A stretch of DNA of 53,249 bases from assembly GCA_027622005.1 (NCBI GenBank), contig JAQBZH010000018.1:1-53249 (forward strand). Direction: 5' to 3'. A program made the position numbers and the translations under genes. The DNA comes from Bacteroidota bacterium (lineage in GTDB: Bacteria > Bacteroidota > Rhodothermia > Rhodothermales > UBA10348). This document shows, piece by piece, positions 1 through 53,249 of this stretch (its first letter is position 1; every line of letters begins with the position of its first letter). The notes below the pieces were generated by a model. It searched no databases, was not told the origin of the DNA, and saw only the letters and a list, made by a program, of their open reading frames with translations.

Positions 1-1
1 T

Positions 2-589
2 GCTGCCATGCCAATTGTTGGCGAAGGAGACGAAGAGCCCAACGATACGTTTGTCGAGCAATTGAGAACATCGGCCGAAGCGGCTATCAACGAAGGAGCA
101 AAGCGCGGTGTAGTAGATCCTGAGCGCGTTGCCGTTGCAGGACATTCTTACGGGGCGTTCATGACCGCTAACTTATTGGCCCACACGGATTTATTCCGGG
201 CCGGCATTGCTCGAAGTGGAGCCTACAACCGGACGTTGACACCTTTTGGATTTCAAGCAGAGCCGCGTACGTTTTGGGAATCGCCAGAAGTATACTTTGC
301 GATGTCACCGTTCATGCATGCCGATAAAGTGAACGAGCCGATTTTGCTTATTCACGGTATGGCGGACAATAATACGGGCACGTTTCCGGTTCAGAGCGAG
401 CGCTTTTATGCTGGTTTGAAAGGCAACGGGGCAACAGCCCGGCTGGTGATGTTGCCGCACGAAAGCCATGGTTATCGCGCGCGGGAGTCACTGCTCCACA
501 TGATGTGGGAGACGGCGACTTGGCTCGATACTTACGTAAAGAACGCGCCGCCAAGAACATTACAAGTAGGTGGGCCAACAGGGGACTAA
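2..589 (+). CDS. S9 family peptidase, C-terminal part (gene begins before the window)
   Basis: This is the catalytic alpha/beta-hydrolase end of a prolyl-oligopeptidase-type (S9) serine peptidase. The frame is open from base 2, so the start and the beta-propeller half lie upstream. The nucleophile elbow GHSYGA, the Asp region HGMADNNTGTF and the His region HESHGY appear in the order expected of the catalytic Ser, Asp and His. The HESHGY plus C-terminal TWLDTYV pattern is typical of the glutamyl aminopeptidase-like S9 group, which usually acts in the periplasm or secreted space. A second, decayed copy of the last 75 or so codons lies at 18124-18357 inside the tRNA-Thr island. Family assignment is firm; substrate is unknown. 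Confidence 0.9.
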   Translation, partial: AAMPIVGEGDEEPNDTFVEQLRTSAEAAINEGAKRGVVDPERVAVAGHSYGAFMTANLLAHTDLFRAGIARSGAYNRTLTPFGFQAEPRTFWESPEVYFAMSPFMHADKVNEPILLIHGMADNNTGTFPVQSERFYAGLKGNGATARLVMLPHESHGYRARESLLHMMWETATWLDTYVKNAPPRTLQVGGPTGD

Positions 590-601
590 ACCAAGGCGAA
601 A

Positions 602-648
602 CGGCGCGGATTAGCCACGGCGATCCGGCGCGGATCAACCACGGAGAT
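602..648. repeat. Two tandem copies of a 23-bp GC-rich unit
   Basis: Positions 602-624 and 626-648 carry the same unit with three mismatches (24-bp period), just after the S9 peptidase stop. No hairpin with a T-run is visible and no function is evident. The space from 590 to 807 otherwise shows nothing I can assign. Confidence 0.55.
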
Positions 649-807
649 ACTTCTTTCGGCGCCCAGGAAGAAACTCCATTGGGTGCGGCTTCGTACAGTA
701 GTGTACTGAGTCGACTAGATTCTTTGTAGGATTTCGGTCCTTCTGGGGATTTGGTCGCAATTTCCGGGATTGTTCTAACCCTTTTTCGGAAATGTTCTTA
801 ACAAAAT

Positions 808-1191
808 GGGGATGTCACGGCTTCGACGGGTGGAAAGTAGAGCAGGTCGCGTGTCGAGCTTTCTAGTATGCTCGTAAATCTTGCTAGAAAAAGACAAATG
901 CAAACGATTACGCATTCGCGATGACCGCTTAAGACGTTTACGATCTTTAAGCTTGTTGTCTGTCCTCCAGCAGGTTCGCCTATCGGCGGCTGAGTAGGGC
1001 ATCAAATTAGATAGGATAGGGTACGCCATGCCGGCTGAATAAGCGTACCTAAAACTCGATCAGCCTTTAAGTGCTTCTGGCCCAAGACGGCTGGCCACTG
1101 GAGCACTCGAGAATAAGTAAGTCGACTACACATGTAGACGCCTGACTAGACGTTCATTCGGACCTGGGTTCGACTCCCAGCATCTCCACCA
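808..1191 (+). ncRNA. ssrA: Transfer-messenger RNA (tmRNA)
   Basis: One-piece tmRNA that rescues stalled ribosomes with SmpB. The 5' end GGGGATG (808-814) pairs with CATCTCC (1181-1187), giving a seven-pair acceptor stem with the G-U pair at position 3 that alanyl-tRNA synthetase recognises. The T-arm (GGTTCGACTCC) is followed by an encoded ACCA end (1188-1191). The tag frame starts at GCA 900-902 and ends at TAA 930-932, coding ANDYAFAMTA after the charged Ala. A strong terminator follows at once. Length (384 nt) is normal for the family. Confidence 0.95.
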
Positions 1192-1194
1192 ATT

Positions 1195-1240
1195 AAATCC
1201 CTAACATCTTGCTAAGCAATGTGTTAGGGATTTATTGTTT
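1195..1240 (+). terminator. Rho-independent terminator of ssrA
   Basis: A perfect 12-bp stem (1195-1206 with 1222-1233) encloses a 15-nt loop and ends in a T-rich stretch. It begins four bases after the tmRNA CCA end. Confidence 0.9.
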
Positions 1241-1424
1241 GTAAAGGGTTAGAAAATGGGTTCGGATTTTAGCTTTTCGGCGTTCGCAAGATGAAATCTC
1301 TGTTCTGTAGTTTGCCGAGAAACAAGTTCTCAATTGTAACCACAAGGATTGCCTCCTCAAGAAGAAGGTTGGTTGGTCCGATTATTTTCCCCAGGATGCC
1401 TTGGCTTCTCTTGACCCAAGCTTT

Positions 1425-1587
1425 CTAATACAGATGCAATTCTTCTTTGAGCTCGAGCTTCCTTTTCTCGGTTCGCGGAGATTCGAACGGTCTTCCGACC
1501 CATTCATCATTGTCTGCGTGCTGGCGCCGTTCTTCTGTGTCCAACAGAACAAACGACAGATCATTCGTTTTCAGCCGCTGGTAATAC
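1425..1587 (-). pseudogene. Possible frameshifted C-terminal remnant of a small membrane protein
   Basis: The stretch 1241-1560 has no clear gene. Minus frame 1587-1425 is open from a TAG at 1588-1590 to a TAG at 1425-1427. It reads as a charged, coding-like peptide (for example ...LLDTEERRQHADNDEWVGRPF..., ending KEELHLY) with no good start codon. It begins in another frame just where the upstream permease ORF ends. I infer that the last ~55 residues of that permease ORF and this segment were once one small two-helix membrane protein with a charged tail, now split by a frameshift. No family recognised. Confidence 0.3.
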
Positions 1588-3618
1588 TACCGCCCGCAGA
1601 TAGCGTATTCCTATTAAAAAAGCGGCAATTGACACATTAATGATTAACCTTTGCCATTCAGCAGCCATTATGTGGGTAAAGAAAGCACCGACCATAACCG
1701 CTAAAAGAATATAGACACCGATTCGCATCGTTTTAGGGATGGCCAGAAGCACTTCTTGATGGAGCGACTGAAAATGGAAGTTCTTCACAACCCCAATAAT
1801 GGTCGGACTTTCTGCATAAATGAAGTCTAGCCATCCTACCAGTTTCTGGCCCACGGGATTAACCAGGCCTTGATCCGCCACCAGCGCCTCATTCACTACA
1901 ATAGAATTCATCGGATCCGACGCATACTCCTCCGAAAAGAAGCGGCCCTCAGCCATCTTCATTCCCATCAATTCCAAATAATCGTAGCCGACCCCAAAAT
2001 TGTAGGCGGAATGGCTTTTTCCGGATGCATCCTGCCACGTATTTCTGTCTGAGCCACGGGTAAATGCAGACCCGGACCGTTCCACAAACTTAATTTCGGA
2101 ATGGGGCTCGAGCCTCCGTTTGAATTCAGCCAAGACCGGTTCGGCATCCGCGGGGCTAATTCCTCCCGCTGTAACGGTTACTATGGCTTCTTTGTCATAT
2201 CCTAAATCCATGTTAAACATGAAGTTAAGTTGCTGAGACATGATGCCGGTTGCAATGATCAACCCTATGGAAATCGTGTATTGAAGTACAACCAAAGACT
2301 GGGTCAATCTATTTTGACGAAGCGACCTCACGTTCCCTTTCAAAACCCTTGATGGTTGAAAACGAGACAGCACGACAGCGGGATAACCTCCGGCCACCAC
2401 TCCGACCACGATAACCAATCCAATAACGGCCGTCAGGGCAAGCATTGGTGACAATTCAGAAACGGAAAGCGTAACACCTGCCAGACTACCAAACCATGGA
2501 AGCGCCAAAAAGGTGATTCCGACCCCCAAAAAGAGGGCAATCAGTGCCAAAGCGGTGCTCTCTCCAAAATACTGCCTCATTAGCTGTCCTCGATGTGCTC
2601 CGAGCACTTTTCGAATGCCTACCTCCCGCGCTCGACTAGCCGATTGGCCTACCGAAAGCGTCATAAAATTGATACACGCTATCAACAGAATTAGAATTCC
2701 TATGCCTAAGAGGATGTAAGAATAGGTCGGGTTATGCGCTGCTACCTCATAGGGAAGAAATACTTCCAAAGAGGTGTGCATTTCAGGTAGTCCTTGAAGT
2801 TTCATTCCGTAGGAATCTTCGCCAGGCGCTAGGAGCTCCGCTTCTTTCAATTCAGAAAGGTAGTCACCGAATTCCCGCTCCATAAACGGCGGCGAGGCCG
2901 CCTCTAAATCCGCCGCCACAGACCCTGGGGTTAGCTGGGCATACGTGGTGACCCGGCCACCCCAGTTGTTTCCCCCAAGCCGAAGCGTGGCATAGTTTTC
3001 AAAGGATATCGCTGCATCCAATTGAATAGAAGAGTTGGATGGAATGGTTTTGAACACGCCGGCCACGGTGAAATCGTATTTGACTTCGGATCGGGTAATG
3101 GAGACGGTTTTTCCGAGCGCGGCTTCCCAGTTTTCAGGTCCTACGTTAAACGCGGCTGTTGCCACTTCTTGGGATATGGCAATTTCGTCCGGAGCCAATA
3201 AAAGGCTTCGCGTATCTCCAGCGAGTAAGGGGAAGCTGAACATGGTGAAGAAGTCATTGTGGACTTCGGCCAATAGATACCGAACAACTTGGTCACCGAA
3301 TTCCAAATTTTGATTTCCTGTCACGTACGGAGTGGCGCGCTGGACTTGCGGGAATTCATTGCGCAATGACTCGGTAAATTCCGGAGTCATCATAGCTTGA
3401 TAAGAAGTTTCTCCTTCGGGATTCTGCCACTGAAAGTAGGTCCTGTGAATGGAATCCGCGTTTTCGTGGAAGCGATCATAACTCCATTCGTGATATACCA
3501 ATATGAGGATCAAGGCGCAACAAGCCATCCCAAGAGCCAGTCCGACCACATTGACAAGGGTATAAGTCGAGTTACGACGGAGCGCACGGAGTGCCACCAA
3601 GAAGTAGTTATTAAGCAT
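1561..3618 (-). CDS. FtsX/MacB-type ABC transporter permease with a replaced C-terminus
   Basis: Inner-membrane permease of the FtsX/MacB type common in Bacteroidota as efflux components. It has an N-terminal helix (residues ~20-42), a periplasmic MacB core-like domain (~45-280), a first FtsX block of four helices (~290-450) with the EVGIRKVLGA motif, and a second periplasmic domain up to about residue 625. Full-length relatives are close to 800 residues and end in a second FtsX helix block. Here that block is absent. From Met631 (codon 1726-1728) the sequence changes to an unrelated tail of two helices. No ATPase gene is adjacent. It is probably a truncated, non-functional or altered permease fused by deletion to a small membrane-protein gene. 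Confidence 0.8.
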   Translation of the reverse strand: MLNNYFLVALRALRRNSTYTLVNVVGLALGMACCALILILVYHEWSYDRFHENADSIHRTYFQWQNPEGETSYQAMMTPEFTESLRNEFPQVQRATPYVTGNQNLEFGDQVVRYLLAEVHNDFFTMFSFPLLAGDTRSLLLAPDEIAISQEVATAAFNVGPENWEAALGKTVSITRSEVKYDFTVAGVFKTIPSNSSIQLDAAISFENYATLRLGGNNWGGRVTTYAQLTPGSVAADLEAASPPFMEREFGDYLSELKEAELLAPGEDSYGMKLQGLPEMHTSLEVFLPYEVAAHNPTYSYILLGIGILILLIACINFMTLSVGQSASRAREVGIRKVLGAHRGQLMRQYFGESTALALIALFLGVGITFLALPWFGSLAGVTLSVSELSPMLALTAVIGLVIVVGVVAGGYPAVVLSRFQPSRVLKGNVRSLRQNRLTQSLVVLQYTISIGLIIATGIMSQQLNFMFNMDLGYDKEAIVTVTAGGISPADAEPVLAEFKRRLEPHSEIKFVERSGSAFTRGSDRNTWQDASGKSHSAYNFGVGYDYLELMGMKMAEGRFFSEEYASDPMNSIVVNEALVADQGLVNPVGQKLVGWLDFIYAESPTIIGVVKNFHFQSLHQEVLLAIPKTMRIGVYILLAVMVGAFFTHIMAAEWQRLIINVSIAAFLIGIRYLRAVVLPAAENE

Positions 3619-3819
3619 ACAAGTTCAGTCTAGAGACCCCTTTCTATGGAGGATGACAGGAAATTGGGCATTTGCACGATCCGACAGTGCCTTTTAGACA
3701 GGTAGGAGCTGGGGATGGTTTGCGCTTTTCTATCGGATCGGAAAAAGAATGGTTGCATGCACGACCAATCTTTCCTCTGTTTAATAATGATTGATTTGAA
3801 CCAAATTGAGTAGGGGACC

Positions 3820-4689
3820 GTGAGGACAATCGTACTAGGTATCTTTTTATGGGTGATGGGAGCTTCATGGTTGTCTACCCTACATGCAGAAGGGCGAACG
3901 GTAGGTCGGAATTCCGAAAAGGAGAATACCGGGACGCCATTTAGCTATTTAGAACGGCCGGTTTCGGTGGTCGGCGAGCAATGCAGATTCCGCGCCTCCG
4001 TTCAGGCGGAATTAGCGAATGCAGGGGATCAACTAAAGAGAATCCGAAAAAAGGCCCTCGATCCAGCTCACTATATCAATCATCCCCTACACGAAATTGT
4101 GCGTCGATTGCGCCCCGGACTCAGGATAGATGCCCACTCGAAAGCGCTGCTCCGACTGGATCCATCTATGCCGTTGGTGGCCGAATATGAGGACTCAACG
4201 TACTTCGCGCGCCCGGGAGCTCTGCTCGTTCAGATGGCCTATGAGGACCGAGTTCGGCGCTCTTTTGTGATTCCCGATTCGTTATTTCGCGTTCCAGAGG
4301 ATCACTATGTGTTTTCTGCCGCGGTAACTCTGGATTTCGTCCTTGGTCGATTGGCTAAATATGCGAATCGATCCAGCCGGCTTGTCGGAGTTTATGTTTT
4401 AGAAATTGAAGGCCAAACAAAAATAGCTACAATCGTATCGCACGACTATATAAAGGCTGAAATACCAGGATGGCCGGACATTTCTGTGGCAATCTTTTCA
4501 CCGGGATTGATTTTTGAAGACCTCATTCGGCTACCGTTGGCTGCCTTTGACCTTCAAAGTCCCGTTGCGATGACGTTTGGAAAAAACGGATTGTATTGGC
4601 GGTCGAGCACAGGTCGTGCCGTAGATGTCTTGCTAAGCTCCGCAGCCGATCCTTCTTGTATTCCTGTTACCTACGTACCAGTTTTGTAA
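3820..4689 (+). CDS. Exported protein of unknown function
   Basis: A 289-residue protein with no family I recognise. The GTG start at 3820 follows AGGGGA and gives a clean signal peptide (basic MRT, hydrophobic core, cleavage near LHA-EG around residue 24). A start at the in-frame ATG further in would lose the basic N-region. The mature part is soluble, mixed alpha/beta, without repeats or catalytic motifs I can name, and holds two cysteines (in EQCRF and DPSCIP), one near each end, that could form a disulfide. The 3' end overlaps the convergent flippase gene by 23 bp. Likely periplasmic; function open. Confidence 0.65.
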   Translation: MRTIVLGIFLWVMGASWLSTLHAEGRTVGRNSEKENTGTPFSYLERPVSVVGEQCRFRASVQAELANAGDQLKRIRKKALDPAHYINHPLHEIVRRLRPGLRIDAHSKALLRLDPSMPLVAEYEDSTYFARPGALLVQMAYEDRVRRSFVIPDSLFRVPEDHYVFSAAVTLDFVLGRLAKYANRSSRLVGVYVLEIEGQTKIATIVSHDYIKAEIPGWPDISVAIFSPGLIFEDLIRLPLAAFDLQSPVAMTFGKNGLYWRSSTGRAVDVLLSSAADPSCIPVTYVPVL

Positions 4690-6196
4690 TCGGTAATGAG
4701 AGAATTTGGGCGCCAAACAGAGTGAAAACAGCCACCAAACCCATTTCTAACCACCACGCATGTAAAAAAGTCACATTTTTCCATAAAAGGAAGACGCCAG
4801 CGGCCACACCACAACAGATCAGTACGCGCACCCAATTATAGGGAATGGGGTAATGCCGTTTGATCAAAAACAGGAGAGTCAAGGCCATGACGGCGTAGGC
4901 CGCTGAAGTAGCCCAGGCAGCCGCCATCATTCCTCCTGTCGGGACGAACCAGGCATTGAGGACGAGGGCAACAATGCTTCCAGAGGCCGTCGCGTATAAG
5001 AAGAATTTTGACTTGTTGCGCAAATAGGCTCCGGCCGAAAAATGGTAATACCATCCTTGAAAAAAGTATCCAGTCAGGGCAATTGGAATGATTATTAGGC
5101 CCATCCAGTAGGAAGACTGGATTAAGGTCCTTCCTCCCGGTAAAGGAAGTTGTACCAATTCTTCGACAAAAAACGAAATACCTAAAAACGCGACCAACAT
5201 GACGAGTGTCAAGATGCTGAACACCTTTCCGAAGAGGGATGGCGCATCAGCGTCGTGTTGATGTTGTAAGAAAAACGGTTGCCAAGCGTAGTGAAACATT
5301 TGAATAAACAGGGCCATCAACACCGCCAGTTTGATGATTCCGCCGTACATCCCAACTATCTCCTCTGTAAAAACTTGTGACCCGAGATCGGCGGCTTGTT
5401 GAAACAATCGTGGATGTGACTCGGCTGTCATTCCATACAATTTCTGCACTACCTGGGGGTCCATTTCTGAAAGAAAAAACAAATTGACCCGTTCAGTTAC
5501 GGCGTATCCGATGCCTCCTGGGATAAACGGAAGGCCAAAAAGAATCATTTTCTTCCAAAGCCCTACATCCAACCTCGAAAATCGGGCGATGGTGGTCGGC
5601 GCCAACATGATTAACGTAACACCAGAAGCCACGACGTTGGAAATCAAAATGGCTTCTACACCGAGATTCAGGCCAAAAATCAAAATCAAGTTTAGTCCGA
5701 CCACGACCAATATGTTGACAATTCGAATTGCCGCAAATACCCAGGGTCTGTTTCTGAGTCGAAGATCTGCAAACGGTACAGTAGCGAGCGAATCCAGCCA
5801 TAAAATGGCCGCTGCGTAGTTCAAGAAATACAAAAAGGACTGATTTAGCCCAATGATGTCCGCTACCGTGCCTCGAACCAGCAACATCACGACCGTCAGC
5901 AGGCTTGAAACTACCAAAAGCGAAAACATGGCTGTTCCAAACGCTGAACTGCGACCAGTTAGCTCTTTCCGTTCCGTTGCGAATTTCAAATACGAAGACT
6001 CGGCTCCATGCTGAAAAAGCACGTTCAAGAACATGAACGCTGCGTAGATCACAATAATCGGCGCGTATTCCGACGGAAGAAATACGTGCGAGTACAGGGG
6101 AAACAGTAAAAAATTGATTAGTCGCCCAACAATAGAGGAGATCCCGTAAATAGCGGTCTCTGAAGCAAGGCGGCGGATGCGAGTTTGAAAACTCAT
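4667..6196 (-). CDS. Wzx-like polysaccharide flippase (MOP superfamily)
   Basis: Integral membrane protein with about 14 predicted helices and the N-terminal pattern ETAIYGISSIVGRLINFLL that marks polysaccharide/lipid-linked oligosaccharide flippases. These move undecaprenyl-linked glycans across the inner membrane for surface polysaccharide assembly. I prefer ATG 6196 (MSFQTRIRR...). A TTG at 6223 would add nine residues but sits only two or three bases from the nearest AGAGG. It follows aroQ by 33 nt and is probably co-transcribed with it. No glycosyltransferases lie nearby, so the exact polymer is unknown. Confidence 0.8.
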   Translation of the reverse strand: MSFQTRIRRLASETAIYGISSIVGRLINFLLFPLYSHVFLPSEYAPIIVIYAAFMFLNVLFQHGAESSYLKFATERKELTGRSSAFGTAMFSLLVVSSLLTVVMLLVRGTVADIIGLNQSFLYFLNYAAAILWLDSLATVPFADLRLRNRPWVFAAIRIVNILVVVGLNLILIFGLNLGVEAILISNVVASGVTLIMLAPTTIARFSRLDVGLWKKMILFGLPFIPGGIGYAVTERVNLFFLSEMDPQVVQKLYGMTAESHPRLFQQAADLGSQVFTEEIVGMYGGIIKLAVLMALFIQMFHYAWQPFFLQHQHDADAPSLFGKVFSILTLVMLVAFLGISFFVEELVQLPLPGGRTLIQSSYWMGLIIIPIALTGYFFQGWYYHFSAGAYLRNKSKFFLYATASGSIVALVLNAWFVPTGGMMAAAWATSAAYAVMALTLLFLIKRHYPIPYNWVRVLICCGVAAGVFLLWKNVTFLHAWWLEMGLVAVFTLFGAQILSLPITKLVRR

Positions 6197-6229
6197 TCGG
6201 TTGGACGAAAAGTGGCCATGCAAAACCTC

Positions 6230-6652
6230 TTACTCGTAGTGCGTAGACAAGAAAAATTGAACGGCTAAATGGTACCCTTTAATGCCTAATCCGACAATCG
6301 ATCCAATGCACTCAGCAGCGGTCACGGAATGTTGACGAAAGGTCTCCCGCGCCGCAATATTTGATATATGAACTTCTAAGACTGGGATATCGATTGAAGC
6401 GATGGCATCCCGAAGGGCTACAGAAGTATGCGTAAATCCTGCAGCATTTAACACAATACCGTCGGCCGTCGACCCCTGTAATACATCGATTAATTCGCCT
6501 TCGTGGTTGCTTTGATAAAACGCAAATTCGACGGTGGGAAAAGCTTTTACAAGGCCGGACTCAAGCTCAGCGAGCGTCGTCTTGCCGTATAAGTCAGGCT
6601 CGCGGCTTCCAAGGAGGTTCAAATTTGGACCATTTACCACGAGAATTTGCAT
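6230..6652 (-). CDS. aroQ: Type II 3-dehydroquinate dehydratase
   Basis: Third step of the shikimate pathway: 3-dehydroquinate to 3-dehydroshikimate plus water, cytosolic dodecamer. The 140-residue length is standard. The N-terminus VNGPNLNLLGSREPDLYG carries the catalytic lid with Tyr22. The QSNHEGELID and LNAAGFTHTS motifs and EVHISNI (substrate-binding His/Ser) are all present. It is the first gene of a likely two-gene transcript with the flippase. A DAHP synthase for the same pathway lies 6 kb away at 12962-14347. Confidence 0.96.
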   Translation of the reverse strand: MQILVVNGPNLNLLGSREPDLYGKTTLAELESGLVKAFPTVEFAFYQSNHEGELIDVLQGSTADGIVLNAAGFTHTSVALRDAIASIDIPVLEVHISNIAARETFRQHSVTAAECIGSIVGLGIKGYHLAVQFFLSTHYE

Positions 6653-6895
6653 AAATACCTGTCAAAATGAATCATGAAATGAAGCCTTAAAATAAGGCGA
6701 ATTACGCTCGTTTAGCAATTAAACTGCTGCCCGGTTTTGGTTTTATAAGCGACTTTTCCTCTGGGACATTTCGGCAGTCAGGCGAAGTTTTCGGGTGTCG
6801 TCTCAGAAATCATCAAAAATGTGATCGGTTGATTGGTTTTTACGGGGTGAAATGGGTTAAAATGGGTGTTATAAGCCGAATGTAAACCTTCCACC

Positions 6896-7531
6896 ATGTC
6901 AGAGACCTTATTTTCGTTAAAGACCGCAGCCGAAAAACTGGGCGTTCATCCCGTTACACTTCGGCGATGGGCGGATGCGAGCAAAATTGACTCCGTTCGG
7001 ACAGCAGGGGGCCATCGACGGTTCGCGGAAGCAGAAATTGATCGATTCATCGGCACTTCCGAGACGGCCCCTTCTACTTCGGTAGGTCAATCGTTTCAAG
7101 ACCGAGCATTGACGTCGACCCGCAGAGATTTGAAAACGCATGCCGCGAGTTGGAATACAACCATGACTCCCGCCGACAAGGAAGAAAAGCGTTTGTTGGG
7201 CCGTCGTTTGATGGGTCTTTTGATTCAGTACGTCGCCGCTGATGACGACGCCCTTGGCGAGGTGTTGGAAGAAGCCCGGATTGTCTCTCGGATTTACGCG
7301 AAAAGCATCGTCATGAGCGGAATCCCACTTCAAGAAGCGCTCCGTGCGACTCATTATTTCAGGGATCACATTCTGGAATCGGCGGTAGTTTTGCCGGAAG
7401 CAGGCCGGCGCAACCCAGAAGCCAACCAAAAGATGTTTCGCAAGTTGAACTCGTTTCTCAACGAAGTCCAGATTGTTATAGCCGACTGCTATGAAGGGTT
7501 TGACCAATCAAAGCTGCCGAGCGCTACCTAA
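6896..7531 (+). CDS. MerR-like helix-turn-helix regulator with helical C-terminal domain
   Basis: Residues 6-53 form a MerR/excisionase-type winged HTH (LKTAAEKLGVHPVTLRRWADASKI... then the wing GGHRRF). After a polar linker, residues ~95-205 make an all-helical domain. Its pattern resembles the N-terminal RsbRD-type or globin-like sensor domains seen in stress regulators, though I cannot name it with certainty. It is divergent from aroQ over a 243-bp spacer that contains the near-direct repeats AAATGGGTT/AAAATGGGT at ~6850-6870, possible operator half-sites. It probably autoregulates. The ligand is unknown. Confidence 0.75.
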   Translation: MSETLFSLKTAAEKLGVHPVTLRRWADASKIDSVRTAGGHRRFAEAEIDRFIGTSETAPSTSVGQSFQDRALTSTRRDLKTHAASWNTTMTPADKEEKRLLGRRLMGLLIQYVAADDDALGEVLEEARIVSRIYAKSIVMSGIPLQEALRATHYFRDHILESAVVLPEAGRRNPEANQKMFRKLNSFLNEVQIVIADCYEGFDQSKLPSAT

Positions 7532-7613
7532 CTCAGTAAACGTTCCGCGACAACCGGGCATCGGAAGCACCGGAGCCGAAACGAAAAACGATCGTCCAGA
7601 AAGACAAGACTAA

Positions 7614-8762
7614 ATGAGCAGCCGAGGTAAAGTATTAGTAGCCATGAGTGGTGGGGTCGATTCCTCCGTAGCCGCCGTAATGCTCAAAGAGCAAGGGTAT
7701 GAAGTGGTCGGCATCACCATGAAAACCTGGGACTATGCTCAGAGCGGAGGACGCTCAGGCAAAGAGGTCGGTTGCTGCACGTTGGAATCGATGAATGATG
7801 CCCGGGCAATCGGAATTAAGTATGATTTCCCCCATTTTATTGTAGATATCCGGCAAGAGTTTGGAGACTGGGTGATTGATCGATTTACCGAGGAATACAT
7901 GGCCGGCCGGACGCCCAATCCGTGTGTTTTGTGCAACACCCATATCAAATGGGAATCATTGATGAGACGCGCGGACTCTCTTGGATGTGATTTCATTGCA
8001 ACCGGACACTATGCCCGGTTACGCAAGGACGCCGAGTCGGGGCGTCAAGTCTTGCAAATGGGCCTGGATCACAACAAGGATCAGAGTTATGCCTTGTGGG
8101 GCGTTTCCCAGGAAAACCTTTCACGGACCATCTTCCCGCTCGGAAATCTTACGAAGCCGGAAATACGCCGGATGGCTACCGATTTTGGATTGGAAGAAGT
8201 GGCTAACAAACCCGACTCCTATGAAATCTGCTTCGTTCCAGACAATAATTACCGCCGGTTCTTAAAGGAACGGGTTCCTGATATGGAAGAACGGGCCGGA
8301 AAAGGGCCGTTTATTTTGTCTTCAGGTGAGCACTTCGGAACTCATGAAGGATATCCCTTCTACACCATCGGTCAACGGCATGGCCTTGGACTTGCCACCG
8401 GTGAGCCCATTTATGTGACCCACATCAACCCAGAAACCAACACGGTTACGGTTGGGCCAAAAGAGGAATTGATGGGTACGGCACTTTCAGCTGGACAGAT
8501 TAATTTTGTCAAGGCACCTGATCTTTTGGAAGAGAGGACGGCCTTTGCCAAGATCCGGTACAAAGACCCCGGAGCTCCGTGCGTGGTTTGGCAAGAAGAG
8601 GACAAATTGCACGTGAGATTTTCGACTCCGCGAAGGGCCATCACCCCAGGACAAGCCATCGTCTTGTATGATGGGGATGAAGTTCTGGCAGGTGCCTGGA
8701 TTCGTCAGGTGGAGCATCCAGAGGCCGCTTTAGAGGAGCCGAGCTCCCGGAGCCAAGGCTAA
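7614..8762 (+). CDS. mnmA: tRNA-specific 2-thiouridylase MnmA
   Basis: ATP-dependent 2-thiolation of U34 in tRNA-Lys, -Glu and -Gln. The PP-loop SGGVDSSV lies at residues 12-19. Catalytic Cys104 (NPCVLCN) and persulfide-carrying Cys206 (YEICF) are both present. The GHYAR motif and the C-terminal beta-barrel (TIGQRHGLGL, GPKEEL) are intact. The length of 382 is typical. It stands alone; the 82-nt gap after the HTH gene leaves co-transcription possible but unproven. The GGGGTC-AG-ACCCC palindrome just after the stop (~8765) has no T-run. Confidence 0.97.
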   Translation: MSSRGKVLVAMSGGVDSSVAAVMLKEQGYEVVGITMKTWDYAQSGGRSGKEVGCCTLESMNDARAIGIKYDFPHFIVDIRQEFGDWVIDRFTEEYMAGRTPNPCVLCNTHIKWESLMRRADSLGCDFIATGHYARLRKDAESGRQVLQMGLDHNKDQSYALWGVSQENLSRTIFPLGNLTKPEIRRMATDFGLEEVANKPDSYEICFVPDNNYRRFLKERVPDMEERAGKGPFILSSGEHFGTHEGYPFYTIGQRHGLGLATGEPIYVTHINPETNTVTVGPKEELMGTALSAGQINFVKAPDLLEERTAFAKIRYKDPGAPCVVWQEEDKLHVRFSTPRRAITPGQAIVLYDGDEVLAGAWIRQVEHPEAALEEPSSRSQG

Positions 8763-8898
8763 TTGGGGTCAGACCCCGGTATCTAGTATCCCACGTATTC
8801 GGCAGCTAGACGTCCGCAAAACGACCTCTTGCCGAAACTTAAAATCGCCTCAGAAATGACCGATACTAACAGCGAATACTGTTTTTATTGGCTCAATA

Positions 8899-10746
8899 AT
8901 GCTTTTCGATACCCTCTCCGTTGCATGGCCTTATTTTTTAGCCGCCTTGATTTCGGGAACGATGTTTCTGATCTCGAAGCGTCTGAAAAAGAATGCAACA
9001 ACCAATTATTTTTCCCTTTGCGTAGCTGCGGCCTGCTTTTGGTCCTTTTTTTCCGGACTTCATCTGGTGGTGCCAGAACTTAGTTCGAAAATATTTTGGA
9101 GCGATTTGACCTATTTAGCCATCGCTCCTCTTCCTGTTATTTGGTTTGTGCTGGCACTGTCTTACTCTAGAAACCGGCAAGACATTCAGGTACGCACGAT
9201 AGCTTGGCTATCCATTATTCCGCTCATCACGCTTGTACTCGTACCTACCAACGGACTTCATTATTGGGTGTTTGGTTCGGCATCTCCGCTTAATACTCCA
9301 GATTTTAGTTCATTCAGTCGAGTATTTGGGCCCTGGTTTTGGGTCCACACCACGTTTTCGTATACCCTCATATTGGCCGGAATAGGCATATTTGCGCGCT
9401 GTATGATCCAGTCTCAGGGGCATTTCCGAAAACAAACGATCATCATGTTGATAGGATCGCTCATACCACTGGTGTTCAACGCGATCTATTTATTGAACGA
9501 TGAATCCCACTTGAGATTGGATTACACCCCTGTTGCCTTTGCAGCAACGGGGGCGGTCTATTTCCTAGGTCTATTCAAGTACAAAATGCTTGACCTTATG
9601 CCAATCGCCCGGGCAGAAATCGTTCGGTCGATGGAAGACGCTGTTATCGTTACGGATATGAACGGATATATTCTAGACACGAATGAATCGGCCAACCAAT
9701 TAAATTCTTCAAACAATAGCCCTGAAATTGGAAAACATATTAGATCAGAATTTCCATTCCTCGAGGAATATTGGATAGATAATCAAGCGACATTTCGCTC
9801 TAGTCGCGAAATACAACGTTCGTCCTCTCCCGAAGAAGAATGGTACCGGGTGGACACCAAAACCATTCTAAACTCCTCGAAGACCCCAGAAGGGTGGCTT
9901 TATGTTCTCCGTGACATCAGTGTCGACAAACGAGCCGTCCGGCAACGTCAGGAAGCGATGAAAAAGTTGGAGGAATTTTCGGCTTTAAAATCGGCTTTTG
10001 TTTCCAATATGAGTCACGACATTCGAAGTCCGTTGGCCGGGATCATTGGCCTGGCCGACGTTTTGGTTGAAGAATGCGAAGGCGAACAACTTGAGTTCGC
10101 AGCAATGATCCGGGACAGCGGTAATCAATTGTTCAGGGTGTTGAACTCGATGCTATCGATAGTCCATTTGTCCTCGGGGACCCTCGATCAAAATGCAGAA
10201 GTCATCAATCTGACAATGCTTTCAAGAAGAGTAACGTCGATTGTGGAACGCGAAATCGCGGAGAAAAACGTTGATTTTGAAGTTTCTTTGCCAGAGGATG
10301 TGGTTGAAGCTGAGCACGACCCAAATTACCTAACGCACGCATTGACGCTTATCCTGGAGTGTTCGGTTCTCTTTACCGATCAAGGAAAGATCCAATTTGA
10401 CCTCAAGTCGGATCATGACGAACTCGTTTTTCAGATCTCCGACACGGGCCGAGGATTTGAGCCTGCCTTCCAGAAATCCATTTACGAGGCCCTCAATGTA
10501 AAGGAAATGGCCAATTTTGGGATTGATAAAGGGTCGGAGCTTGCCCTTCGCGTAGCCAACGGGTTGATTGAACAAATGGGCGGAACTCTTCAAATTACGT
10601 CAGAATTGGGTGTGGGAACGACTTTCACGGTTCGTCTACCTTCAGCCTGGACTCCAGTGGAAGCCTCAGTTCCGGTCGATAATCCACTTCCTAGTTCCCG
10701 TTCGCGAATAGTGGAAACGAAGTCCAACCCAGACCCAGTCCATTAG
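8899..10746 (+). CDS. 7TM-PAS-type histidine kinase with atypical ATP-binding domain
   Basis: Residues 1-230 hold seven to eight hydrophobic helices matching the histidine-kinase 7TM N-terminal region. A PAS domain follows (~240-335, starting MEDAVIVTDMNG). Then comes a HisKA dimerisation helix with the phospho-acceptor His373 in SHDIRSPL, and a HATPase_c domain (~465-595). In the HATPase domain the N box reads LILECSVLFT instead of the usual LLSNAIKFT, so the Mg-binding Asn is replaced by Cys. The G1 (DTGRGFE) and late GxGT-like (GVGTTF) motifs remain. No response regulator lies beside it. It may be a kinase-dead sensor or act as a phosphatase. The 3' end overlaps dgcA (convergent) by 56 bp. 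Confidence 0.85.
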   Translation: MLFDTLSVAWPYFLAALISGTMFLISKRLKKNATTNYFSLCVAAACFWSFFSGLHLVVPELSSKIFWSDLTYLAIAPLPVIWFVLALSYSRNRQDIQVRTIAWLSIIPLITLVLVPTNGLHYWVFGSASPLNTPDFSSFSRVFGPWFWVHTTFSYTLILAGIGIFARCMIQSQGHFRKQTIIMLIGSLIPLVFNAIYLLNDESHLRLDYTPVAFAATGAVYFLGLFKYKMLDLMPIARAEIVRSMEDAVIVTDMNGYILDTNESANQLNSSNNSPEIGKHIRSEFPFLEEYWIDNQATFRSSREIQRSSSPEEEWYRVDTKTILNSSKTPEGWLYVLRDISVDKRAVRQRQEAMKKLEEFSALKSAFVSNMSHDIRSPLAGIIGLADVLVEECEGEQLEFAAMIRDSGNQLFRVLNSMLSIVHLSSGTLDQNAEVINLTMLSRRVTSIVEREIAEKNVDFEVSLPEDVVEAEHDPNYLTHALTLILECSVLFTDQGKIQFDLKSDHDELVFQISDTGRGFEPAFQKSIYEALNVKEMANFGIDKGSELALRVANGLIEQMGGTLQITSELGVGTTFTVRLPSAWTPVEASVPVDNPLPSSRSRIVETKSNPDPVH

Positions 10747-11779
10747 CCGACGTCAATTTTCCGGCATTCATCGTTACCAGCGTTTCAAATGGGTCTGTCG
10801 CGAGGTCCAGATGCCCATCCAAATCGTAATAAACGACACTTGGGTGAGCAGCGCCAAACAAAAGAGCGGCGTTTATCGATAAAGCGGACTCATCCATACA
10901 GCCCAACATCGTTTGCATTCCCGCTGCACTTGCAATCGCTTCGATGCGAGAGGAGGCCAACAGACCCCCCATTTTCTGCAGTTTAATGTTGATAAATCGA
11001 ACCACTCCCAGATCTGCAATGCGTTTGGCATCGTCAAGGGTTTGAACGGCTTCGTCAGCCATGACCGGAATGGAGGTCGCCTTCGCAGCATCCGCAAGCA
11101 AGGAAAGGTCCCTTTTTGACGTTGGTTGCTCTAGATAGCGTAAATCCAGTGTGGCATTGTGCTTTTCTAATCGCTCAACCTGGCTGGGTGAATAGCCCTG
11201 GTTCGCATCCAAAGCGAGCATAATATCAGGTCCAAATTCATTCCTCAACCCGGTCAAACGCTCGATATCTTGATCTACGCTGTGGCCTCCTTTGACTTTT
11301 ACGAAATGAATGCCCTGGCTTACCAGCAAACGAGCCCTTTCCAACGTTTCGTCGAACGAAGAAATGCCAATTGTAACGCTTGTTGATACGGGTCGAAGGT
11401 TGAGGTTCGATCCTCCCATCCATTCAAGGCACGACTGATGAGCGGCGCGAGACGACACGTCGGCGAGCGCCATGTCCAAAGCCGTCATTGCCGATGGCGT
11501 GGATTTCATAGCCGACAGGGTTGAACTCCAAAAGGCCTCGTCGGACACGTCGGCATTTGAAATGCGGCCCAGCAAGTGATGCAGGGCAGCAAGCGACATT
11601 TCAGGAGTTTCGCCCGTTACGTCCGGAGCCGGAGCCGCACAACCGATCCCTTTAACTCCCGTATCGGTTTCAATCACCAGAAAATGATTAACTGTATCTG
11701 TTATAGTTACATAAGCTATCGTGTACGGAACGGTAAGTGGAATCGCGAGGGAATGAACGGCCGCATGTACGATCTTCAT
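10691..11779 (-). CDS. dgcA: Enolase-superfamily racemase/epimerase, DgcA-like
   Basis: Member of the mandelate racemase/muconate lactonizing group, dipeptide-epimerase branch. The KxK acid/base pair Lys161/Lys163, metal ligands Asp191, Glu217 and Asp242, and the opposite base Lys266 (INIKLQK) are all present. The gene follows dgcN (DUF1611) by 25 nt. That pairing is known from a D-glutamate route in which DgcN acetylates D-Glu and DgcA racemises N-acetyl-D-Glu to the L form. I assign DgcA from this context; L-Ala-D/L-Glu epimerase activity is the main alternative. Confidence 0.8.
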   Translation of the reverse strand: MKIVHAAVHSLAIPLTVPYTIAYVTITDTVNHFLVIETDTGVKGIGCAAPAPDVTGETPEMSLAALHHLLGRISNADVSDEAFWSSTLSAMKSTPSAMTALDMALADVSSRAAHQSCLEWMGGSNLNLRPVSTSVTIGISSFDETLERARLLVSQGIHFVKVKGGHSVDQDIERLTGLRNEFGPDIMLALDANQGYSPSQVERLEKHNATLDLRYLEQPTSKRDLSLLADAAKATSIPVMADEAVQTLDDAKRIADLGVVRFINIKLQKMGGLLASSRIEAIASAAGMQTMLGCMDESALSINAALLFGAAHPSVVYYDLDGHLDLATDPFETLVTMNAGKLTSANGLGLGWTSFPLFANGN

Positions 11780-11804
11780 AGCAACATTTTTGGATGATAA
11801 ACGC

Positions 11805-12965
11805 CTAAATGGGCTTCCGCGTCCTCAAATGCGGCTCAATTAGCTGAATGAGCCGATCACAACCCTCAATAAATACATTCACGGCTGGCCGGCTAAACTG
11901 TTTTTCGTAATCAGCACAAATAGTCTCAACCTGGGCTTTGATCATTCCTTTTGGGTTAATCGTAATGGCAGCCACTCGCTTATCGGAAAGGAGCTCCAGC
12001 GCCTGAATTTGGCGCGACATCAGAGGCATAGGAAGGTCTTCGAACCCATCAAACGTTTTGCGCGATGGTACATCTTGAAGGAGAAGAACATCCGGTTGAA
12101 CGGAAGCAACCAGTTCAAGACCGCCCGGATAAGCGGGGTGCAACAACGCGCCTTGGCCTTCCACAATGACGACATCTGGGGCAGCCTCATGCCAGGCTCT
12201 TCGAACCACGTGTTCAATTTCACCCGCAACAAAATCATTCACGAGTGAATCCAAACGAATGCTGAACCGAGCACCCTGCATCCAGGCCGTTTGACCAGTA
12301 CCTATCATTTCTGCAGAGTACCCTTTGGCTTTAAGCGCATTTCTAAGGATCCAGGCGGTCGTGCGTTTGCCAGATGCCGAATCAGTACCAAGTACCAACA
12401 CTCGCACTGACTGGACTTCGCGTACCTTCCCCTCATAAAAATGAAGGTCCCTTCGATGCGGCGGTTTGCGAACGTCAAACAGAGTGACGTTGTGAACGGC
12501 GGCAAGTTTTATTAGCTCTTCGTCTTCGCTCAAGAAAACGTGCAGCCCAGAATAGACGTCCAGTCCGTTGGAAATGGCTTTCGCGACGGCCACTCGTGCA
12601 TGATCCGGTAAAACTCCCCCATCTGTAGCCAAGCCAACGACAAATGCACCCGAACCATCTGGCAGTCGGTCTATAGCCTCCTTTAGAGTCGCTACGATTG
12701 GAATGCCGTTGTCACGACCATCTAGAAAAGCCCCGGCATCTTGACCGGCAAACACCGGATCGATAACCGCCCGAACATCAAATCGCTCAGTAAATCGGAT
12801 CAGTCCATGGGCAGTTTTCCCCCTAGTCGAATCCAGGCAGTGGGCGCAGTAAACAACAGCAGGGATCGGAATCAGCTGTGTAGGCGCCGCGGCACGGATA
12901 CCGTGGTCGCCACTCCCGTGGTTGCCACTCCCGTGGTCGCTATTGAGTTGATCGCTCGACATCAC
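11805..12965 (-). CDS. dgcN: DUF1611 protein, DgcN-like D-glutamate N-acetyltransferase
   Basis: Cytosolic DUF1611 family protein. An N-terminal Rossmann-like domain (~35-165) is followed by a P-loop-like NTPase fold domain starting at VLVLGTDSASGKRTTAW (GTDSASGKRT is the modified Walker A). Members act with DgcA in D-amino-acid use. The ATG overlaps the DAHP synthase stop by 4 nt (ATGA), so translation is likely coupled. The first ~30 residues are a species-specific His/Gly/Ser extension (DHGSGNHGSGDHG) made by a 15-bp tandem repeat. Enzyme activity is inferred from family and pairing with dgcA. Confidence 0.78.
   Translation of the reverse strand: MMSSDQLNSDHGSGNHGSGDHGIRAAAPTQLIPIPAVVYCAHCLDSTRGKTAHGLIRFTERFDVRAVIDPVFAGQDAGAFLDGRDNGIPIVATLKEAIDRLPDGSGAFVVGLATDGGVLPDHARVAVAKAISNGLDVYSGLHVFLSEDEELIKLAAVHNVTLFDVRKPPHRRDLHFYEGKVREVQSVRVLVLGTDSASGKRTTAWILRNALKAKGYSAEMIGTGQTAWMQGARFSIRLDSLVNDFVAGEIEHVVRRAWHEAAPDVVIVEGQGALLHPAYPGGLELVASVQPDVLLLQDVPSRKTFDGFEDLPMPLMSRQIQALELLSDKRVAAITINPKGMIKAQVETICADYEKQFSRPAVNVFIEGCDRLIQLIEPHLRTRKPI
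12901..12945 (-). repeat. Three tandem 15-bp units coding a His/Gly/Ser stretch in DgcN
   Basis: Units at 12901-12915, 12916-12930 and 12931-12945. The first two differ by one base and the third is more diverged. Read on the minus strand they encode D/N-H-G-S-G units near the DgcN N-terminus. Likely slippage-derived. Confidence 0.8.
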
Positions 12966-14347
12966 GAAGCCTCCTTTCTCATGGCCCTACGTTTTCGAAC
13001 GATTGCAAAGGCTAATTCAAGCGCTTGCTCACCGTTTAATCTTGGATCTACTTCGCTTTGATAAGCTCTTGACAGATCGGCTTCGTCGAGACCGCGGGCA
13101 CCCCCAATACATTCGGTTACATTTTCACCCGTCAATTCAAGGTGTACCCCACCCAAAATGGTGCCCACATCAGCATGTATATCGAACGCCTGTTCTAATT
13201 CAGAAAGGATATTTTTAAACCGGCGCGTTTTGATTCCCGCTCCAACAATCTCTGTATTGCCATGCATGGGGTCACACGTCCATAAAACTTCGTGACCAGA
13301 CGCGGAAATTGCCCGGAGCAGTGGTGGCAGGTATTTTTCAATGGAAGATGCACCGAACCGCGTGATCAAAGTTACTTTTCCCGACTCATTGGCCGGATTG
13401 ACCCGGTCCAAAAGGGGTAGCAGCAATGCTTTGGTCATTCCCGGCCCGGTTTTTATTCCGATCGGATTCCGGATGCCACGAATGTATTCGATATGCGCCC
13501 CATCGATCTGATTGGTTCGCTTCCCAATCCAAGGAAAGTGAGTCGATAAGTTGTACGCCTGGCCCGACGACTCTGAAATTCTTGTAAATGCTTCTTCGTA
13601 GGGCAAAAGTAGTGCTTCATGGCTGGTGTAGAACGAAACCCGATCGATATCGCCAATTGGATTAGAGGTTACCGCTTCCATAAACCGCAATGCTTCCAGA
13701 ATGGAGTCTACAATACCCTGATATTCGAGCCTTAAGCCATCGTGTTCGACAAATCCCAGATCCCAGTTTTCCGGATGATTGAGGTCGGCAAATCCGCCTT
13801 CTCCCAGCGCCCTGATATAATTGAGGGACATAGCCGAGTGCTCGTAAGCCTTTATCATCCGTTTTGGCGCCGGACGACGCGCTTGGCGGCCAAACTCCGG
13901 GGCGTTGACAATATCGCCGCGGTAAGAAGGCAATATCTCGCCATTATTTTCTTCCATATCGGAGGAACGCGGCTTGGCGTACTGCCCCGCAAATCTTCCG
14001 ACGCGAATAACTGGCATTCTTAGTCCGTAGACCAGAACCAGACTCATCTGGAGCAATACCTTCAGCCGATTGGAAATAATATCTGGACGACATTCCGAGA
14101 ACAACTCCGCGCAATCGCCGCCTTGAAGGAGAAAGCGGCGTCCAGCAGCAGCTCCGGCCAATTGGCCCCTTAATCGATCGACTTCCCAAGGAGTGACCAA
14201 GGGGGGTTTCGATTCCAGTTCCCGGACAACTTCGTTCAATTGAATGGTGTCGTCAAACGCGGGTTGCTGTTCCGCTTCGTGCCGCCGCCAGGAATCCCGG
14301 GTCCAGGGTGGATCAACAACTTGAGAAATGTTTGAAGCTGGCTGCAT
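12962..14347 (-). CDS. Class II DAHP synthase
   Basis: First committed step of aromatic amino acid biosynthesis: phosphoenolpyruvate plus erythrose-4-phosphate to DAHP. It belongs to the plant/mycobacterial-type class II family. The markers are FLLQGGDCAE (metal-binding Cys), GRFAGQYAKPRS, the GIRNPIG(I/V)K motif and WTCDPMHGNT with the metal-ligand His. Length 461 is normal. It starts a compact minus-strand operon, overlapping dgcN by 4 nt. Combining shikimate entry with D-glutamate genes in one transcript is unexpected; see findings. Confidence 0.95.
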   Translation of the reverse strand: MQPASNISQVVDPPWTRDSWRRHEAEQQPAFDDTIQLNEVVRELESKPPLVTPWEVDRLRGQLAGAAAGRRFLLQGGDCAELFSECRPDIISNRLKVLLQMSLVLVYGLRMPVIRVGRFAGQYAKPRSSDMEENNGEILPSYRGDIVNAPEFGRQARRPAPKRMIKAYEHSAMSLNYIRALGEGGFADLNHPENWDLGFVEHDGLRLEYQGIVDSILEALRFMEAVTSNPIGDIDRVSFYTSHEALLLPYEEAFTRISESSGQAYNLSTHFPWIGKRTNQIDGAHIEYIRGIRNPIGIKTGPGMTKALLLPLLDRVNPANESGKVTLITRFGASSIEKYLPPLLRAISASGHEVLWTCDPMHGNTEIVGAGIKTRRFKNILSELEQAFDIHADVGTILGGVHLELTGENVTECIGGARGLDEADLSRAYQSEVDPRLNGEQALELAFAIVRKRRAMRKEAS

Positions 14348-14508
14348 GCTGAGGTTGGCTTAATTCAAGTCCTAAGGTACTACCTATTAGCCAGAAGCTG
14401 AATTAGGCCAGACGGGGTATTTTTTCATCCATATCTGATTCTTCGAGAACACACACAGGATGGAAACGTTTGCGATAGCTGACATCCGTAAATAGGTAGA
14501 TTGAAGAA

Positions 14509-15417
14509 ATGAAAAGATTTATTGCACCGCTTGTTTTGGGACTTGGAATAGTTTTTTTCGCGACTGGTTGTGACGGCGATAGCGGCACCAAAGCGCCGAA
14601 CCCCAAAGTTCAGATGTCAATCAGTACAACAACTTTAAAGCCGCTTAAAGAAGGCTTTTTGTACAAAGCGTGGGCGCGAGTGGATGGTGTTTATTACCCC
14701 ACAGATGCTTTTAATGTGACGGAAACCGGCCAGTTTCTAACTTCCGGCAGCCAATTTAGAGACAAATCATTTGTCCTTGAGGCCGATATTACGGACGCTG
14801 ATCTGGTATTAATATCCATCGAAGGCAAAACAGGCTCCGCTACTGCACCTTCCAATAGCGTCATACTGGCCGGCGATGTTTCAGGGGTAAATGCGACCTT
14901 AACCTCCGCGCATACAGATGCAATGGGTGGAAATTTGACCGGCCAAACAGGGCAGTTGACTATTATGACCCCTTCTGACATCGATTTGACTAATGAGGCC
15001 TTTGGAGTCTGGTACGTTACGGTTTCAGGCACCGTTCTTACAAAGGGTCTTACTCTCCCAACCTTGAATCCAGGTTGGGTTTATCAGGGGTGGGTCGAAG
15101 TAGGGGGCAACCTTCTTTCCACGGGGCGATTCCGTTCTACAAACCTCAGTGACTCCAATTTGTATGGTTTTCCAGACGGACCGTCATTTCCAGGGGAAGA
15201 CTTTTTTATTAATCCACCCACAGGGGTTACGTTTCCGCTTAATCTCGCAAATGCAAAGATCTCGATTACGGTCGAACCTCAGCCTGACGATTCAGCCGAT
15301 CCGTCCGGAATCGTCGTTCTTACTGGTCAACTACCTGCCGCAATCGTAGGGAGATCTGCTCACGCATTGACGGCTACCGGAGCCGCAATTCCAAACGCAA
15401 CGATTTCAATATTCTAG
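14509..15417 (+). CDS. Lipoprotein with two anti-sigma-K-like domains
   Basis: The signal sequence ends in FATGC, so Cys21 should be lipidated. The mature protein has two repeats of one pattern, at ~45-150 (LKEGFLYKAWARVDGVYYPT...) and ~180-295 (LNPGWVYQGWVEVGGNLLST...). Each has the YxGW-V-GG-STG(R/T)F signature I associate with the extracytoplasmic RskA/anti-sigma-K C-terminal domain. No N-terminal zinc-binding or sigma-binding domain is present, so it is not a full anti-sigma factor. It probably sits in the periplasm or outer membrane. The 3' end overlaps hpf (convergent) by 12 bp. Function unknown. Confidence 0.7.
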   Translation: MKRFIAPLVLGLGIVFFATGCDGDSGTKAPNPKVQMSISTTTLKPLKEGFLYKAWARVDGVYYPTDAFNVTETGQFLTSGSQFRDKSFVLEADITDADLVLISIEGKTGSATAPSNSVILAGDVSGVNATLTSAHTDAMGGNLTGQTGQLTIMTPSDIDLTNEAFGVWYVTVSGTVLTKGLTLPTLNPGWVYQGWVEVGGNLLSTGRFRSTNLSDSNLYGFPDGPSFPGEDFFINPPTGVTFPLNLANAKISITVEPQPDDSADPSGIVVLTGQLPAAIVGRSAHALTATGAAIPNATISIF

Positions 15418-15783
15418 GTCGGTATCTGGGGGATTTTCGATTTCTGGAAGCACTTTGACCCCCATTGCCCGTTTCCGACGATCTTTAGAGACGCTGCGGG
15501 CTTTCCTCAGCTGCCGTTCAGCTGCGCTAAAGGCAGATTGAACGGCCTCATTAATATTTTCAGATTTAGAAATGCCAGCTATGTTTTCTGGTTTGTGATA
15601 AAGAACGATCGTTGCTGCGTATTGATTGACGGTTGGTTTTCCTGATAACTGTTTGATCGAAAGATGGGCTCCTGTGATGTCATGATGCCCCTTTTCGAAT
15701 TGTTTTATTCTTTCTTCTATCCAGTCGTGCGTGCTTTTGGAGATTTGTAGGTGATCGAGATGTAGTTCGACATTAATAGCCAT
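15406..15783 (-). CDS. hpf: Short ribosome hibernation promoting factor (HPF/RaiA family)
   Basis: 125-residue protein with the beta-alpha-beta-beta-beta-alpha HPF/YfiA fold pattern (LQISKSTHDWIEERIKQFEK ... ATIVLYHKP ... NINEAVQSAFSAAERQLRK) and the basic KDRRKR tail. It binds the 30S subunit decoding region in stationary phase. The C-terminal dimerisation domain of long HPF is absent, so it is the short type. Monocistronic. Confidence 0.9.
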   Translation of the reverse strand: MAINVELHLDHLQISKSTHDWIEERIKQFEKGHHDITGAHLSIKQLSGKPTVNQYAATIVLYHKPENIAGISKSENINEAVQSAFSAAERQLRKARSVSKDRRKRAMGVKVLPEIENPPDTDLEY

Positions 15784-15921
15784 AAGCGATTTACCTCAAA
15801 GGCGAATAAATTGGGACGAATAAATAAAGTTGGTAAAACCATACCCAATGAACATCATATCTGGACTTGGCCTGGATAAAGGATCGTTCCCGGCCAGGCC
15901 CAACACAATACTTGTACAATA

Positions 15922-17394
15922 TTAGAAACCGTAAAGATCTCCAAATTTTGAGTTCACATATTCCATCCAGGAATCGGCGGAAAGAGGGGAGCCGGTAGCG
16001 TCTTGTAAGATTTGTCCGGACGATTTACGCCGTCCATATTGATGAACATTGGTTCGGAGCCACAACAACAAGTCAGAGAAGTCTCCATTGGCCGTTTTGA
16101 CGTCAAGGTCTGGAATAGATCGCTTGGCAGCGGCGAAGAGCTGGGCCGACATCAAATTTCCAATCGCATAGGTCGGAAAGTATCCTATGGCTCCCAACGA
16201 CCAATGAATATCCTGAAGCACCCCTTCGGAATCGGATGATGGACGAATGCCCAGCCAGTCCTCCATTCGATCGTTCCATTCGCGCGGAAGGTCTTCAACC
16301 GTAATTTTGCCGCTTATCAGGTCTTGTTCCAGTTCAAAACGGAGCATGATGTGAAGGTTGTACGTGACCTCGTCGGCTTCCACGCGGATTAAAGACGGGG
16401 CTACGGCGTTTGCCGACCGATAAAACGTCTCCATATCGACCCTTCCAAGCGCTTCGGGGAATGCCTTTTGGGCACGTGGAAAGTAATGTTGCCAAAACGG
16501 GCGGCTTCTCCCAATTAGGTTCTCCCAAAGGCGAGATTGCGATTCGTGTATTCCGAGCGATGTGCCATCCGCCAGCGGCGTACCCTCTAGCGCCATATCG
16601 ATACCCTGCTCATACATCGCGTGCCCTGCTTCATGCAGCGTTCCGAAAAAGCCCGGATTGAAAAACTGAGGATCAACCCGGGTGGTAATCCGAACATCTG
16701 TTATCGAAAAGGCGGTTGAAAACGGATGGGCGGATACGTCTTGCCTTCCATGGTGAAAGTTGTATCCCAATTGCTTTGCTACTTCAATTCCAAACGCCCA
16801 TTGGGCTTCGTGTGGAAAATTTCCATGGACAGCGGTGTCCGTAATGGGAGGCGCTGCCGCAATAGTTTTGACCAACGGCACCAATTGCTCTCTAAGGTCA
16901 GAAAACACCCTTGCCACCTGGGCGGTGGTCATTCCCTCCTCATATTGATCCAAAAGCGCGTCATACGGCGATTCGGAATACCCCAAAGCTTCCGCGTGCT
17001 CGATAGTTAGATCTACAATGGTTGACAGATGGGGCGCAAACTTTGAAAAGTTGTTAGTTGCCCGAGCCTTTTGCCAGGCACCTTTGGAGCGTCCAGAAGC
17101 CACAGCCATCCTGGCAATAAGGTCTGCAGGTACTTTAGTGGCCTTTTCTACGTCTTTTCGGGTGATTCTGACTAGGTCCTGATCTACTTCAGACTCCGGC
17201 GTTGCAGATTCAAGCAGTCGAGAGGTATCGTCGTCGGTAAGTAGTTCATGCGCAAAGGAACGCAAGGTAGCCACCTGGCGAGCCCGGCTTTCTTCAGCCC
17301 CTTCCGGCATATACGTTTCCTGATCCCATTCTAAAATAGCGGCAGCGTGGCTGAGGTCAGTTATTCTCGAAAGGCGATCTCGTAGATCCTGCAT
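15922..17394 (-). CDS. M32 family metallocarboxypeptidase (Taq type)
   Basis: Thermostable carboxypeptidase 1 family, zinc or cobalt dependent, cytosolic, broad C-terminal residue removal. HEAGH at residues 254-258 supplies two metal ligands and the catalytic Glu255. HESQSRLWEN with Glu284 supplies the third ligand, as in the family (HES/TQ motif). Length 490 is typical. It lies just upstream of tRNA-Thr in the opposite direction and marks the left core flank of the island. Confidence 0.96.
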   Translation of the reverse strand: MQDLRDRLSRITDLSHAAAILEWDQETYMPEGAEESRARQVATLRSFAHELLTDDDTSRLLESATPESEVDQDLVRITRKDVEKATKVPADLIARMAVASGRSKGAWQKARATNNFSKFAPHLSTIVDLTIEHAEALGYSESPYDALLDQYEEGMTTAQVARVFSDLREQLVPLVKTIAAAPPITDTAVHGNFPHEAQWAFGIEVAKQLGYNFHHGRQDVSAHPFSTAFSITDVRITTRVDPQFFNPGFFGTLHEAGHAMYEQGIDMALEGTPLADGTSLGIHESQSRLWENLIGRSRPFWQHYFPRAQKAFPEALGRVDMETFYRSANAVAPSLIRVEADEVTYNLHIMLRFELEQDLISGKITVEDLPREWNDRMEDWLGIRPSSDSEGVLQDIHWSLGAIGYFPTYAIGNLMSAQLFAAAKRSIPDLDVKTANGDFSDLLLWLRTNVHQYGRRKSSGQILQDATGSPLSADSWMEYVNSKFGDLYGF

Positions 17395-17596
17395 AAATGT
17401 TGTCGGAGGAAAAGGGTGATGGTGAGCTTGAATATAACCCTAGAAACGCGGAGGGGAGAAACGCGAACTACAGAATTGGAGGTTGGATACGCGATGTTGC
17501 GCCTTCTATCTCCAAAATCCCCCAACCCGAACCACTCACGTGGTGAATAAACCGTGATTAGGACCTCCCTCTAGGGCCTCACCGGGGTCATTTGTC

Positions 17597-17625
17597 TTGA
17601 CTGCGCTATTGGATAGGCGTAACTT
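17597..17625 (+). promoter_or_regulatory. Sigma-70-like promoter of tRNA-Thr
   Basis: TTGACT (17597-17602), a 17-bp spacer and TAACTT (17620-17625) lie about 49 bp upstream of the mature tRNA 5' end. It fits the E. coli-type -35/-10 layout rather than the Bacteroidota -33/-7 type. Confidence 0.55.
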
Positions 17626-17673
17626 TGCTGTCCTGCGCAAAAACCGATAATTACTTCGATGCTTTGCGCAAAT

Positions 17674-17749
17674 GCCAATGTAGCTCAGTTGGTAGAGCAG
17701 CTCATTCGTAATGAGCAGGTCGGCGGTTCGAGTCCGCCCATTGGCTCCA
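17674..17749 (+). tRNA. tRNA-Thr (anticodon CGT)
   Basis: Full cloverleaf. The acceptor GCCAATG pairs with CATTGGC. The D-arm is GCTC...GAGC. The anticodon stem GCTCA/TGAGC encloses the loop TTCGTAA, so the anticodon is CGT, reading ACG. The T-arm is GGCGG/CCGCC with TTCGAGT. The discriminator is T and CCA is encoded (17747-17749). Its 3' part serves as the integration site of the adjacent island. Confidence 0.96.
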
Positions 17750-17750
17750 C
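17701..17750 (+). repeat. attL: 50-bp direct repeat inside tRNA-Thr
   Basis: Identical, base for base, to 40450-40499. It covers the anticodon arm to the CCA end plus one base. Such a repeat is the usual scar of tyrosine-recombinase integration into a tRNA 3' end. Confidence 0.92.
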
Positions 17751-17783
17751 TGTTTTAATCGGGTCGACTGCTCCGCAGTCGTG

Positions 17784-17816
17784 AACGCCTCATTCTTAAC
17801 TGGATGGGGCGTTTTT
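17784..17816 (+). terminator. Terminator after tRNA-Thr
   Basis: AACGCCTCAT (17784-17793) pairs with ATGGGGCGTT (17804-17813) with one mismatch and runs into five T. A second hairpin without a T-run (17765-17771 with 17775-17781) precedes it. Confidence 0.8.
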
Positions 17817-17940
17817 GCGTTTGGGAAGCGCTGCGTTTGGCCACGATTGAAGATGAGGTTCCCGAAGGGGTTCCCGAAGGAACTACCACTTCATCTTTGT
17901 CCGTGAACAAATTGGCCGTGTATAGACGACGTTCGTCTGG
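17809..17940 (-). pseudogene. Integrase C-terminal remnant at the left island end
   Basis: The minus strand reads PDERRLYTANLFTDKDEVV then PSGTPSGTSSSIVAKRSAS, nearly the same as the C-terminal extension of the integrase remnant at 40419-40925 (about 85-90 percent DNA identity over ~130 bp). Catalytic domain sequence is missing: the homology stops at 17940, where IS3-like sequence begins. It reads toward the tRNA, like the copy at the right end. Confidence 0.82.
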
Positions 17941-18063
17941 TGAAGCTACTTCACCTCGTGCTCAAGCACTTTAATCCGATCCTTCTCGGATGTTGTCACA
18001 CCATGTTCTTGCTTCATGTGCATGATCAAGGTCTTCTTTTCGTCAGGGCCTAGAGCATTTTTT
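17931..18063 (-). pseudogene. IS3-family OrfA transposase fragment
   Basis: The minus-strand frame reads DEKKTLIMHMKQEHG then VTTSEKDRIKVLEHEVK, a TAG at 17946-17948, then LHQTN. GVTTSEKDRIK followed by a leucine-zipper-like segment is typical of the C-terminal part of IS3 OrfA proteins, where EVxELxxAN is expected, so the TAG looks like a nonsense change. No terminal repeats or orfB found. A 45-residue scrap only. Confidence 0.55.
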
Positions 18064-18123
18064 CGACGGCGTCTTTAAAAGCGTGGTGAATCAGTGAAGC
18101 AACGTTTTACACGTGGAAGGAAA

Positions 18124-18357
18124 GGTATGGCGGACAACAATTCAGGCACGTTCCCGATCCAAAGCGAGCGATTCTATCATGGCCTCAAGGGTAATGGCGC
18201 GACGGTCAAGTTCGTGATGTTACCGCACGAAAGTCACGGGTATCGCGCGAAAGAGTCCATTTTGCACATGATGTGGGAAACGGCCAATTGGCTGGATACG
18301 TACGTCTAGAATGTGACGCCACGCGGTTTGGAAGTAGATGGTCCGACGGGGGACTAA
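18124..18357 (+). pseudogene. Decayed C-terminal fragment of an S9 peptidase
   Basis: Homologous to the last ~77 codons of the S9 peptidase at 2-589 (GMADNN-GTFP-QSERFY... to GPTGD). The Asp and His catalytic segments survive. The nucleophile and everything upstream are gone. A lysine codon has become TAG at 18307-18309, yet homology continues to the matching TAA at 18355-18357. The divergence (~75 percent) argues for an old paralogue, not a fresh duplication. Confidence 0.88.
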
Positions 18358-18522
18358 GCAAACCAGCCATGGAACGACTACGTTCTCCCGTAGGAGAGCG
18401 CCATCAGGCTGTTCAACATTCGCCTGTGCAAGAGAGGATCGGCGAAACAGTGTTGTTAGCTGTTCGATTGGTCTATCAACTGCTTGCGATTTGAACGCTG
18501 CACAGGTCTCGTAGTACCCCGG

Positions 18523-19287
18523 CTAAACACAGATCACTTCGATTCCGCTGTCCTCGAGCAAGCGGACCGTTTCTTTAGGGGCCTGATCGTCCGTGATAAT
18601 CTTGTCGATTCGGTCCGTAGCGCAAATCTTGCTGAATCCCCGGACACCCAGTTTAGAGTGGTCAGTCACTACGATTACTTCTTGGGCTGCCGCAATCATG
18701 CACTGATTCAGGTGGGCCTCAAGTGGACTTGATGTGGATAGACCATGGTATACATCTAAGCCGTCTACACCCAAGAAAAGTTTTCGACAGGACATGGCAT
18801 TCATCATGGTTGCTGCGCTCGCCCCAACAACGGATGTCGAGGTGGCTCGAACCATACCCCCTAATTGAATAAGCTCGACACCGGGCCGGTCCACAAGTTC
18901 AAGAGCAGCATGAACACAGGCGGTTACGGCCGTAACTGTAGCATTATGCGAGATATGCCGCGAGACTTCAAGGACTGTAGTGCCTGATGCAAGAATAACG
19001 GAGTCATTCTTTTCAATCAACTCGGCGGCTGTCCGACCGATGCGCCTTTTCTCTTCTGAATATCGTTTTGCCTTTTCAGAGATGGGGCGATCATACAGTA
19101 GGTGGCTCTGGGGGTTGGCGCCACCATGAGTTCGATGAAGGAGATCTCGGTCTTCAAGACTTCTGAGGTCCCTTCTTACTGTAGCCCCGGATACACTGAG
19201 TTCTTGTTGGAGGTCGTGAACATTTACAAATCCTCGCTGCCTTAACGTTTTGAGAATATGATTGTGACGTTCTGCTGGACTTTGCAT
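18523..19287 (-). CDS. glpR: DeoR/GlpR-family transcriptional repressor
   Basis: 254 residues. The DeoR-type HTH lies at ~5-55 (HDLQQELSVSGATVRRDLRSLEDRDLLHRTHGGA). The sugar-phosphate-isomerase-like sensor domain is at ~75-235 (SVILASGTTVLEV, KLFLGVDGL, VVTDHSKLG). GlpR members release DNA on binding glycerol-3-phosphate. It is divergent from the TonB-receptor/glp run across 299 bp and is the only regulator in the island, so it very likely controls that run. The GlpR specificity is inferred from context; fold and family are clear. Confidence 0.85.
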   Translation of the reverse strand: MQSPAERHNHILKTLRQRGFVNVHDLQQELSVSGATVRRDLRSLEDRDLLHRTHGGANPQSHLLYDRPISEKAKRYSEEKRRIGRTAAELIEKNDSVILASGTTVLEVSRHISHNATVTAVTACVHAALELVDRPGVELIQLGGMVRATSTSVVGASAATMMNAMSCRKLFLGVDGLDVYHGLSTSSPLEAHLNQCMIAAAQEVIVVTDHSKLGVRGFSKICATDRIDKIITDDQAPKETVRLLEDSGIEVICV

Positions 19288-19344
19288 GACTGCTGTTGTT
19301 CGTATGAGCGTAGGGGGGTTCTAATAAGAGCCTTTTATAGCTAT

Positions 19345-19429
19345 ATACGATTTAAAACGATCACAAACAGTCAGTGAGTGATTTTTTTAGCTGCTTACTT
19401 GCTTGTAGTTGATTCCGTGTGTATCGTAT
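19345..19429. promoter_or_regulatory. Candidate GlpR operator region between glpR and the TonB receptor
   Basis: The 299-bp divergent spacer (19288-19586) is AT-rich. It contains ATACGAT at 19345-19351 with AACGAT close behind (19356-19361), and the inverted ATCGTAT at 19423-19429. Spaced ACGAT half-sites would suit a DeoR-type repressor that loops or binds several sites. No convincing -35/-10 pair was found. Confidence 0.3.
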
Positions 19430-19579
19430 TTAGCACCTGTGAGTCGGGGCATGATAGCCATTGTGCAACGTCGCCTCAGGGTCAGTGTAGGTGTGTAACC
19501 GATCGATGTGTTTCAGTTGCGCTTACTTTGTCATCGTCCCATTAAAGGGGAGGTGACCGGTCCTGTAATATTTAGTTAT

Positions 19580-19627
19580 CAAGTTCATGCGCGGAATGAT
19601 TCACAAGTTCATGCGCGGAATGATCCA
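19580..19627 (+). repeat. 24-bp tandem duplication across the TonB-receptor start
   Basis: Units 19580-19603 and 19604-19627 differ only near the end. The duplication repeats ATGCGCGGAATGAT, giving two equivalent start regions (ATG 19587 and ATG 19611) in one frame. Confidence 0.85.
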
Positions 19628-22358
19628 ATTTACCTTTGCCCTGGTTGTTGCCAGTATTTGTCAGGGTATTTTGAGCAGTCCGTCACAAGCAACTACTTCA
19701 GATGAATATGTTGCGGGGAAAATAGCGGGACGGGTCGTCGAGGCGGAAACCGGAGACCCTCTGATCGGAGCAACCGTATATATAGAGGAAATTAGTCAGG
19801 GAGCAGTCGTCGCTCCGGACGGTAGCTATGCCATCATAAACGTCGCTCCTGGAGTCTATACGGTCAGGGCTTCAATGATTGGTTTCGGAACTGTTCGCCA
19901 GGGCGAAGTCAGGGTTTCTATTGATCGGACTACGCGAGTGGACTTTGAGCTGTCAGTCGAAGTCATTCAAGGCGAAGAAATTTTCATAACAGCGACACGT
20001 CCAATCATCGAAGTTGATCGCACGACTTCGGCCTCGTACGTGGATTCCGAATCGATCGCAAATTTGCCCGTCCAAGAGTTTTCTGATCTTCTCCAGCTGC
20101 AATCTGGTCTGACCTACGATTCTCAGGGCCGACTTCACATGCGTGGCGGTCGTTCCGGTGAGGTGGCTTACTTGGTTGACGGTATTCCCGTGACCAACCA
20201 ATACAGTGGGGGGTCTAAGATTGAGATAGAGAATAACTGGATCCAGGAGCTACAAGTCATCAGCGGGGTTTTTAATGCGGAGTATGGGCAGGCGCAATCG
20301 GGTATCATAAATATTGTTACAAAGACAGGTTCAATTGATCGTTTTTCAGGTGATGTGGGGCTCTATGGTGGATCCTATCTGACCCCAAACACAGAAATTT
20401 TCGTTGGAGAGGACAGTCCGTCGTTGGACGAGTACAATCTTCAAGGCAGTCTTCAGGGGCCGATTCGGTTTCTGCGCGATGGTTCCTTCTTTTCGAATAT
20501 CCGCTATACAGATAATGCGGGTTGGTTGAACGGAGAACAACGTTTTTTAATATCCGATACGGTACCTATTCAGTCCTACATTCAGGAAGCTCAGCAAACG
20601 GCTTCCGATATTGATAACCTAGTCGGTATTCCGATTCCGGATTCTTTACTGTCCGGAGATCGATCGCTGGTATCGATGAATCCCAAGAAGCGTTTATCTC
20701 TGCATGGCCGTCTCTCTTTTCGCCTTTCTTCGATGCTGACAGCAAGCTACGCAGCTTTCTACAACGACGAGGAACGCATGTCGTACCAGGATTACAGACG
20801 GTATGCCCCGGACGGGTTGCCCGTGACGACGGAGCGCGGCATTAATCACTTGCTTTCGTTTACGCTGACCCCGGATTCACGCTCTTATCTGCGCTTGGGC
20901 ATTTCCTATCAGGACAACCAGGTTCGCAGTCGACTTTTCAAGGATCCGTTGGATTCTCGCTATCAGGGGACTCCCTTTTCTTCTAACGGATTTGCCTTTG
21001 GAGGAACCAGTAATGGGAGATCTGAAGCCTCCAATTCAACATTTTTGGTTAAGCTGCAAGCTGAGCGCCAGGTGAATAAGAGTAATTTGGTCAAGGCTGG
21101 CATAGAGTGGCAAAGACATCGTGTGGAAGAGGCATCCCAGACTACTATTTCGGATGGTCCTGTATATTTCGATCCATCTCAGCGTATTCCAGCGGGCAAT
21201 ACGGCTGGTAACGATCAGTACACAAGAGAGCCCTGGGAAGTCGTGTTGTTCGCGCAAGACAAGTTGGAGATAGACGAACTCGTATTGAACGTTGGTGTGC
21301 GTTTTGACCTGTGGGAGCCTAATGCACCAGTACCTGATGACCTTCAAGCCGTAACCAACCCAGAAGACGGTATTCGTTTGGCAACCGGTTTTGTGGATGC
21401 CAAGCGATCGATGCAGCTCAGTCCGCGTGTCGGTCTCGCTTTCCCTATTTCCTCGCGAGGTGTTCTGCATGTTTCCTATGGTCGGTTCTTTCAGGTCCCT
21501 CGATTCTCCTACATTTTTACCAACTCCGAATTTGAAGTTGAACTCGGAGATTTGGAGACCATTATGGGTAACGCAGATCTCAAGCCCGAGCGTACGACGG
21601 CGTATGAATTGGGTTTGCAATACGCGTTAACATCGTCATGGAAGGTAGAAGCGACGATCTACTATAAGGATATCAAGAACCTGCTTGGGCAGGAGATCAT
21701 CAATACAGTCGACAAAAAAGTCTACGCGCGATATATCAACAGGGATTACGGTAACACGAGAGGCTTTGCCTTTTCCTTGCTGCGTCAATTTGCTGATCAA
21801 TTCGGCTTGACGATTGATTATACCTATCAGGTCGCTAGGGGCAATGCTTCGGACCCGAACGCGGTCTTTTTCAATAACCAGACGAAGCCGCCCATAGAGC
21901 CGGAGAAGCAGGTTATTCCTTTGAACTGGGACCAACGGCATTCTCTAAATGGATCCGTGATCATGGGGGATCCAAGTGGATTTACGTTGAGCATAATAGG
22001 ACGCTTCTCGACGGGCCAGCCCTACACGCCGTCAAATCCAGGAAGTCAGCTTTCGTCTCAGCTTGCCAATAGCGAATCCAAGCCAATTCGTATGAACCTG
22101 GACATCAACCTATCAAAACGTATCCAGATTGCGGGTCTTGAGACGCGTCTCTATGTGAAAGGGTTCAATGTTCTTGATCGCTTGAACGCTAAATCGGTTT
22201 ATTCCAGTACAGGGAATGCATTCCACCCCTATCGAACGCTTGGCGAGGCCGAGGTGCTAGCTCAGAATCCGAACTTCACTGTTGGAGAAGTTGATTTACG
22301 ACCAGATTTCTTCGACCCACCCCGCCGCATCATTTTTGGCCTAGATATTCGCTTTTGA
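19587..22358 (+). CDS. TonB-dependent outer-membrane receptor
   Basis: 923 residues: signal peptide, carboxypeptidase-regulatory-like beta domain (~47-125, GRVVEAETGDPLIGATVYIEE), plug domain (~130-245, with the RGGRSGEVAYLVDGIPV motif and INIVTKTGS) and a beta barrel ending in Phe (FGLDIRF). It takes up large or scarce substrates using TonB energy. No SusD partner follows, unlike glycan loci. The next ATG overlaps its stop by one base, so it heads the operon. The start could be 19587 or 19611 because of the 24-bp duplication. Substrate is inferred from context to be a glycerol-phosphate compound. Confidence 0.9.
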   Translation: MRGMIHKFMRGMIQFTFALVVASICQGILSSPSQATTSDEYVAGKIAGRVVEAETGDPLIGATVYIEEISQGAVVAPDGSYAIINVAPGVYTVRASMIGFGTVRQGEVRVSIDRTTRVDFELSVEVIQGEEIFITATRPIIEVDRTTSASYVDSESIANLPVQEFSDLLQLQSGLTYDSQGRLHMRGGRSGEVAYLVDGIPVTNQYSGGSKIEIENNWIQELQVISGVFNAEYGQAQSGIINIVTKTGSIDRFSGDVGLYGGSYLTPNTEIFVGEDSPSLDEYNLQGSLQGPIRFLRDGSFFSNIRYTDNAGWLNGEQRFLISDTVPIQSYIQEAQQTASDIDNLVGIPIPDSLLSGDRSLVSMNPKKRLSLHGRLSFRLSSMLTASYAAFYNDEERMSYQDYRRYAPDGLPVTTERGINHLLSFTLTPDSRSYLRLGISYQDNQVRSRLFKDPLDSRYQGTPFSSNGFAFGGTSNGRSEASNSTFLVKLQAERQVNKSNLVKAGIEWQRHRVEEASQTTISDGPVYFDPSQRIPAGNTAGNDQYTREPWEVVLFAQDKLEIDELVLNVGVRFDLWEPNAPVPDDLQAVTNPEDGIRLATGFVDAKRSMQLSPRVGLAFPISSRGVLHVSYGRFFQVPRFSYIFTNSEFEVELGDLETIMGNADLKPERTTAYELGLQYALTSSWKVEATIYYKDIKNLLGQEIINTVDKKVYARYINRDYGNTRGFAFSLLRQFADQFGLTIDYTYQVARGNASDPNAVFFNNQTKPPIEPEKQVIPLNWDQRHSLNGSVIMGDPSGFTLSIIGRFSTGQPYTPSNPGSQLSSQLANSESKPIRMNLDINLSKRIQIAGLETRLYVKGFNVLDRLNAKSVYSSTGNAFHPYRTLGEAEVLAQNPNFTVGEVDLRPDFFDPPRRIIFGLDIRF

Positions 22359-25300
22359 TGATGTGCAACAAAGAAATAGCGAAAGACATGTCGAGCGAAA
22401 TGATGTCAGCATCCGCGGCAAAGAACGGGTACCTAAGACTAGGTCTCTGGGGTGCTCTGCTATTGCTGCTTAGCCTATGTATTCCGCAATCGGTCGCGGC
22501 TCAAGATCGAGCAGCGGCAGGAAGAGAATTTCGTCGAACGGGAATTCATGACGGCAACCTAGTTTTTACTCGCTATTCGAACTACGGCAACCTGGGGAGT
22601 CGATTTGAGCCACCCAAGATGGAGTGGCCGAAGGGATCGGGCCAATGGTATGGGTTTGAGTTCTTGATGATGGCAGGTGCCGAAGTTCAGGATACGCAGG
22701 GCCGATACATGCGAATCGTTTCAGAGAACTACACCAATCCAGGCTCCTTCGACGTCAGTCCTGATGGCACCCATACCTATGGATGGGAGCCGTTGGCTGG
22801 CTATGTAAATCCAGGATCATTCAATGAACTGGAGTATCCAGCCATGAGTCATCTGGAAGATACATGGCCTGATCCTTGGCCATTGGACTATCCGGGTGAT
22901 CCCGGGGCCCGTGATGGGCTGTGGAATGGGGAGTTTGGGGCTTTTGTTCGTGCTGATCAAGAGTCTTACTACGTCATGGACGATCGCAATAATGACGAGT
23001 TCGATTACTTTCCATTTACAGGCAGTGCAGCTGACTCCTCTGATTATCCCACGGGTCGTCGAGGGATTGGCTTGCAGGTCGGCGTTCGAGGGTATCAATG
23101 GGTAAACGTGCAGGCAGAGGATATCCTGATTGTCCGGTACGATATCGAAAATGTTAGCGACAAGGATTTGACGAAAGTCGTATTCGGAATGTATGTGGAC
23201 CCTGCTGTAGGAGGTCAAGGTGACTCTGTGGACGATTTCGCAGATTTCGAGCGCCAGGATGATATCGTTTACATGTGGGATCGAGATGGTATAGACAATC
23301 GTGGTCGTCCAGGTGTGGGATATTTTGGTTTCGCTTTTCTGGAAAGCCCGGGAGACCCGCTTGACGGCGAAGACAATGACCAAAACGGAATTTCAGACGA
23401 GGTGCAGGACGACGAGGCAGGTATTCGCATTGAAGGTCAGGAAGCCATTCTGGCAGAATTGTCATCACGGTATCTCATGACCGACTTTGAAAGCTATTTT
23501 GGTAGTCCGACACTTCTTCCTGCCTTGGAATTCGGCGTATGGTGGACGGGTGACGAGGATGTTGATTGGGTGCCATTTAATGACCTGAATGGTGATGGAT
23601 TGGGACAAGTTGGTGAGTCACTTCTTGACGACAAAGGGTCTGATGGTCTCGGGCCTGATGATGATGGATACCCAGGACCCGACTCGGATGGTACCGAGGA
23701 TAATGGCCGTCCGGATCAAGGCGAACCTAACTTTGGCAAAACCGATAATGATGAGTCCGACCAGATTGGATTGACTAGCTATGTTCTTCGTCCGGCGGGT
23801 AATGTGAGCGACGACGAGCGGACCTGGCTCGAAATGGAGCCCAATAGATTCGGTGGCGAGATGCCCAGTAATCTGGCCTTCATATATGGGTCAGGATATT
23901 TTTCTCTTCCGCGAGAAGCTACTCGAAAATTTGCTATTGCGTGCTTATTTGGACGCAACTTGGATGACATACTTCGCAATAAGCGAACGATGCAGAAGAT
24001 TTATGATGCGGATTATTCTTTCGCGAAGCCGCCGAACAAGTCTCGACTCACGGCGGTCCAGGGTGATCAATCTGCTGTTTTGATGTGGGACAATGTGGCC
24101 GAGTTTTCTAGGGATCCGATTTATGGAACAGATTTCGAAGGGTACATGATCTATCGGGCTACAGATCCATCCTTCAATTCCATCAAGACGATTACCGATG
24201 CATTTGGGAACCCAATTCTTTGGCAGTCCATCGCCCAATTCGATCTAGACAATGGGCTGAATGGTCCACACCCCGTTCAGATCGGGGAGACAGGGGCCGT
24301 GTTCAATACCGGTAAAGACTCAGGTCTTCGTTACTACTATAAAGACACAGGACTGGATAATGGAAGGTCCTATTACTACGCGCTCGTGCCTTACGATGCA
24401 GGATATGACATAGACTTTTTTGACCGGGGCATTTCCACTCGTGATAAGCTTACCCCGATCTCGCCGAGCGAGGCCTCTAAAATAATTCAAACGGATCTGA
24501 TCGGAAACGTCACGTTTGTTGATCGAAATACAGCAGTAGTTGTACCCAATGCACCCGCAGCCGGCGTTCTCATCGGAGGATTGGATGGCGAAATAATACA
24601 TGAAGGTCCAGGGACGGGAATCATCGAAGTCGAGGTTGTGGTTCCAGATAGTCTAGAGCAGGGAGCGCAGTTCAGGGTCTCATTCACGGATACAACAAAA
24701 GCCTTGCTCACTAAGGGAATCCGAATCGATGAAACTCTCAGTAACAGATTGGTCTATGAGGCAGCTGCCTTCGATAGCGTTGATCTCTCTCGCAGAATAC
24801 TTTCGGGATTGAATTTCACGGTTTACACTCCTCCGCAGCCCGAACCACTCACCTATGGATGGACGGATGGCAATTCTAATCTACGTGCATCAATCGATAT
24901 CGTTGAGTCAGGTCGATCGGTGCGTGTGCCCGATGATATCGAGATCAGAATGGGCGCCCCGGGGGTTGATTCATCTTTCGTGCAATTCGCCTTTGAACAA
25001 CGTACGCCAGTAGATTTTCAGATATTCGGTGTAAACTCAGGACTCAAGTATCTATTTATACTCGATGAAACGGGTACGCCTGATGGGCGACTGAGCGCCG
25101 GAGATATCGTTACACTCGTGTTCGATCCCGTTGGATTCCGCTTCAACCTGGGCTGGCGCTTCACATTTAGTGGACCCGACGGTGAAAGTCCCCGGCTTCC
25201 TGAACCGGGAGATGTCTACCGTTTGGATGTCAGCAAACCATTTTCATCATTGGATACGATAACCTTTGCTACTCAAGAGACTCGTTATGAGAGTGAAAAA

Positions 25301-25627
25301 GCAGCAAACGACCTATCCAATATCTATGTAGTACCTGATCCCTACGTGGCCAGCGCATCGTGGGAACGCCCGCTCTTCAACGCAACTGGTCGGGGTGAAC
25401 GTCGCATCGACTTCGTTAACCTGCCACCAGAATGCACGATTCGAATTTTTAATACCGCGGGTAAACTGGTTCAAGTATTGAATCACGACTCCGTATTCGA
25501 AAATGGATCCGAAAGTTGGGATCTGGTCTCCAAAGATGGACTGACGGTGGCCTTCGGTGTGTATTTCTTCCACGTTGAGACACCGGATGCAGGAGAAGCA
25601 ACGGGCAAATTCACCCTAATCAAATGA
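22358..25627 (+). CDS. Large exported protein with FN3-like and sorting domains, unknown function
   Basis: 1089 residues from ATG 22358 (overlapping the receptor stop by 1 nt). A TTG just before is less likely, and Met codons to ~22388 could also serve. The signal peptide ends near SVAAQD. Residues ~230-470 are rich in Asp/Asn/Gly (DNDQNGISDEVQDDE, DLNGDGLGQ, DDDGYPGPDSDG), which suggests calcium binding. A fibronectin-III-like domain follows (~550-680). The C-terminus (NLPPECTIRIFNTAGKL ... FGVYFFHVET...KFTLIK) matches the type IX sorting-domain pattern. Proteins of this shape often sit after TonB receptors in this lineage. I cannot assign an activity. Confidence 0.8.
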   Translation: MMCNKEIAKDMSSEMMSASAAKNGYLRLGLWGALLLLLSLCIPQSVAAQDRAAAGREFRRTGIHDGNLVFTRYSNYGNLGSRFEPPKMEWPKGSGQWYGFEFLMMAGAEVQDTQGRYMRIVSENYTNPGSFDVSPDGTHTYGWEPLAGYVNPGSFNELEYPAMSHLEDTWPDPWPLDYPGDPGARDGLWNGEFGAFVRADQESYYVMDDRNNDEFDYFPFTGSAADSSDYPTGRRGIGLQVGVRGYQWVNVQAEDILIVRYDIENVSDKDLTKVVFGMYVDPAVGGQGDSVDDFADFERQDDIVYMWDRDGIDNRGRPGVGYFGFAFLESPGDPLDGEDNDQNGISDEVQDDEAGIRIEGQEAILAELSSRYLMTDFESYFGSPTLLPALEFGVWWTGDEDVDWVPFNDLNGDGLGQVGESLLDDKGSDGLGPDDDGYPGPDSDGTEDNGRPDQGEPNFGKTDNDESDQIGLTSYVLRPAGNVSDDERTWLEMEPNRFGGEMPSNLAFIYGSGYFSLPREATRKFAIACLFGRNLDDILRNKRTMQKIYDADYSFAKPPNKSRLTAVQGDQSAVLMWDNVAEFSRDPIYGTDFEGYMIYRATDPSFNSIKTITDAFGNPILWQSIAQFDLDNGLNGPHPVQIGETGAVFNTGKDSGLRYYYKDTGLDNGRSYYYALVPYDAGYDIDFFDRGISTRDKLTPISPSEASKIIQTDLIGNVTFVDRNTAVVVPNAPAAGVLIGGLDGEIIHEGPGTGIIEVEVVVPDSLEQGAQFRVSFTDTTKALLTKGIRIDETLSNRLVYEAAAFDSVDLSRRILSGLNFTVYTPPQPEPLTYGWTDGNSNLRASIDIVESGRSVRVPDDIEIRMGAPGVDSSFVQFAFEQRTPVDFQIFGVNSGLKYLFILDETGTPDGRLSAGDIVTLVFDPVGFRFNLGWRFTFSGPDGESPRLPEPGDVYRLDVSKPFSSLDTITFATQETRYESEKAANDLSNIYVVPDPYVASASWERPLFNATGRGERRIDFVNLPPECTIRIFNTAGKLVQVLNHDSVFENGSESWDLVSKDGLTVAFGVYFFHVETPDAGEATGKFTLIK

Positions 25628-26691
25628 CCTTTCGTAGATTAATACCTGTTGTATGTGCGCTGATTACGGTGTGTATGGTGGTACCCGCTGTACAGGCCCA
25701 AGAAGTAGATTCTCCGAACGACAATTTCGTTAAGGACGTATCGAATGCTGGAACGAGCGCCGCTGCCTTCCTTCAGATTGGTGTAGGTGCTCGCGCCATG
25801 GCGATGGGAAATGCCGGAACGACGTTGGCCCATGATGCCACTGCATTATTCTGGAACCCTGCAGCTGCAGCCAATCTACGTACGCAAGCTACATTCACTT
25901 TCGATCACACGGATTGGTTAGTCGATACCAATTTGGATTATGTTGGTATGGCGTTTCGGGTACCTGGCGTAGGAACGATTGGGTTGAGTGTGCTGGCCTT
26001 CGATGCGGTTGATAACCAGCCGGTTCGAACGATTTTACAACCGGAAGGAACTGGAGAATTCTACAGCGCTTCCGACGTGATGTTGGGAATGACTTATGCC
26101 ACCACCCTGACCGATAGGTTTTCAGCGGGCATAACGGGCAAATATATCCGAGAGACAGTGTGGAACGAGACCGCCAGAGCGCTGGCCGTGGATCTCGGCA
26201 TTTTATACCGAACTCGACTTGAGGGTTTTGTCTTAGCTGCAAGTATTCTCAATTTTGGGGGCAATATGCAGCTTGAAGGGCGGGATTTACGGCGCGCCTT
26301 TGATGATGACCCATCGAATTTTAGCAATAACCAATTGAACGTTAGTTTTGATACCGACAAGTTTTCTATTCCGCTTACGTTCAGATTTGGATTTGGCTAT
26401 GAAAAAAAGATATCTGATTATCACCGCGTGACACTTGTTGCGGATCTGACTAATCCGTCAGACAATAGTGAATCAGTGAATCTTGGATTTGAATACACTT
26501 TTGGTAACACCCTCTCCCTTCGGGGAGGCTACGCTGCACTATTTGAGCGCGATCGCGTCAGTGGGTTGTCGTTCGGTGTCGGCGTTAATCGCCGGCTATT
26601 GGGCCGCATTCGGGTCGTTGCCGAATACTCTTACGCTGACATGGGTTACTTGGGTAGTGCTCAGCGCTTCACGCTTGGCGTAGGTCGATGA
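25624..26691 (+). CDS. PorV/PorQ-family outer-membrane protein
   Basis: 355 residues with a signal peptide (cleaved near VQAQE) and the family N-terminal signature FLQIGVGARAMAMGNAGTTLAHDATALFWNPA. The rest is a predicted 14-strand barrel ending SAQRFTLGVGR. PorV is the type IX secretion shuttle protein that receives folded cargo after sorting-domain cleavage. Having one inside this operon, next to three proteins with sorting domains, suggests a dedicated delivery partner. The start overlaps the previous stop (ATGA). Confidence 0.87.
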   Translation: MTFRRLIPVVCALITVCMVVPAVQAQEVDSPNDNFVKDVSNAGTSAAAFLQIGVGARAMAMGNAGTTLAHDATALFWNPAAAANLRTQATFTFDHTDWLVDTNLDYVGMAFRVPGVGTIGLSVLAFDAVDNQPVRTILQPEGTGEFYSASDVMLGMTYATTLTDRFSAGITGKYIRETVWNETARALAVDLGILYRTRLEGFVLAASILNFGGNMQLEGRDLRRAFDDDPSNFSNNQLNVSFDTDKFSIPLTFRFGFGYEKKISDYHRVTLVADLTNPSDNSESVNLGFEYTFGNTLSLRGGYAALFERDRVSGLSFGVGVNRRLLGRIRVVAEYSYADMGYLGSAQRFTLGVGR

Positions 26692-26727
26692 CACTATGTT
26701 CTCCTTCATACACTAAAGAGAAAGACG

Positions 26728-29676
26728 ATGAAAAGATGGTTATTTATTCTGGCGGTTCTGGCCGTCGTGGGATCCTTTTCCACGGCTAGTGCTCAGCAAG
26801 CACTTTTTTTTAACGAAATCCTTGCCGATCCTGCAGGCGATGCCCCTGGTGACTCCAACGGCGACGGCACTCGAAGTTCAACTGAAGATGAGTTTGTCGA
26901 GTTGGTCAACTTGAGTGCGGACTCATTGGACCTAACGGGGTGGATGCTTGGAGATGATGAGGACATCAACTTCGCTTTTCCTGCGGGTTATAAGCTTGCT
27001 CCGCGACACATTTTGGTCGTTTTCGGAGGAGGAGATGTAACAGGAATAGACGGATACGATGCGGATCCGCTTGTGACGCGAGTGTTCAGTGCAGGGGGCG
27101 TGGTAGGTAATGGTCTTGCCAATGGAGGAGAATATATCGTCCTCAAGTCGCCCGACGGGACAGCCGATACGTATGCGGCTTATGGTTCCAAAGTGGGTCT
27201 TGGTGCCCCTGCAACTACGGCAACCGATGGGATTACATTCGAATATGGTATGGATGTAAATGCTCCAGCCAATTCGGACCAATCTGTAACCCGGTCTCCG
27301 GACGGGAATATCGCAGACGCCGAGCCTTGGGTCCTCCATTCAACTGTTAGTTCTGCGCTCTTTTCTCCTGGGGTTACAGTCAACGGCACGAATGTCATTC
27401 CCAAGCCCCCTCCGACTCTGACCGTGATCATTAACGAGGTGCTTGCTGACCCACCATCTGGCAATGCTGGTGATGCTAATGGGGATGGTACCCGTAGCTC
27501 TTCTCAGGACGAGTTTGTAGAGTTGGCCAACGTATCATCGGGTCCAGTTGATATTTCCGGATGGCAATTGGGTGATGATGAGGGTATCGGATTCACCTTC
27601 CCTGCTGGCTACATCATGGCTCCTCGAAGCTTTCTGGTAGTATTTGGCGGTGGTGATGTAACCGGTGTTGATGGCTACAATGCGGATCCGCTTTTGACAA
27701 GAGTCTTTAGCGCGGACAGTACGATTGGCAACGGTCTTGCCAATGGCGAAGAGATCGTGCTACTTCATTCAGCAGACGGATCGTACGATACATGGCTGGC
27801 ATATGGTAGCAAGGCTGCTACAGGTGGACCACCTAACACAGATGATTACGAGATCCAAATCGATGTCAGTGCTGCTGCGAATGCAGATAACAGTATCACA
27901 CGGTTTCCAGATGGTAACGTCAATATTCTGGACCCATTTGTGCAGCATTTGACGGTTGCCAATGCCGCTTTTTCTCCCAATAAAACTATTGATGGCCGTA
28001 TAGCTGTTCCACCACCACAACCTCAGGTTACGGTGGTGATAAACGAGGTGCTGGCCGATGCCACAGGAGCTGGCGATGCAAACGGTGATGGTGTAATTAG
28101 CGCCAGCGAAGATCAATTTATTGAAATCGTCAACACTAGTGAAGTGACCGCTGTTGATCTGGGTGGTTGGCGTGTTGGGGATGAGGGTGGATTGACGTTT
28201 ACGTTCCCCGCTGGTTACATGCTTGCTCCGCAAGCCATGGTCGCTGTCTTTGGCGGTGGTGATGTATCCGGTACACCTGGCTATTCGGCTGATCCGATGA
28301 TTACTCGCGTCTTTGCAGCAAGCGGAGCTCTCGGTAATGGAATGGACGTTGCAGGTGACTTCGCTGTGCTTGCGTCAAGTAATGGTTCGTATGACGCTTA
28401 TGTGGCGTTTGGTTCAAAAGTTGGGACGGGTGATCCCGCGATTGCTGATGCACCTGGAGCAGAATGGGAGTTTGCCACTTCCACTGCCGCAGCTGCTGAT
28501 CAACAGTCTTCGATCACTCGTAATCCAGATGGAAATATTCTTGCACAGGATCCTTTTGTCGTGCATTCAACGGTAAGCCAGGTGGCTTATTCGCCCGCGC
28601 AGACGATTGATGCGCTTAATTCCTTGGATGACTTTGTAGATGTTGCGCATCCTTGGGGCACGGGCTATGCCATGCATTTCAATTGGTGGGAACGGGATCG
28701 CGTTGAGATTCGCGATGCCGCTTCGCTTTTCCCATTAAGTATGGACCAGGGAACGGTAGAAATGTGGTTTCGTCCCGATTCAGTTCTTACAGACGATACC
28801 CATAACCCTGATTGGACCTACCTGTTCAGCAAAAACCTAGGCGGTAATAACCCGGGTGACCTGGGACTCGGATGGCGCCGCAGTGAAGGACGTTTAATCT
28901 TCTTTATGCAGGATGGCGTAGAAACGACTAACCTTGAAGGCAGCGATAAAGTTGATGAGGTGTTTTTTCCTCGCTGGTATCATGTAGCCGTAACGTGGAA
29001 TACCGCGGATTCGATGCGCATTTTCGTAGACGGAGTACAACAGTCCTCGATTGAGTCAGCAGTTCCTTTGTTGGGCGGCACCATGCCACTGGCCATTGGA
29101 AATGGGGCTGCAGATCTGTGGAACGAGCGATATGAAGGTTTCCGGGGAATGATTGACGAAGTCAGGATCTCCGTTGTAGAACGGTATACCGAGAATTTTG
29201 ACCTTCCGACCGCACCGTATGTCAGTGATGCTTTGACCTTGGCACTTTGGCACTTTGACGAAGGAAGTGGTGAAACCGCTGCTGATGAGACAGGGAATGG
29301 GTTTGTCGGTTCTCTCGGTGGTTTCGATTTAGATGGAAATCCGGATCCTGGTTCGGTACCGACATGGGTAGAAGTATCAACGATTGTAGCAAACGAAACA
29401 ACGGAACTTCCACTACAATTCGAGCTGTCTCAGAACTATCCTAATCCGTTCAATCCATCTACTGCCATCGAATACCTTGTGCCGGCGGTTTCTGATGTAG
29501 ATATCCACGTGTATAACTTGCTAGGTCAGCGGGTCACAACGCTTGTATCGGGTCAACATACGCCTGGAGTTCACCGAGTGACCTTCGATGCATCTAGGTA
29601 TGCGAGCGGAATCTACTTCTATACGCTTCGTTCTGGCACAACTCTTCTGACCCAAAAGATGATGTTGATCAAATAG
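26728..29676 (+). CDS. Secreted protein: three lamin-tail domains, LamG domain, type IX sorting domain
   Basis: 982 residues. A signal peptide (cleaved near TASAQ) is followed by three lamin-tail (LTD) modules at ~26-160, ~231-365 and ~435-570. Each begins FFNEILADP or INEVLADP, with DEFVEL-N and a DGDDE-type loop. A concanavalin-like LamG domain follows (~640-850, GTVEMWFRPD, WYHVAVTWN). The C-terminal sorting domain starts at ~897 (FELSQNYPNPFNPST). Bacterial LTD modules occur with surface nucleases and phosphatases, and here they probably bind something at the cell surface. No catalytic domain is seen. The gap to the upstream gene is 36 nt. Confidence 0.88.
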   Translation: MKRWLFILAVLAVVGSFSTASAQQALFFNEILADPAGDAPGDSNGDGTRSSTEDEFVELVNLSADSLDLTGWMLGDDEDINFAFPAGYKLAPRHILVVFGGGDVTGIDGYDADPLVTRVFSAGGVVGNGLANGGEYIVLKSPDGTADTYAAYGSKVGLGAPATTATDGITFEYGMDVNAPANSDQSVTRSPDGNIADAEPWVLHSTVSSALFSPGVTVNGTNVIPKPPPTLTVIINEVLADPPSGNAGDANGDGTRSSSQDEFVELANVSSGPVDISGWQLGDDEGIGFTFPAGYIMAPRSFLVVFGGGDVTGVDGYNADPLLTRVFSADSTIGNGLANGEEIVLLHSADGSYDTWLAYGSKAATGGPPNTDDYEIQIDVSAAANADNSITRFPDGNVNILDPFVQHLTVANAAFSPNKTIDGRIAVPPPQPQVTVVINEVLADATGAGDANGDGVISASEDQFIEIVNTSEVTAVDLGGWRVGDEGGLTFTFPAGYMLAPQAMVAVFGGGDVSGTPGYSADPMITRVFAASGALGNGMDVAGDFAVLASSNGSYDAYVAFGSKVGTGDPAIADAPGAEWEFATSTAAAADQQSSITRNPDGNILAQDPFVVHSTVSQVAYSPAQTIDALNSLDDFVDVAHPWGTGYAMHFNWWERDRVEIRDAASLFPLSMDQGTVEMWFRPDSVLTDDTHNPDWTYLFSKNLGGNNPGDLGLGWRRSEGRLIFFMQDGVETTNLEGSDKVDEVFFPRWYHVAVTWNTADSMRIFVDGVQQSSIESAVPLLGGTMPLAIGNGAADLWNERYEGFRGMIDEVRISVVERYTENFDLPTAPYVSDALTLALWHFDEGSGETAADETGNGFVGSLGGFDLDGNPDPGSVPTWVEVSTIVANETTELPLQFELSQNYPNPFNPSTAIEYLVPAVSDVDIHVYNLLGQRVTTLVSGQHTPGVHRVTFDASRYASGIYFYTLRSGTTLLTQKMMLIK
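26805..28620 (+). repeat. Three in-gene repeats of about 610 bp encoding the LTD modules
   Basis: Units begin near 26810, 27425 and 28030, each about 203 codons including a linker. Units one and two are the most alike. They arose by internal duplication. Confidence 0.8.
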
Positions 29677-29679
29677 CAC

Positions 29680-31671
29680 ATGAATCACATTGTCCTGAGG
29701 TGTACCCTTGTAATGGTTCTGTTCGTCTTGTCCGCTGGCCTAGAGGCCAGCGGACAAGCGACGGCCATTCTATTCCGGTATTTACCGGAGGGTGCTGATT
29801 TCACTTCCTCCGTAATACTGGAGGAAGTCGAAGAAGGGCCGTTTCTCGACCCGATTGAATTTGCTGCGCGCAATCCCGGCGGTTGGGGAATGAGAGCGCC
29901 TAGCTCTGCAGAGTTTGAAGCCCCAGGATCAAGGATTCGTAGCTTAAAGATAGAAGAATTTTCGCAACCTTTTGGACCGCAGATGACGGCCGAAGTGTGG
30001 TTCCGAGGTCAAGAATCAAACCAGACTTCCTCATTACTGTCCAATCGCGTTTCCGAGAGTGAAGGATTTACCATTGGACTGAATAATAATATTCCGTTTC
30101 TTGAGTTTGCTATTCAGAATTCGACCTATCGCTTGGAAGCAGAGAGGCCTGTAGATGTCGATAAGAATGCGTGGGTGGCCGTCACCATCATGTATTGGCA
30201 AGGAACGTTGACACTCCGTCTCTTTGTTGATGGAATTCAGCATGCGGAGCTCGTAGAGTCACTTTCTGTACCTAGTCCCTATACATTTTCCCATCCAGTG
30301 ATGGTTGGGTCATCGGCAACGGGAGATGCAGATAATCCAACACTGACGGGAACGTTCACAGGCCAATTATTCGCTGCGGTGATCAAAGGGTATGTTTCTT
30401 CGGAAGAATACCTCAAGTCTGGTATTCCCCATGATGGGGGAGCATACTTTGGCCTGCCTGCCTATCACGATTATCCATTGACTGCTCAACGTCTGCCGGC
30501 TGACCTCAGGATACAGTCATCACCCGTCGAAATACAGGATCGCTTTTTCCTTCCGTATGCGAATGATCTGTTTATCCCGCAAGGGACGGCTACTCGAGTC
30601 GATGTGTCTGAAGGTGAAGAGGTTCCTTTTGTTTACGTCTCCTACTACCACCGTACTCGAGAAGGGACCATTGGATTACAGAACTCTATTGTGGTTGAAA
30701 TGAGTGCTCGCACCGGATTGGTGCGCCGGACATTTCGACTCATGGGGCAATTGGCGTACTCTCATGCGGGTGGTGTTGCCTACTCGCATGATGCGCTCTA
30801 CATCTCTTCAGAAGGTGTGCTAGAGAGGTATCCTATACCCGAGTGGGATTCTTCAAATCCAGTAAAGTACGTGGATTTGGAAGCAGATCTTGATGGAACT
30901 ATTCGAACCCCGTCAAAAGCATCCTTTGTTTCCGCGTTCCGAGATACGCTATGGGTTGGTGACTACCGTACTTCTTCGGATACGGCCCCTTTTCTGTTTG
31001 CGCACGCGCTCGATGAAAACGGGCGCCCCAATCCCGAACCGGCCTACCGCTTTCCGCTTCCAAGAAATATCCAAGGCGTGGACCTCTTCGAGGCTCCTCA
31101 GGGAACGATAGTTGTGCTTTCCAGAAACCGATCCTCGTCGTCGGCAGAACTACTACGCTACCGCTTGGATGCACTCTCTACGACAAGCGTGGTCTCTCCA
31201 GACTCCGTCGTTATCATGCCGCATGGGATCGAAGACCTGTCCTTCCTCCCTGATGGCTCTCTTTGGACCAATTCAGAATCAGGTACCGACTACTATCAGC
31301 GTAAGTCGAGCGGCGGCTGGACTAGCTTTTATCCGTTCGTTTACAGCATACCGGCTTCGTCCATACTTGGCACGAGTGTATCCACCAGTCGGGAAGAGCA
31401 TCCGTTGGCTCCGGATCTGAATATGGAATTATTTCCCAATCCATTTTCGGACACACTCAGGATTTCAGTTTCGGGGAAAGAAAATCGGGGTGTTTCTGTG
31501 TTGGTATTCGACTTACTTGGACGACGCGTAACTACGTTGGCTGAAGGGATGCGAACAGGGCAAGCCCAAATAGTGACTTGGGACGCTTTAGATGCTCCCG
31601 CAGGTGTATACTTCGTTGTTGTTCAGAATGGGTCGCAACGCATCGTCAAGCCAGTATTCCGTAGCAACTGA
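29680..31671 (+). CDS. Secreted LamG/propeller-like protein with type IX sorting domain
   Basis: 663 residues. A signal peptide ends near ASGQ. A LamG/concanavalin domain spans ~90-255 (MTAEVWFRGQ, KNAWVAVTIMYWQGTLTLRLFVDGIQ). Residues ~285-560 show repeated short beta motifs of a propeller-like fold (AYSHAGGVAYSHDALYISSEG, DLSFLPDGSLWTNSE). The C-terminal ~85 residues form a sorting domain (NMELFPNPFSDTLRISV ... VFDLLGRRV). It starts 3 nt after the LTD gene stop. It resembles its neighbour in layout but not in N-terminal modules. Binding role presumed; no active site recognised. Confidence 0.8.
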   Translation: MNHIVLRCTLVMVLFVLSAGLEASGQATAILFRYLPEGADFTSSVILEEVEEGPFLDPIEFAARNPGGWGMRAPSSAEFEAPGSRIRSLKIEEFSQPFGPQMTAEVWFRGQESNQTSSLLSNRVSESEGFTIGLNNNIPFLEFAIQNSTYRLEAERPVDVDKNAWVAVTIMYWQGTLTLRLFVDGIQHAELVESLSVPSPYTFSHPVMVGSSATGDADNPTLTGTFTGQLFAAVIKGYVSSEEYLKSGIPHDGGAYFGLPAYHDYPLTAQRLPADLRIQSSPVEIQDRFFLPYANDLFIPQGTATRVDVSEGEEVPFVYVSYYHRTREGTIGLQNSIVVEMSARTGLVRRTFRLMGQLAYSHAGGVAYSHDALYISSEGVLERYPIPEWDSSNPVKYVDLEADLDGTIRTPSKASFVSAFRDTLWVGDYRTSSDTAPFLFAHALDENGRPNPEPAYRFPLPRNIQGVDLFEAPQGTIVVLSRNRSSSSAELLRYRLDALSTTSVVSPDSVVIMPHGIEDLSFLPDGSLWTNSESGTDYYQRKSSGGWTSFYPFVYSIPASSILGTSVSTSREEHPLAPDLNMELFPNPFSDTLRISVSGKENRGVSVLVFDLLGRRVTTLAEGMRTGQAQIVTWDALDAPAGVYFVVVQNGSQRIVKPVFRSN

Positions 31672-33188
31672 TGTCTTCCTTGACACCATACCTGTGGATC
31701 GCCCTGCTCCTGCTAGGCGGATGTATGCCCAATGAACCAGAGGACCGAGTTATTGCTCTCGTCGGAGATGCTTCAATTACGACCATGGAGTTTGAGCGGG
31801 ACTTTGAGCAGGGCTTTCCGGATCTAAAGGAGGGACCCGATCCCACGTTAGCTTATTTGGAACGCATGATTGCAGAGCAACTTCTGGCTCAGGAAGGATA
31901 CCGTATGGGCCTAGATTCTACCGCTGGCGTACGGCGCCAGGTTGAGAGCCTAACGAAAGAGCTTCTCGTCGAAAGAGTGTTTGAAGAAGATGCTGCAAGA
32001 TCCGTATCGGTCACACCTGCTGAGATCGATTCTCTTCGCAGGCTCGATGCAATTCAGATTTCGCTCCGATTTCTACCAGCATCAAATCTTGAATCAGCCA
32101 AACGCCTTCGACAACAATATATCGAAGAGGGATTCTCTTCGGCCGTAGCAGAACTGTCTACGAGTGAAGGAGGGATGCGAGGCTTGCGGCCGTCAGATTT
32201 AGAAACCAATTCGGTTTCGCCGGCTTCTCTGGATCCTGTTGTTTGGGAGGCAATTCGTAATCTGCCTGTAGGCGAGATGTCTCTACCTGTTTCTTTTCGC
32301 GGAGCATTCCTCTTGGTCGAGGTCCTGGACATTTTTCGCACTCCTATTGCAGCGGAGCCTGGCCAGGAAGAAATGGCCCGCTACCAGCAGGTCGCGTACA
32401 CCGAAAAAGCCCGACTTGCAGCTCGGGCGTTGATTAAGCGAACAGTAGTAGACAGCGATCTTCGCATTAAAGGGGCTGCTTACAGAAGTCTAGAGCAGGC
32501 TCTTTGGGATTGGCTTTCGAGTGAAACTCAGCAAGGGCAAAAAGGCGTCTTGACACTCGCGCATCGTTTGGAAACAGATTTAACGTTGGAGGCTGAGGTT
32601 GTAAGGAATCTTCAACCGCAGACCATCTTAGAGACAGTGGATCGATCTTGGACTGTCAAGGAATTTCTGGCCGAGTACGCTCACGACCGATATCCGCTAT
32701 CACTTCGGTCATACGATGAATTCCGGAGTGACCTTTACGATGCTTTCGGACTCTTGGTCAGGGACCGACTATTTGTTCGTAAGGCCGTAGCCGAAGGGTA
32801 TGACCAAGCCTCGGATCTCGCAGATGAAGTCAAGCGCTGGACGGACAAATGGGTCTATGAAGCATACCGCGACCACGTCGCAGACACGGTGGCCGTTCGG
32901 GATGAGGACGTGAGTCTCTATTTCGAGCGCCACAGGTCTAACTGGCCGGAAGATGTAACATTGGAAGCCGTACAATCCGAGGTCGAGCACCAAGTGAGAC
33001 GGGCCAAGACGGTAGCAGCGCTTGAACGTACTCTGATCGACCTCCGGGATCAGACACGAATCGAGATAGACTATGGTGCACTTGGACAATTGGACGTATC
33101 TGCGCTCGGCAGTCGTTCACCGTCCGTACAGTTATTTAAAGCCAGTACAGGACGTCCGGCGTGGCCCGTGACTGACTATGGACTCTAA
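31671..33188 (+). CDS. Parvulin/SurA-like peptidyl-prolyl isomerase lipoprotein
   Basis: 505 residues. Lipobox LLGGC with Cys18 at the N-terminus. An N-terminal SurA-like helical region follows (~30-115). A weak parvulin-like segment lies at ~120-225 (IQISLRFLP ... GEMSLPVSFRGAFLLVEVLD). The helical C-terminal half (~230-460) resembles PpiD/SurA chaperone lobes. It probably folds the secreted or barrel proteins of the same operon in the periplasm. It overlaps the upstream stop by one base, and glpK begins 19 nt later. The parvulin active-site residues are not obvious, so it may be a chaperone only. Confidence 0.7.
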   Translation: MSSLTPYLWIALLLLGGCMPNEPEDRVIALVGDASITTMEFERDFEQGFPDLKEGPDPTLAYLERMIAEQLLAQEGYRMGLDSTAGVRRQVESLTKELLVERVFEEDAARSVSVTPAEIDSLRRLDAIQISLRFLPASNLESAKRLRQQYIEEGFSSAVAELSTSEGGMRGLRPSDLETNSVSPASLDPVVWEAIRNLPVGEMSLPVSFRGAFLLVEVLDIFRTPIAAEPGQEEMARYQQVAYTEKARLAARALIKRTVVDSDLRIKGAAYRSLEQALWDWLSSETQQGQKGVLTLAHRLETDLTLEAEVVRNLQPQTILETVDRSWTVKEFLAEYAHDRYPLSLRSYDEFRSDLYDAFGLLVRDRLFVRKAVAEGYDQASDLADEVKRWTDKWVYEAYRDHVADTVAVRDEDVSLYFERHRSNWPEDVTLEAVQSEVEHQVRRAKTVAALERTLIDLRDQTRIEIDYGALGQLDVSALGSRSPSVQLFKASTGRPAWPVTDYGL

Positions 33189-33207
33189 TCATCAGATGCC
33201 ATAAGCA

Positions 33208-34710
33208 ATGAAATACGTTCTTTCTCTCGACCAAGGAACCACCAGTTCAAGGGCCATTCTATTTAATCGGGATGGTCATATCGTGGACATGGCACAGCTA
33301 GAGTTTGCCCAGCATTATCCTCAACCCGGATGGGTTGAACACGATGCGGGGGAGATTTGGAATACGCAGCTTCAGGTGACCAAAGAGGTGCTCGATCGGG
33401 TAGGGTCGGACGGCTCTGACATTGCGGGGATTGGAATTTCCAACCAGCGCGAGACAACGGTTGTGTGGGATCGAAGGACTGGACTCCCCATCTCTCATGC
33501 TATTGTGTGGCAGGATCGGCGAACGGCAGGCTTTTGCGATGAACTAAAGAATCGAGGCCTCGAAGATGAGGTGCGTTCGAGGAGTGGATTGGTGGTGGAT
33601 GCCTATTTCTCAGGCACTAAGATTCGCTGGATGCTGGAAAACGTTCCTGGAGCAAGAAAAGCAGCGAACGAGGGCAATTTGGCCTTCGGGACGGTAGATA
33701 GCTGGCTCATATGGAATCTGACGGGAGGGAAGATTCATGCTACAGATCCTTCGAATGCCTCGCGTACCATGCTCTATAATATTCATGAGATGGCATGGGA
33801 CGATGTACTGCTTGACCTTTTGGAAGTACCGCGCTCTATGCTTCCAGATGTAGTTCCCTCAAGTGGGGTCATAGGGTCAAGTGATTCTACTCTTTTTGGA
33901 TCAAAAATCCCGATATCAGGCGTTGCCGGTGATCAGCAAGCGGCATTGTTCGGTCAAGTATGTGTAGACCCCGGAATGGTGAAAAACACCTATGGGACCG
34001 GGTGCTTCATGCTTATGAATACCGGTAGTAAAGCCATCGAATCAAACAACAATCTGCTTACGACAGTTGCGTGGCAGATTGGAGATCAGACAACCTATGC
34101 GTTAGAGGGCAGTGTGTTTATCGGAGGAGCGGTGGTTCAGTGGCTTCGAGATGGCCTGGGTATAATCGAGTCTTCTGCCGAAGTTGAGGCCCTCGCGGCA
34201 CAGGTTGAATCAAGTGAAGGTGTATTTTTGGTACCGGCATTTGCCGGACTTGGAGCGCCACATTGGGACCCATACGCTCGAGGTATTCTTATTGGATTGA
34301 CACGGGGATCTTCAGCAGCTCACATTGCACGTGCTGCCTTAGAAAGTATTGCCTTTCAGAGCGCTGATTTGGTTCGCGCCATGGAAACTGATTCCGGCAT
34401 CGAGCTTGACAGTATGAGGGTGGATGGAGGGGCGGCTGCCAACAATATTTTGATGCAATTCCAAGCTGATCTCCTTGCCGTTCCTGTCGTTCGACCGCGC
34501 ATCGTTGAAACCACTGCTCAGGGTGCTGCTTATTTAGCGGGATTGGCGGTAGGTTTCTGGAGTGGTATACCCGAATTGCGAGCACTCTGGGCTGAAGATC
34601 GAACATTCCGTTCCCACATGTCAGACACAGATCGGGAATCGTTGACAATCACCTGGAAACGAGCCCTTGGACGGTCTCGAGACTGGATAGAGCCCAGAAA
34701 AAATGCCTAG
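33208..34710 (+). CDS. glpK: Glycerol kinase
   Basis: FGGY kinase, 500 residues: glycerol plus ATP to sn-glycerol-3-phosphate in the cytosol. The N-terminal ATP-binding [15 protein letters not shown], substrate loop [17 protein letters not shown], and FGGY signatures ([30 protein letters not shown]) are intact. Full length matches bacterial GlpK. It overlaps glpD by 8 nt, so the two are translated together. It is the first of five glycerol genes at the end of the island operon. Confidence 0.97.
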
Positions 34711-36319
34711 TTTCGATCATCTGCATCCTTCAGACGCGCACGCCCCAAAGCGCACCGGTCTTCTGAATCGTACCAAGGCTCTTGCCGATGTCCGAAACAG
34801 TGGGGTGTGGGATGTCGTGATTATCGGAGGAGGAGCAACAGGGCTGGGAGCTGCTGTCGATGCAGCATCAAGGGGGCTACGCACGTTGCTTCTTGAACGC
34901 GATGACTTTGCGAAAGGGACATCCAGCCGAAGTACAAAGCTTGTTCACGGTGGTGTACGCTATTTAAAGCAAGGACGCATACGCATGGTGATGAAGGCTC
35001 TTAGGGAGCGAGACCAGCTATTGAAAAATGCTCCACACCTTGTGAATCTCCGCCAATTTGTGGTGCCATGTCGCAATTACGCGGAAATAGGATTCTATGG
35101 CATAGGATTGAAACTGTACGATATCCTCGCATCTGGGCGCGGTCTACCACCCTCTCGTGTATTGAGTCGAAACGCAGTCATTCGTGAGCAGGAAGGTGTG
35201 AATGATAGTCATCTTGCGGGAGGTATTGAATATTCCGATGGCCAGTTTGACGACTCCCGCCTGGCACTCGCCTTGGCTCAGACGTGTGTTCGAGAGGGAG
35301 GCACGGTCATCAATTATTGCAACGTGAAGGCACTTTCCAAGAATGCACAGATGTTGATGGAAGTGCAGGTTGTAGATTCGGAAGTGGGTGAAGAGTTCAG
35401 GGTTACAGCCCGGTCCGTAATCAATGCTACGGGCGTATTTGTTGATGCAGTGCGTGAGATGGATGCTCCCGGAAAGAAGAGCTTAATCCGGGCTAGTCAA
35501 GGAGTACATTTGGTGTTGCCAGCGTCGTTCTTACCCGGACCAGCTGCCGTAATGGTTCCGAGCACGGATGATGGTCGCGTGTTGTTCTGCATCCCCTGGA
35601 AAGGACACGCATTGCTTGGAACTACGGATACCCCGGTAAAATCGATCGATACGGAGCCACGAGCACTTGAAGAGGAAATCGCATTTTTGATTGGACATGC
35701 TGGTAGATATCTGAAAAAAGCCCCTTCCCGCTCCGATGTGCTCAGCGTATTTGTTGGACTGCGCCCTCTCATTGGTAATTCAAAAGGCCCCACAAAATCA
35801 GTCTCTCGTGAACACATGATTCTAGAGTCAGAATCAGGTTTGATAACGATTACGGGAGGCAAGTGGACTACGTACCGATATATGGCCGAGCAAGTTGTGA
35901 ACCGGGTATGTCGGCGCATTGGAGCCTCGGATCGCACGTGCGTGACGAGGGATCTTCCCCTTTACGGTCACAGCAATGATCATGATGATCATATTATGTT
36001 TAGTGAGTACGGATCAGATAGGCTGGCCTTGATCAAAACAATTCAAGAGGATGCTCAAGGAGACGAGCGTTTGCATCCTGATCTTCCGTTTGTGATGGGG
36101 CAGGTAACCTGGGCACTCCGACATGAAATGGCGTTTACTGTAGAAGATGTTCTCGCTCGTCGTATGCGAGCTCTCTTCCTAAATGCGGCCGCCAGCATAG
36201 AAATGGCACCAGCCGTAGCGCGTAAAATGGCAGCTTACTTGGATAAAGATTCCGATTGGATAGAGAGGCAGGTTTCTTCCTTCACTTCCTTAGCCTCTCG
36301 GTACCAGCTTCAACCCTGA
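34703..36319 (+). CDS. glpD: Aerobic glycerol-3-phosphate dehydrogenase
   Basis: FAD-dependent, membrane-associated enzyme oxidising sn-glycerol-3-phosphate to dihydroxyacetone phosphate with electrons to quinone. FAD-binding motif [20 protein letters not shown] at ~residue 40; the family signature [17 protein letters not shown] follows. A C-terminal DAO_C helical domain (~400-535) is present. 538 residues is normal. It is placed directly after glpK with an 8-nt overlap. Confidence 0.96.
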
Positions 36320-36365
36320 TTCGAACTCAGCGATGCGGACACTTTCGATTATTAGAACCACTGAT

Positions 36366-37241
36366 ATGAATAAAATTTCTCAAATTATTCCATTGCTTGT
36401 TTTGACTGGCCTGCTTGGGTGCACTCCAGTGGTTGATTATGATTTACAAGGACATCGGGGAGCACGGGGTTTGCTTCCCGAAAATTCAATTCCTGGATTT
36501 CTTTTAGCCTCTGATCTGGGGGTAGATACGATAGAGATGGATGTCGTTGTGGCTGCTGATTCTCAGATCGTTGTGTCACATGAGCCTTGGATGTCCTCCG
36601 AGATCTGTTCCCATTCGGATGGCACGCCGGTGACCGAGGACGAAGCTCAGGCGCTAAATTTGTACACGATGACCTACGAAGAGATAGCAGCTTTTGATTG
36701 TGGGTTAAGAGGAAACCCCAGATTTCCGGACCAAGAAGCACGTGCTGTTAAGAAACCCCTTCTTTCCGAGGCGCTTCTGGCCATCGAGAATCATTCCGAA
36801 AAAATGCTGCGGTATAATATTGAGATCAAGTCTAACGAGGAAGGAGATGGTGTATTCCATCCGGACGTTGATACATTTGCACGGCTCCTTCATCAGGTCA
36901 TTTCTGAGTTGGGGCTGATGAATCAGGTTACTATACAGTCTTTCGATCCACGTGCACTGGAAGCTTTTCGCAGGATTGAATCGCAAGTAACACTGGCGTT
37001 TTTGGTTAGTAATGAGTTAGGCCTTGAAGCAAATATGGATCGGCTAAGCTTTATTCCACAGACCTATAGTCCCAATCACAATCTTGTTGACCGCTCACTC
37101 ATTGATTCCGTGCATGGGTTGGGAATGACCATTGTGCCCTGGACGGTGAACGATTCAGACCGAATGAAAGAACTTCTTCGCCTTGGTGTGGATGCGCTTA
37201 TCACAGACTATCCCGATCGGGGATCAGCTCTCAAGCCGTAG
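36366..37241 (+). CDS. glpQ: Glycerophosphodiester phosphodiesterase, lipoprotein
   Basis: Hydrolyses glycerophosphodiesters to an alcohol and glycerol-3-phosphate. The GDPD TIM-barrel motifs are HRGARGLLPENS (catalytic His and metal Glu), EMDVVVAADSQIVVSHEP (metal Glu/Asp and second His), and WTVNDSDRM near the end. I chose ATG 36366 because it gives a classic lipoprotein signal (MNKI...LTGLLGC, Cys19). ATG 36333 would add 11 residues before it. Membrane anchoring outside the cytosol fits with GlpT and GlpF downstream taking in its products. The gap to glpD is 46 nt. Confidence 0.93.
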   Translation: MNKISQIIPLLVLTGLLGCTPVVDYDLQGHRGARGLLPENSIPGFLLASDLGVDTIEMDVVVAADSQIVVSHEPWMSSEICSHSDGTPVTEDEAQALNLYTMTYEEIAAFDCGLRGNPRFPDQEARAVKKPLLSEALLAIENHSEKMLRYNIEIKSNEEGDGVFHPDVDTFARLLHQVISELGLMNQVTIQSFDPRALEAFRRIESQVTLAFLVSNELGLEANMDRLSFIPQTYSPNHNLVDRSLIDSVHGLGMTIVPWTVNDSDRMKELLRLGVDALITDYPDRGSALKP

Positions 37242-37286
37242 TTGCTCCAAATTCGTAGTTGCTTTCAACTAAACCCTTTTAGTTAG

Positions 37287-38003
37287 ATGACACCTTTTTT
37301 AGCTGAAATACTTGGAACTGCCTTGCTCATTCTTCTCGGGAATGGAACCGTTGCAAACGTCTTGCTGGGTAAGACCAAAGGACATGATAGTGGCTGGATC
37401 GTTATTACTGTTGGGTGGGGAATGGCCGTTTTTGTAGGCGTTTTCTCCGTTGCGGCGATAAGTGGCGCACACATCAATCCAGCAGTAACATTAGGACTAG
37501 CTGCGGCTGGCAAGTTTTCGTGGTCATTGGTACCGACCTATATGGCTGCCCAGTTTCTTGGAGCAGCTATCGGTGCTTTTCTGGTATGGCTGCATTATCG
37601 ACCTCATTTTGCCGCCACTGAAAACGCAGATTTAAAATTGGCTGTATTCTGCACCGCCCCAGCAATCCGTGATACAATGTCGAATTTGATATCTGAGATT
37701 CTGGGGACATTTGTACTTGTCTTCTGTGTTCTGCTCCTGGCGGCTCCGGAGGTGGGTCTTGGCGCCCTTGATGCACTTCCTGTTGCCTTGCTGGTTCTTG
37801 TCATTGGTATTGCTTTAGGGGGAACGACCGGCTACGCAATCAACCCGGCCCGTGACCTTTCGCCGCGATTAATCCACGCATTGCTTCCTATTCCTGGCAA
37901 GAGGGATAATGATTGGAGCTATTCGTGGATTCCACTGGTGGGTCCATTTATTGGTGCATTGATAGCAGCCGGACTCTTCGTATTAATTGGAGCGAATTCA
38001 TGA
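37287..38003 (+). CDS. glpF: Glycerol facilitator (aquaglyceroporin)
   Basis: MIP-family channel of 238 residues with six helices and both half-helices: GAHINPAVTLG and the second motif GYAINPARDLSPR. Asp after the second NPAR is the mark of glycerol-conducting members. It moves glycerol passively across the inner membrane to GlpK. Its stop overlaps the glpT start (ATGA). Confidence 0.95.
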   Translation: MTPFLAEILGTALLILLGNGTVANVLLGKTKGHDSGWIVITVGWGMAVFVGVFSVAAISGAHINPAVTLGLAAAGKFSWSLVPTYMAAQFLGAAIGAFLVWLHYRPHFAATENADLKLAVFCTAPAIRDTMSNLISEILGTFVLVFCVLLLAAPEVGLGALDALPVALLVLVIGIALGGTTGYAINPARDLSPRLIHALLPIPGKRDNDWSYSWIPLVGPFIGALIAAGLFVLIGANS

Positions 38004-39346
38004 TCGGATTACTGCGTCCTCCATCTCATAAGCAACGGATACCAGAGGCCGAGACTGATAAAGAATATCGGCGCCTCAGGCTACAGGTGTTCATGGGCGT
38101 TTTTGTCGGCTATGCTGGCTACTACTTCGTCCGTAAGAACTTCTCACTGGCCATGCCCTACCTCATCGAGGAGGGGTATTCCAGAACTGAACTTGGATTT
38201 GCATTATCTGGCGTTGCCATTGCCTATGGATTGTCAAAGTTTTTGATGGGGAGTGTTTCTGATCGGAGCAATGCTCGAACATTCATGGCACTGGGTTTGG
38301 CCGTGAGTGCCGTCATTATGATTGTGCTGGGGACCGTACCCATTGCGACGTCTTCCGTAACCATTATGTTCACTTTGTTGTTGTTGAACGGCTGGTTTCA
38401 GGGTATGGGGTGGCCGCCGTCCGGACGAACCATGGTGCATTGGTTCTCGGCCAGTGAGCGAGGTTCCAAAATGGCGTTATGGAATGTGGCGCATAATGTT
38501 GGTGGAGGTCTTGTAGGACCTATCGCTATACTGGGAGTCGCTGTTTTTGCAGATTGGCATGCTATTCTCTACACCCACGGAATTCTTTCCTTGGTGGTCG
38601 TGGTTTTTATTCTCCTTAAGGTTCGCGATACGCCACAGAGCGAGGGTCTTCCCCCCATCGAAGTGTACAGGAACGACTATCCAAAAACGTTCGAATACGA
38701 GTCCACCCATGAAAAGGAATTCTCTACCAAAGAGATCTTTTTTGGACACGTCTTCAACAATAAGCTTTTGTGGACTATCGCTTTTGCGAATGCCTTCGTG
38801 TATTTGGTTCGTTATGGCGTACTCGATTGGGCACCGACCTATTTGGGAGAGGTGAAACAGTTTTCCTTCGACAATTCCAGCTGGGCCTATGCTCTTTATG
38901 AGTGGGCAGGAATCCCTGGCACGCTTTTGTGTGGATGGATGTCGGACAAGCTTTTCCAGGGACGACGCGCTCCCGTTAGTATCGTCTACATGTTCTTGAC
39001 TGGTGTCTGTGTGGTTGTCTATTGGCTCAACCCGCCAGGCAATCCGGCGCTGGACATTGCTATGCTGATTGCGATCGGGTTTCTTATTTATGGACCCGTC
39101 ATGTTGATTGGTGTCCATGCCTTGGATCTGGTTCCTAAGAAGGCTGCTGGAACGGCCGCTGGTTTTACCGGCTTGTTCGGGTATGTCGGAGGAGCCGTGA
39201 CAGCCAATATTGTTATTGGTGCCTTGGTAGATGCATATGGCTGGGACGCTGGATTTATGCTGATAGCAGGCTCTTGCGTGGCGGCCATTCTACTCATTGC
39301 GCTGACGTGGAAAGCCGAGCAGCGTCCTTTGGGGCACGAGTACTAG
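38000..39346 (+). CDS. glpT: Glycerol-3-phosphate transporter (MFS, organophosphate:phosphate antiporter)
   Basis: 448 residues from ATG 38000, which shares ATGA with the glpF stop. An upstream in-frame start inside glpF is not credible. Twelve helices. The GlpT/UhpT signatures are present: FVGYAGYYFVRKNFSLAMPYL in helix 1, KFLMGSVSDRSNAR, the central NGWFQGMGWPPSGRT motif and FGYVGGA near helix 11. It exchanges external glycerol-3-phosphate for internal phosphate. The C-terminal codons overlap the degraded phyH fragment on the other strand, marking the right edge of the intact cargo. Confidence 0.96.
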   Translation: MIGLLRPPSHKQRIPEAETDKEYRRLRLQVFMGVFVGYAGYYFVRKNFSLAMPYLIEEGYSRTELGFALSGVAIAYGLSKFLMGSVSDRSNARTFMALGLAVSAVIMIVLGTVPIATSSVTIMFTLLLLNGWFQGMGWPPSGRTMVHWFSASERGSKMALWNVAHNVGGGLVGPIAILGVAVFADWHAILYTHGILSLVVVVFILLKVRDTPQSEGLPPIEVYRNDYPKTFEYESTHEKEFSTKEIFFGHVFNNKLLWTIAFANAFVYLVRYGVLDWAPTYLGEVKQFSFDNSSWAYALYEWAGIPGTLLCGWMSDKLFQGRRAPVSIVYMFLTGVCVVVYWLNPPGNPALDIAMLIAIGFLIYGPVMLIGVHALDLVPKKAAGTAAGFTGLFGYVGGAVTANIVIGALVDAYGWDAGFMLIAGSCVAAILLIALTWKAEQRPLGHEY

Positions 39347-39430
39347 GAAGCCATCGCGTTGGAAAGCGTCCAGCATCGCCGATGTCGGCGTGCCGTTGGT
39401 GGGGGCGGCGAAGCGGGGAGGTGCGGTCAT
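39336..39430 (-). pseudogene. N-terminal stub of a phytanoyl-CoA dioxygenase-like gene
   Basis: The minus strand from ATG 39430 reads MTAPPRFAAPTNGTPTSAML then DAFQRDGFLVL. The last part is the typical opening of PhyH-type Fe(II)/2-oxoglutarate oxygenases (LxxFxRDGFLVLE). Homology ends at the glpT stop codon, where the frame runs into antisense glpT. About 31 codons remain, so the gene was cut when this end of the cargo was joined. The rest of 39431-39530 shows nothing. Confidence 0.5.
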
Positions 39431-39530
39431 GGTAGTGGCTTCAGTTGGGCTTTGGATGGAGGAAGATAGCTAGTTCATCTCAAAGGCGCTCCACATGTAG
39501 GCCTTCGATTAAGACGTGAAACTGGGCCTC

Positions 39531-39960
39531 TCAAGGCCCGGCAAACCAACGGATGCTCCACACACGGAGTCCTTCAGCGAGAGAGTCCCTGCGCGCAAAA
39601 ACCTGATCCGAAAGGCTGTCAGGACCTAGATGAGAGTACCTTATGGTTGTCCGAATATCAGCGTGACCAGCAAACTCTCTTACGACGGGAATCGGTATGC
39701 CCTCCATGGCCATCCATGAAATGTAGGTATACCGAAGCGTGTGAAATGTAGTACCGTCTGGCATTTTGGCCAATCTCGCGAAATGCCGAAATCTTCGGGA
39801 AACATACTCTGGATTGACCCCAGCATTATCTCCTACTCTCCGCCTACGACTTTCAAACACGAACGTGTCAGATGGCAGCCCGCTCTGTTTCAAGACGCTG
39901 TAGGGTGAGGAGAGCATCTCCTCTTATTGGGATGGGACGCTCGTGCCCGTTACAATTACG
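39531..39960 (-). pseudogene. Frameshifted tyrosine recombinase remnant
   Basis: The catalytic C-terminal half of a phage-type integrase. FHTLRYTYISWMAMEG carries the second Arg (the usual following His is Tyr here). EFAGHADIRTTIRYSHLG carries the His and the nucleophile Tyr. Upstream, another frame reads NGHERPIPIRGDALLTLQRL, the normal preceding integrase segment, so there is a frameshift near 39880-39917. The N-terminal half is absent. Different in sequence from the remnant at 40419-40925. Confidence 0.8.
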
Positions 39961-39962
39961 GG

Positions 39963-40220
39963 GTGATTGATTTCACTTATGCGAGCGACCGGAAGGATAA
40001 AGGACGAAACCTGTTGAATGAACTTCGTGCAACTCAAAAGAGAAGAGCCGTTCAGATTCGGAAGGAAGCAACCTTGCTGCAATCAACGCTTGAAACAACC
40101 AATCAGCTTTCACAAACCATATCAAACATCCGACTTCAGAGACTCGTGGCTTTTCTCGCGATTGCCTCGATTGCAATAGCAATATGGGTTGGATACTTGA
40201 CGTTTTCTTGCGGAAATTGA
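39963..40220 (+). CDS. Small tail-anchored-like membrane protein or gene fragment
   Basis: 85 residues from GTG 39963 (the frame is open a little upstream). A polar, coiled-coil-like stretch (~15-60, ELRATQKRRAVQIRKEATLL, ETTNQLSQTISNIRLQ) is followed by a single helix FLAIASIAIAIWVGYL near the C-terminus. The composition looks coding. It has no clear ribosome-binding site and abuts the broken integrase, so it may be the 3' part of a longer lost gene. Function unknown. The gap 40221-40418 holds only a short GTTCCCGAAGGGGTTCCCGAA motif (40338-40358) also found in the integrase tails. Confidence 0.4.
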   Translation: MIDFTYASDRKDKGRNLLNELRATQKRRAVQIRKEATLLQSTLETTNQLSQTISNIRLQRLVAFLAIASIAIAIWVGYLTFSCGN

Positions 40221-40418
40221 CCTGCCGTAATTTGTTGGGGACGTATAACAAGGGCATATTATTACGCTGAAGTCAAGAGATATGCGCGAAAAGATGAGCG
40301 GATTCGCTTCCGCATAACGGACTAGACTGCTGATAACCGTTCCCGAAGGGGTTCCCGAAATACAGGCAAAAGCTACTCAGATCTACCCAGATATACATAC
40401 CCAAATCGGCCAAAACGG

Positions 40419-40925
40419 CTATTCTGATGCATTATCGCCGTCATCACCTCTCATTCGTAATGAGCAGGTCGGCGGTTCGAGTCCGCCCATTGGCTCCACG
40501 GCCGTCATCGGCCGAAAACGCCGTTTCCGTAGCCGGGAGCGGCGTTTTTGCGTTTGGGTAGCGCTGCGTTTGGCCACGATCGAAGATGTGGTTCCCGAAG
40601 GGGTTCCTGAAGGTGACACTACTTCATCCTTGTCAGTGAACAAATTGACAGTGTAGAGCCGACGTTCGTCTGGGCCTAGATGACCGTACCTCTGTGTCGT
40701 CTGAATGGATGTGTGGCCTAATTCATGTTGAAGACCATACAGAATTCCTTCCCGACGACGGTACTCGGCAGCGAACGTGTGGCGCAATGAGTACAGGGTA
40801 TATCGACTTGGTAACTTGGCCGTGTCGGCACACTTACGAAACACCTTTGACAGATACTCGACATTCAACGAACCTCCTGATGCACCACTAAGGAGGAGTC
40901 CTTTCTGGTTTGTGAGTTTGCCCAA
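40419..40925 (-). pseudogene. Integrase C-terminal remnant running through the right att site
   Basis: 168 codons: YTLYSLRHTFAAEYRRR (Arg, His), ELGHTSIQTTQRYGHLG (His, nucleophile Tyr), then the PSGTPSGT tail. The last ~40 codons cross the 50-bp tRNA repeat in antisense, giving the GGLEPPTCSLRMR ending often seen in tRNA-targeting integrases. The N-terminal SAM-like and core-binding halves are missing. The left edge (40925) meets a TrkA-C fragment on the other strand. Probably inactive. Confidence 0.85.
40450..40499 (+). repeat. attR: 50-bp direct repeat of the tRNA-Thr 3' part
   Basis: Perfect copy of 17701-17750. It has no 5' tRNA half upstream, so it is not a tRNA gene. A hairpin (AACGCCG ... 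CGGCGTT plus T-run, ~40517-40552) follows it, similar to the one after the third att-like site at 42095. Confidence 0.92.
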
Positions 40926-41241
40926 GACCAGACGGGTGGATGGTGAGTCCTTCCCTCAAGATTGGACGTTTGCTAAAGGAGAAAGGGGATTGAAAGAAGC
41001 CCTGCTCAAGGAAGAACATTTTCTGTATGTATCGGTCAAGACCGGCAAGAAGTCGGAGCCTTTACTGGGAATGTCACTTAAAGAAGTCCATTTGCCTTCC
41101 GGAAATCTGATTCCAGTAATTCGAAGGGATGGACAGAATATTATCCCACGGGGGGATACGGTTCTTCAGGAGGGCGAGAGACTGACAATTCTCGGCGAGC
41201 CTGAGTTTTTGAAGGAATTCAGAAAGAAGTACCGCGGTTAG
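40921..41241 (+). pseudogene. TrkA-C (RCK_C) domain fragment of a transporter
   Basis: The frame ending at 41241 encodes a complete RCK_C-type ligand-binding domain (KEALLKEEHFLYVSVKTG, GMSLKEVHLPSGNLIPVIRR, GDTVLQEGERLTILGEPEFL). In intact proteins this follows a membrane transporter or channel. Everything upstream is replaced by the integrase remnant at about 40920, so no start or membrane part remains. Cut by an integration or deletion event. Confidence 0.68.
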
Positions 41242-41307
41242 GATAGCATTCCATTAACACCTAGTGCTCTACATCTGTAAGTCTGGAGCCGCGTGCGTCT
41301 TCTTTAG

Positions 41308-41385
41308 CTAAAATGGCATTTCCCCTGTTTCGGCCTGCCGTACTGTATAGGCAATCTGCTCTGCATTAAAACGTCTTCTTTTCAT
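41308..41385 (-). pseudogene. N-terminal stub of an IS3-family orfA transposase gene
   Basis: ATG at 41385 on the minus strand follows AGGAGG by 5 nt and reads MKRRRFNAEQIAYTVRQAET, the usual OrfA beginning (MKRxRFxxEQIxxxLRQAE), then ends at a TAG after 25 codons. No inverted repeats seen. It is a different OrfA type from the scrap at 17931-18063. A strong ribosome-binding site survives. Confidence 0.6.
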
Positions 41386-41751
41386 AGGTCCCTCCTGGAA
41401 TTATGAGAGACCTCAAGTGTAACGATATTCTAATCTTCCTCGTGTCCGTTTTATTACGGTCAGATTACGCCGTCTCAATTATGTTTTGACTCAAAGGGCG
41501 CATCTTCAAAAGCATAGAATAATACCACCTGGCACTTAACATACTCGAGAATGCGAAAAAGCAGACTTTAATAATCCTCGTCGCTCAAGTGTCGAGAGGT
41601 TTCCTTCCAGAAATGATAGAAGATGTGTGGCGGTGAATGACATTTTGAATAACCGCTGATAAATGCACGCAAAAACACGAGAGACTCTCGGCTCCAATTT
41701 TGCCTAGTGTCTCCTACAGGTATCGACAAAATTTCGTTAACGTTCTGAATT
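41386..41751. other. Gene-free stretch before the antitoxin
   Basis: AT-rich. A 77-codon minus-strand frame (41568-41801) overlaps the antitoxin 5' end and shows no family features. The palindrome CGTTAACG (~41733-41740), 12 bases before the antitoxin ATG at 41752, could be an autoregulatory operator of the Phd-type antitoxin. Nothing else seen. Confidence 0.4.
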
Positions 41752-42030
41752 ATGTCTGCTATACCATCTATAATTCCGGTTTCTGAACTTCGCCAAGACA
41801 CAGCCGGAGTAATAAAGAGAATGAAAACGACACAGGAGCCTGTTTTTATTACGCAACGTGGCCGGGCAACAGCCGTTTTGGTTACGGCAGCTGCGTATGA
41901 AAAAACTCAATATGAACTTGAGCTTTTGAAAGTGCTGGCCAAGGGTGAAGCCGAGGTCAAGGCTGGAAAGGGTATTCCGCTTGAGGATGTTTTGAAGGAA
42001 ATGGATGCGATATTGAGCGAGACCAGATGA
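41752..42030 (+). CDS. Phd/YefM-family antitoxin
   Basis: 92 residues. The N-terminal DNA-binding part (IIPVSELRQDTAGVIKRMKTTQEPVFITQRGRATAVLVTAAAYEK) is the classic Phd fold. The C-terminal helix region (KAGKGIPLEDVLKEMDAIL) would wrap the toxin. The toxin start overlaps its stop (ATGA). The toxin is truncated at 42095-42111, so the antitoxin may now be an orphan. Confidence 0.87.
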   Translation: MSAIPSIIPVSELRQDTAGVIKRMKTTQEPVFITQRGRATAVLVTAAAYEKTQYELELLKVLAKGEAEVKAGKGIPLEDVLKEMDAILSETR

Positions 42031-42164
42031 ACGTCCTTTTTGCTCCTCAAGCAAAAGCACAACTACTCCAAGCTCTAAATTATATTCGAGACGACCGCCC
42101 ATTGGCTCCACAGCCGTCATCGGCCGCAAACGCCGTTTCCGTGCTCGGGGGCGCGTTTTTTTGA
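42027..42164 (+). pseudogene. ParE-like toxin truncated at an att-like sequence
   Basis: ATG 42027 reads MNVLFAPQAKAQLLQALNYI then RDDRPLAP, the first helix pair of a RelE/ParE toxin (full proteins are ~95-100 residues). At codons 24-28 (RPLAP) the DNA becomes identical to the tRNA-Thr 3' end (42095-42111) and then to the flank of attR. The frame continues with unrelated residues to TGA 42162-42164. The beta-sheet core and catalytic residues are gone, so no toxin activity is expected. Confidence 0.75.
42095..42111 (+). repeat. Third att-like site (17 bp of the tRNA-Thr 3' end)
   Basis: CCGCCCATTGGCTCCAC matches the last bases of attL and attR exactly. The next ~45 bp (42112-42160) match the right flank of attR (40500-40550) with few differences, including the hairpin AAACGCCG...GCGCG plus T-run. 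Left of it is toxin gene sequence, not tRNA. It marks the right end of the accretion. Confidence 0.8.
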
Positions 42165-42219
42165 TGCTCGCACGATTCAGATCTTAAAATCCGGGATGAT
42201 CGGACCCCTTGCCACTACC

Positions 42220-43563
42220 CTAAGGCAAACTTCTCGCGATCCGAATCACGGCGGCTGCAAAGGTGTCTACTTCCCAAAGGGTCGAAAAAACGTTGGGGGT
42301 AACCCGGATGCCTTCCCACTCGTTGGGGACAAAACGGGGACGGACGTGAATCTGGTCTTCGCGCTGCAATCGTTCGGTTAATTCGTTAGCGCCAATTCCG
42401 TTGATCCGCATGGTCCCAAGGGCGCATGCCTGGATTGAATCATTGGGTGTTAACAGTTCAACACCCGGGACATCGGCCATCTGGTGCATCCAGCGTTCGC
42501 GCAGAAAACGGAGGCGGGCTGCTTTTCGATCGGCCCCGATCGCCTCATGAAACGTAATGGCCTCCCCAATGGCGTTTCGATTTGCAACAGGCGCCGTTCC
42601 GATTTGCTCAAATTTCCGGATATCGTCGTTTAGAGATTCGGGAGCAGCCGTCAGAGGCCAAATGGACGGGATAAGCCCCTTCCTTACATAAAGAAGGCCG
42701 GTCCCAAATGGTGCGGTTAACCATTTGTGCAAACTTGCGCCATAAACGTCGCAATCGAACTCGGTCCCATTGAATGGAAACTGAGCAAACGCATGTGCGC
42801 CATCGACAATTGAATACAGTCCTTTTGCGCGCGCAAGCTGGCATAAACGCTGTACGGGGAATATCTGTCCGGCAGTGTAGGTCACATGGCTAAAATGAAG
42901 CACTTTGGTGCGTGGCCCGATGGCGTTCGACATGGCGTCGAAGATCTCGTCAGGGCTCGATGCCGGCGATGGAAACGGCACCATTTTCAGCGTAATACCA
43001 TCCCGGCGGGCCCTTTGTCCATAGGCGGTGAGCATGGAGGGATAGTCTTGGGTCGTGGTCAATACCTCGTCTCCCGCCTTCAATGGAAGGCCAAATTGGG
43101 CGATTTCCAGCGATTCAGTTGTATTCCGCGTGATTGCCATTTCCTCGCGGTCACACCCAAAAAGGGCTGCCAAACGCGTACGCAAAACTTCCCGCTGCGG
43201 AATTAAGAATTCGTCCACCCAGAGCGAAGGACTCATGTTTTGGATGGTCAGTGCGTTTCGTTCGGCCTCCTGAACGATGCGAGGGGCAGGGCTCACGCTG
43301 CCAGAGTTCAGGTTAATTTGATTGGTATCGATGGTGAAGGCGCGCCGGATTTCTGCCCAAAAGTCTTCGTCTGAGGCCGCTACTTCCGGGCTTTCGTGTT
43401 GCCATGCCCGAATGCGAGGCAGTATTTCGAGCGCAGCGTCATTAAAAGACGCAACCGGCAAACGTGAGTTCGACCCGAATGCGACGGGCGCAGCCGCGAG
43501 GGTTGCCGCACCTACGGTTGCATTGCGGATAAATCGGCGACGGTTCATCATGGTTTCTGACAC
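42220..43563 (-). CDS. Tat-exported class V aminotransferase-fold protein
   Basis: 447 residues, PLP-dependent class V fold, isopenicillin-N-epimerase/cysteine-desulfurase-like branch. A twin-arginine signal (NRRRFIRNATVGAATLAAAP) precedes the enzyme. The PLP Asp254 (IVDGAHAFAQ) and the Schiff-base Lys280 (GASLHKWLTAP) are present, with HFSHVTYTAGQ before them. Periplasmic PLP enzymes of this group are common in this lineage with unknown amine substrates. The start could be 43563 or Met5/6 (MNRRRF). It begins the right-hand core after the att scar. Confidence 0.85.
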   Translation of the reverse strand: MSETMMNRRRFIRNATVGAATLAAAPVAFGSNSRLPVASFNDAALEILPRIRAWQHESPEVAASDEDFWAEIRRAFTIDTNQINLNSGSVSPAPRIVQEAERNALTIQNMSPSLWVDEFLIPQREVLRTRLAALFGCDREEMAITRNTTESLEIAQFGLPLKAGDEVLTTTQDYPSMLTAYGQRARRDGITLKMVPFPSPASSPDEIFDAMSNAIGPRTKVLHFSHVTYTAGQIFPVQRLCQLARAKGLYSIVDGAHAFAQFPFNGTEFDCDVYGASLHKWLTAPFGTGLLYVRKGLIPSIWPLTAAPESLNDDIRKFEQIGTAPVANRNAIGEAITFHEAIGADRKAARLRFLRERWMHQMADVPGVELLTPNDSIQACALGTMRINGIGANELTERLQREDQIHVRPRFVPNEWEGIRVTPNVFSTLWEVDTFAAAVIRIARSLP

Positions 43564-43771
43564 GAATGAAATCTGAGGAATTTACGGAGCGTGGTGTTGC
43601 GCTCTCTTCGAAAGTAAAGTATTTGATCGAACACAGCCAATTTTAAGATCGTAAACCGGGTAACTTCGGAATACATTTAACGATAATGATCGAACAGGGC
43701 AAATTTATGCCCTATGGTTTTCAAACGACGGAGATGTAGATTTGTCTAACACCAAAAATGACCTGAGTAAT

Positions 43772-43777
43772 AGGAGG
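43772..43777 (+). promoter_or_regulatory. Strong Shine-Dalgarno fixing a TTG start
   Basis: AGGAGG ends 5 nt before TTG 43783 and supports that start, since no ATG is near and the resulting N-terminus is a signal peptide. Confidence 0.75.
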
Positions 43778-43782
43778 CAGCT

Positions 43783-44988
43783 TTGAAATCTGTATTGTTT
43801 CGAATAGGGATGTACGCCGTAGCCGCTTTGTCCCTCGTTAAACTTTCCAGCGCTCAGGACGTGGCCGTTTGGCCAACTGAGGGCTGGAGTATGTCCTCAC
43901 CTGAAAAGCAGGGCCTCAAATCGTCATCGTTCGCCGAGCTGACACGTGGAATCGTAACGGGTAGATATGGGCACATCGACCACATGCTGGTGGTGAAAAA
44001 CGGCTTTCTCGTTATAAATGAAAGCTTTTCGATCAACTACGTGGAGATCAGTCGGGGCAAAAGAACTCCTCTGGGATGTGGAACGGATGCCTGTGAAACG
44101 GAGGCAGAGGCTTCCGACCCATTCAATTATATCCATCCCAGCACGCATCCTTATTATAAAGGTCGGGATGTCCATTCCCTGCAATCCGTGACAAAATCGG
44201 TTTCCGCCACTGTGGTAGGTGCTGCCCTTCATCAAGGACTCATTGAATCGCTAGACCTGTCCTTGTTGTCGTTTTTCGGTGATTATGACCTTTCCAAGGT
44301 GGATGCGAGGCTGCATTCAGCTACGCTCAAAGACCTTTTGACCATGCGAAGCGGTATCGAGTGGCACGAACAAGATCGTCCTCTCGACGAGACCAACACA
44401 ACCGTCCAGCTCGAGAAGAGCGCGGATTGGATTCAATTCACGCTGGATCAACCGATGGATGCGGCTCCTGGAGAAAAATGGGTCTACAATAGCGGTGGAA
44501 GCCACCTAATGTCCGGTATTGTGAAGAAAGCGACGGGAGATTTCATTGATCAATTCGCTGAAAAGTCGGTTTTTGGTCCGCTTGGAATTCGAGATTATCA
44601 CTGGAAGAAAACCCCTAAAGGGTATCCTGATACCGAAGGAGGATTGTATTTAAAAGCGGAAGACCTCGCCAAGATTGGCTACCTGTATCTGAACAAAGGA
44701 GTTTGGGAAGGGACCCGTATTCTGGACGCCATTTTCGCAGAGCAAGCCGTAGCGGTTCAAGTCGAAAGAGTGAATGGCCAAGGACGTAGTTATGGGTATC
44801 AGTGGTGGAGAGTAGACCAGGATGGGGTCGAAATTTGGGCTGGACTGGGATTTGGAGAACAGTACCTTTTTGTACTTCCTGAGTATGAAATGATTGGGGT
44901 AATAAACAGCTGGAATCTGTTTGATCGGCCACAGGCTTCGATTTATAGAGCATTTGTCCAGGCTTTGATTGAATCCGCGAAGGGTTAG
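43783..44988 (+). CDS. Serine hydrolase of the class C beta-lactamase family
   Basis: 401 residues from TTG 43783, set by the AGGAGG before it. The signal peptide ends near SSAQD. The SxxK motif is Ser135-Val-Thr-Lys138 and the YxN-like motif is Y235-N-S (WVYNSGGSHLM). The GxG-type third motif is weak (GLGFGEQ). These periplasmic enzymes act as esterases, peptidases or carboxypeptidases more often than as lactamases. Stands alone, convergent with the polyketide cluster (15 bp apart). Confidence 0.88.
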   Translation: MKSVLFRIGMYAVAALSLVKLSSAQDVAVWPTEGWSMSSPEKQGLKSSSFAELTRGIVTGRYGHIDHMLVVKNGFLVINESFSINYVEISRGKRTPLGCGTDACETEAEASDPFNYIHPSTHPYYKGRDVHSLQSVTKSVSATVVGAALHQGLIESLDLSLLSFFGDYDLSKVDARLHSATLKDLLTMRSGIEWHEQDRPLDETNTTVQLEKSADWIQFTLDQPMDAAPGEKWVYNSGGSHLMSGIVKKATGDFIDQFAEKSVFGPLGIRDYHWKKTPKGYPDTEGGLYLKAEDLAKIGYLYLNKGVWEGTRILDAIFAEQAVAVQVERVNGQGRSYGYQWWRVDQDGVEIWAGLGFGEQYLFVLPEYEMIGVINSWNLFDRPQASIYRAFVQALIESAKG

Positions 44989-45003
44989 CTAAGCCGGCGG
45001 GGG

Positions 45004-46146
45004 CTATTCCAGGCCTCGCATGGTAAACTGGTTGGCGAAGTGCTTTTTGAAAACCGGGCTGAGAACCATATGCATTAATGCTTTTTGCGCCAATCCAAAG
45101 CCCGAACTTTGCCCGAGCCACATGTTCATTTCGGAGCGCTGGCGGGCCTTTTTAGCGCACTTTAGCCGATGTTTGGAGTACCTCGCAAACGTAGAATGAA
45201 AAGCGCCCGTGGGTTCTTTACGAATCGAAATCAGGTCCTCGCAGAGGGCGAACGCATCCAGCCATCCGAGATTCATACCTTGGCCTCCAATGGGGCTGAC
45301 TATGTGGGCAGCGTCGCCCGCTAACACCATGCGGCCCTTGAACATACTACTGGTTAAAAAGTGGGAAACGCCGAAAGAGCTGATCATCGAACACGTGTTC
45401 GCATCGACCTGAATACCGGTTCTCTGCTGAATAAAAGCGGTTAGGGAGTTCGCCTCGGAGTCGTTGACGCGGGTTTCCGTTCTGACTACCCACCTTCGAA
45501 CGCCGCCCGGAAGGGGAAAAGACTCAACTACGCCAGATCGCCCTAGAAATATGGCCGCATCGGGTCCGAAATCGGTGGAATCCGAAAAATCACCCATCAC
45601 AAAAGTATCGGGATAATCACCGCCGGAGTACGAAATGCCCAATCCCTTTCGGACCACACTGTTCATGCCGTCGCAACCCACTACGAACCCAGCTTGTAGC
45701 TCCGCACCATCCCGGGACTGGGCAAGGACTTCAGTGCCCGAATCGACCAGGCGAACCACATCAAATCCCCGGGTGAGCGCCTTAGGATCCAGCTCAAAAA
45801 GGCGAGCTTCTAGAATCGCTTCCGTTTCAAACTGTGGCAGACTGACAATAAATGGGTAGGGAGGCGCACAGTTAGCCATTGAAAATCTCCCAATCTCATG
45901 GCCGTTCACAAAGCCGAAGCCCCCATCAACTTGAACTCCTTGGGTCAGAATAGCTTCTGCGATCCCGACCCTGGCAAGTCTTTCCAGCGCAGGAGGATGA
46001 ATTCCGATGGAGCGCGAATGCTGGGTGGGCTCGGTCCGTTTTTCCAGTACTCTACAGGTAAAGCCGGCCTGAACGAGCAAAGCCCCCAAAAACAAACCCG
46101 TAGGTCCGGCGCCCACGATCACAACGTCGAAGTGGGGAGTCGTCAT
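45004..46146 (-). CDS. FAD-dependent monooxygenase of the type III polyketide cluster
   Basis: 380 residues from ATG 46146, chosen because the Rossmann strand (MTTPHFDVVIVGAGPTG) starts right there and the codon overlaps the methyltransferase stop by 4 nt (ATGA). The GxGxxG motif is at residues 11-16. The second FAD motif GDAAHIVSPIGGQGMN and the DG motif (VVGCDGMNSVVRKGLG) mark it as a PHBH-type aromatic hydroxylase using NAD(P)H and oxygen. Last gene of the cluster; likely hydroxylates the aromatic polyketide. Confidence 0.9.
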   Translation of the reverse strand: MTTPHFDVVIVGAGPTGLFLGALLVQAGFTCRVLEKRTEPTQHSRSIGIHPPALERLARVGIAEAILTQGVQVDGGFGFVNGHEIGRFSMANCAPPYPFIVSLPQFETEAILEARLFELDPKALTRGFDVVRLVDSGTEVLAQSRDGAELQAGFVVGCDGMNSVVRKGLGISYSGGDYPDTFVMGDFSDSTDFGPDAAIFLGRSGVVESFPLPGGVRRWVVRTETRVNDSEANSLTAFIQQRTGIQVDANTCSMISSFGVSHFLTSSMFKGRMVLAGDAAHIVSPIGGQGMNLGWLDAFALCEDLISIRKEPTGAFHSTFARYSKHRLKCAKKARQRSEMNMWLGQSSGFGLAQKALMHMVLSPVFKKHFANQFTMRGLE

Positions 46147-46829
46147 GGCTCGGAGATGAGCAAGTTTCGAAAAAGGGGCATGACTATGACGTCCCAATCG
46201 TCGGTAACTACTTCGAGAAGTTCGTCCTCTCGGTACGATCGTCGAATCGAGGTCAAGCCGTCGCGAACGATAAATGAGTTCCTGAAAAAGAACCACATCG
46301 GGAGAAATCCTACAAAGGCTAAGTCGTTACGGCGGATATCGTTATGAAGAACGAGGGTACTTGCGAGTTGCTTTGAATCATCCAAAAAAGCTGTCAATTC
46401 TGCTGTCGAAAGGTGATGCAGCACGTGGTTAGAAACCACGATGTCAAACTGTCGACCTTCTCGTACAAAGTCGGACGTTGTTTTTGCCTCAATCGACACG
46501 TTTTCAGGAAGCGCTAGACCGGAAGCATAATCCACCGCTCGGCGGTCGGGCTCAATGCCCGTCAGCTTAACCCGAACACCATCGGCGGCGGCCCATGCGG
46601 CCAAACGAATTAAGAGATCCCCGCCACCGCAGCCGATGTCCAGCATCGAGCACCCGTCGGTTAGCCGGGGCCGAATGAACCTCTTGTACGCTCGCCGCCA
46701 TCCCGAAAGCAGGCCATTGACTGTCGTAAACTGACGGTAAGTCTCACGAAGCATTTCCAGGTCGCAATCGGAATCGTCCATCAGTTCCAACAGATCCGTT
46801 CGGCGATGTTTAAGAAACAGAGTCGGCAT
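46143..46829 (-). CDS. Class I SAM-dependent methyltransferase of the polyketide cluster
   Basis: 228 residues. Motif I MLDIGCGGGDLLIRL (~62-76), the acidic loop GIEPDRRAVDYA, and motif IV region FDIVVSNHVLHHLS are intact. It starts directly after the polyketide synthase stop (no gap) and overlaps the monooxygenase by 4 nt, so the three genes are one transcript. Probably an O- or C-methyltransferase acting on the phenolic product. Confidence 0.9.
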   Translation of the reverse strand: MPTLFLKHRRTDLLELMDDSDCDLEMLRETYRQFTTVNGLLSGWRRAYKRFIRPRLTDGCSMLDIGCGGGDLLIRLAAWAAADGVRVKLTGIEPDRRAVDYASGLALPENVSIEAKTTSDFVREGRQFDIVVSNHVLHHLSTAELTAFLDDSKQLASTLVLHNDIRRNDLAFVGFLPMWFFFRNSFIVRDGLTSIRRSYREDELLEVVTDDWDVIVMPLFRNLLISEP

Positions 46830-47870
46830 CTATACCTGCGAGAATAGGGCGCTTTCGACCGTAAGACCGGGGCCAAACGCCATCGCATACATCCTGTCGC
46901 CCGTTGCGCCAGAGCCCGACTTCAAGATATGATCCAGCACAAATAAGATGGTGGCGCTGCTCATATTTCCGTATTGACTCAAAACGCGGCGCGAGGCATC
47001 GAGCGCCGTTGCAGAAAGGTTTAGTCCAGCCTCTACTTTGTCCAGAATGGCGCGCCCTCCCGGGTGGATAGCCCAATGATCGATGTCTGCCCTGGCGAGT
47101 CCGCTTTCCTTTAGGAGGCCATCCACGATGCCTGCTACATTGGCCTCGAGAATGCGGGGTACGTAGGTCGACAATACCATATCAAAACCGTGATCCCCGA
47201 TCGTCCAGGCCATGTCTCCTTCACTGTCGGGGGCTAACATCGACGAGAAGGAGTCAATCATCAACGCCGCGACCCCGTCTGATGGCTTTCGGGCGCTAAC
47301 CAAGGCTCCGCTAACACCATCAGCAAACACGGAGGTTGCTATGATATCATCAATATCTTCCGACGGCTCGAGATGTAAGCTGCAGAATTCGAGGCACACG
47401 ACCAGAACGACCGAAGAAGGGTCGGCGCTACAAAACGCTTCAGCCATTTTTAGGGCCGGGAAGGCGGCGTAACAGCCCATAAAACCAATATGGAACCGCT
47501 TGACGGACGGTTTTAGTCGCAAGTCCTTCACGATATAATAGTCGGGTCCGGGAGCGAAGAAACCCGTGCATGAAACGGTAATGACGTGGGTCACATCATC
47601 CGAAACAAATGCAGGACATCCGACCAAGAGGTCGGCAGCCGTTTTCGAAAACAGCTTTCGGGCTTCAATAGTGTAGAGGTCGTTTCTAGTTTTGGTTGAT
47701 GGGGAGAGAAACCGAGCTTCGCTATCGAAAAAATGCCCATCCCCTCGGGCATCGTATAAATCGGGGATGACACTGTACCGCGTTTGAATGCCAGAACTTC
47801 GGTAGATCTTTCGAGCCAAACGCACGCCCTTGCCATCGGGATCGAGTTGAGCGGCCATGGCTTCACCCAC
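46830..47870 (-). CDS. Type III polyketide synthase (chalcone/stilbene synthase family)
   Basis: 346 residues from GTG 47870. The catalytic triad is Cys133 (GFMGCYAAFPAL), His269 (WAIHPGGRAI) and Asn302 (QYGNMSS). The N-terminal YRSSGIQTRYSVIPD motif is normal. These enzymes condense malonyl-CoA onto an acyl starter to make alkylpyrones or alkylresorcinols. In-frame sequence upstream to ~47963 still encodes family-like residues (AFIHHICTNVPEYQYDQEVV) but has no ATG, GTG or TTG. The true start may be CTG 47933 or ATT 47963, or the original start was lost. First gene of the PKS-methyltransferase-monooxygenase operon. Confidence 0.9.
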   Translation of the reverse strand: MGEAMAAQLDPDGKGVRLARKIYRSSGIQTRYSVIPDLYDARGDGHFFDSEARFLSPSTKTRNDLYTIEARKLFSKTAADLLVGCPAFVSDDVTHVITVSCTGFFAPGPDYYIVKDLRLKPSVKRFHIGFMGCYAAFPALKMAEAFCSADPSSVVLVVCLEFCSLHLEPSEDIDDIIATSVFADGVSGALVSARKPSDGVAALMIDSFSSMLAPDSEGDMAWTIGDHGFDMVLSTYVPRILEANVAGIVDGLLKESGLARADIDHWAIHPGGRAILDKVEAGLNLSATALDASRRVLSQYGNMSSATILFVLDHILKSGSGATGDRMYAMAFGPGLTVESALFSQV

Positions 47871-47999
47871 TACTTCCTGATCGTATTGATATTCAGGTAC
47901 ATTCGTGCAAATGTGATGGATGAAGGCTGGCAGGGGGTCCTCTGTGGGATATTTCCCTTCAATCTAACGCGTCAGACCTCGATTGTCATCATCAATTAA

Positions 48000-48028
48000 T
48001 TGACATATCATAAATAGTATAGTATATT
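48000..48028 (+). promoter_or_regulatory. Consensus sigma-70 promoter of the toxin-antitoxin pair
   Basis: TTGACA (48000-48005), exactly 17 bp, then TATATT (48023-48028). The toxin ATG is at 48035, where transcription should start, so the mRNA would be leaderless. The palindrome CAATTAATTG (47993-48002) overlaps the -35 box and could be the antitoxin operator. Confidence 0.7.
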
Positions 48029-48034
48029 AATGGT

Positions 48035-48316
48035 ATGTGGGAAGTCTATGAACATAAAAATGCCACTAAACGATTGTCAAGAACTCCTCAAGAGGTTTTG
48101 AATCGTTACGAGAAATGGAAAGACATCGTCGAGGTTTCGGGTCCAGAAGGTCTAAAGCTGATTAAAGGATTTCATGACGAAGCCTTGTCAGGAAAGTGGA
48201 AAGGACATCGCTCTTCGCGACTAAACCAACAGTACAGAGTCATCTACAGAGTCGAGGTGGACAAAGTGTTTGTTCTCGTTATGGAAGTGACTCCTCACGA
48301 TTACCGAAGGAAGTAA
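48035..48316 (+). CDS. RelE/HigB-type toxin
   Basis: 93 residues of the RelE/ParE superfamily: MWEVYEHKNATKRLSRTPQEVLNRYEKWKDIV, GFHDEALSGKWKGHRSSRLN, QQYRVIYRVEVDKVFVLVMEVTPHDYRR. The basic RSSRLNQQYRVIYRV strand and terminal His-Asp-Tyr are as in ribosome-dependent mRNA endonucleases. It precedes its antitoxin, as in higBA loci. An apparently leaderless start (ATG 48035) follows the promoter directly. Confidence 0.85.
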   Translation: MWEVYEHKNATKRLSRTPQEVLNRYEKWKDIVEVSGPEGLKLIKGFHDEALSGKWKGHRSSRLNQQYRVIYRVEVDKVFVLVMEVTPHDYRRK

Positions 48317-48318
48317 CC

Positions 48319-48585
48319 ATGGACATGAGTCAATTTACTAAGGCTAAAAGGCGTGTTTCTTTGTCCGTCGGAGAATCTGTTCGGATTGTGAGGGAGCTTC
48401 AAGAGCTTACTCAAACGGATTTAGCGGCGCTTACGGGCATTCCTCAATCAACCATTTCGGCCATTGAGAACAACCGTATAAACTTGGGTGTGGAACGCGC
48501 AAAAGTCGTGGCAAGAGCACTACAAGTGCATCCTGCTGTCCTAGTATTTCCGGGTTGGGACGTGAAAAGGGAATCTGCAGCCTAA
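48319..48585 (+). CDS. HigA-like Xre-family antitoxin
   Basis: 88 residues with a helix-turn-helix of the Xre type (~24-75, LQELTQTDLAALTGIPQSTISAIENNRINLGVERAKVVARAL). It follows the toxin by 2 nt. It should bind the toxin and repress the promoter upstream. Order toxin-antitoxin plus an Xre antitoxin identify the HigBA layout. Confidence 0.87.
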   Translation: MDMSQFTKAKRRVSLSVGESVRIVRELQELTQTDLAALTGIPQSTISAIENNRINLGVERAKVVARALQVHPAVLVFPGWDVKRESAA

Positions 48586-48723
48586 GGCTGGAGGTTCACA
48601 GACTGGTTTCGGTTGATATTTCATCCCGAGCCCCGGTGGACGATCTTTTAAATCCTGTGGTTAACTTCCCGTCTCGAATCGATCTCGAACCGTCTTCAAA
48701 CCGATCTCACCCCAACCATCATC

Positions 48724-49689
48724 ATGGCCAACCCGCATTTTTTTCCTGAAATCGAGCCGTACGAGACCGGAACCCTAAAGGTAGATGACCTTCACACACT
48801 CCATTGGGAGCAGTGCGGAAACCCCAGCGGAGAGCCGATTATTTTCCTGCACGGCGGGCCAGGGGCCGGTTACTCCACGTATGACCGGCGGTTTTTCGAC
48901 CCCTCGCACTTTAGAATTGTGCTTTTTGATCAACGAGGGGCTGGCCGTTCGCGGCCTATGGGCGAATTGACCAACAACACGATCGACCACCTGGTGGATG
49001 ATATTGAAACCCTCCGAAAATATCTAGGAATTGAGACTTGGCACGTATTTGGGGGATCCTGGGGGAGCACGTTGTCTTTGTATTACGCGCAGGAGCGTCC
49101 CGCCGCTTGTCGCACGCTTACCATTCGCGGCATTTGGCTCTTGCGTGACGAAGAGATTCATTGGTGGCTTTATGGAATGCGGCTCATCCAGCCCGAACGC
49201 TGGAAGGTATTTTCGGAGCACCTACCTGAAGCAGACCGAAGTGACCTCCTCGAAGGGTATTGGAAGAAATTCAATAGCGCTAACCGCGACGAGGCGCTGA
49301 AAGCTGCTCAGATCTGGAGTGTTTACGAAGGGTCCTCGTGCACGATGGATCCGAATCCCGACTTTGAAGCTGCTTTTCACGACGAAAACAAAGCCTGGTG
49401 TTTGGCCCGATTGGAGGCGCATTACTTCCGAAACGTCCGACTGGACCCCGAAGACCTCCTGCTTAAGCGAGTAAACGTCATTCGGCACATCCCAACTTTC
49501 ATTGTGCACGGCCGGTGGGACATTGTGTGCCCAGTGGCAAGCGCCGTGGATCTCCACGAGATGTGGCCGGAATCGAGTCTGGTCATTGTGCCTGACGCCG
49601 GGCATTCGTCCCATGAACCGGGAATCACCCGAGAATTGGTGGCCGCGACAAACCGGATAAAGGAGAAAGGGACGCCGCTGATTTCATAA
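48724..49689 (+). CDS. pip: Proline iminopeptidase
   Basis: 321 residues, S33 alpha/beta hydrolase removing N-terminal proline. The oxyanion motif HGGPGAGYS, the DQRGAGRS loop, the nucleophile elbow GGSWGSTLSL (Ser ~112), the Asp near WDIVCP and the His in DAGHSSHEPG complete the triad. Cytosolic, monocistronic, 138 bp after the antitoxin. Confidence 0.95.
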   Translation: MANPHFFPEIEPYETGTLKVDDLHTLHWEQCGNPSGEPIIFLHGGPGAGYSTYDRRFFDPSHFRIVLFDQRGAGRSRPMGELTNNTIDHLVDDIETLRKYLGIETWHVFGGSWGSTLSLYYAQERPAACRTLTIRGIWLLRDEEIHWWLYGMRLIQPERWKVFSEHLPEADRSDLLEGYWKKFNSANRDEALKAAQIWSVYEGSSCTMDPNPDFEAAFHDENKAWCLARLEAHYFRNVRLDPEDLLLKRVNVIRHIPTFIVHGRWDIVCPVASAVDLHEMWPESSLVIVPDAGHSSHEPGITRELVAATNRIKEKGTPLIS

Positions 49690-49706
49690 TCTCGCAGTTC
49701 GAGAAC

Positions 49707-50216
49707 TCATCTTCGAACTAAATGTCCGTCTTTGATATGGAATTGCGCTCGGATTTGCTGGTCGGTTAATCCGGAGTGAACTAGTTCGTTGAGTTCAGCC
49801 CGCAGAACCGAGGCGTCGAGCACATTTTGGACTGTGATTCCATCGAGATGAGAAATGGCAGCCAAATGGACTTTTCTGCGTTCGGATTCTATGGTTGAAA
49901 GAACAGCGTCGGAGAAGAAATTGGTATGCGGTTCCGTACTCAAATGATGCGTCGTAAAGCCAAGATTTTCTTCCGTTATCTCGGCCACTTGGCTTAGCGG
50001 AATGGAATCGGCTTCAACGGCTAACCGAACGCCACCTTTGGAGCCTTTAGTTGACGTTACCAATCCCGCTTCCTTGATTCCTTGGATGAGCCGTCGCACG
50101 ACCACAGGATGAGCATTCACCCGGTCCGACAAGTCGCTTGAGCTAAGAAGAACGTTGGGGTCTCTGGCCAATTCGACCAAAACGTGAAGCGCCACCGAAA
50201 ATCGAGTATTTGTCAT
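49707..50216 (-). CDS. Rrf2-family transcriptional regulator without cysteines
   Basis: 169 residues. The winged HTH is at ~1-70 (FSVALHVLVELARD, SDLSDRVNAHPVVVRRLIQGIKEAGLV, KGSKGGVRL). The three cysteines that bind an iron-sulfur cluster in IscR/NsrR are absent; the protein has no cysteine at all, as in YwnA-like members. The C-terminal helix part follows. Target genes unknown. Convergent with pip, 17 bp apart. Confidence 0.88.
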   Translation of the reverse strand: MTNTRFSVALHVLVELARDPNVLLSSSDLSDRVNAHPVVVRRLIQGIKEAGLVTSTKGSKGGVRLAVEADSIPLSQVAEITEENLGFTTHHLSTEPHTNFFSDAVLSTIESERRKVHLAAISHLDGITVQNVLDASVLRAELNELVHSGLTDQQIRAQFHIKDGHLVRR

Positions 50217-50268
50217 GTGATCTACCAGCGTGTGTAACAGATAATGTTACATATTAGCACCCACTTAA

Positions 50269-50541
50269 TCAATTGCTAAAGATCTTCGGACCGTCTTCCT
50301 GCATAATTTCGATGTCCTGGATGGCAAACCACGATTCACCTTCCATTCCAGCGCTGTTTTTGTAGGGTTGTTCAGGATCCCCGGTTTGAATATCCACAAC
50401 GAAAACGAGGTCCTTTTTCATCCCATCGGCCACCTCAACAGCTTTGGCAACGTCCGCTACCCGCCCGGTTATGCTTCCAACCGCAATACCTTCACGGCTG
50501 TAAAGATGTACGCGAACTTGTTTTCCGATGAAGTGATACAT
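50269..50541 (-). CDS. Small conserved-looking protein of unknown function
   Basis: 90 residues, mostly beta, beginning MYHFIGKQVRVHLYSREGIA (like an Sm- or SH3-type barrel strand pattern) and ending EIMQEDGPKIF. No signal or helix. It may be co-regulated with the Rrf2 gene but is separated by 52 bp. No family assigned. Confidence 0.6.
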   Translation of the reverse strand: MYHFIGKQVRVHLYSREGIAVGSITGRVADVAKAVEVADGMKKDLVFVVDIQTGDPEQPYKNSAGMEGESWFAIQDIEIMQEDGPKIFSN

Positions 50542-50699
50542 TTTAATGCTTGATTTGGTCGTGCCCGGTTTCGTTCAAAACGGCTCCCGGAATGTCATTC
50601 TGTGCAATTCGACGTCGTCGACAATAGAATAAAAATACAACCGTTACCGTTACCTTGCGATGTTGGTTCAATTTTGGGCTGATTCAATCATACGTGTTT

Positions 50700-53048
50700 A
50701 TGAAGGTCTGGGGCTCAATTTTCCTGCTGTTCTGCTTAACGTCCTGTTCAGTGGAATTGACGAACGCGCAGGTTCGGTTAAGAGGCCGTGTTTTAGATGT
50801 ATCCGATGGCTCACCCCTTCCTTCAGCTACCGTCCAAATTAAAGGCAGCACTCGAGGTACTATAACCAATACCGACGGACAGTTCGAAATAGCAGTTGTA
50901 CGTTTTCCAGTCATTCTTCAGGTCCGTTTTATTGGCTATCGGAGCAGTGAATTCGAACTAGCTTCCGTACCCACCGCGCCGCTCGTGTTAAGCCTGCAAC
51001 CCGTGCTTTTCTCTCTGGATGAAGTCGTTGTTTCGGGTGAAAATCCGGCCCACAACATTATGCGACAAGTGCTTAAGGCCAAGGAGCGCATGCGTTTACA
51101 TCTAAAGGGAACGTACGCGGATACGTATACTCGATTCATGTTGTATTCTGATTTTAGCTTGGTTCAAATGAATGAAAGCGTTCGAGCTAACTGGTGGACA
51201 CCTCAGGCTGGAACACGAGAACTAATTCGAGCCGAGCGGTCGAGTCTTCGAAACAGTGGCACTTTTCGCTTCGCTTCCCCCCATGCGGTTTCGAATTTTT
51301 ACGATGATGATATCGAAATATTGGGCTCTCGATTTGTTGGCCCCTTACATCCGAATGCGCTAGAACATTATGTCTTTACGCTGGGAGAAACTCGCATTTT
51401 GGACGGAAAAAAAGTCTTTGATATTTACTTTTCCCCACAAAGTTTGACGCTCCCTGCGTTTACCGGCCACGTTGCCGTTTTGGATTCGGTGTATGCTGTT
51501 TTGGAGGTTAGCCTTCGACCTCATCCCTCGACCAATGTCTTGCCCCCCGTTCAAAAACATGATGTGTACTTTGAACAACAGTTTGTATCTGTTGGAGATA
51601 GTGTATGGTTGCCAATAAGTCTCCGCGTGCAAGGCGTAGTTTCCTTCGGTAGAACCGGTGTTCAATACCCAGATGCTCGATATGAGCAGATTTCTGGTTT
51701 ATCGCTACACGTTGTTAATCCACCTGTACCTGACTCATTGGCTATTCGGGGCCCTCAAACGGTACGACATCCTATGGCAGATCGAAGCGACGAGCTCTTT
51801 GCACGAAACCCTTCGTTTATTCCGCTGACTCCAAAGGAGATAGAAGTTCTCGTTACGATGGATCCGTCAATGAGCATTGACCGGGCATTCCGACCAGAGG
51901 GATTGCTTAGCGGTTATGCGGCTTTTCCGGTGTCCGAGGAAGCTGAACAGCAGGCAGCCGAGCCCTCGAGCCGATTTGACCTAGCCAGTCGAATCGTAGG
52001 CGGCGATTGGTTTTGGTTTAACCGCGTTGATGGTTGGCATCCAGGTTTTAGTTACGGTTCCAAATCGAGTGAGTCCTTTCAGTGGCGAGCTTCTTTAGGC
52101 TACTCTACTATGCGCCAACGGCTGACTCATCGCGAACAGATCGCCGTGCCCTGGACCTGGAGCGACCTGAAGGGAAAAGTAGGCGTAGAATATCTGGATG
52201 CTACATCCGTCATCGCCCGGGACGATGATCTTGGTCGATTCATTCCAGGGTTCGCGACGTATTTGGGCTACAACGACTTATACGATTATTACAGTCGTAG
52301 AGCAGGGAGTATTAGTATCGACGTTTCCCCTAAAAAGGGGGCTTTGCAGGTCTCACTGAAGGGCCACACGGAGGTACATAATAGCCTCAGAAAATTATCC
52401 AGTCACAAAGGATGGCTGTTTTACAACAATCAACCAGAAAATCCAGCCATTCATCGCGGCGACCTACGCTCCCTTGAAGTCGTTGCAAAGGTTGGGAATG
52501 AGTTGTCTCGTTCACTCGAAGTCTCGTACGAGCGCTCTCCTGGGCCAGTTTTTGGGTCCGATTGGACATTTGGTCGGATCGAAGCAAAAGGCACATTGAG
52601 ATTTAAAACCTTTTATCAACGAAGAGCCCACCCGAATTGGTTCAGGATTACGGTTTTCGGAGGTACAGGTACGGGAGAAATGCCCGTTCAGCGGCAGTTT
52701 TCATTGAGCGGTTCAGCCGGATTGTATTCGAATTTTACCGGCTTTCGAACACTCAAAAGTTCGCGTTTTGTAGCGGACCGGCTCAGTGGGATATTTTGGG
52801 CGCATGATTTTACAACCGCCTTGTTTGAAAAACTGGGTCTTTGGGGACTGGCCGACAAAGGAATGGGATTGTACGTGTTTGGCGGACATGCTTTTTCTTC
52901 TAAAGTCGAGCATATTGGAGAATTTGGAGGCCGCTATCACGAAGTCGGAATGGGTATTACCTACCCCTTTGGAATGCCCGTTCGAATTGAATTGGCTACG
53001 GGGTCGGATGGTGGCTATTCCTTCCGGTTTGGACGGCCTCTCAAGTAA
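50700..53048 (+). CDS. DUF5686 outer-membrane protein with carboxypeptidase-like domain
   Basis: 782 residues from ATG 50700, preferred over 50655 because it gives a signal peptide (MKVWGSIFLLFCLTSC; cleavage as lipoprotein at Cys16 or near TNAQV). A carboxypeptidase-regulatory-like domain (~24-105, RGRVLDVSDGSPLPSATVQIKGS) is followed by a linker DEVVVSG and the long DUF5686 barrel-like region with paired aromatic beta strands to the C-terminus (GGYSFRFGRPLK). This family is Bacteroidota-specific and of unknown role. The last 200 bases of the window (53049-53249) show no gene. Confidence 0.85.
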   Translation: MKVWGSIFLLFCLTSCSVELTNAQVRLRGRVLDVSDGSPLPSATVQIKGSTRGTITNTDGQFEIAVVRFPVILQVRFIGYRSSEFELASVPTAPLVLSLQPVLFSLDEVVVSGENPAHNIMRQVLKAKERMRLHLKGTYADTYTRFMLYSDFSLVQMNESVRANWWTPQAGTRELIRAERSSLRNSGTFRFASPHAVSNFYDDDIEILGSRFVGPLHPNALEHYVFTLGETRILDGKKVFDIYFSPQSLTLPAFTGHVAVLDSVYAVLEVSLRPHPSTNVLPPVQKHDVYFEQQFVSVGDSVWLPISLRVQGVVSFGRTGVQYPDARYEQISGLSLHVVNPPVPDSLAIRGPQTVRHPMADRSDELFARNPSFIPLTPKEIEVLVTMDPSMSIDRAFRPEGLLSGYAAFPVSEEAEQQAAEPSSRFDLASRIVGGDWFWFNRVDGWHPGFSYGSKSSESFQWRASLGYSTMRQRLTHREQIAVPWTWSDLKGKVGVEYLDATSVIARDDDLGRFIPGFATYLGYNDLYDYYSRRAGSISIDVSPKKGALQVSLKGHTEVHNSLRKLSSHKGWLFYNNQPENPAIHRGDLRSLEVVAKVGNELSRSLEVSYERSPGPVFGSDWTFGRIEAKGTLRFKTFYQRRAHPNWFRITVFGGTGTGEMPVQRQFSLSGSAGLYSNFTGFRTLKSSRFVADRLSGIFWAHDFTTALFEKLGLWGLADKGMGLYVFGGHAFSSKVEHIGEFGGRYHEVGMGITYPFGMPVRIELATGSDGGYSFRFGRPLK

Positions 53049-53249
53049 TTTCGGCAGTATCGTTCCTTGAATTAAAGGAAGTTCTCTCGACGAAGTTTGG
53101 CCGACTCCGCGCAAAGCACAGGTAACAAAGCAGTATGACCCGCCAGCCACCATGGGGATGAATTAGGGATCTGCACGGGGGTGCGGCCCGGTCGGTAACT
53201 GAATTGGTTTTGACGACTCCAACGCTTGGTTAAGAGGCGCGGCGATGAA

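Follow-up and report, generated by a model that had tools for sequence, protein, structure and literature searches.

A putative phenolic-lipid operon with a type III polyketide synthase, a methyltransferase and a flavoprotein, conserved in a Rhodothermales family and its class

Three genes on the minus strand of the window (the whole 53,249-nt stretch of DNA that was analysed), all pointing in one direction, encode a type III polyketide synthase (PKS), a class I methyltransferase and a flavoprotein hydroxylase. Judging from homology and gene order, we consider it probable that they constitute an operon for a phenolic lipid, in which an alkylresorcinol would be formed and then methylated and hydroxylated on the ring, with a quinone as a possible outcome. 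The kind of operon is already known: the same chemistry has been published for the three-gene operons hid and srs/pkq. As a member of this known kind, the trio has its own flavoprotein subfamily. The trio is not a product of chance, since the family matches have E values of 3.7e-19 and 4e-29 (the two PKS domains), 1.8e-76 (methyltransferase) and 1.4e-52 (flavoprotein), and order and strand are conserved in relatives.

Gene layout and enzyme families

The PKS gene (46830..47933, minus strand) has 367 codons from its probable CTG start. Its stop codon TAG (46832-46830) is directly followed by the ATG at 46829 of the methyltransferase gene (46143..46829, minus strand), giving a junction of 0 nt. 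The latter overlaps by 4 nt (ATGA; stop TGA 46145-46143, start ATG 46146-46144) with the gene of the class A flavoprotein hydroxylase (45004..46146, minus strand; 380 aa). These junctions bear out the initial annotation, which had described a compact three-gene operon with junctions of 0 to 4 nt, but its PKS boundary at 47870 had to be moved. A start at GTG 47870 makes the gene too short, as in-frame homology extends upstream and an alignment of 26 PKS sequences places the N-terminus about 21 residues upstream of this codon. The start of the relatives' PKS aligns with CTG 47933-47931, which is preceded by AGAGGA, and the match in the PKS profile search of the phylum likewise begins at 47933. 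No in-frame ATG, GTG or TTG was found from the upstream stop to this CTG. Translation of the PKS probably starts at CTG 47933; an ATT at 47963 is an alternative candidate. For the flavoprotein, the longest open reading frame starts at GTG 46296 and was rejected as it extends into the methyltransferase gene, the conserved start being ATG 46146.

From the left, a gene for a beta-lactamase-family serine hydrolase (43783-44988) converges on the trio, and to the right a pair of small genes points away from it, the second member of which (48196-48585) carries an HTH_3 domain. None of the flanking genes looks like a part of the pathway. A search of the whole window with Rfam returned a tmRNA and tRNA only, and scans for promoters and terminators gave no reliable signal.

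Both chalcone/stilbene synthase domains of Pfam (N and C) were above cut-off in the PKS, which identifies it as a type III enzyme, the only one of this kind in the window's genome. The catalytic triad Cys163-His299-Asn332 (numbered as in P0003, which begins at 47960) is invariant in the 26 aligned sequences, and so are Trp252 and Met261. When 90 PKS rows were compared, Trp252 was present in 86 of them, including all from the window's family (f1; 19/19), from class-mates (29/29) and from Deinococcus (5/5); the other four (L102, L109, L111 and L122) have Phe and belong to a distant group with a different gene set. In Azotobacter vinelandii, ArsB Trp281 versus ArsC Gly284 has been reported to decide between resorcinol and pyrone, and the change shifts ArsC Met293 (PMC6274091). 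The spacing of nine residues between Trp252 and Met261 is the same as that of ArsC Gly284 and Met293; the residue pair was compared by this spacing alone, as no alignment to ArsC was among the solved-structure matches listed. In PKS18, which makes alkylpyrones (PMC5916927), the residue aligned with Trp252 is Leu266. From the spacing and the PKS18 alignment, the window's PKS appears to have Trp at the position of ArsB Trp281. We therefore expect it to make a resorcinol. The Azotobacter system, which shares the long-chain alkylresorcinol chemistry as well as the Trp switch with a Met nine residues on (PMC6274091), differs in that its operon contains fatty acid synthases and two PKSs.

It is very unlikely, in our view, that the PKS makes alkylpyrones which the other two enzymes would then methylate and oxidise. 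The products of type III PKSs do vary, and PKS18, a pyrone maker, is among the closest solved relatives by sequence, but it has Leu where the resorcinol-type Trp is invariant in the window's family, the class and Deinococcus. Family models do not fix the product of the PKS, because its best NCBIfam model, DpgA, was matched with 168.7 of 425 bits, far below the cut-off.

The methyltransferase scored 256.7 bits on NCBIfam NF004851 (PRK06202, 'hypothetical protein'), above the cut-off of 243, and is a member of this family. It had no sequence match in the PDB at E 0.001. Its predicted structure (mean pLDDT 58) gave generic class I methyltransferases as best folds, which is uninformative on O- versus C-methylation. 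All ten methyltransferases scanned from plasmid records and Bacteroidota loci had NF004851 as best model (105-334 bits), and two of them, both from Deinococcus, passed the cut-off. When the genome contigs were searched with the single methyltransferase, seven loci were found. Five of these were distant (30-38% identity over part of the protein) and lacked a PKS context; the four that could be judged by eye were UbiG-like.

The flavoprotein belongs to the class A monooxygenases: it matched FAD_binding_3 and contains the motifs GAGPTG (GxGxxG), GCDG, GDAAH and PIGGQGMN. Rifampin monooxygenases and polyketide oxygenases are its best solved relatives, and its predicted structure (pLDDT 37) was unusable. 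GDxAH or PxGGQGxN was present in 16 of 19 rows from the window's family, in all rows from class-mates (28/28) and Deinococcus (5/5) and in a Microbacterium row. Of the three family rows without these motifs, two (L015 and L057) are truncated at contig ends and one (L061) was read in two pieces. Neither motif occurred in any of the 33 rows that represent order-mates, other parts of the phylum, Proteobacteria and the planctomycete. Among the proteins compared, this flavoprotein subfamily is thus common only to the window's family, its class-mates, Deinococcus and one Microbacterium record.

Conservation in the family, order, class and phylum

Of 41 genomes, counting that of the window, 34 contained the PKS; within the window's family the figure was 23 of 25. 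The full trio is present in 22 of these 23, again counting the window. In 21 of the 22 other family genomes with the PKS, methyltransferase and flavoprotein follow it in the same order; in two of these 21 a contig end truncates the PKS, and the contig of L041 ends within the PKS. A recent island confined to the window was rejected as an explanation, as the trio is spread across the family, whose PKS sequences cluster together. All three genes are present in 29 of the 30 top-ranking loci from the methyltransferase search (26 of class-mates and four of the family); the remaining locus, L090, is without the flavoprotein.

In the sample of 394 genomes of the phylum, NF004851 was above cut-off in 54, and the PKS profile matched 177 at E <=1e-40. 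Counted by eye per family, a methyltransferase at E <=1.4e-62 was present in 44 of 45 genomes of f18, 4/4 of f17 and 2/2 of f19, and absent in two genomes of f16 and one of f20. To score proximity, we took the 109 strongest PKS rows (down to E 2.7e-115), leaving out weaker rows and some methyltransferase rows without a PKS, and asked for a methyltransferase start on the same strand within 600 nt downstream. Such a neighbour was present in all nine rows of the window's family (one with an insert inside the methyltransferase), in 50 of 52 rows of the class (50 of 51 genomes) and in 34 of 37 rows from other parts of the phylum. G014 was counted as near, its methyltransferase match being split by an insert with the first half 14 nt downstream of the PKS. 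The cluster survey in the phylum that had been proposed along with the operon found the trio conserved.

In the same 109 rows, none of the 11 from other families of the window's order had a methyltransferase beside the PKS. The PKS of these order-mates stands alone, and its neighbour reads as mazG in four loci (by eye; one was checked with Pfam). A flavoprotein gene nevertheless follows the methyltransferase in six of eight order-mate loci, the pair being unlinked from the PKS. Since order-mates keep this pair, the pathway steps seem to belong together even when the genes are unlinked.

The 20 class loci share a recurrent order of histidine kinase, MATE transporter, PKS, methyltransferase and flavoprotein. 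The MATE gene is directly upstream of the PKS in 18, the kinase is present in 17, and methyltransferase and flavoprotein are present in 19; in L168, from G153, neither of the two was found in the stretch examined around the PKS. G153 is without a methyltransferase beside the PKS, and G206 is without the flavoprotein. Most class loci continue, on the opposite strand, with genes for a GAF/histidine kinase and an aconitase. The fixed synteny in the class speaks for a long vertical descent, and the upstream MATE gene hints at a possible role of export. A single homologue of this class MATE is encoded in the window's genome, on another contig.

We infer that f18 is Balneolaceae. The one locus that carries this family name (L023) encodes both the methyltransferase and the flavoprotein, at 46% identity, and no PKS was found in its genome sequence as examined.

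Relatives in other phyla and published operons

The methyltransferase matched 14 plasmid records, seven of them from Deinococcus, and PKS and flavoprotein each matched seven Deinococcus plasmid records. All five Deinococcus records that were opened, including D. radiodurans, have the order PKS-methyltransferase-flavoprotein, and records of Roseomonas and Methylobacterium likewise have the order of the window. In Psychrobacter a methyltransferase-flavoprotein pair faces the PKS, and in the planctomycete Paludisphaera the order is methyltransferase-flavoprotein-PKS. A copy of the trio on a Microbacterium plasmid looks broken, and Novosphingobium US6-1 has the three kinds of genes in one region without forming a trio.

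The PKS tree places the window's family, class-mates, Deinococcus and Microbacterium together in a single group (SH-aLRT 99), and one change suffices for the same group label in the trees of the methyltransferase and of the flavoprotein. The trees exclude rows shorter than 250 aa (PKS and flavoprotein) or 150 aa (methyltransferase) and four duplicates from the family. As all three trees group the same bearers, they point to a transfer of the whole trio between phyla. The Deinococcus trio, which is located on megaplasmids (e.g. NZ_OV024759.1 of D. radiodurans), agrees with the window in its three families, gene order and tree group, and differs in a protein identity of 41-53% to the window and in a glycosyltransferase gene that often follows. 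To our knowledge, no function is known for it.

The initial annotation had set the methyltransferase apart from the actinobacterial phenolic-lipid clusters as a soluble class I enzyme. SrsB is a membrane-type enzyme. The class I assignment holds, but the enzyme is nothing special and the contrast with known clusters is weak: NF004851 is the best model across records of several phyla, and we rejected the soluble methyltransferase as the operon's distinguishing feature. It is not distinctive, because NF004851 members occur next to type III PKS and flavoprotein genes in Deinococcus, Roseomonas, Methylobacterium, Psychrobacter and Paludisphaera, and because operons of methyltransferase, oxidoreductase and type III PKS have been published for planctomycetes and cyanobacteria (PMC10896814, PMC8086630). 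This pairing of NF004851 with type III PKS genes extends over several phyla.

Among the published three-gene operons of this composition are the cyanobacterial hidABC and 58 operons from planctomycetes (PMC10896814, PMC8086630). As in hidABC of Cyanobium, which is linked to hierridins, and in the planctomycete operon, the window has a type III PKS, a soluble-type methyltransferase and a FAD oxidoreductase side by side. Their hid-type order is methyltransferase-oxidoreductase-PKS, whereas the window has the PKS first, followed by methyltransferase and flavoprotein; an order hidC>hidA>hidB is described for some cyanobacteria (PMC8086630). In our comparison Paludisphaera stood in for HidA, HidB and HidC. 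Its methyltransferase, in a record of hid-type order, likewise has NF004851 as best model (232.4 bits), but its flavoprotein lacks GDxAH and PxGGQGxN, both of which the window's has. A planctomycete PKS has been expressed in Corynebacterium glutamicum, and homologous operons give alkylresorcinol products; adding the planctomycete methyltransferase and oxidoreductase gave methylated resorcinols only, with no fully decorated compound (PMC10896814).

With pkqABC of Mycobacterium smegmatis, its Streptomyces counterpart and srsABC of S. griseus, the window shares the order PKS-methyltransferase-oxidoreductase (PMC9927152), so that the likeness to actinobacterial phenolic-lipid clusters proposed earlier is right as far as gene order goes. 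The PKS of the pkqABC type also has Trp at the ArsB-281 position (PMC9927152). The pkq operon and its Streptomyces counterpart make polyketide quinones that have been described as alternative electron carriers (PMC9927152, PMC5916927). These systems differ from ours in phylum, and a quinone was demonstrated there, while for the window it is a possible product. No srs/pkq operon was present among the actinobacterial plasmid loci that were opened. Clusters of type III PKS have been counted in two flavobacterial surveys (PMC10734526, PMC7440613). Our literature search, in a limited collection and therefore of little weight as evidence, found no study of the operon in Balneolaceae, Rhodothermia or Deinococcus.

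Proposed pathway and nature of the product

In the proposed pathway, the PKS would load a long-chain fatty acyl thioester and add malonyl units. Homology and active-site residues suggest that a tetraketide aldol condensation would then yield a 5-alkylresorcinol or an alkylresorcylic acid. The NF004851 methyltransferase would methylate the ring, on oxygen or on carbon, and the class A flavoprotein would hydroxylate it next to a phenolic OH; either step may come first. A methylated alkylhydroquinone formed in this way could be oxidised to the quinone. An alkylresorcinol-derived product is likely because the PKS has the Cys-His-Asn triad together with the Trp and Met of resorcinol-forming enzymes. 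Most likely this alkylresorcinol carries a methyl group and an additional ring hydroxyl, and it may be oxidised further to a quinone. The same product class, a methylated and hydroxylated alkylresorcinol or quinone, had been named in the initial annotation and is the reading that our comparisons support best. Several points weigh against this reading. The DpgA score of 168.7 of 425 bits does not settle the specificity of the PKS, and the PKS of the order-mates is without the methyltransferase in 11 of 11 rows. The two tailoring genes of the planctomycete operon yielded methylated resorcinols only (PMC10896814), and G206 and G153 each miss one gene of the trio beside the PKS.

The end product may be a hierridin-like O-methylated phenolic lipid, resident in the membrane or exported, that has no redox function and acts in structure, antibiotic resistance or allelopathy. 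We hold this to be quite possible, if short of probable. The closest published operons with an apparently similar methyltransferase (of the Paludisphaera order) yield alkylresorcinols, HidA is reported to O-methylate (PMC10896814), and the MATE gene upstream of most class loci fits an exported compound. However, the flavoprotein subfamily differs from that of the single planctomycete record, so that the oxidation may differ, and near-fixation would be unusual for an allelopathic metabolite. The near-fixation in two families, f1 and f18, rather hints at a basic, standing role than at an occasional one.

Such a standing physiological role would fit a narrower form of the phenolic-lipid reading, in which the end product is a polyketide quinone acting as a second respiratory carrier besides menaquinone, as reported for pkqABC of M. 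smegmatis and its Streptomyces counterpart. The shared pkq gene order and Trp argue in the same direction (PMC9927152). The menaquinone synthesis gene menB is, however, present in the window's genome (MenB, E 1.9e-136) and was above cut-off in 23 of 25 genomes. This excludes the trio as the sole source of quinone, and a polyketide quinone would therefore be a second one that is not genetically needed. The MATE gene directly upstream in the class loci also points rather to export. On balance, we regard the respiratory quinone as rather doubtful. More speculative still, and in our opinion unlikely as a whole, is the wider scenario in which a polyketide quinone is maintained, alongside menaquinone, as a standing second respiratory quinone in Balneolaceae-like bacteria, in the window's family and in Deinococcus. 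In that scenario the three-gene set would have moved between phyla as a unit, NF004851 would methylate the ring, and the oxidation would have been taken over by a class A hydroxylase specific to the lineage.

If the operon makes only a phenolic lipid, it would be an ordinary type III PKS operon that is unusually well conserved. Should it make a quinone, the range of polyketide quinones would extend past Actinobacteria to Deinococcus and to this class of the Bacteroidota group, and the easily manipulated D. radiodurans would be among the bearers. Such a product would also give a function to the widespread family NF004851, which is still a 'hypothetical protein' at NCBI.

Other features of the window

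A small gene pair (48035-48585) lies upstream of the type III PKS gene of the trio and points away from it. According to Pfam, one of its genes encodes an HTH_3 protein, and the other ORF, for which no Pfam match was found, was RelE/HigB-like by eye. The pair is probably a toxin-antitoxin module. In addition, a full-length tmRNA gene (170.2 bits) is present at 808-1191.

Variant proteins and partial gene sets

In L053, a locus of genome G014 in the window's own family (f1), the methyltransferase (about 5961-7043) is interrupted between its two halves by an insert that keeps the reading frame and adds roughly 140 codons. The PKS of L044, which shares its contig with L022, carries an extra repetitive stretch in which a DAKDPL-like unit is repeated; this stretch is absent from the other rows of the PKS alignment.

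In a Balneolaceae MAG (L023, 55-3310), an AAA_14/DUF4143 gene occupies the place expected for the PKS and is followed by the methyltransferase-flavoprotein pair; no PKS was found in the available genome sequence of this MAG. At L029, L030, L031 and L033, which belong to the same order as the window but not to its family, a gene read as mazG, a reading checked by Pfam for L029 alone, precedes a lone type III PKS.

Divergent clusters and prenyltransferase neighbours

Loci L102, L109, L111 and L122 harbour a cluster of different make-up from the trio. Here a flavoprotein gene is followed by a methyltransferase gene resembling NF004851 (the NCBIfam family of the window's methyltransferase, named 'hypothetical protein'), a distant PKS-like gene and further enzyme genes. 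The PKS-like gene shows 26-29% identity, and Phe replaces Trp at the position of Trp252, the residue marking resorcinol-forming enzymes. The genes 3' of it read, in order, as an SDR (in three of the four loci), a dehydratase like FabZ and a synthase resembling KAS II.

Among loci L100-L127, a UbiA-family prenyltransferase gene adjoins the PKS in seven of the 23 PKS-bearing loci (L101, L104, L105, L106, L108, L121 and L124; assignment checked by Pfam on four loci). This adjacency suggests a prenylated variant of the proposed phenolic lipid in other Bacteroidota.
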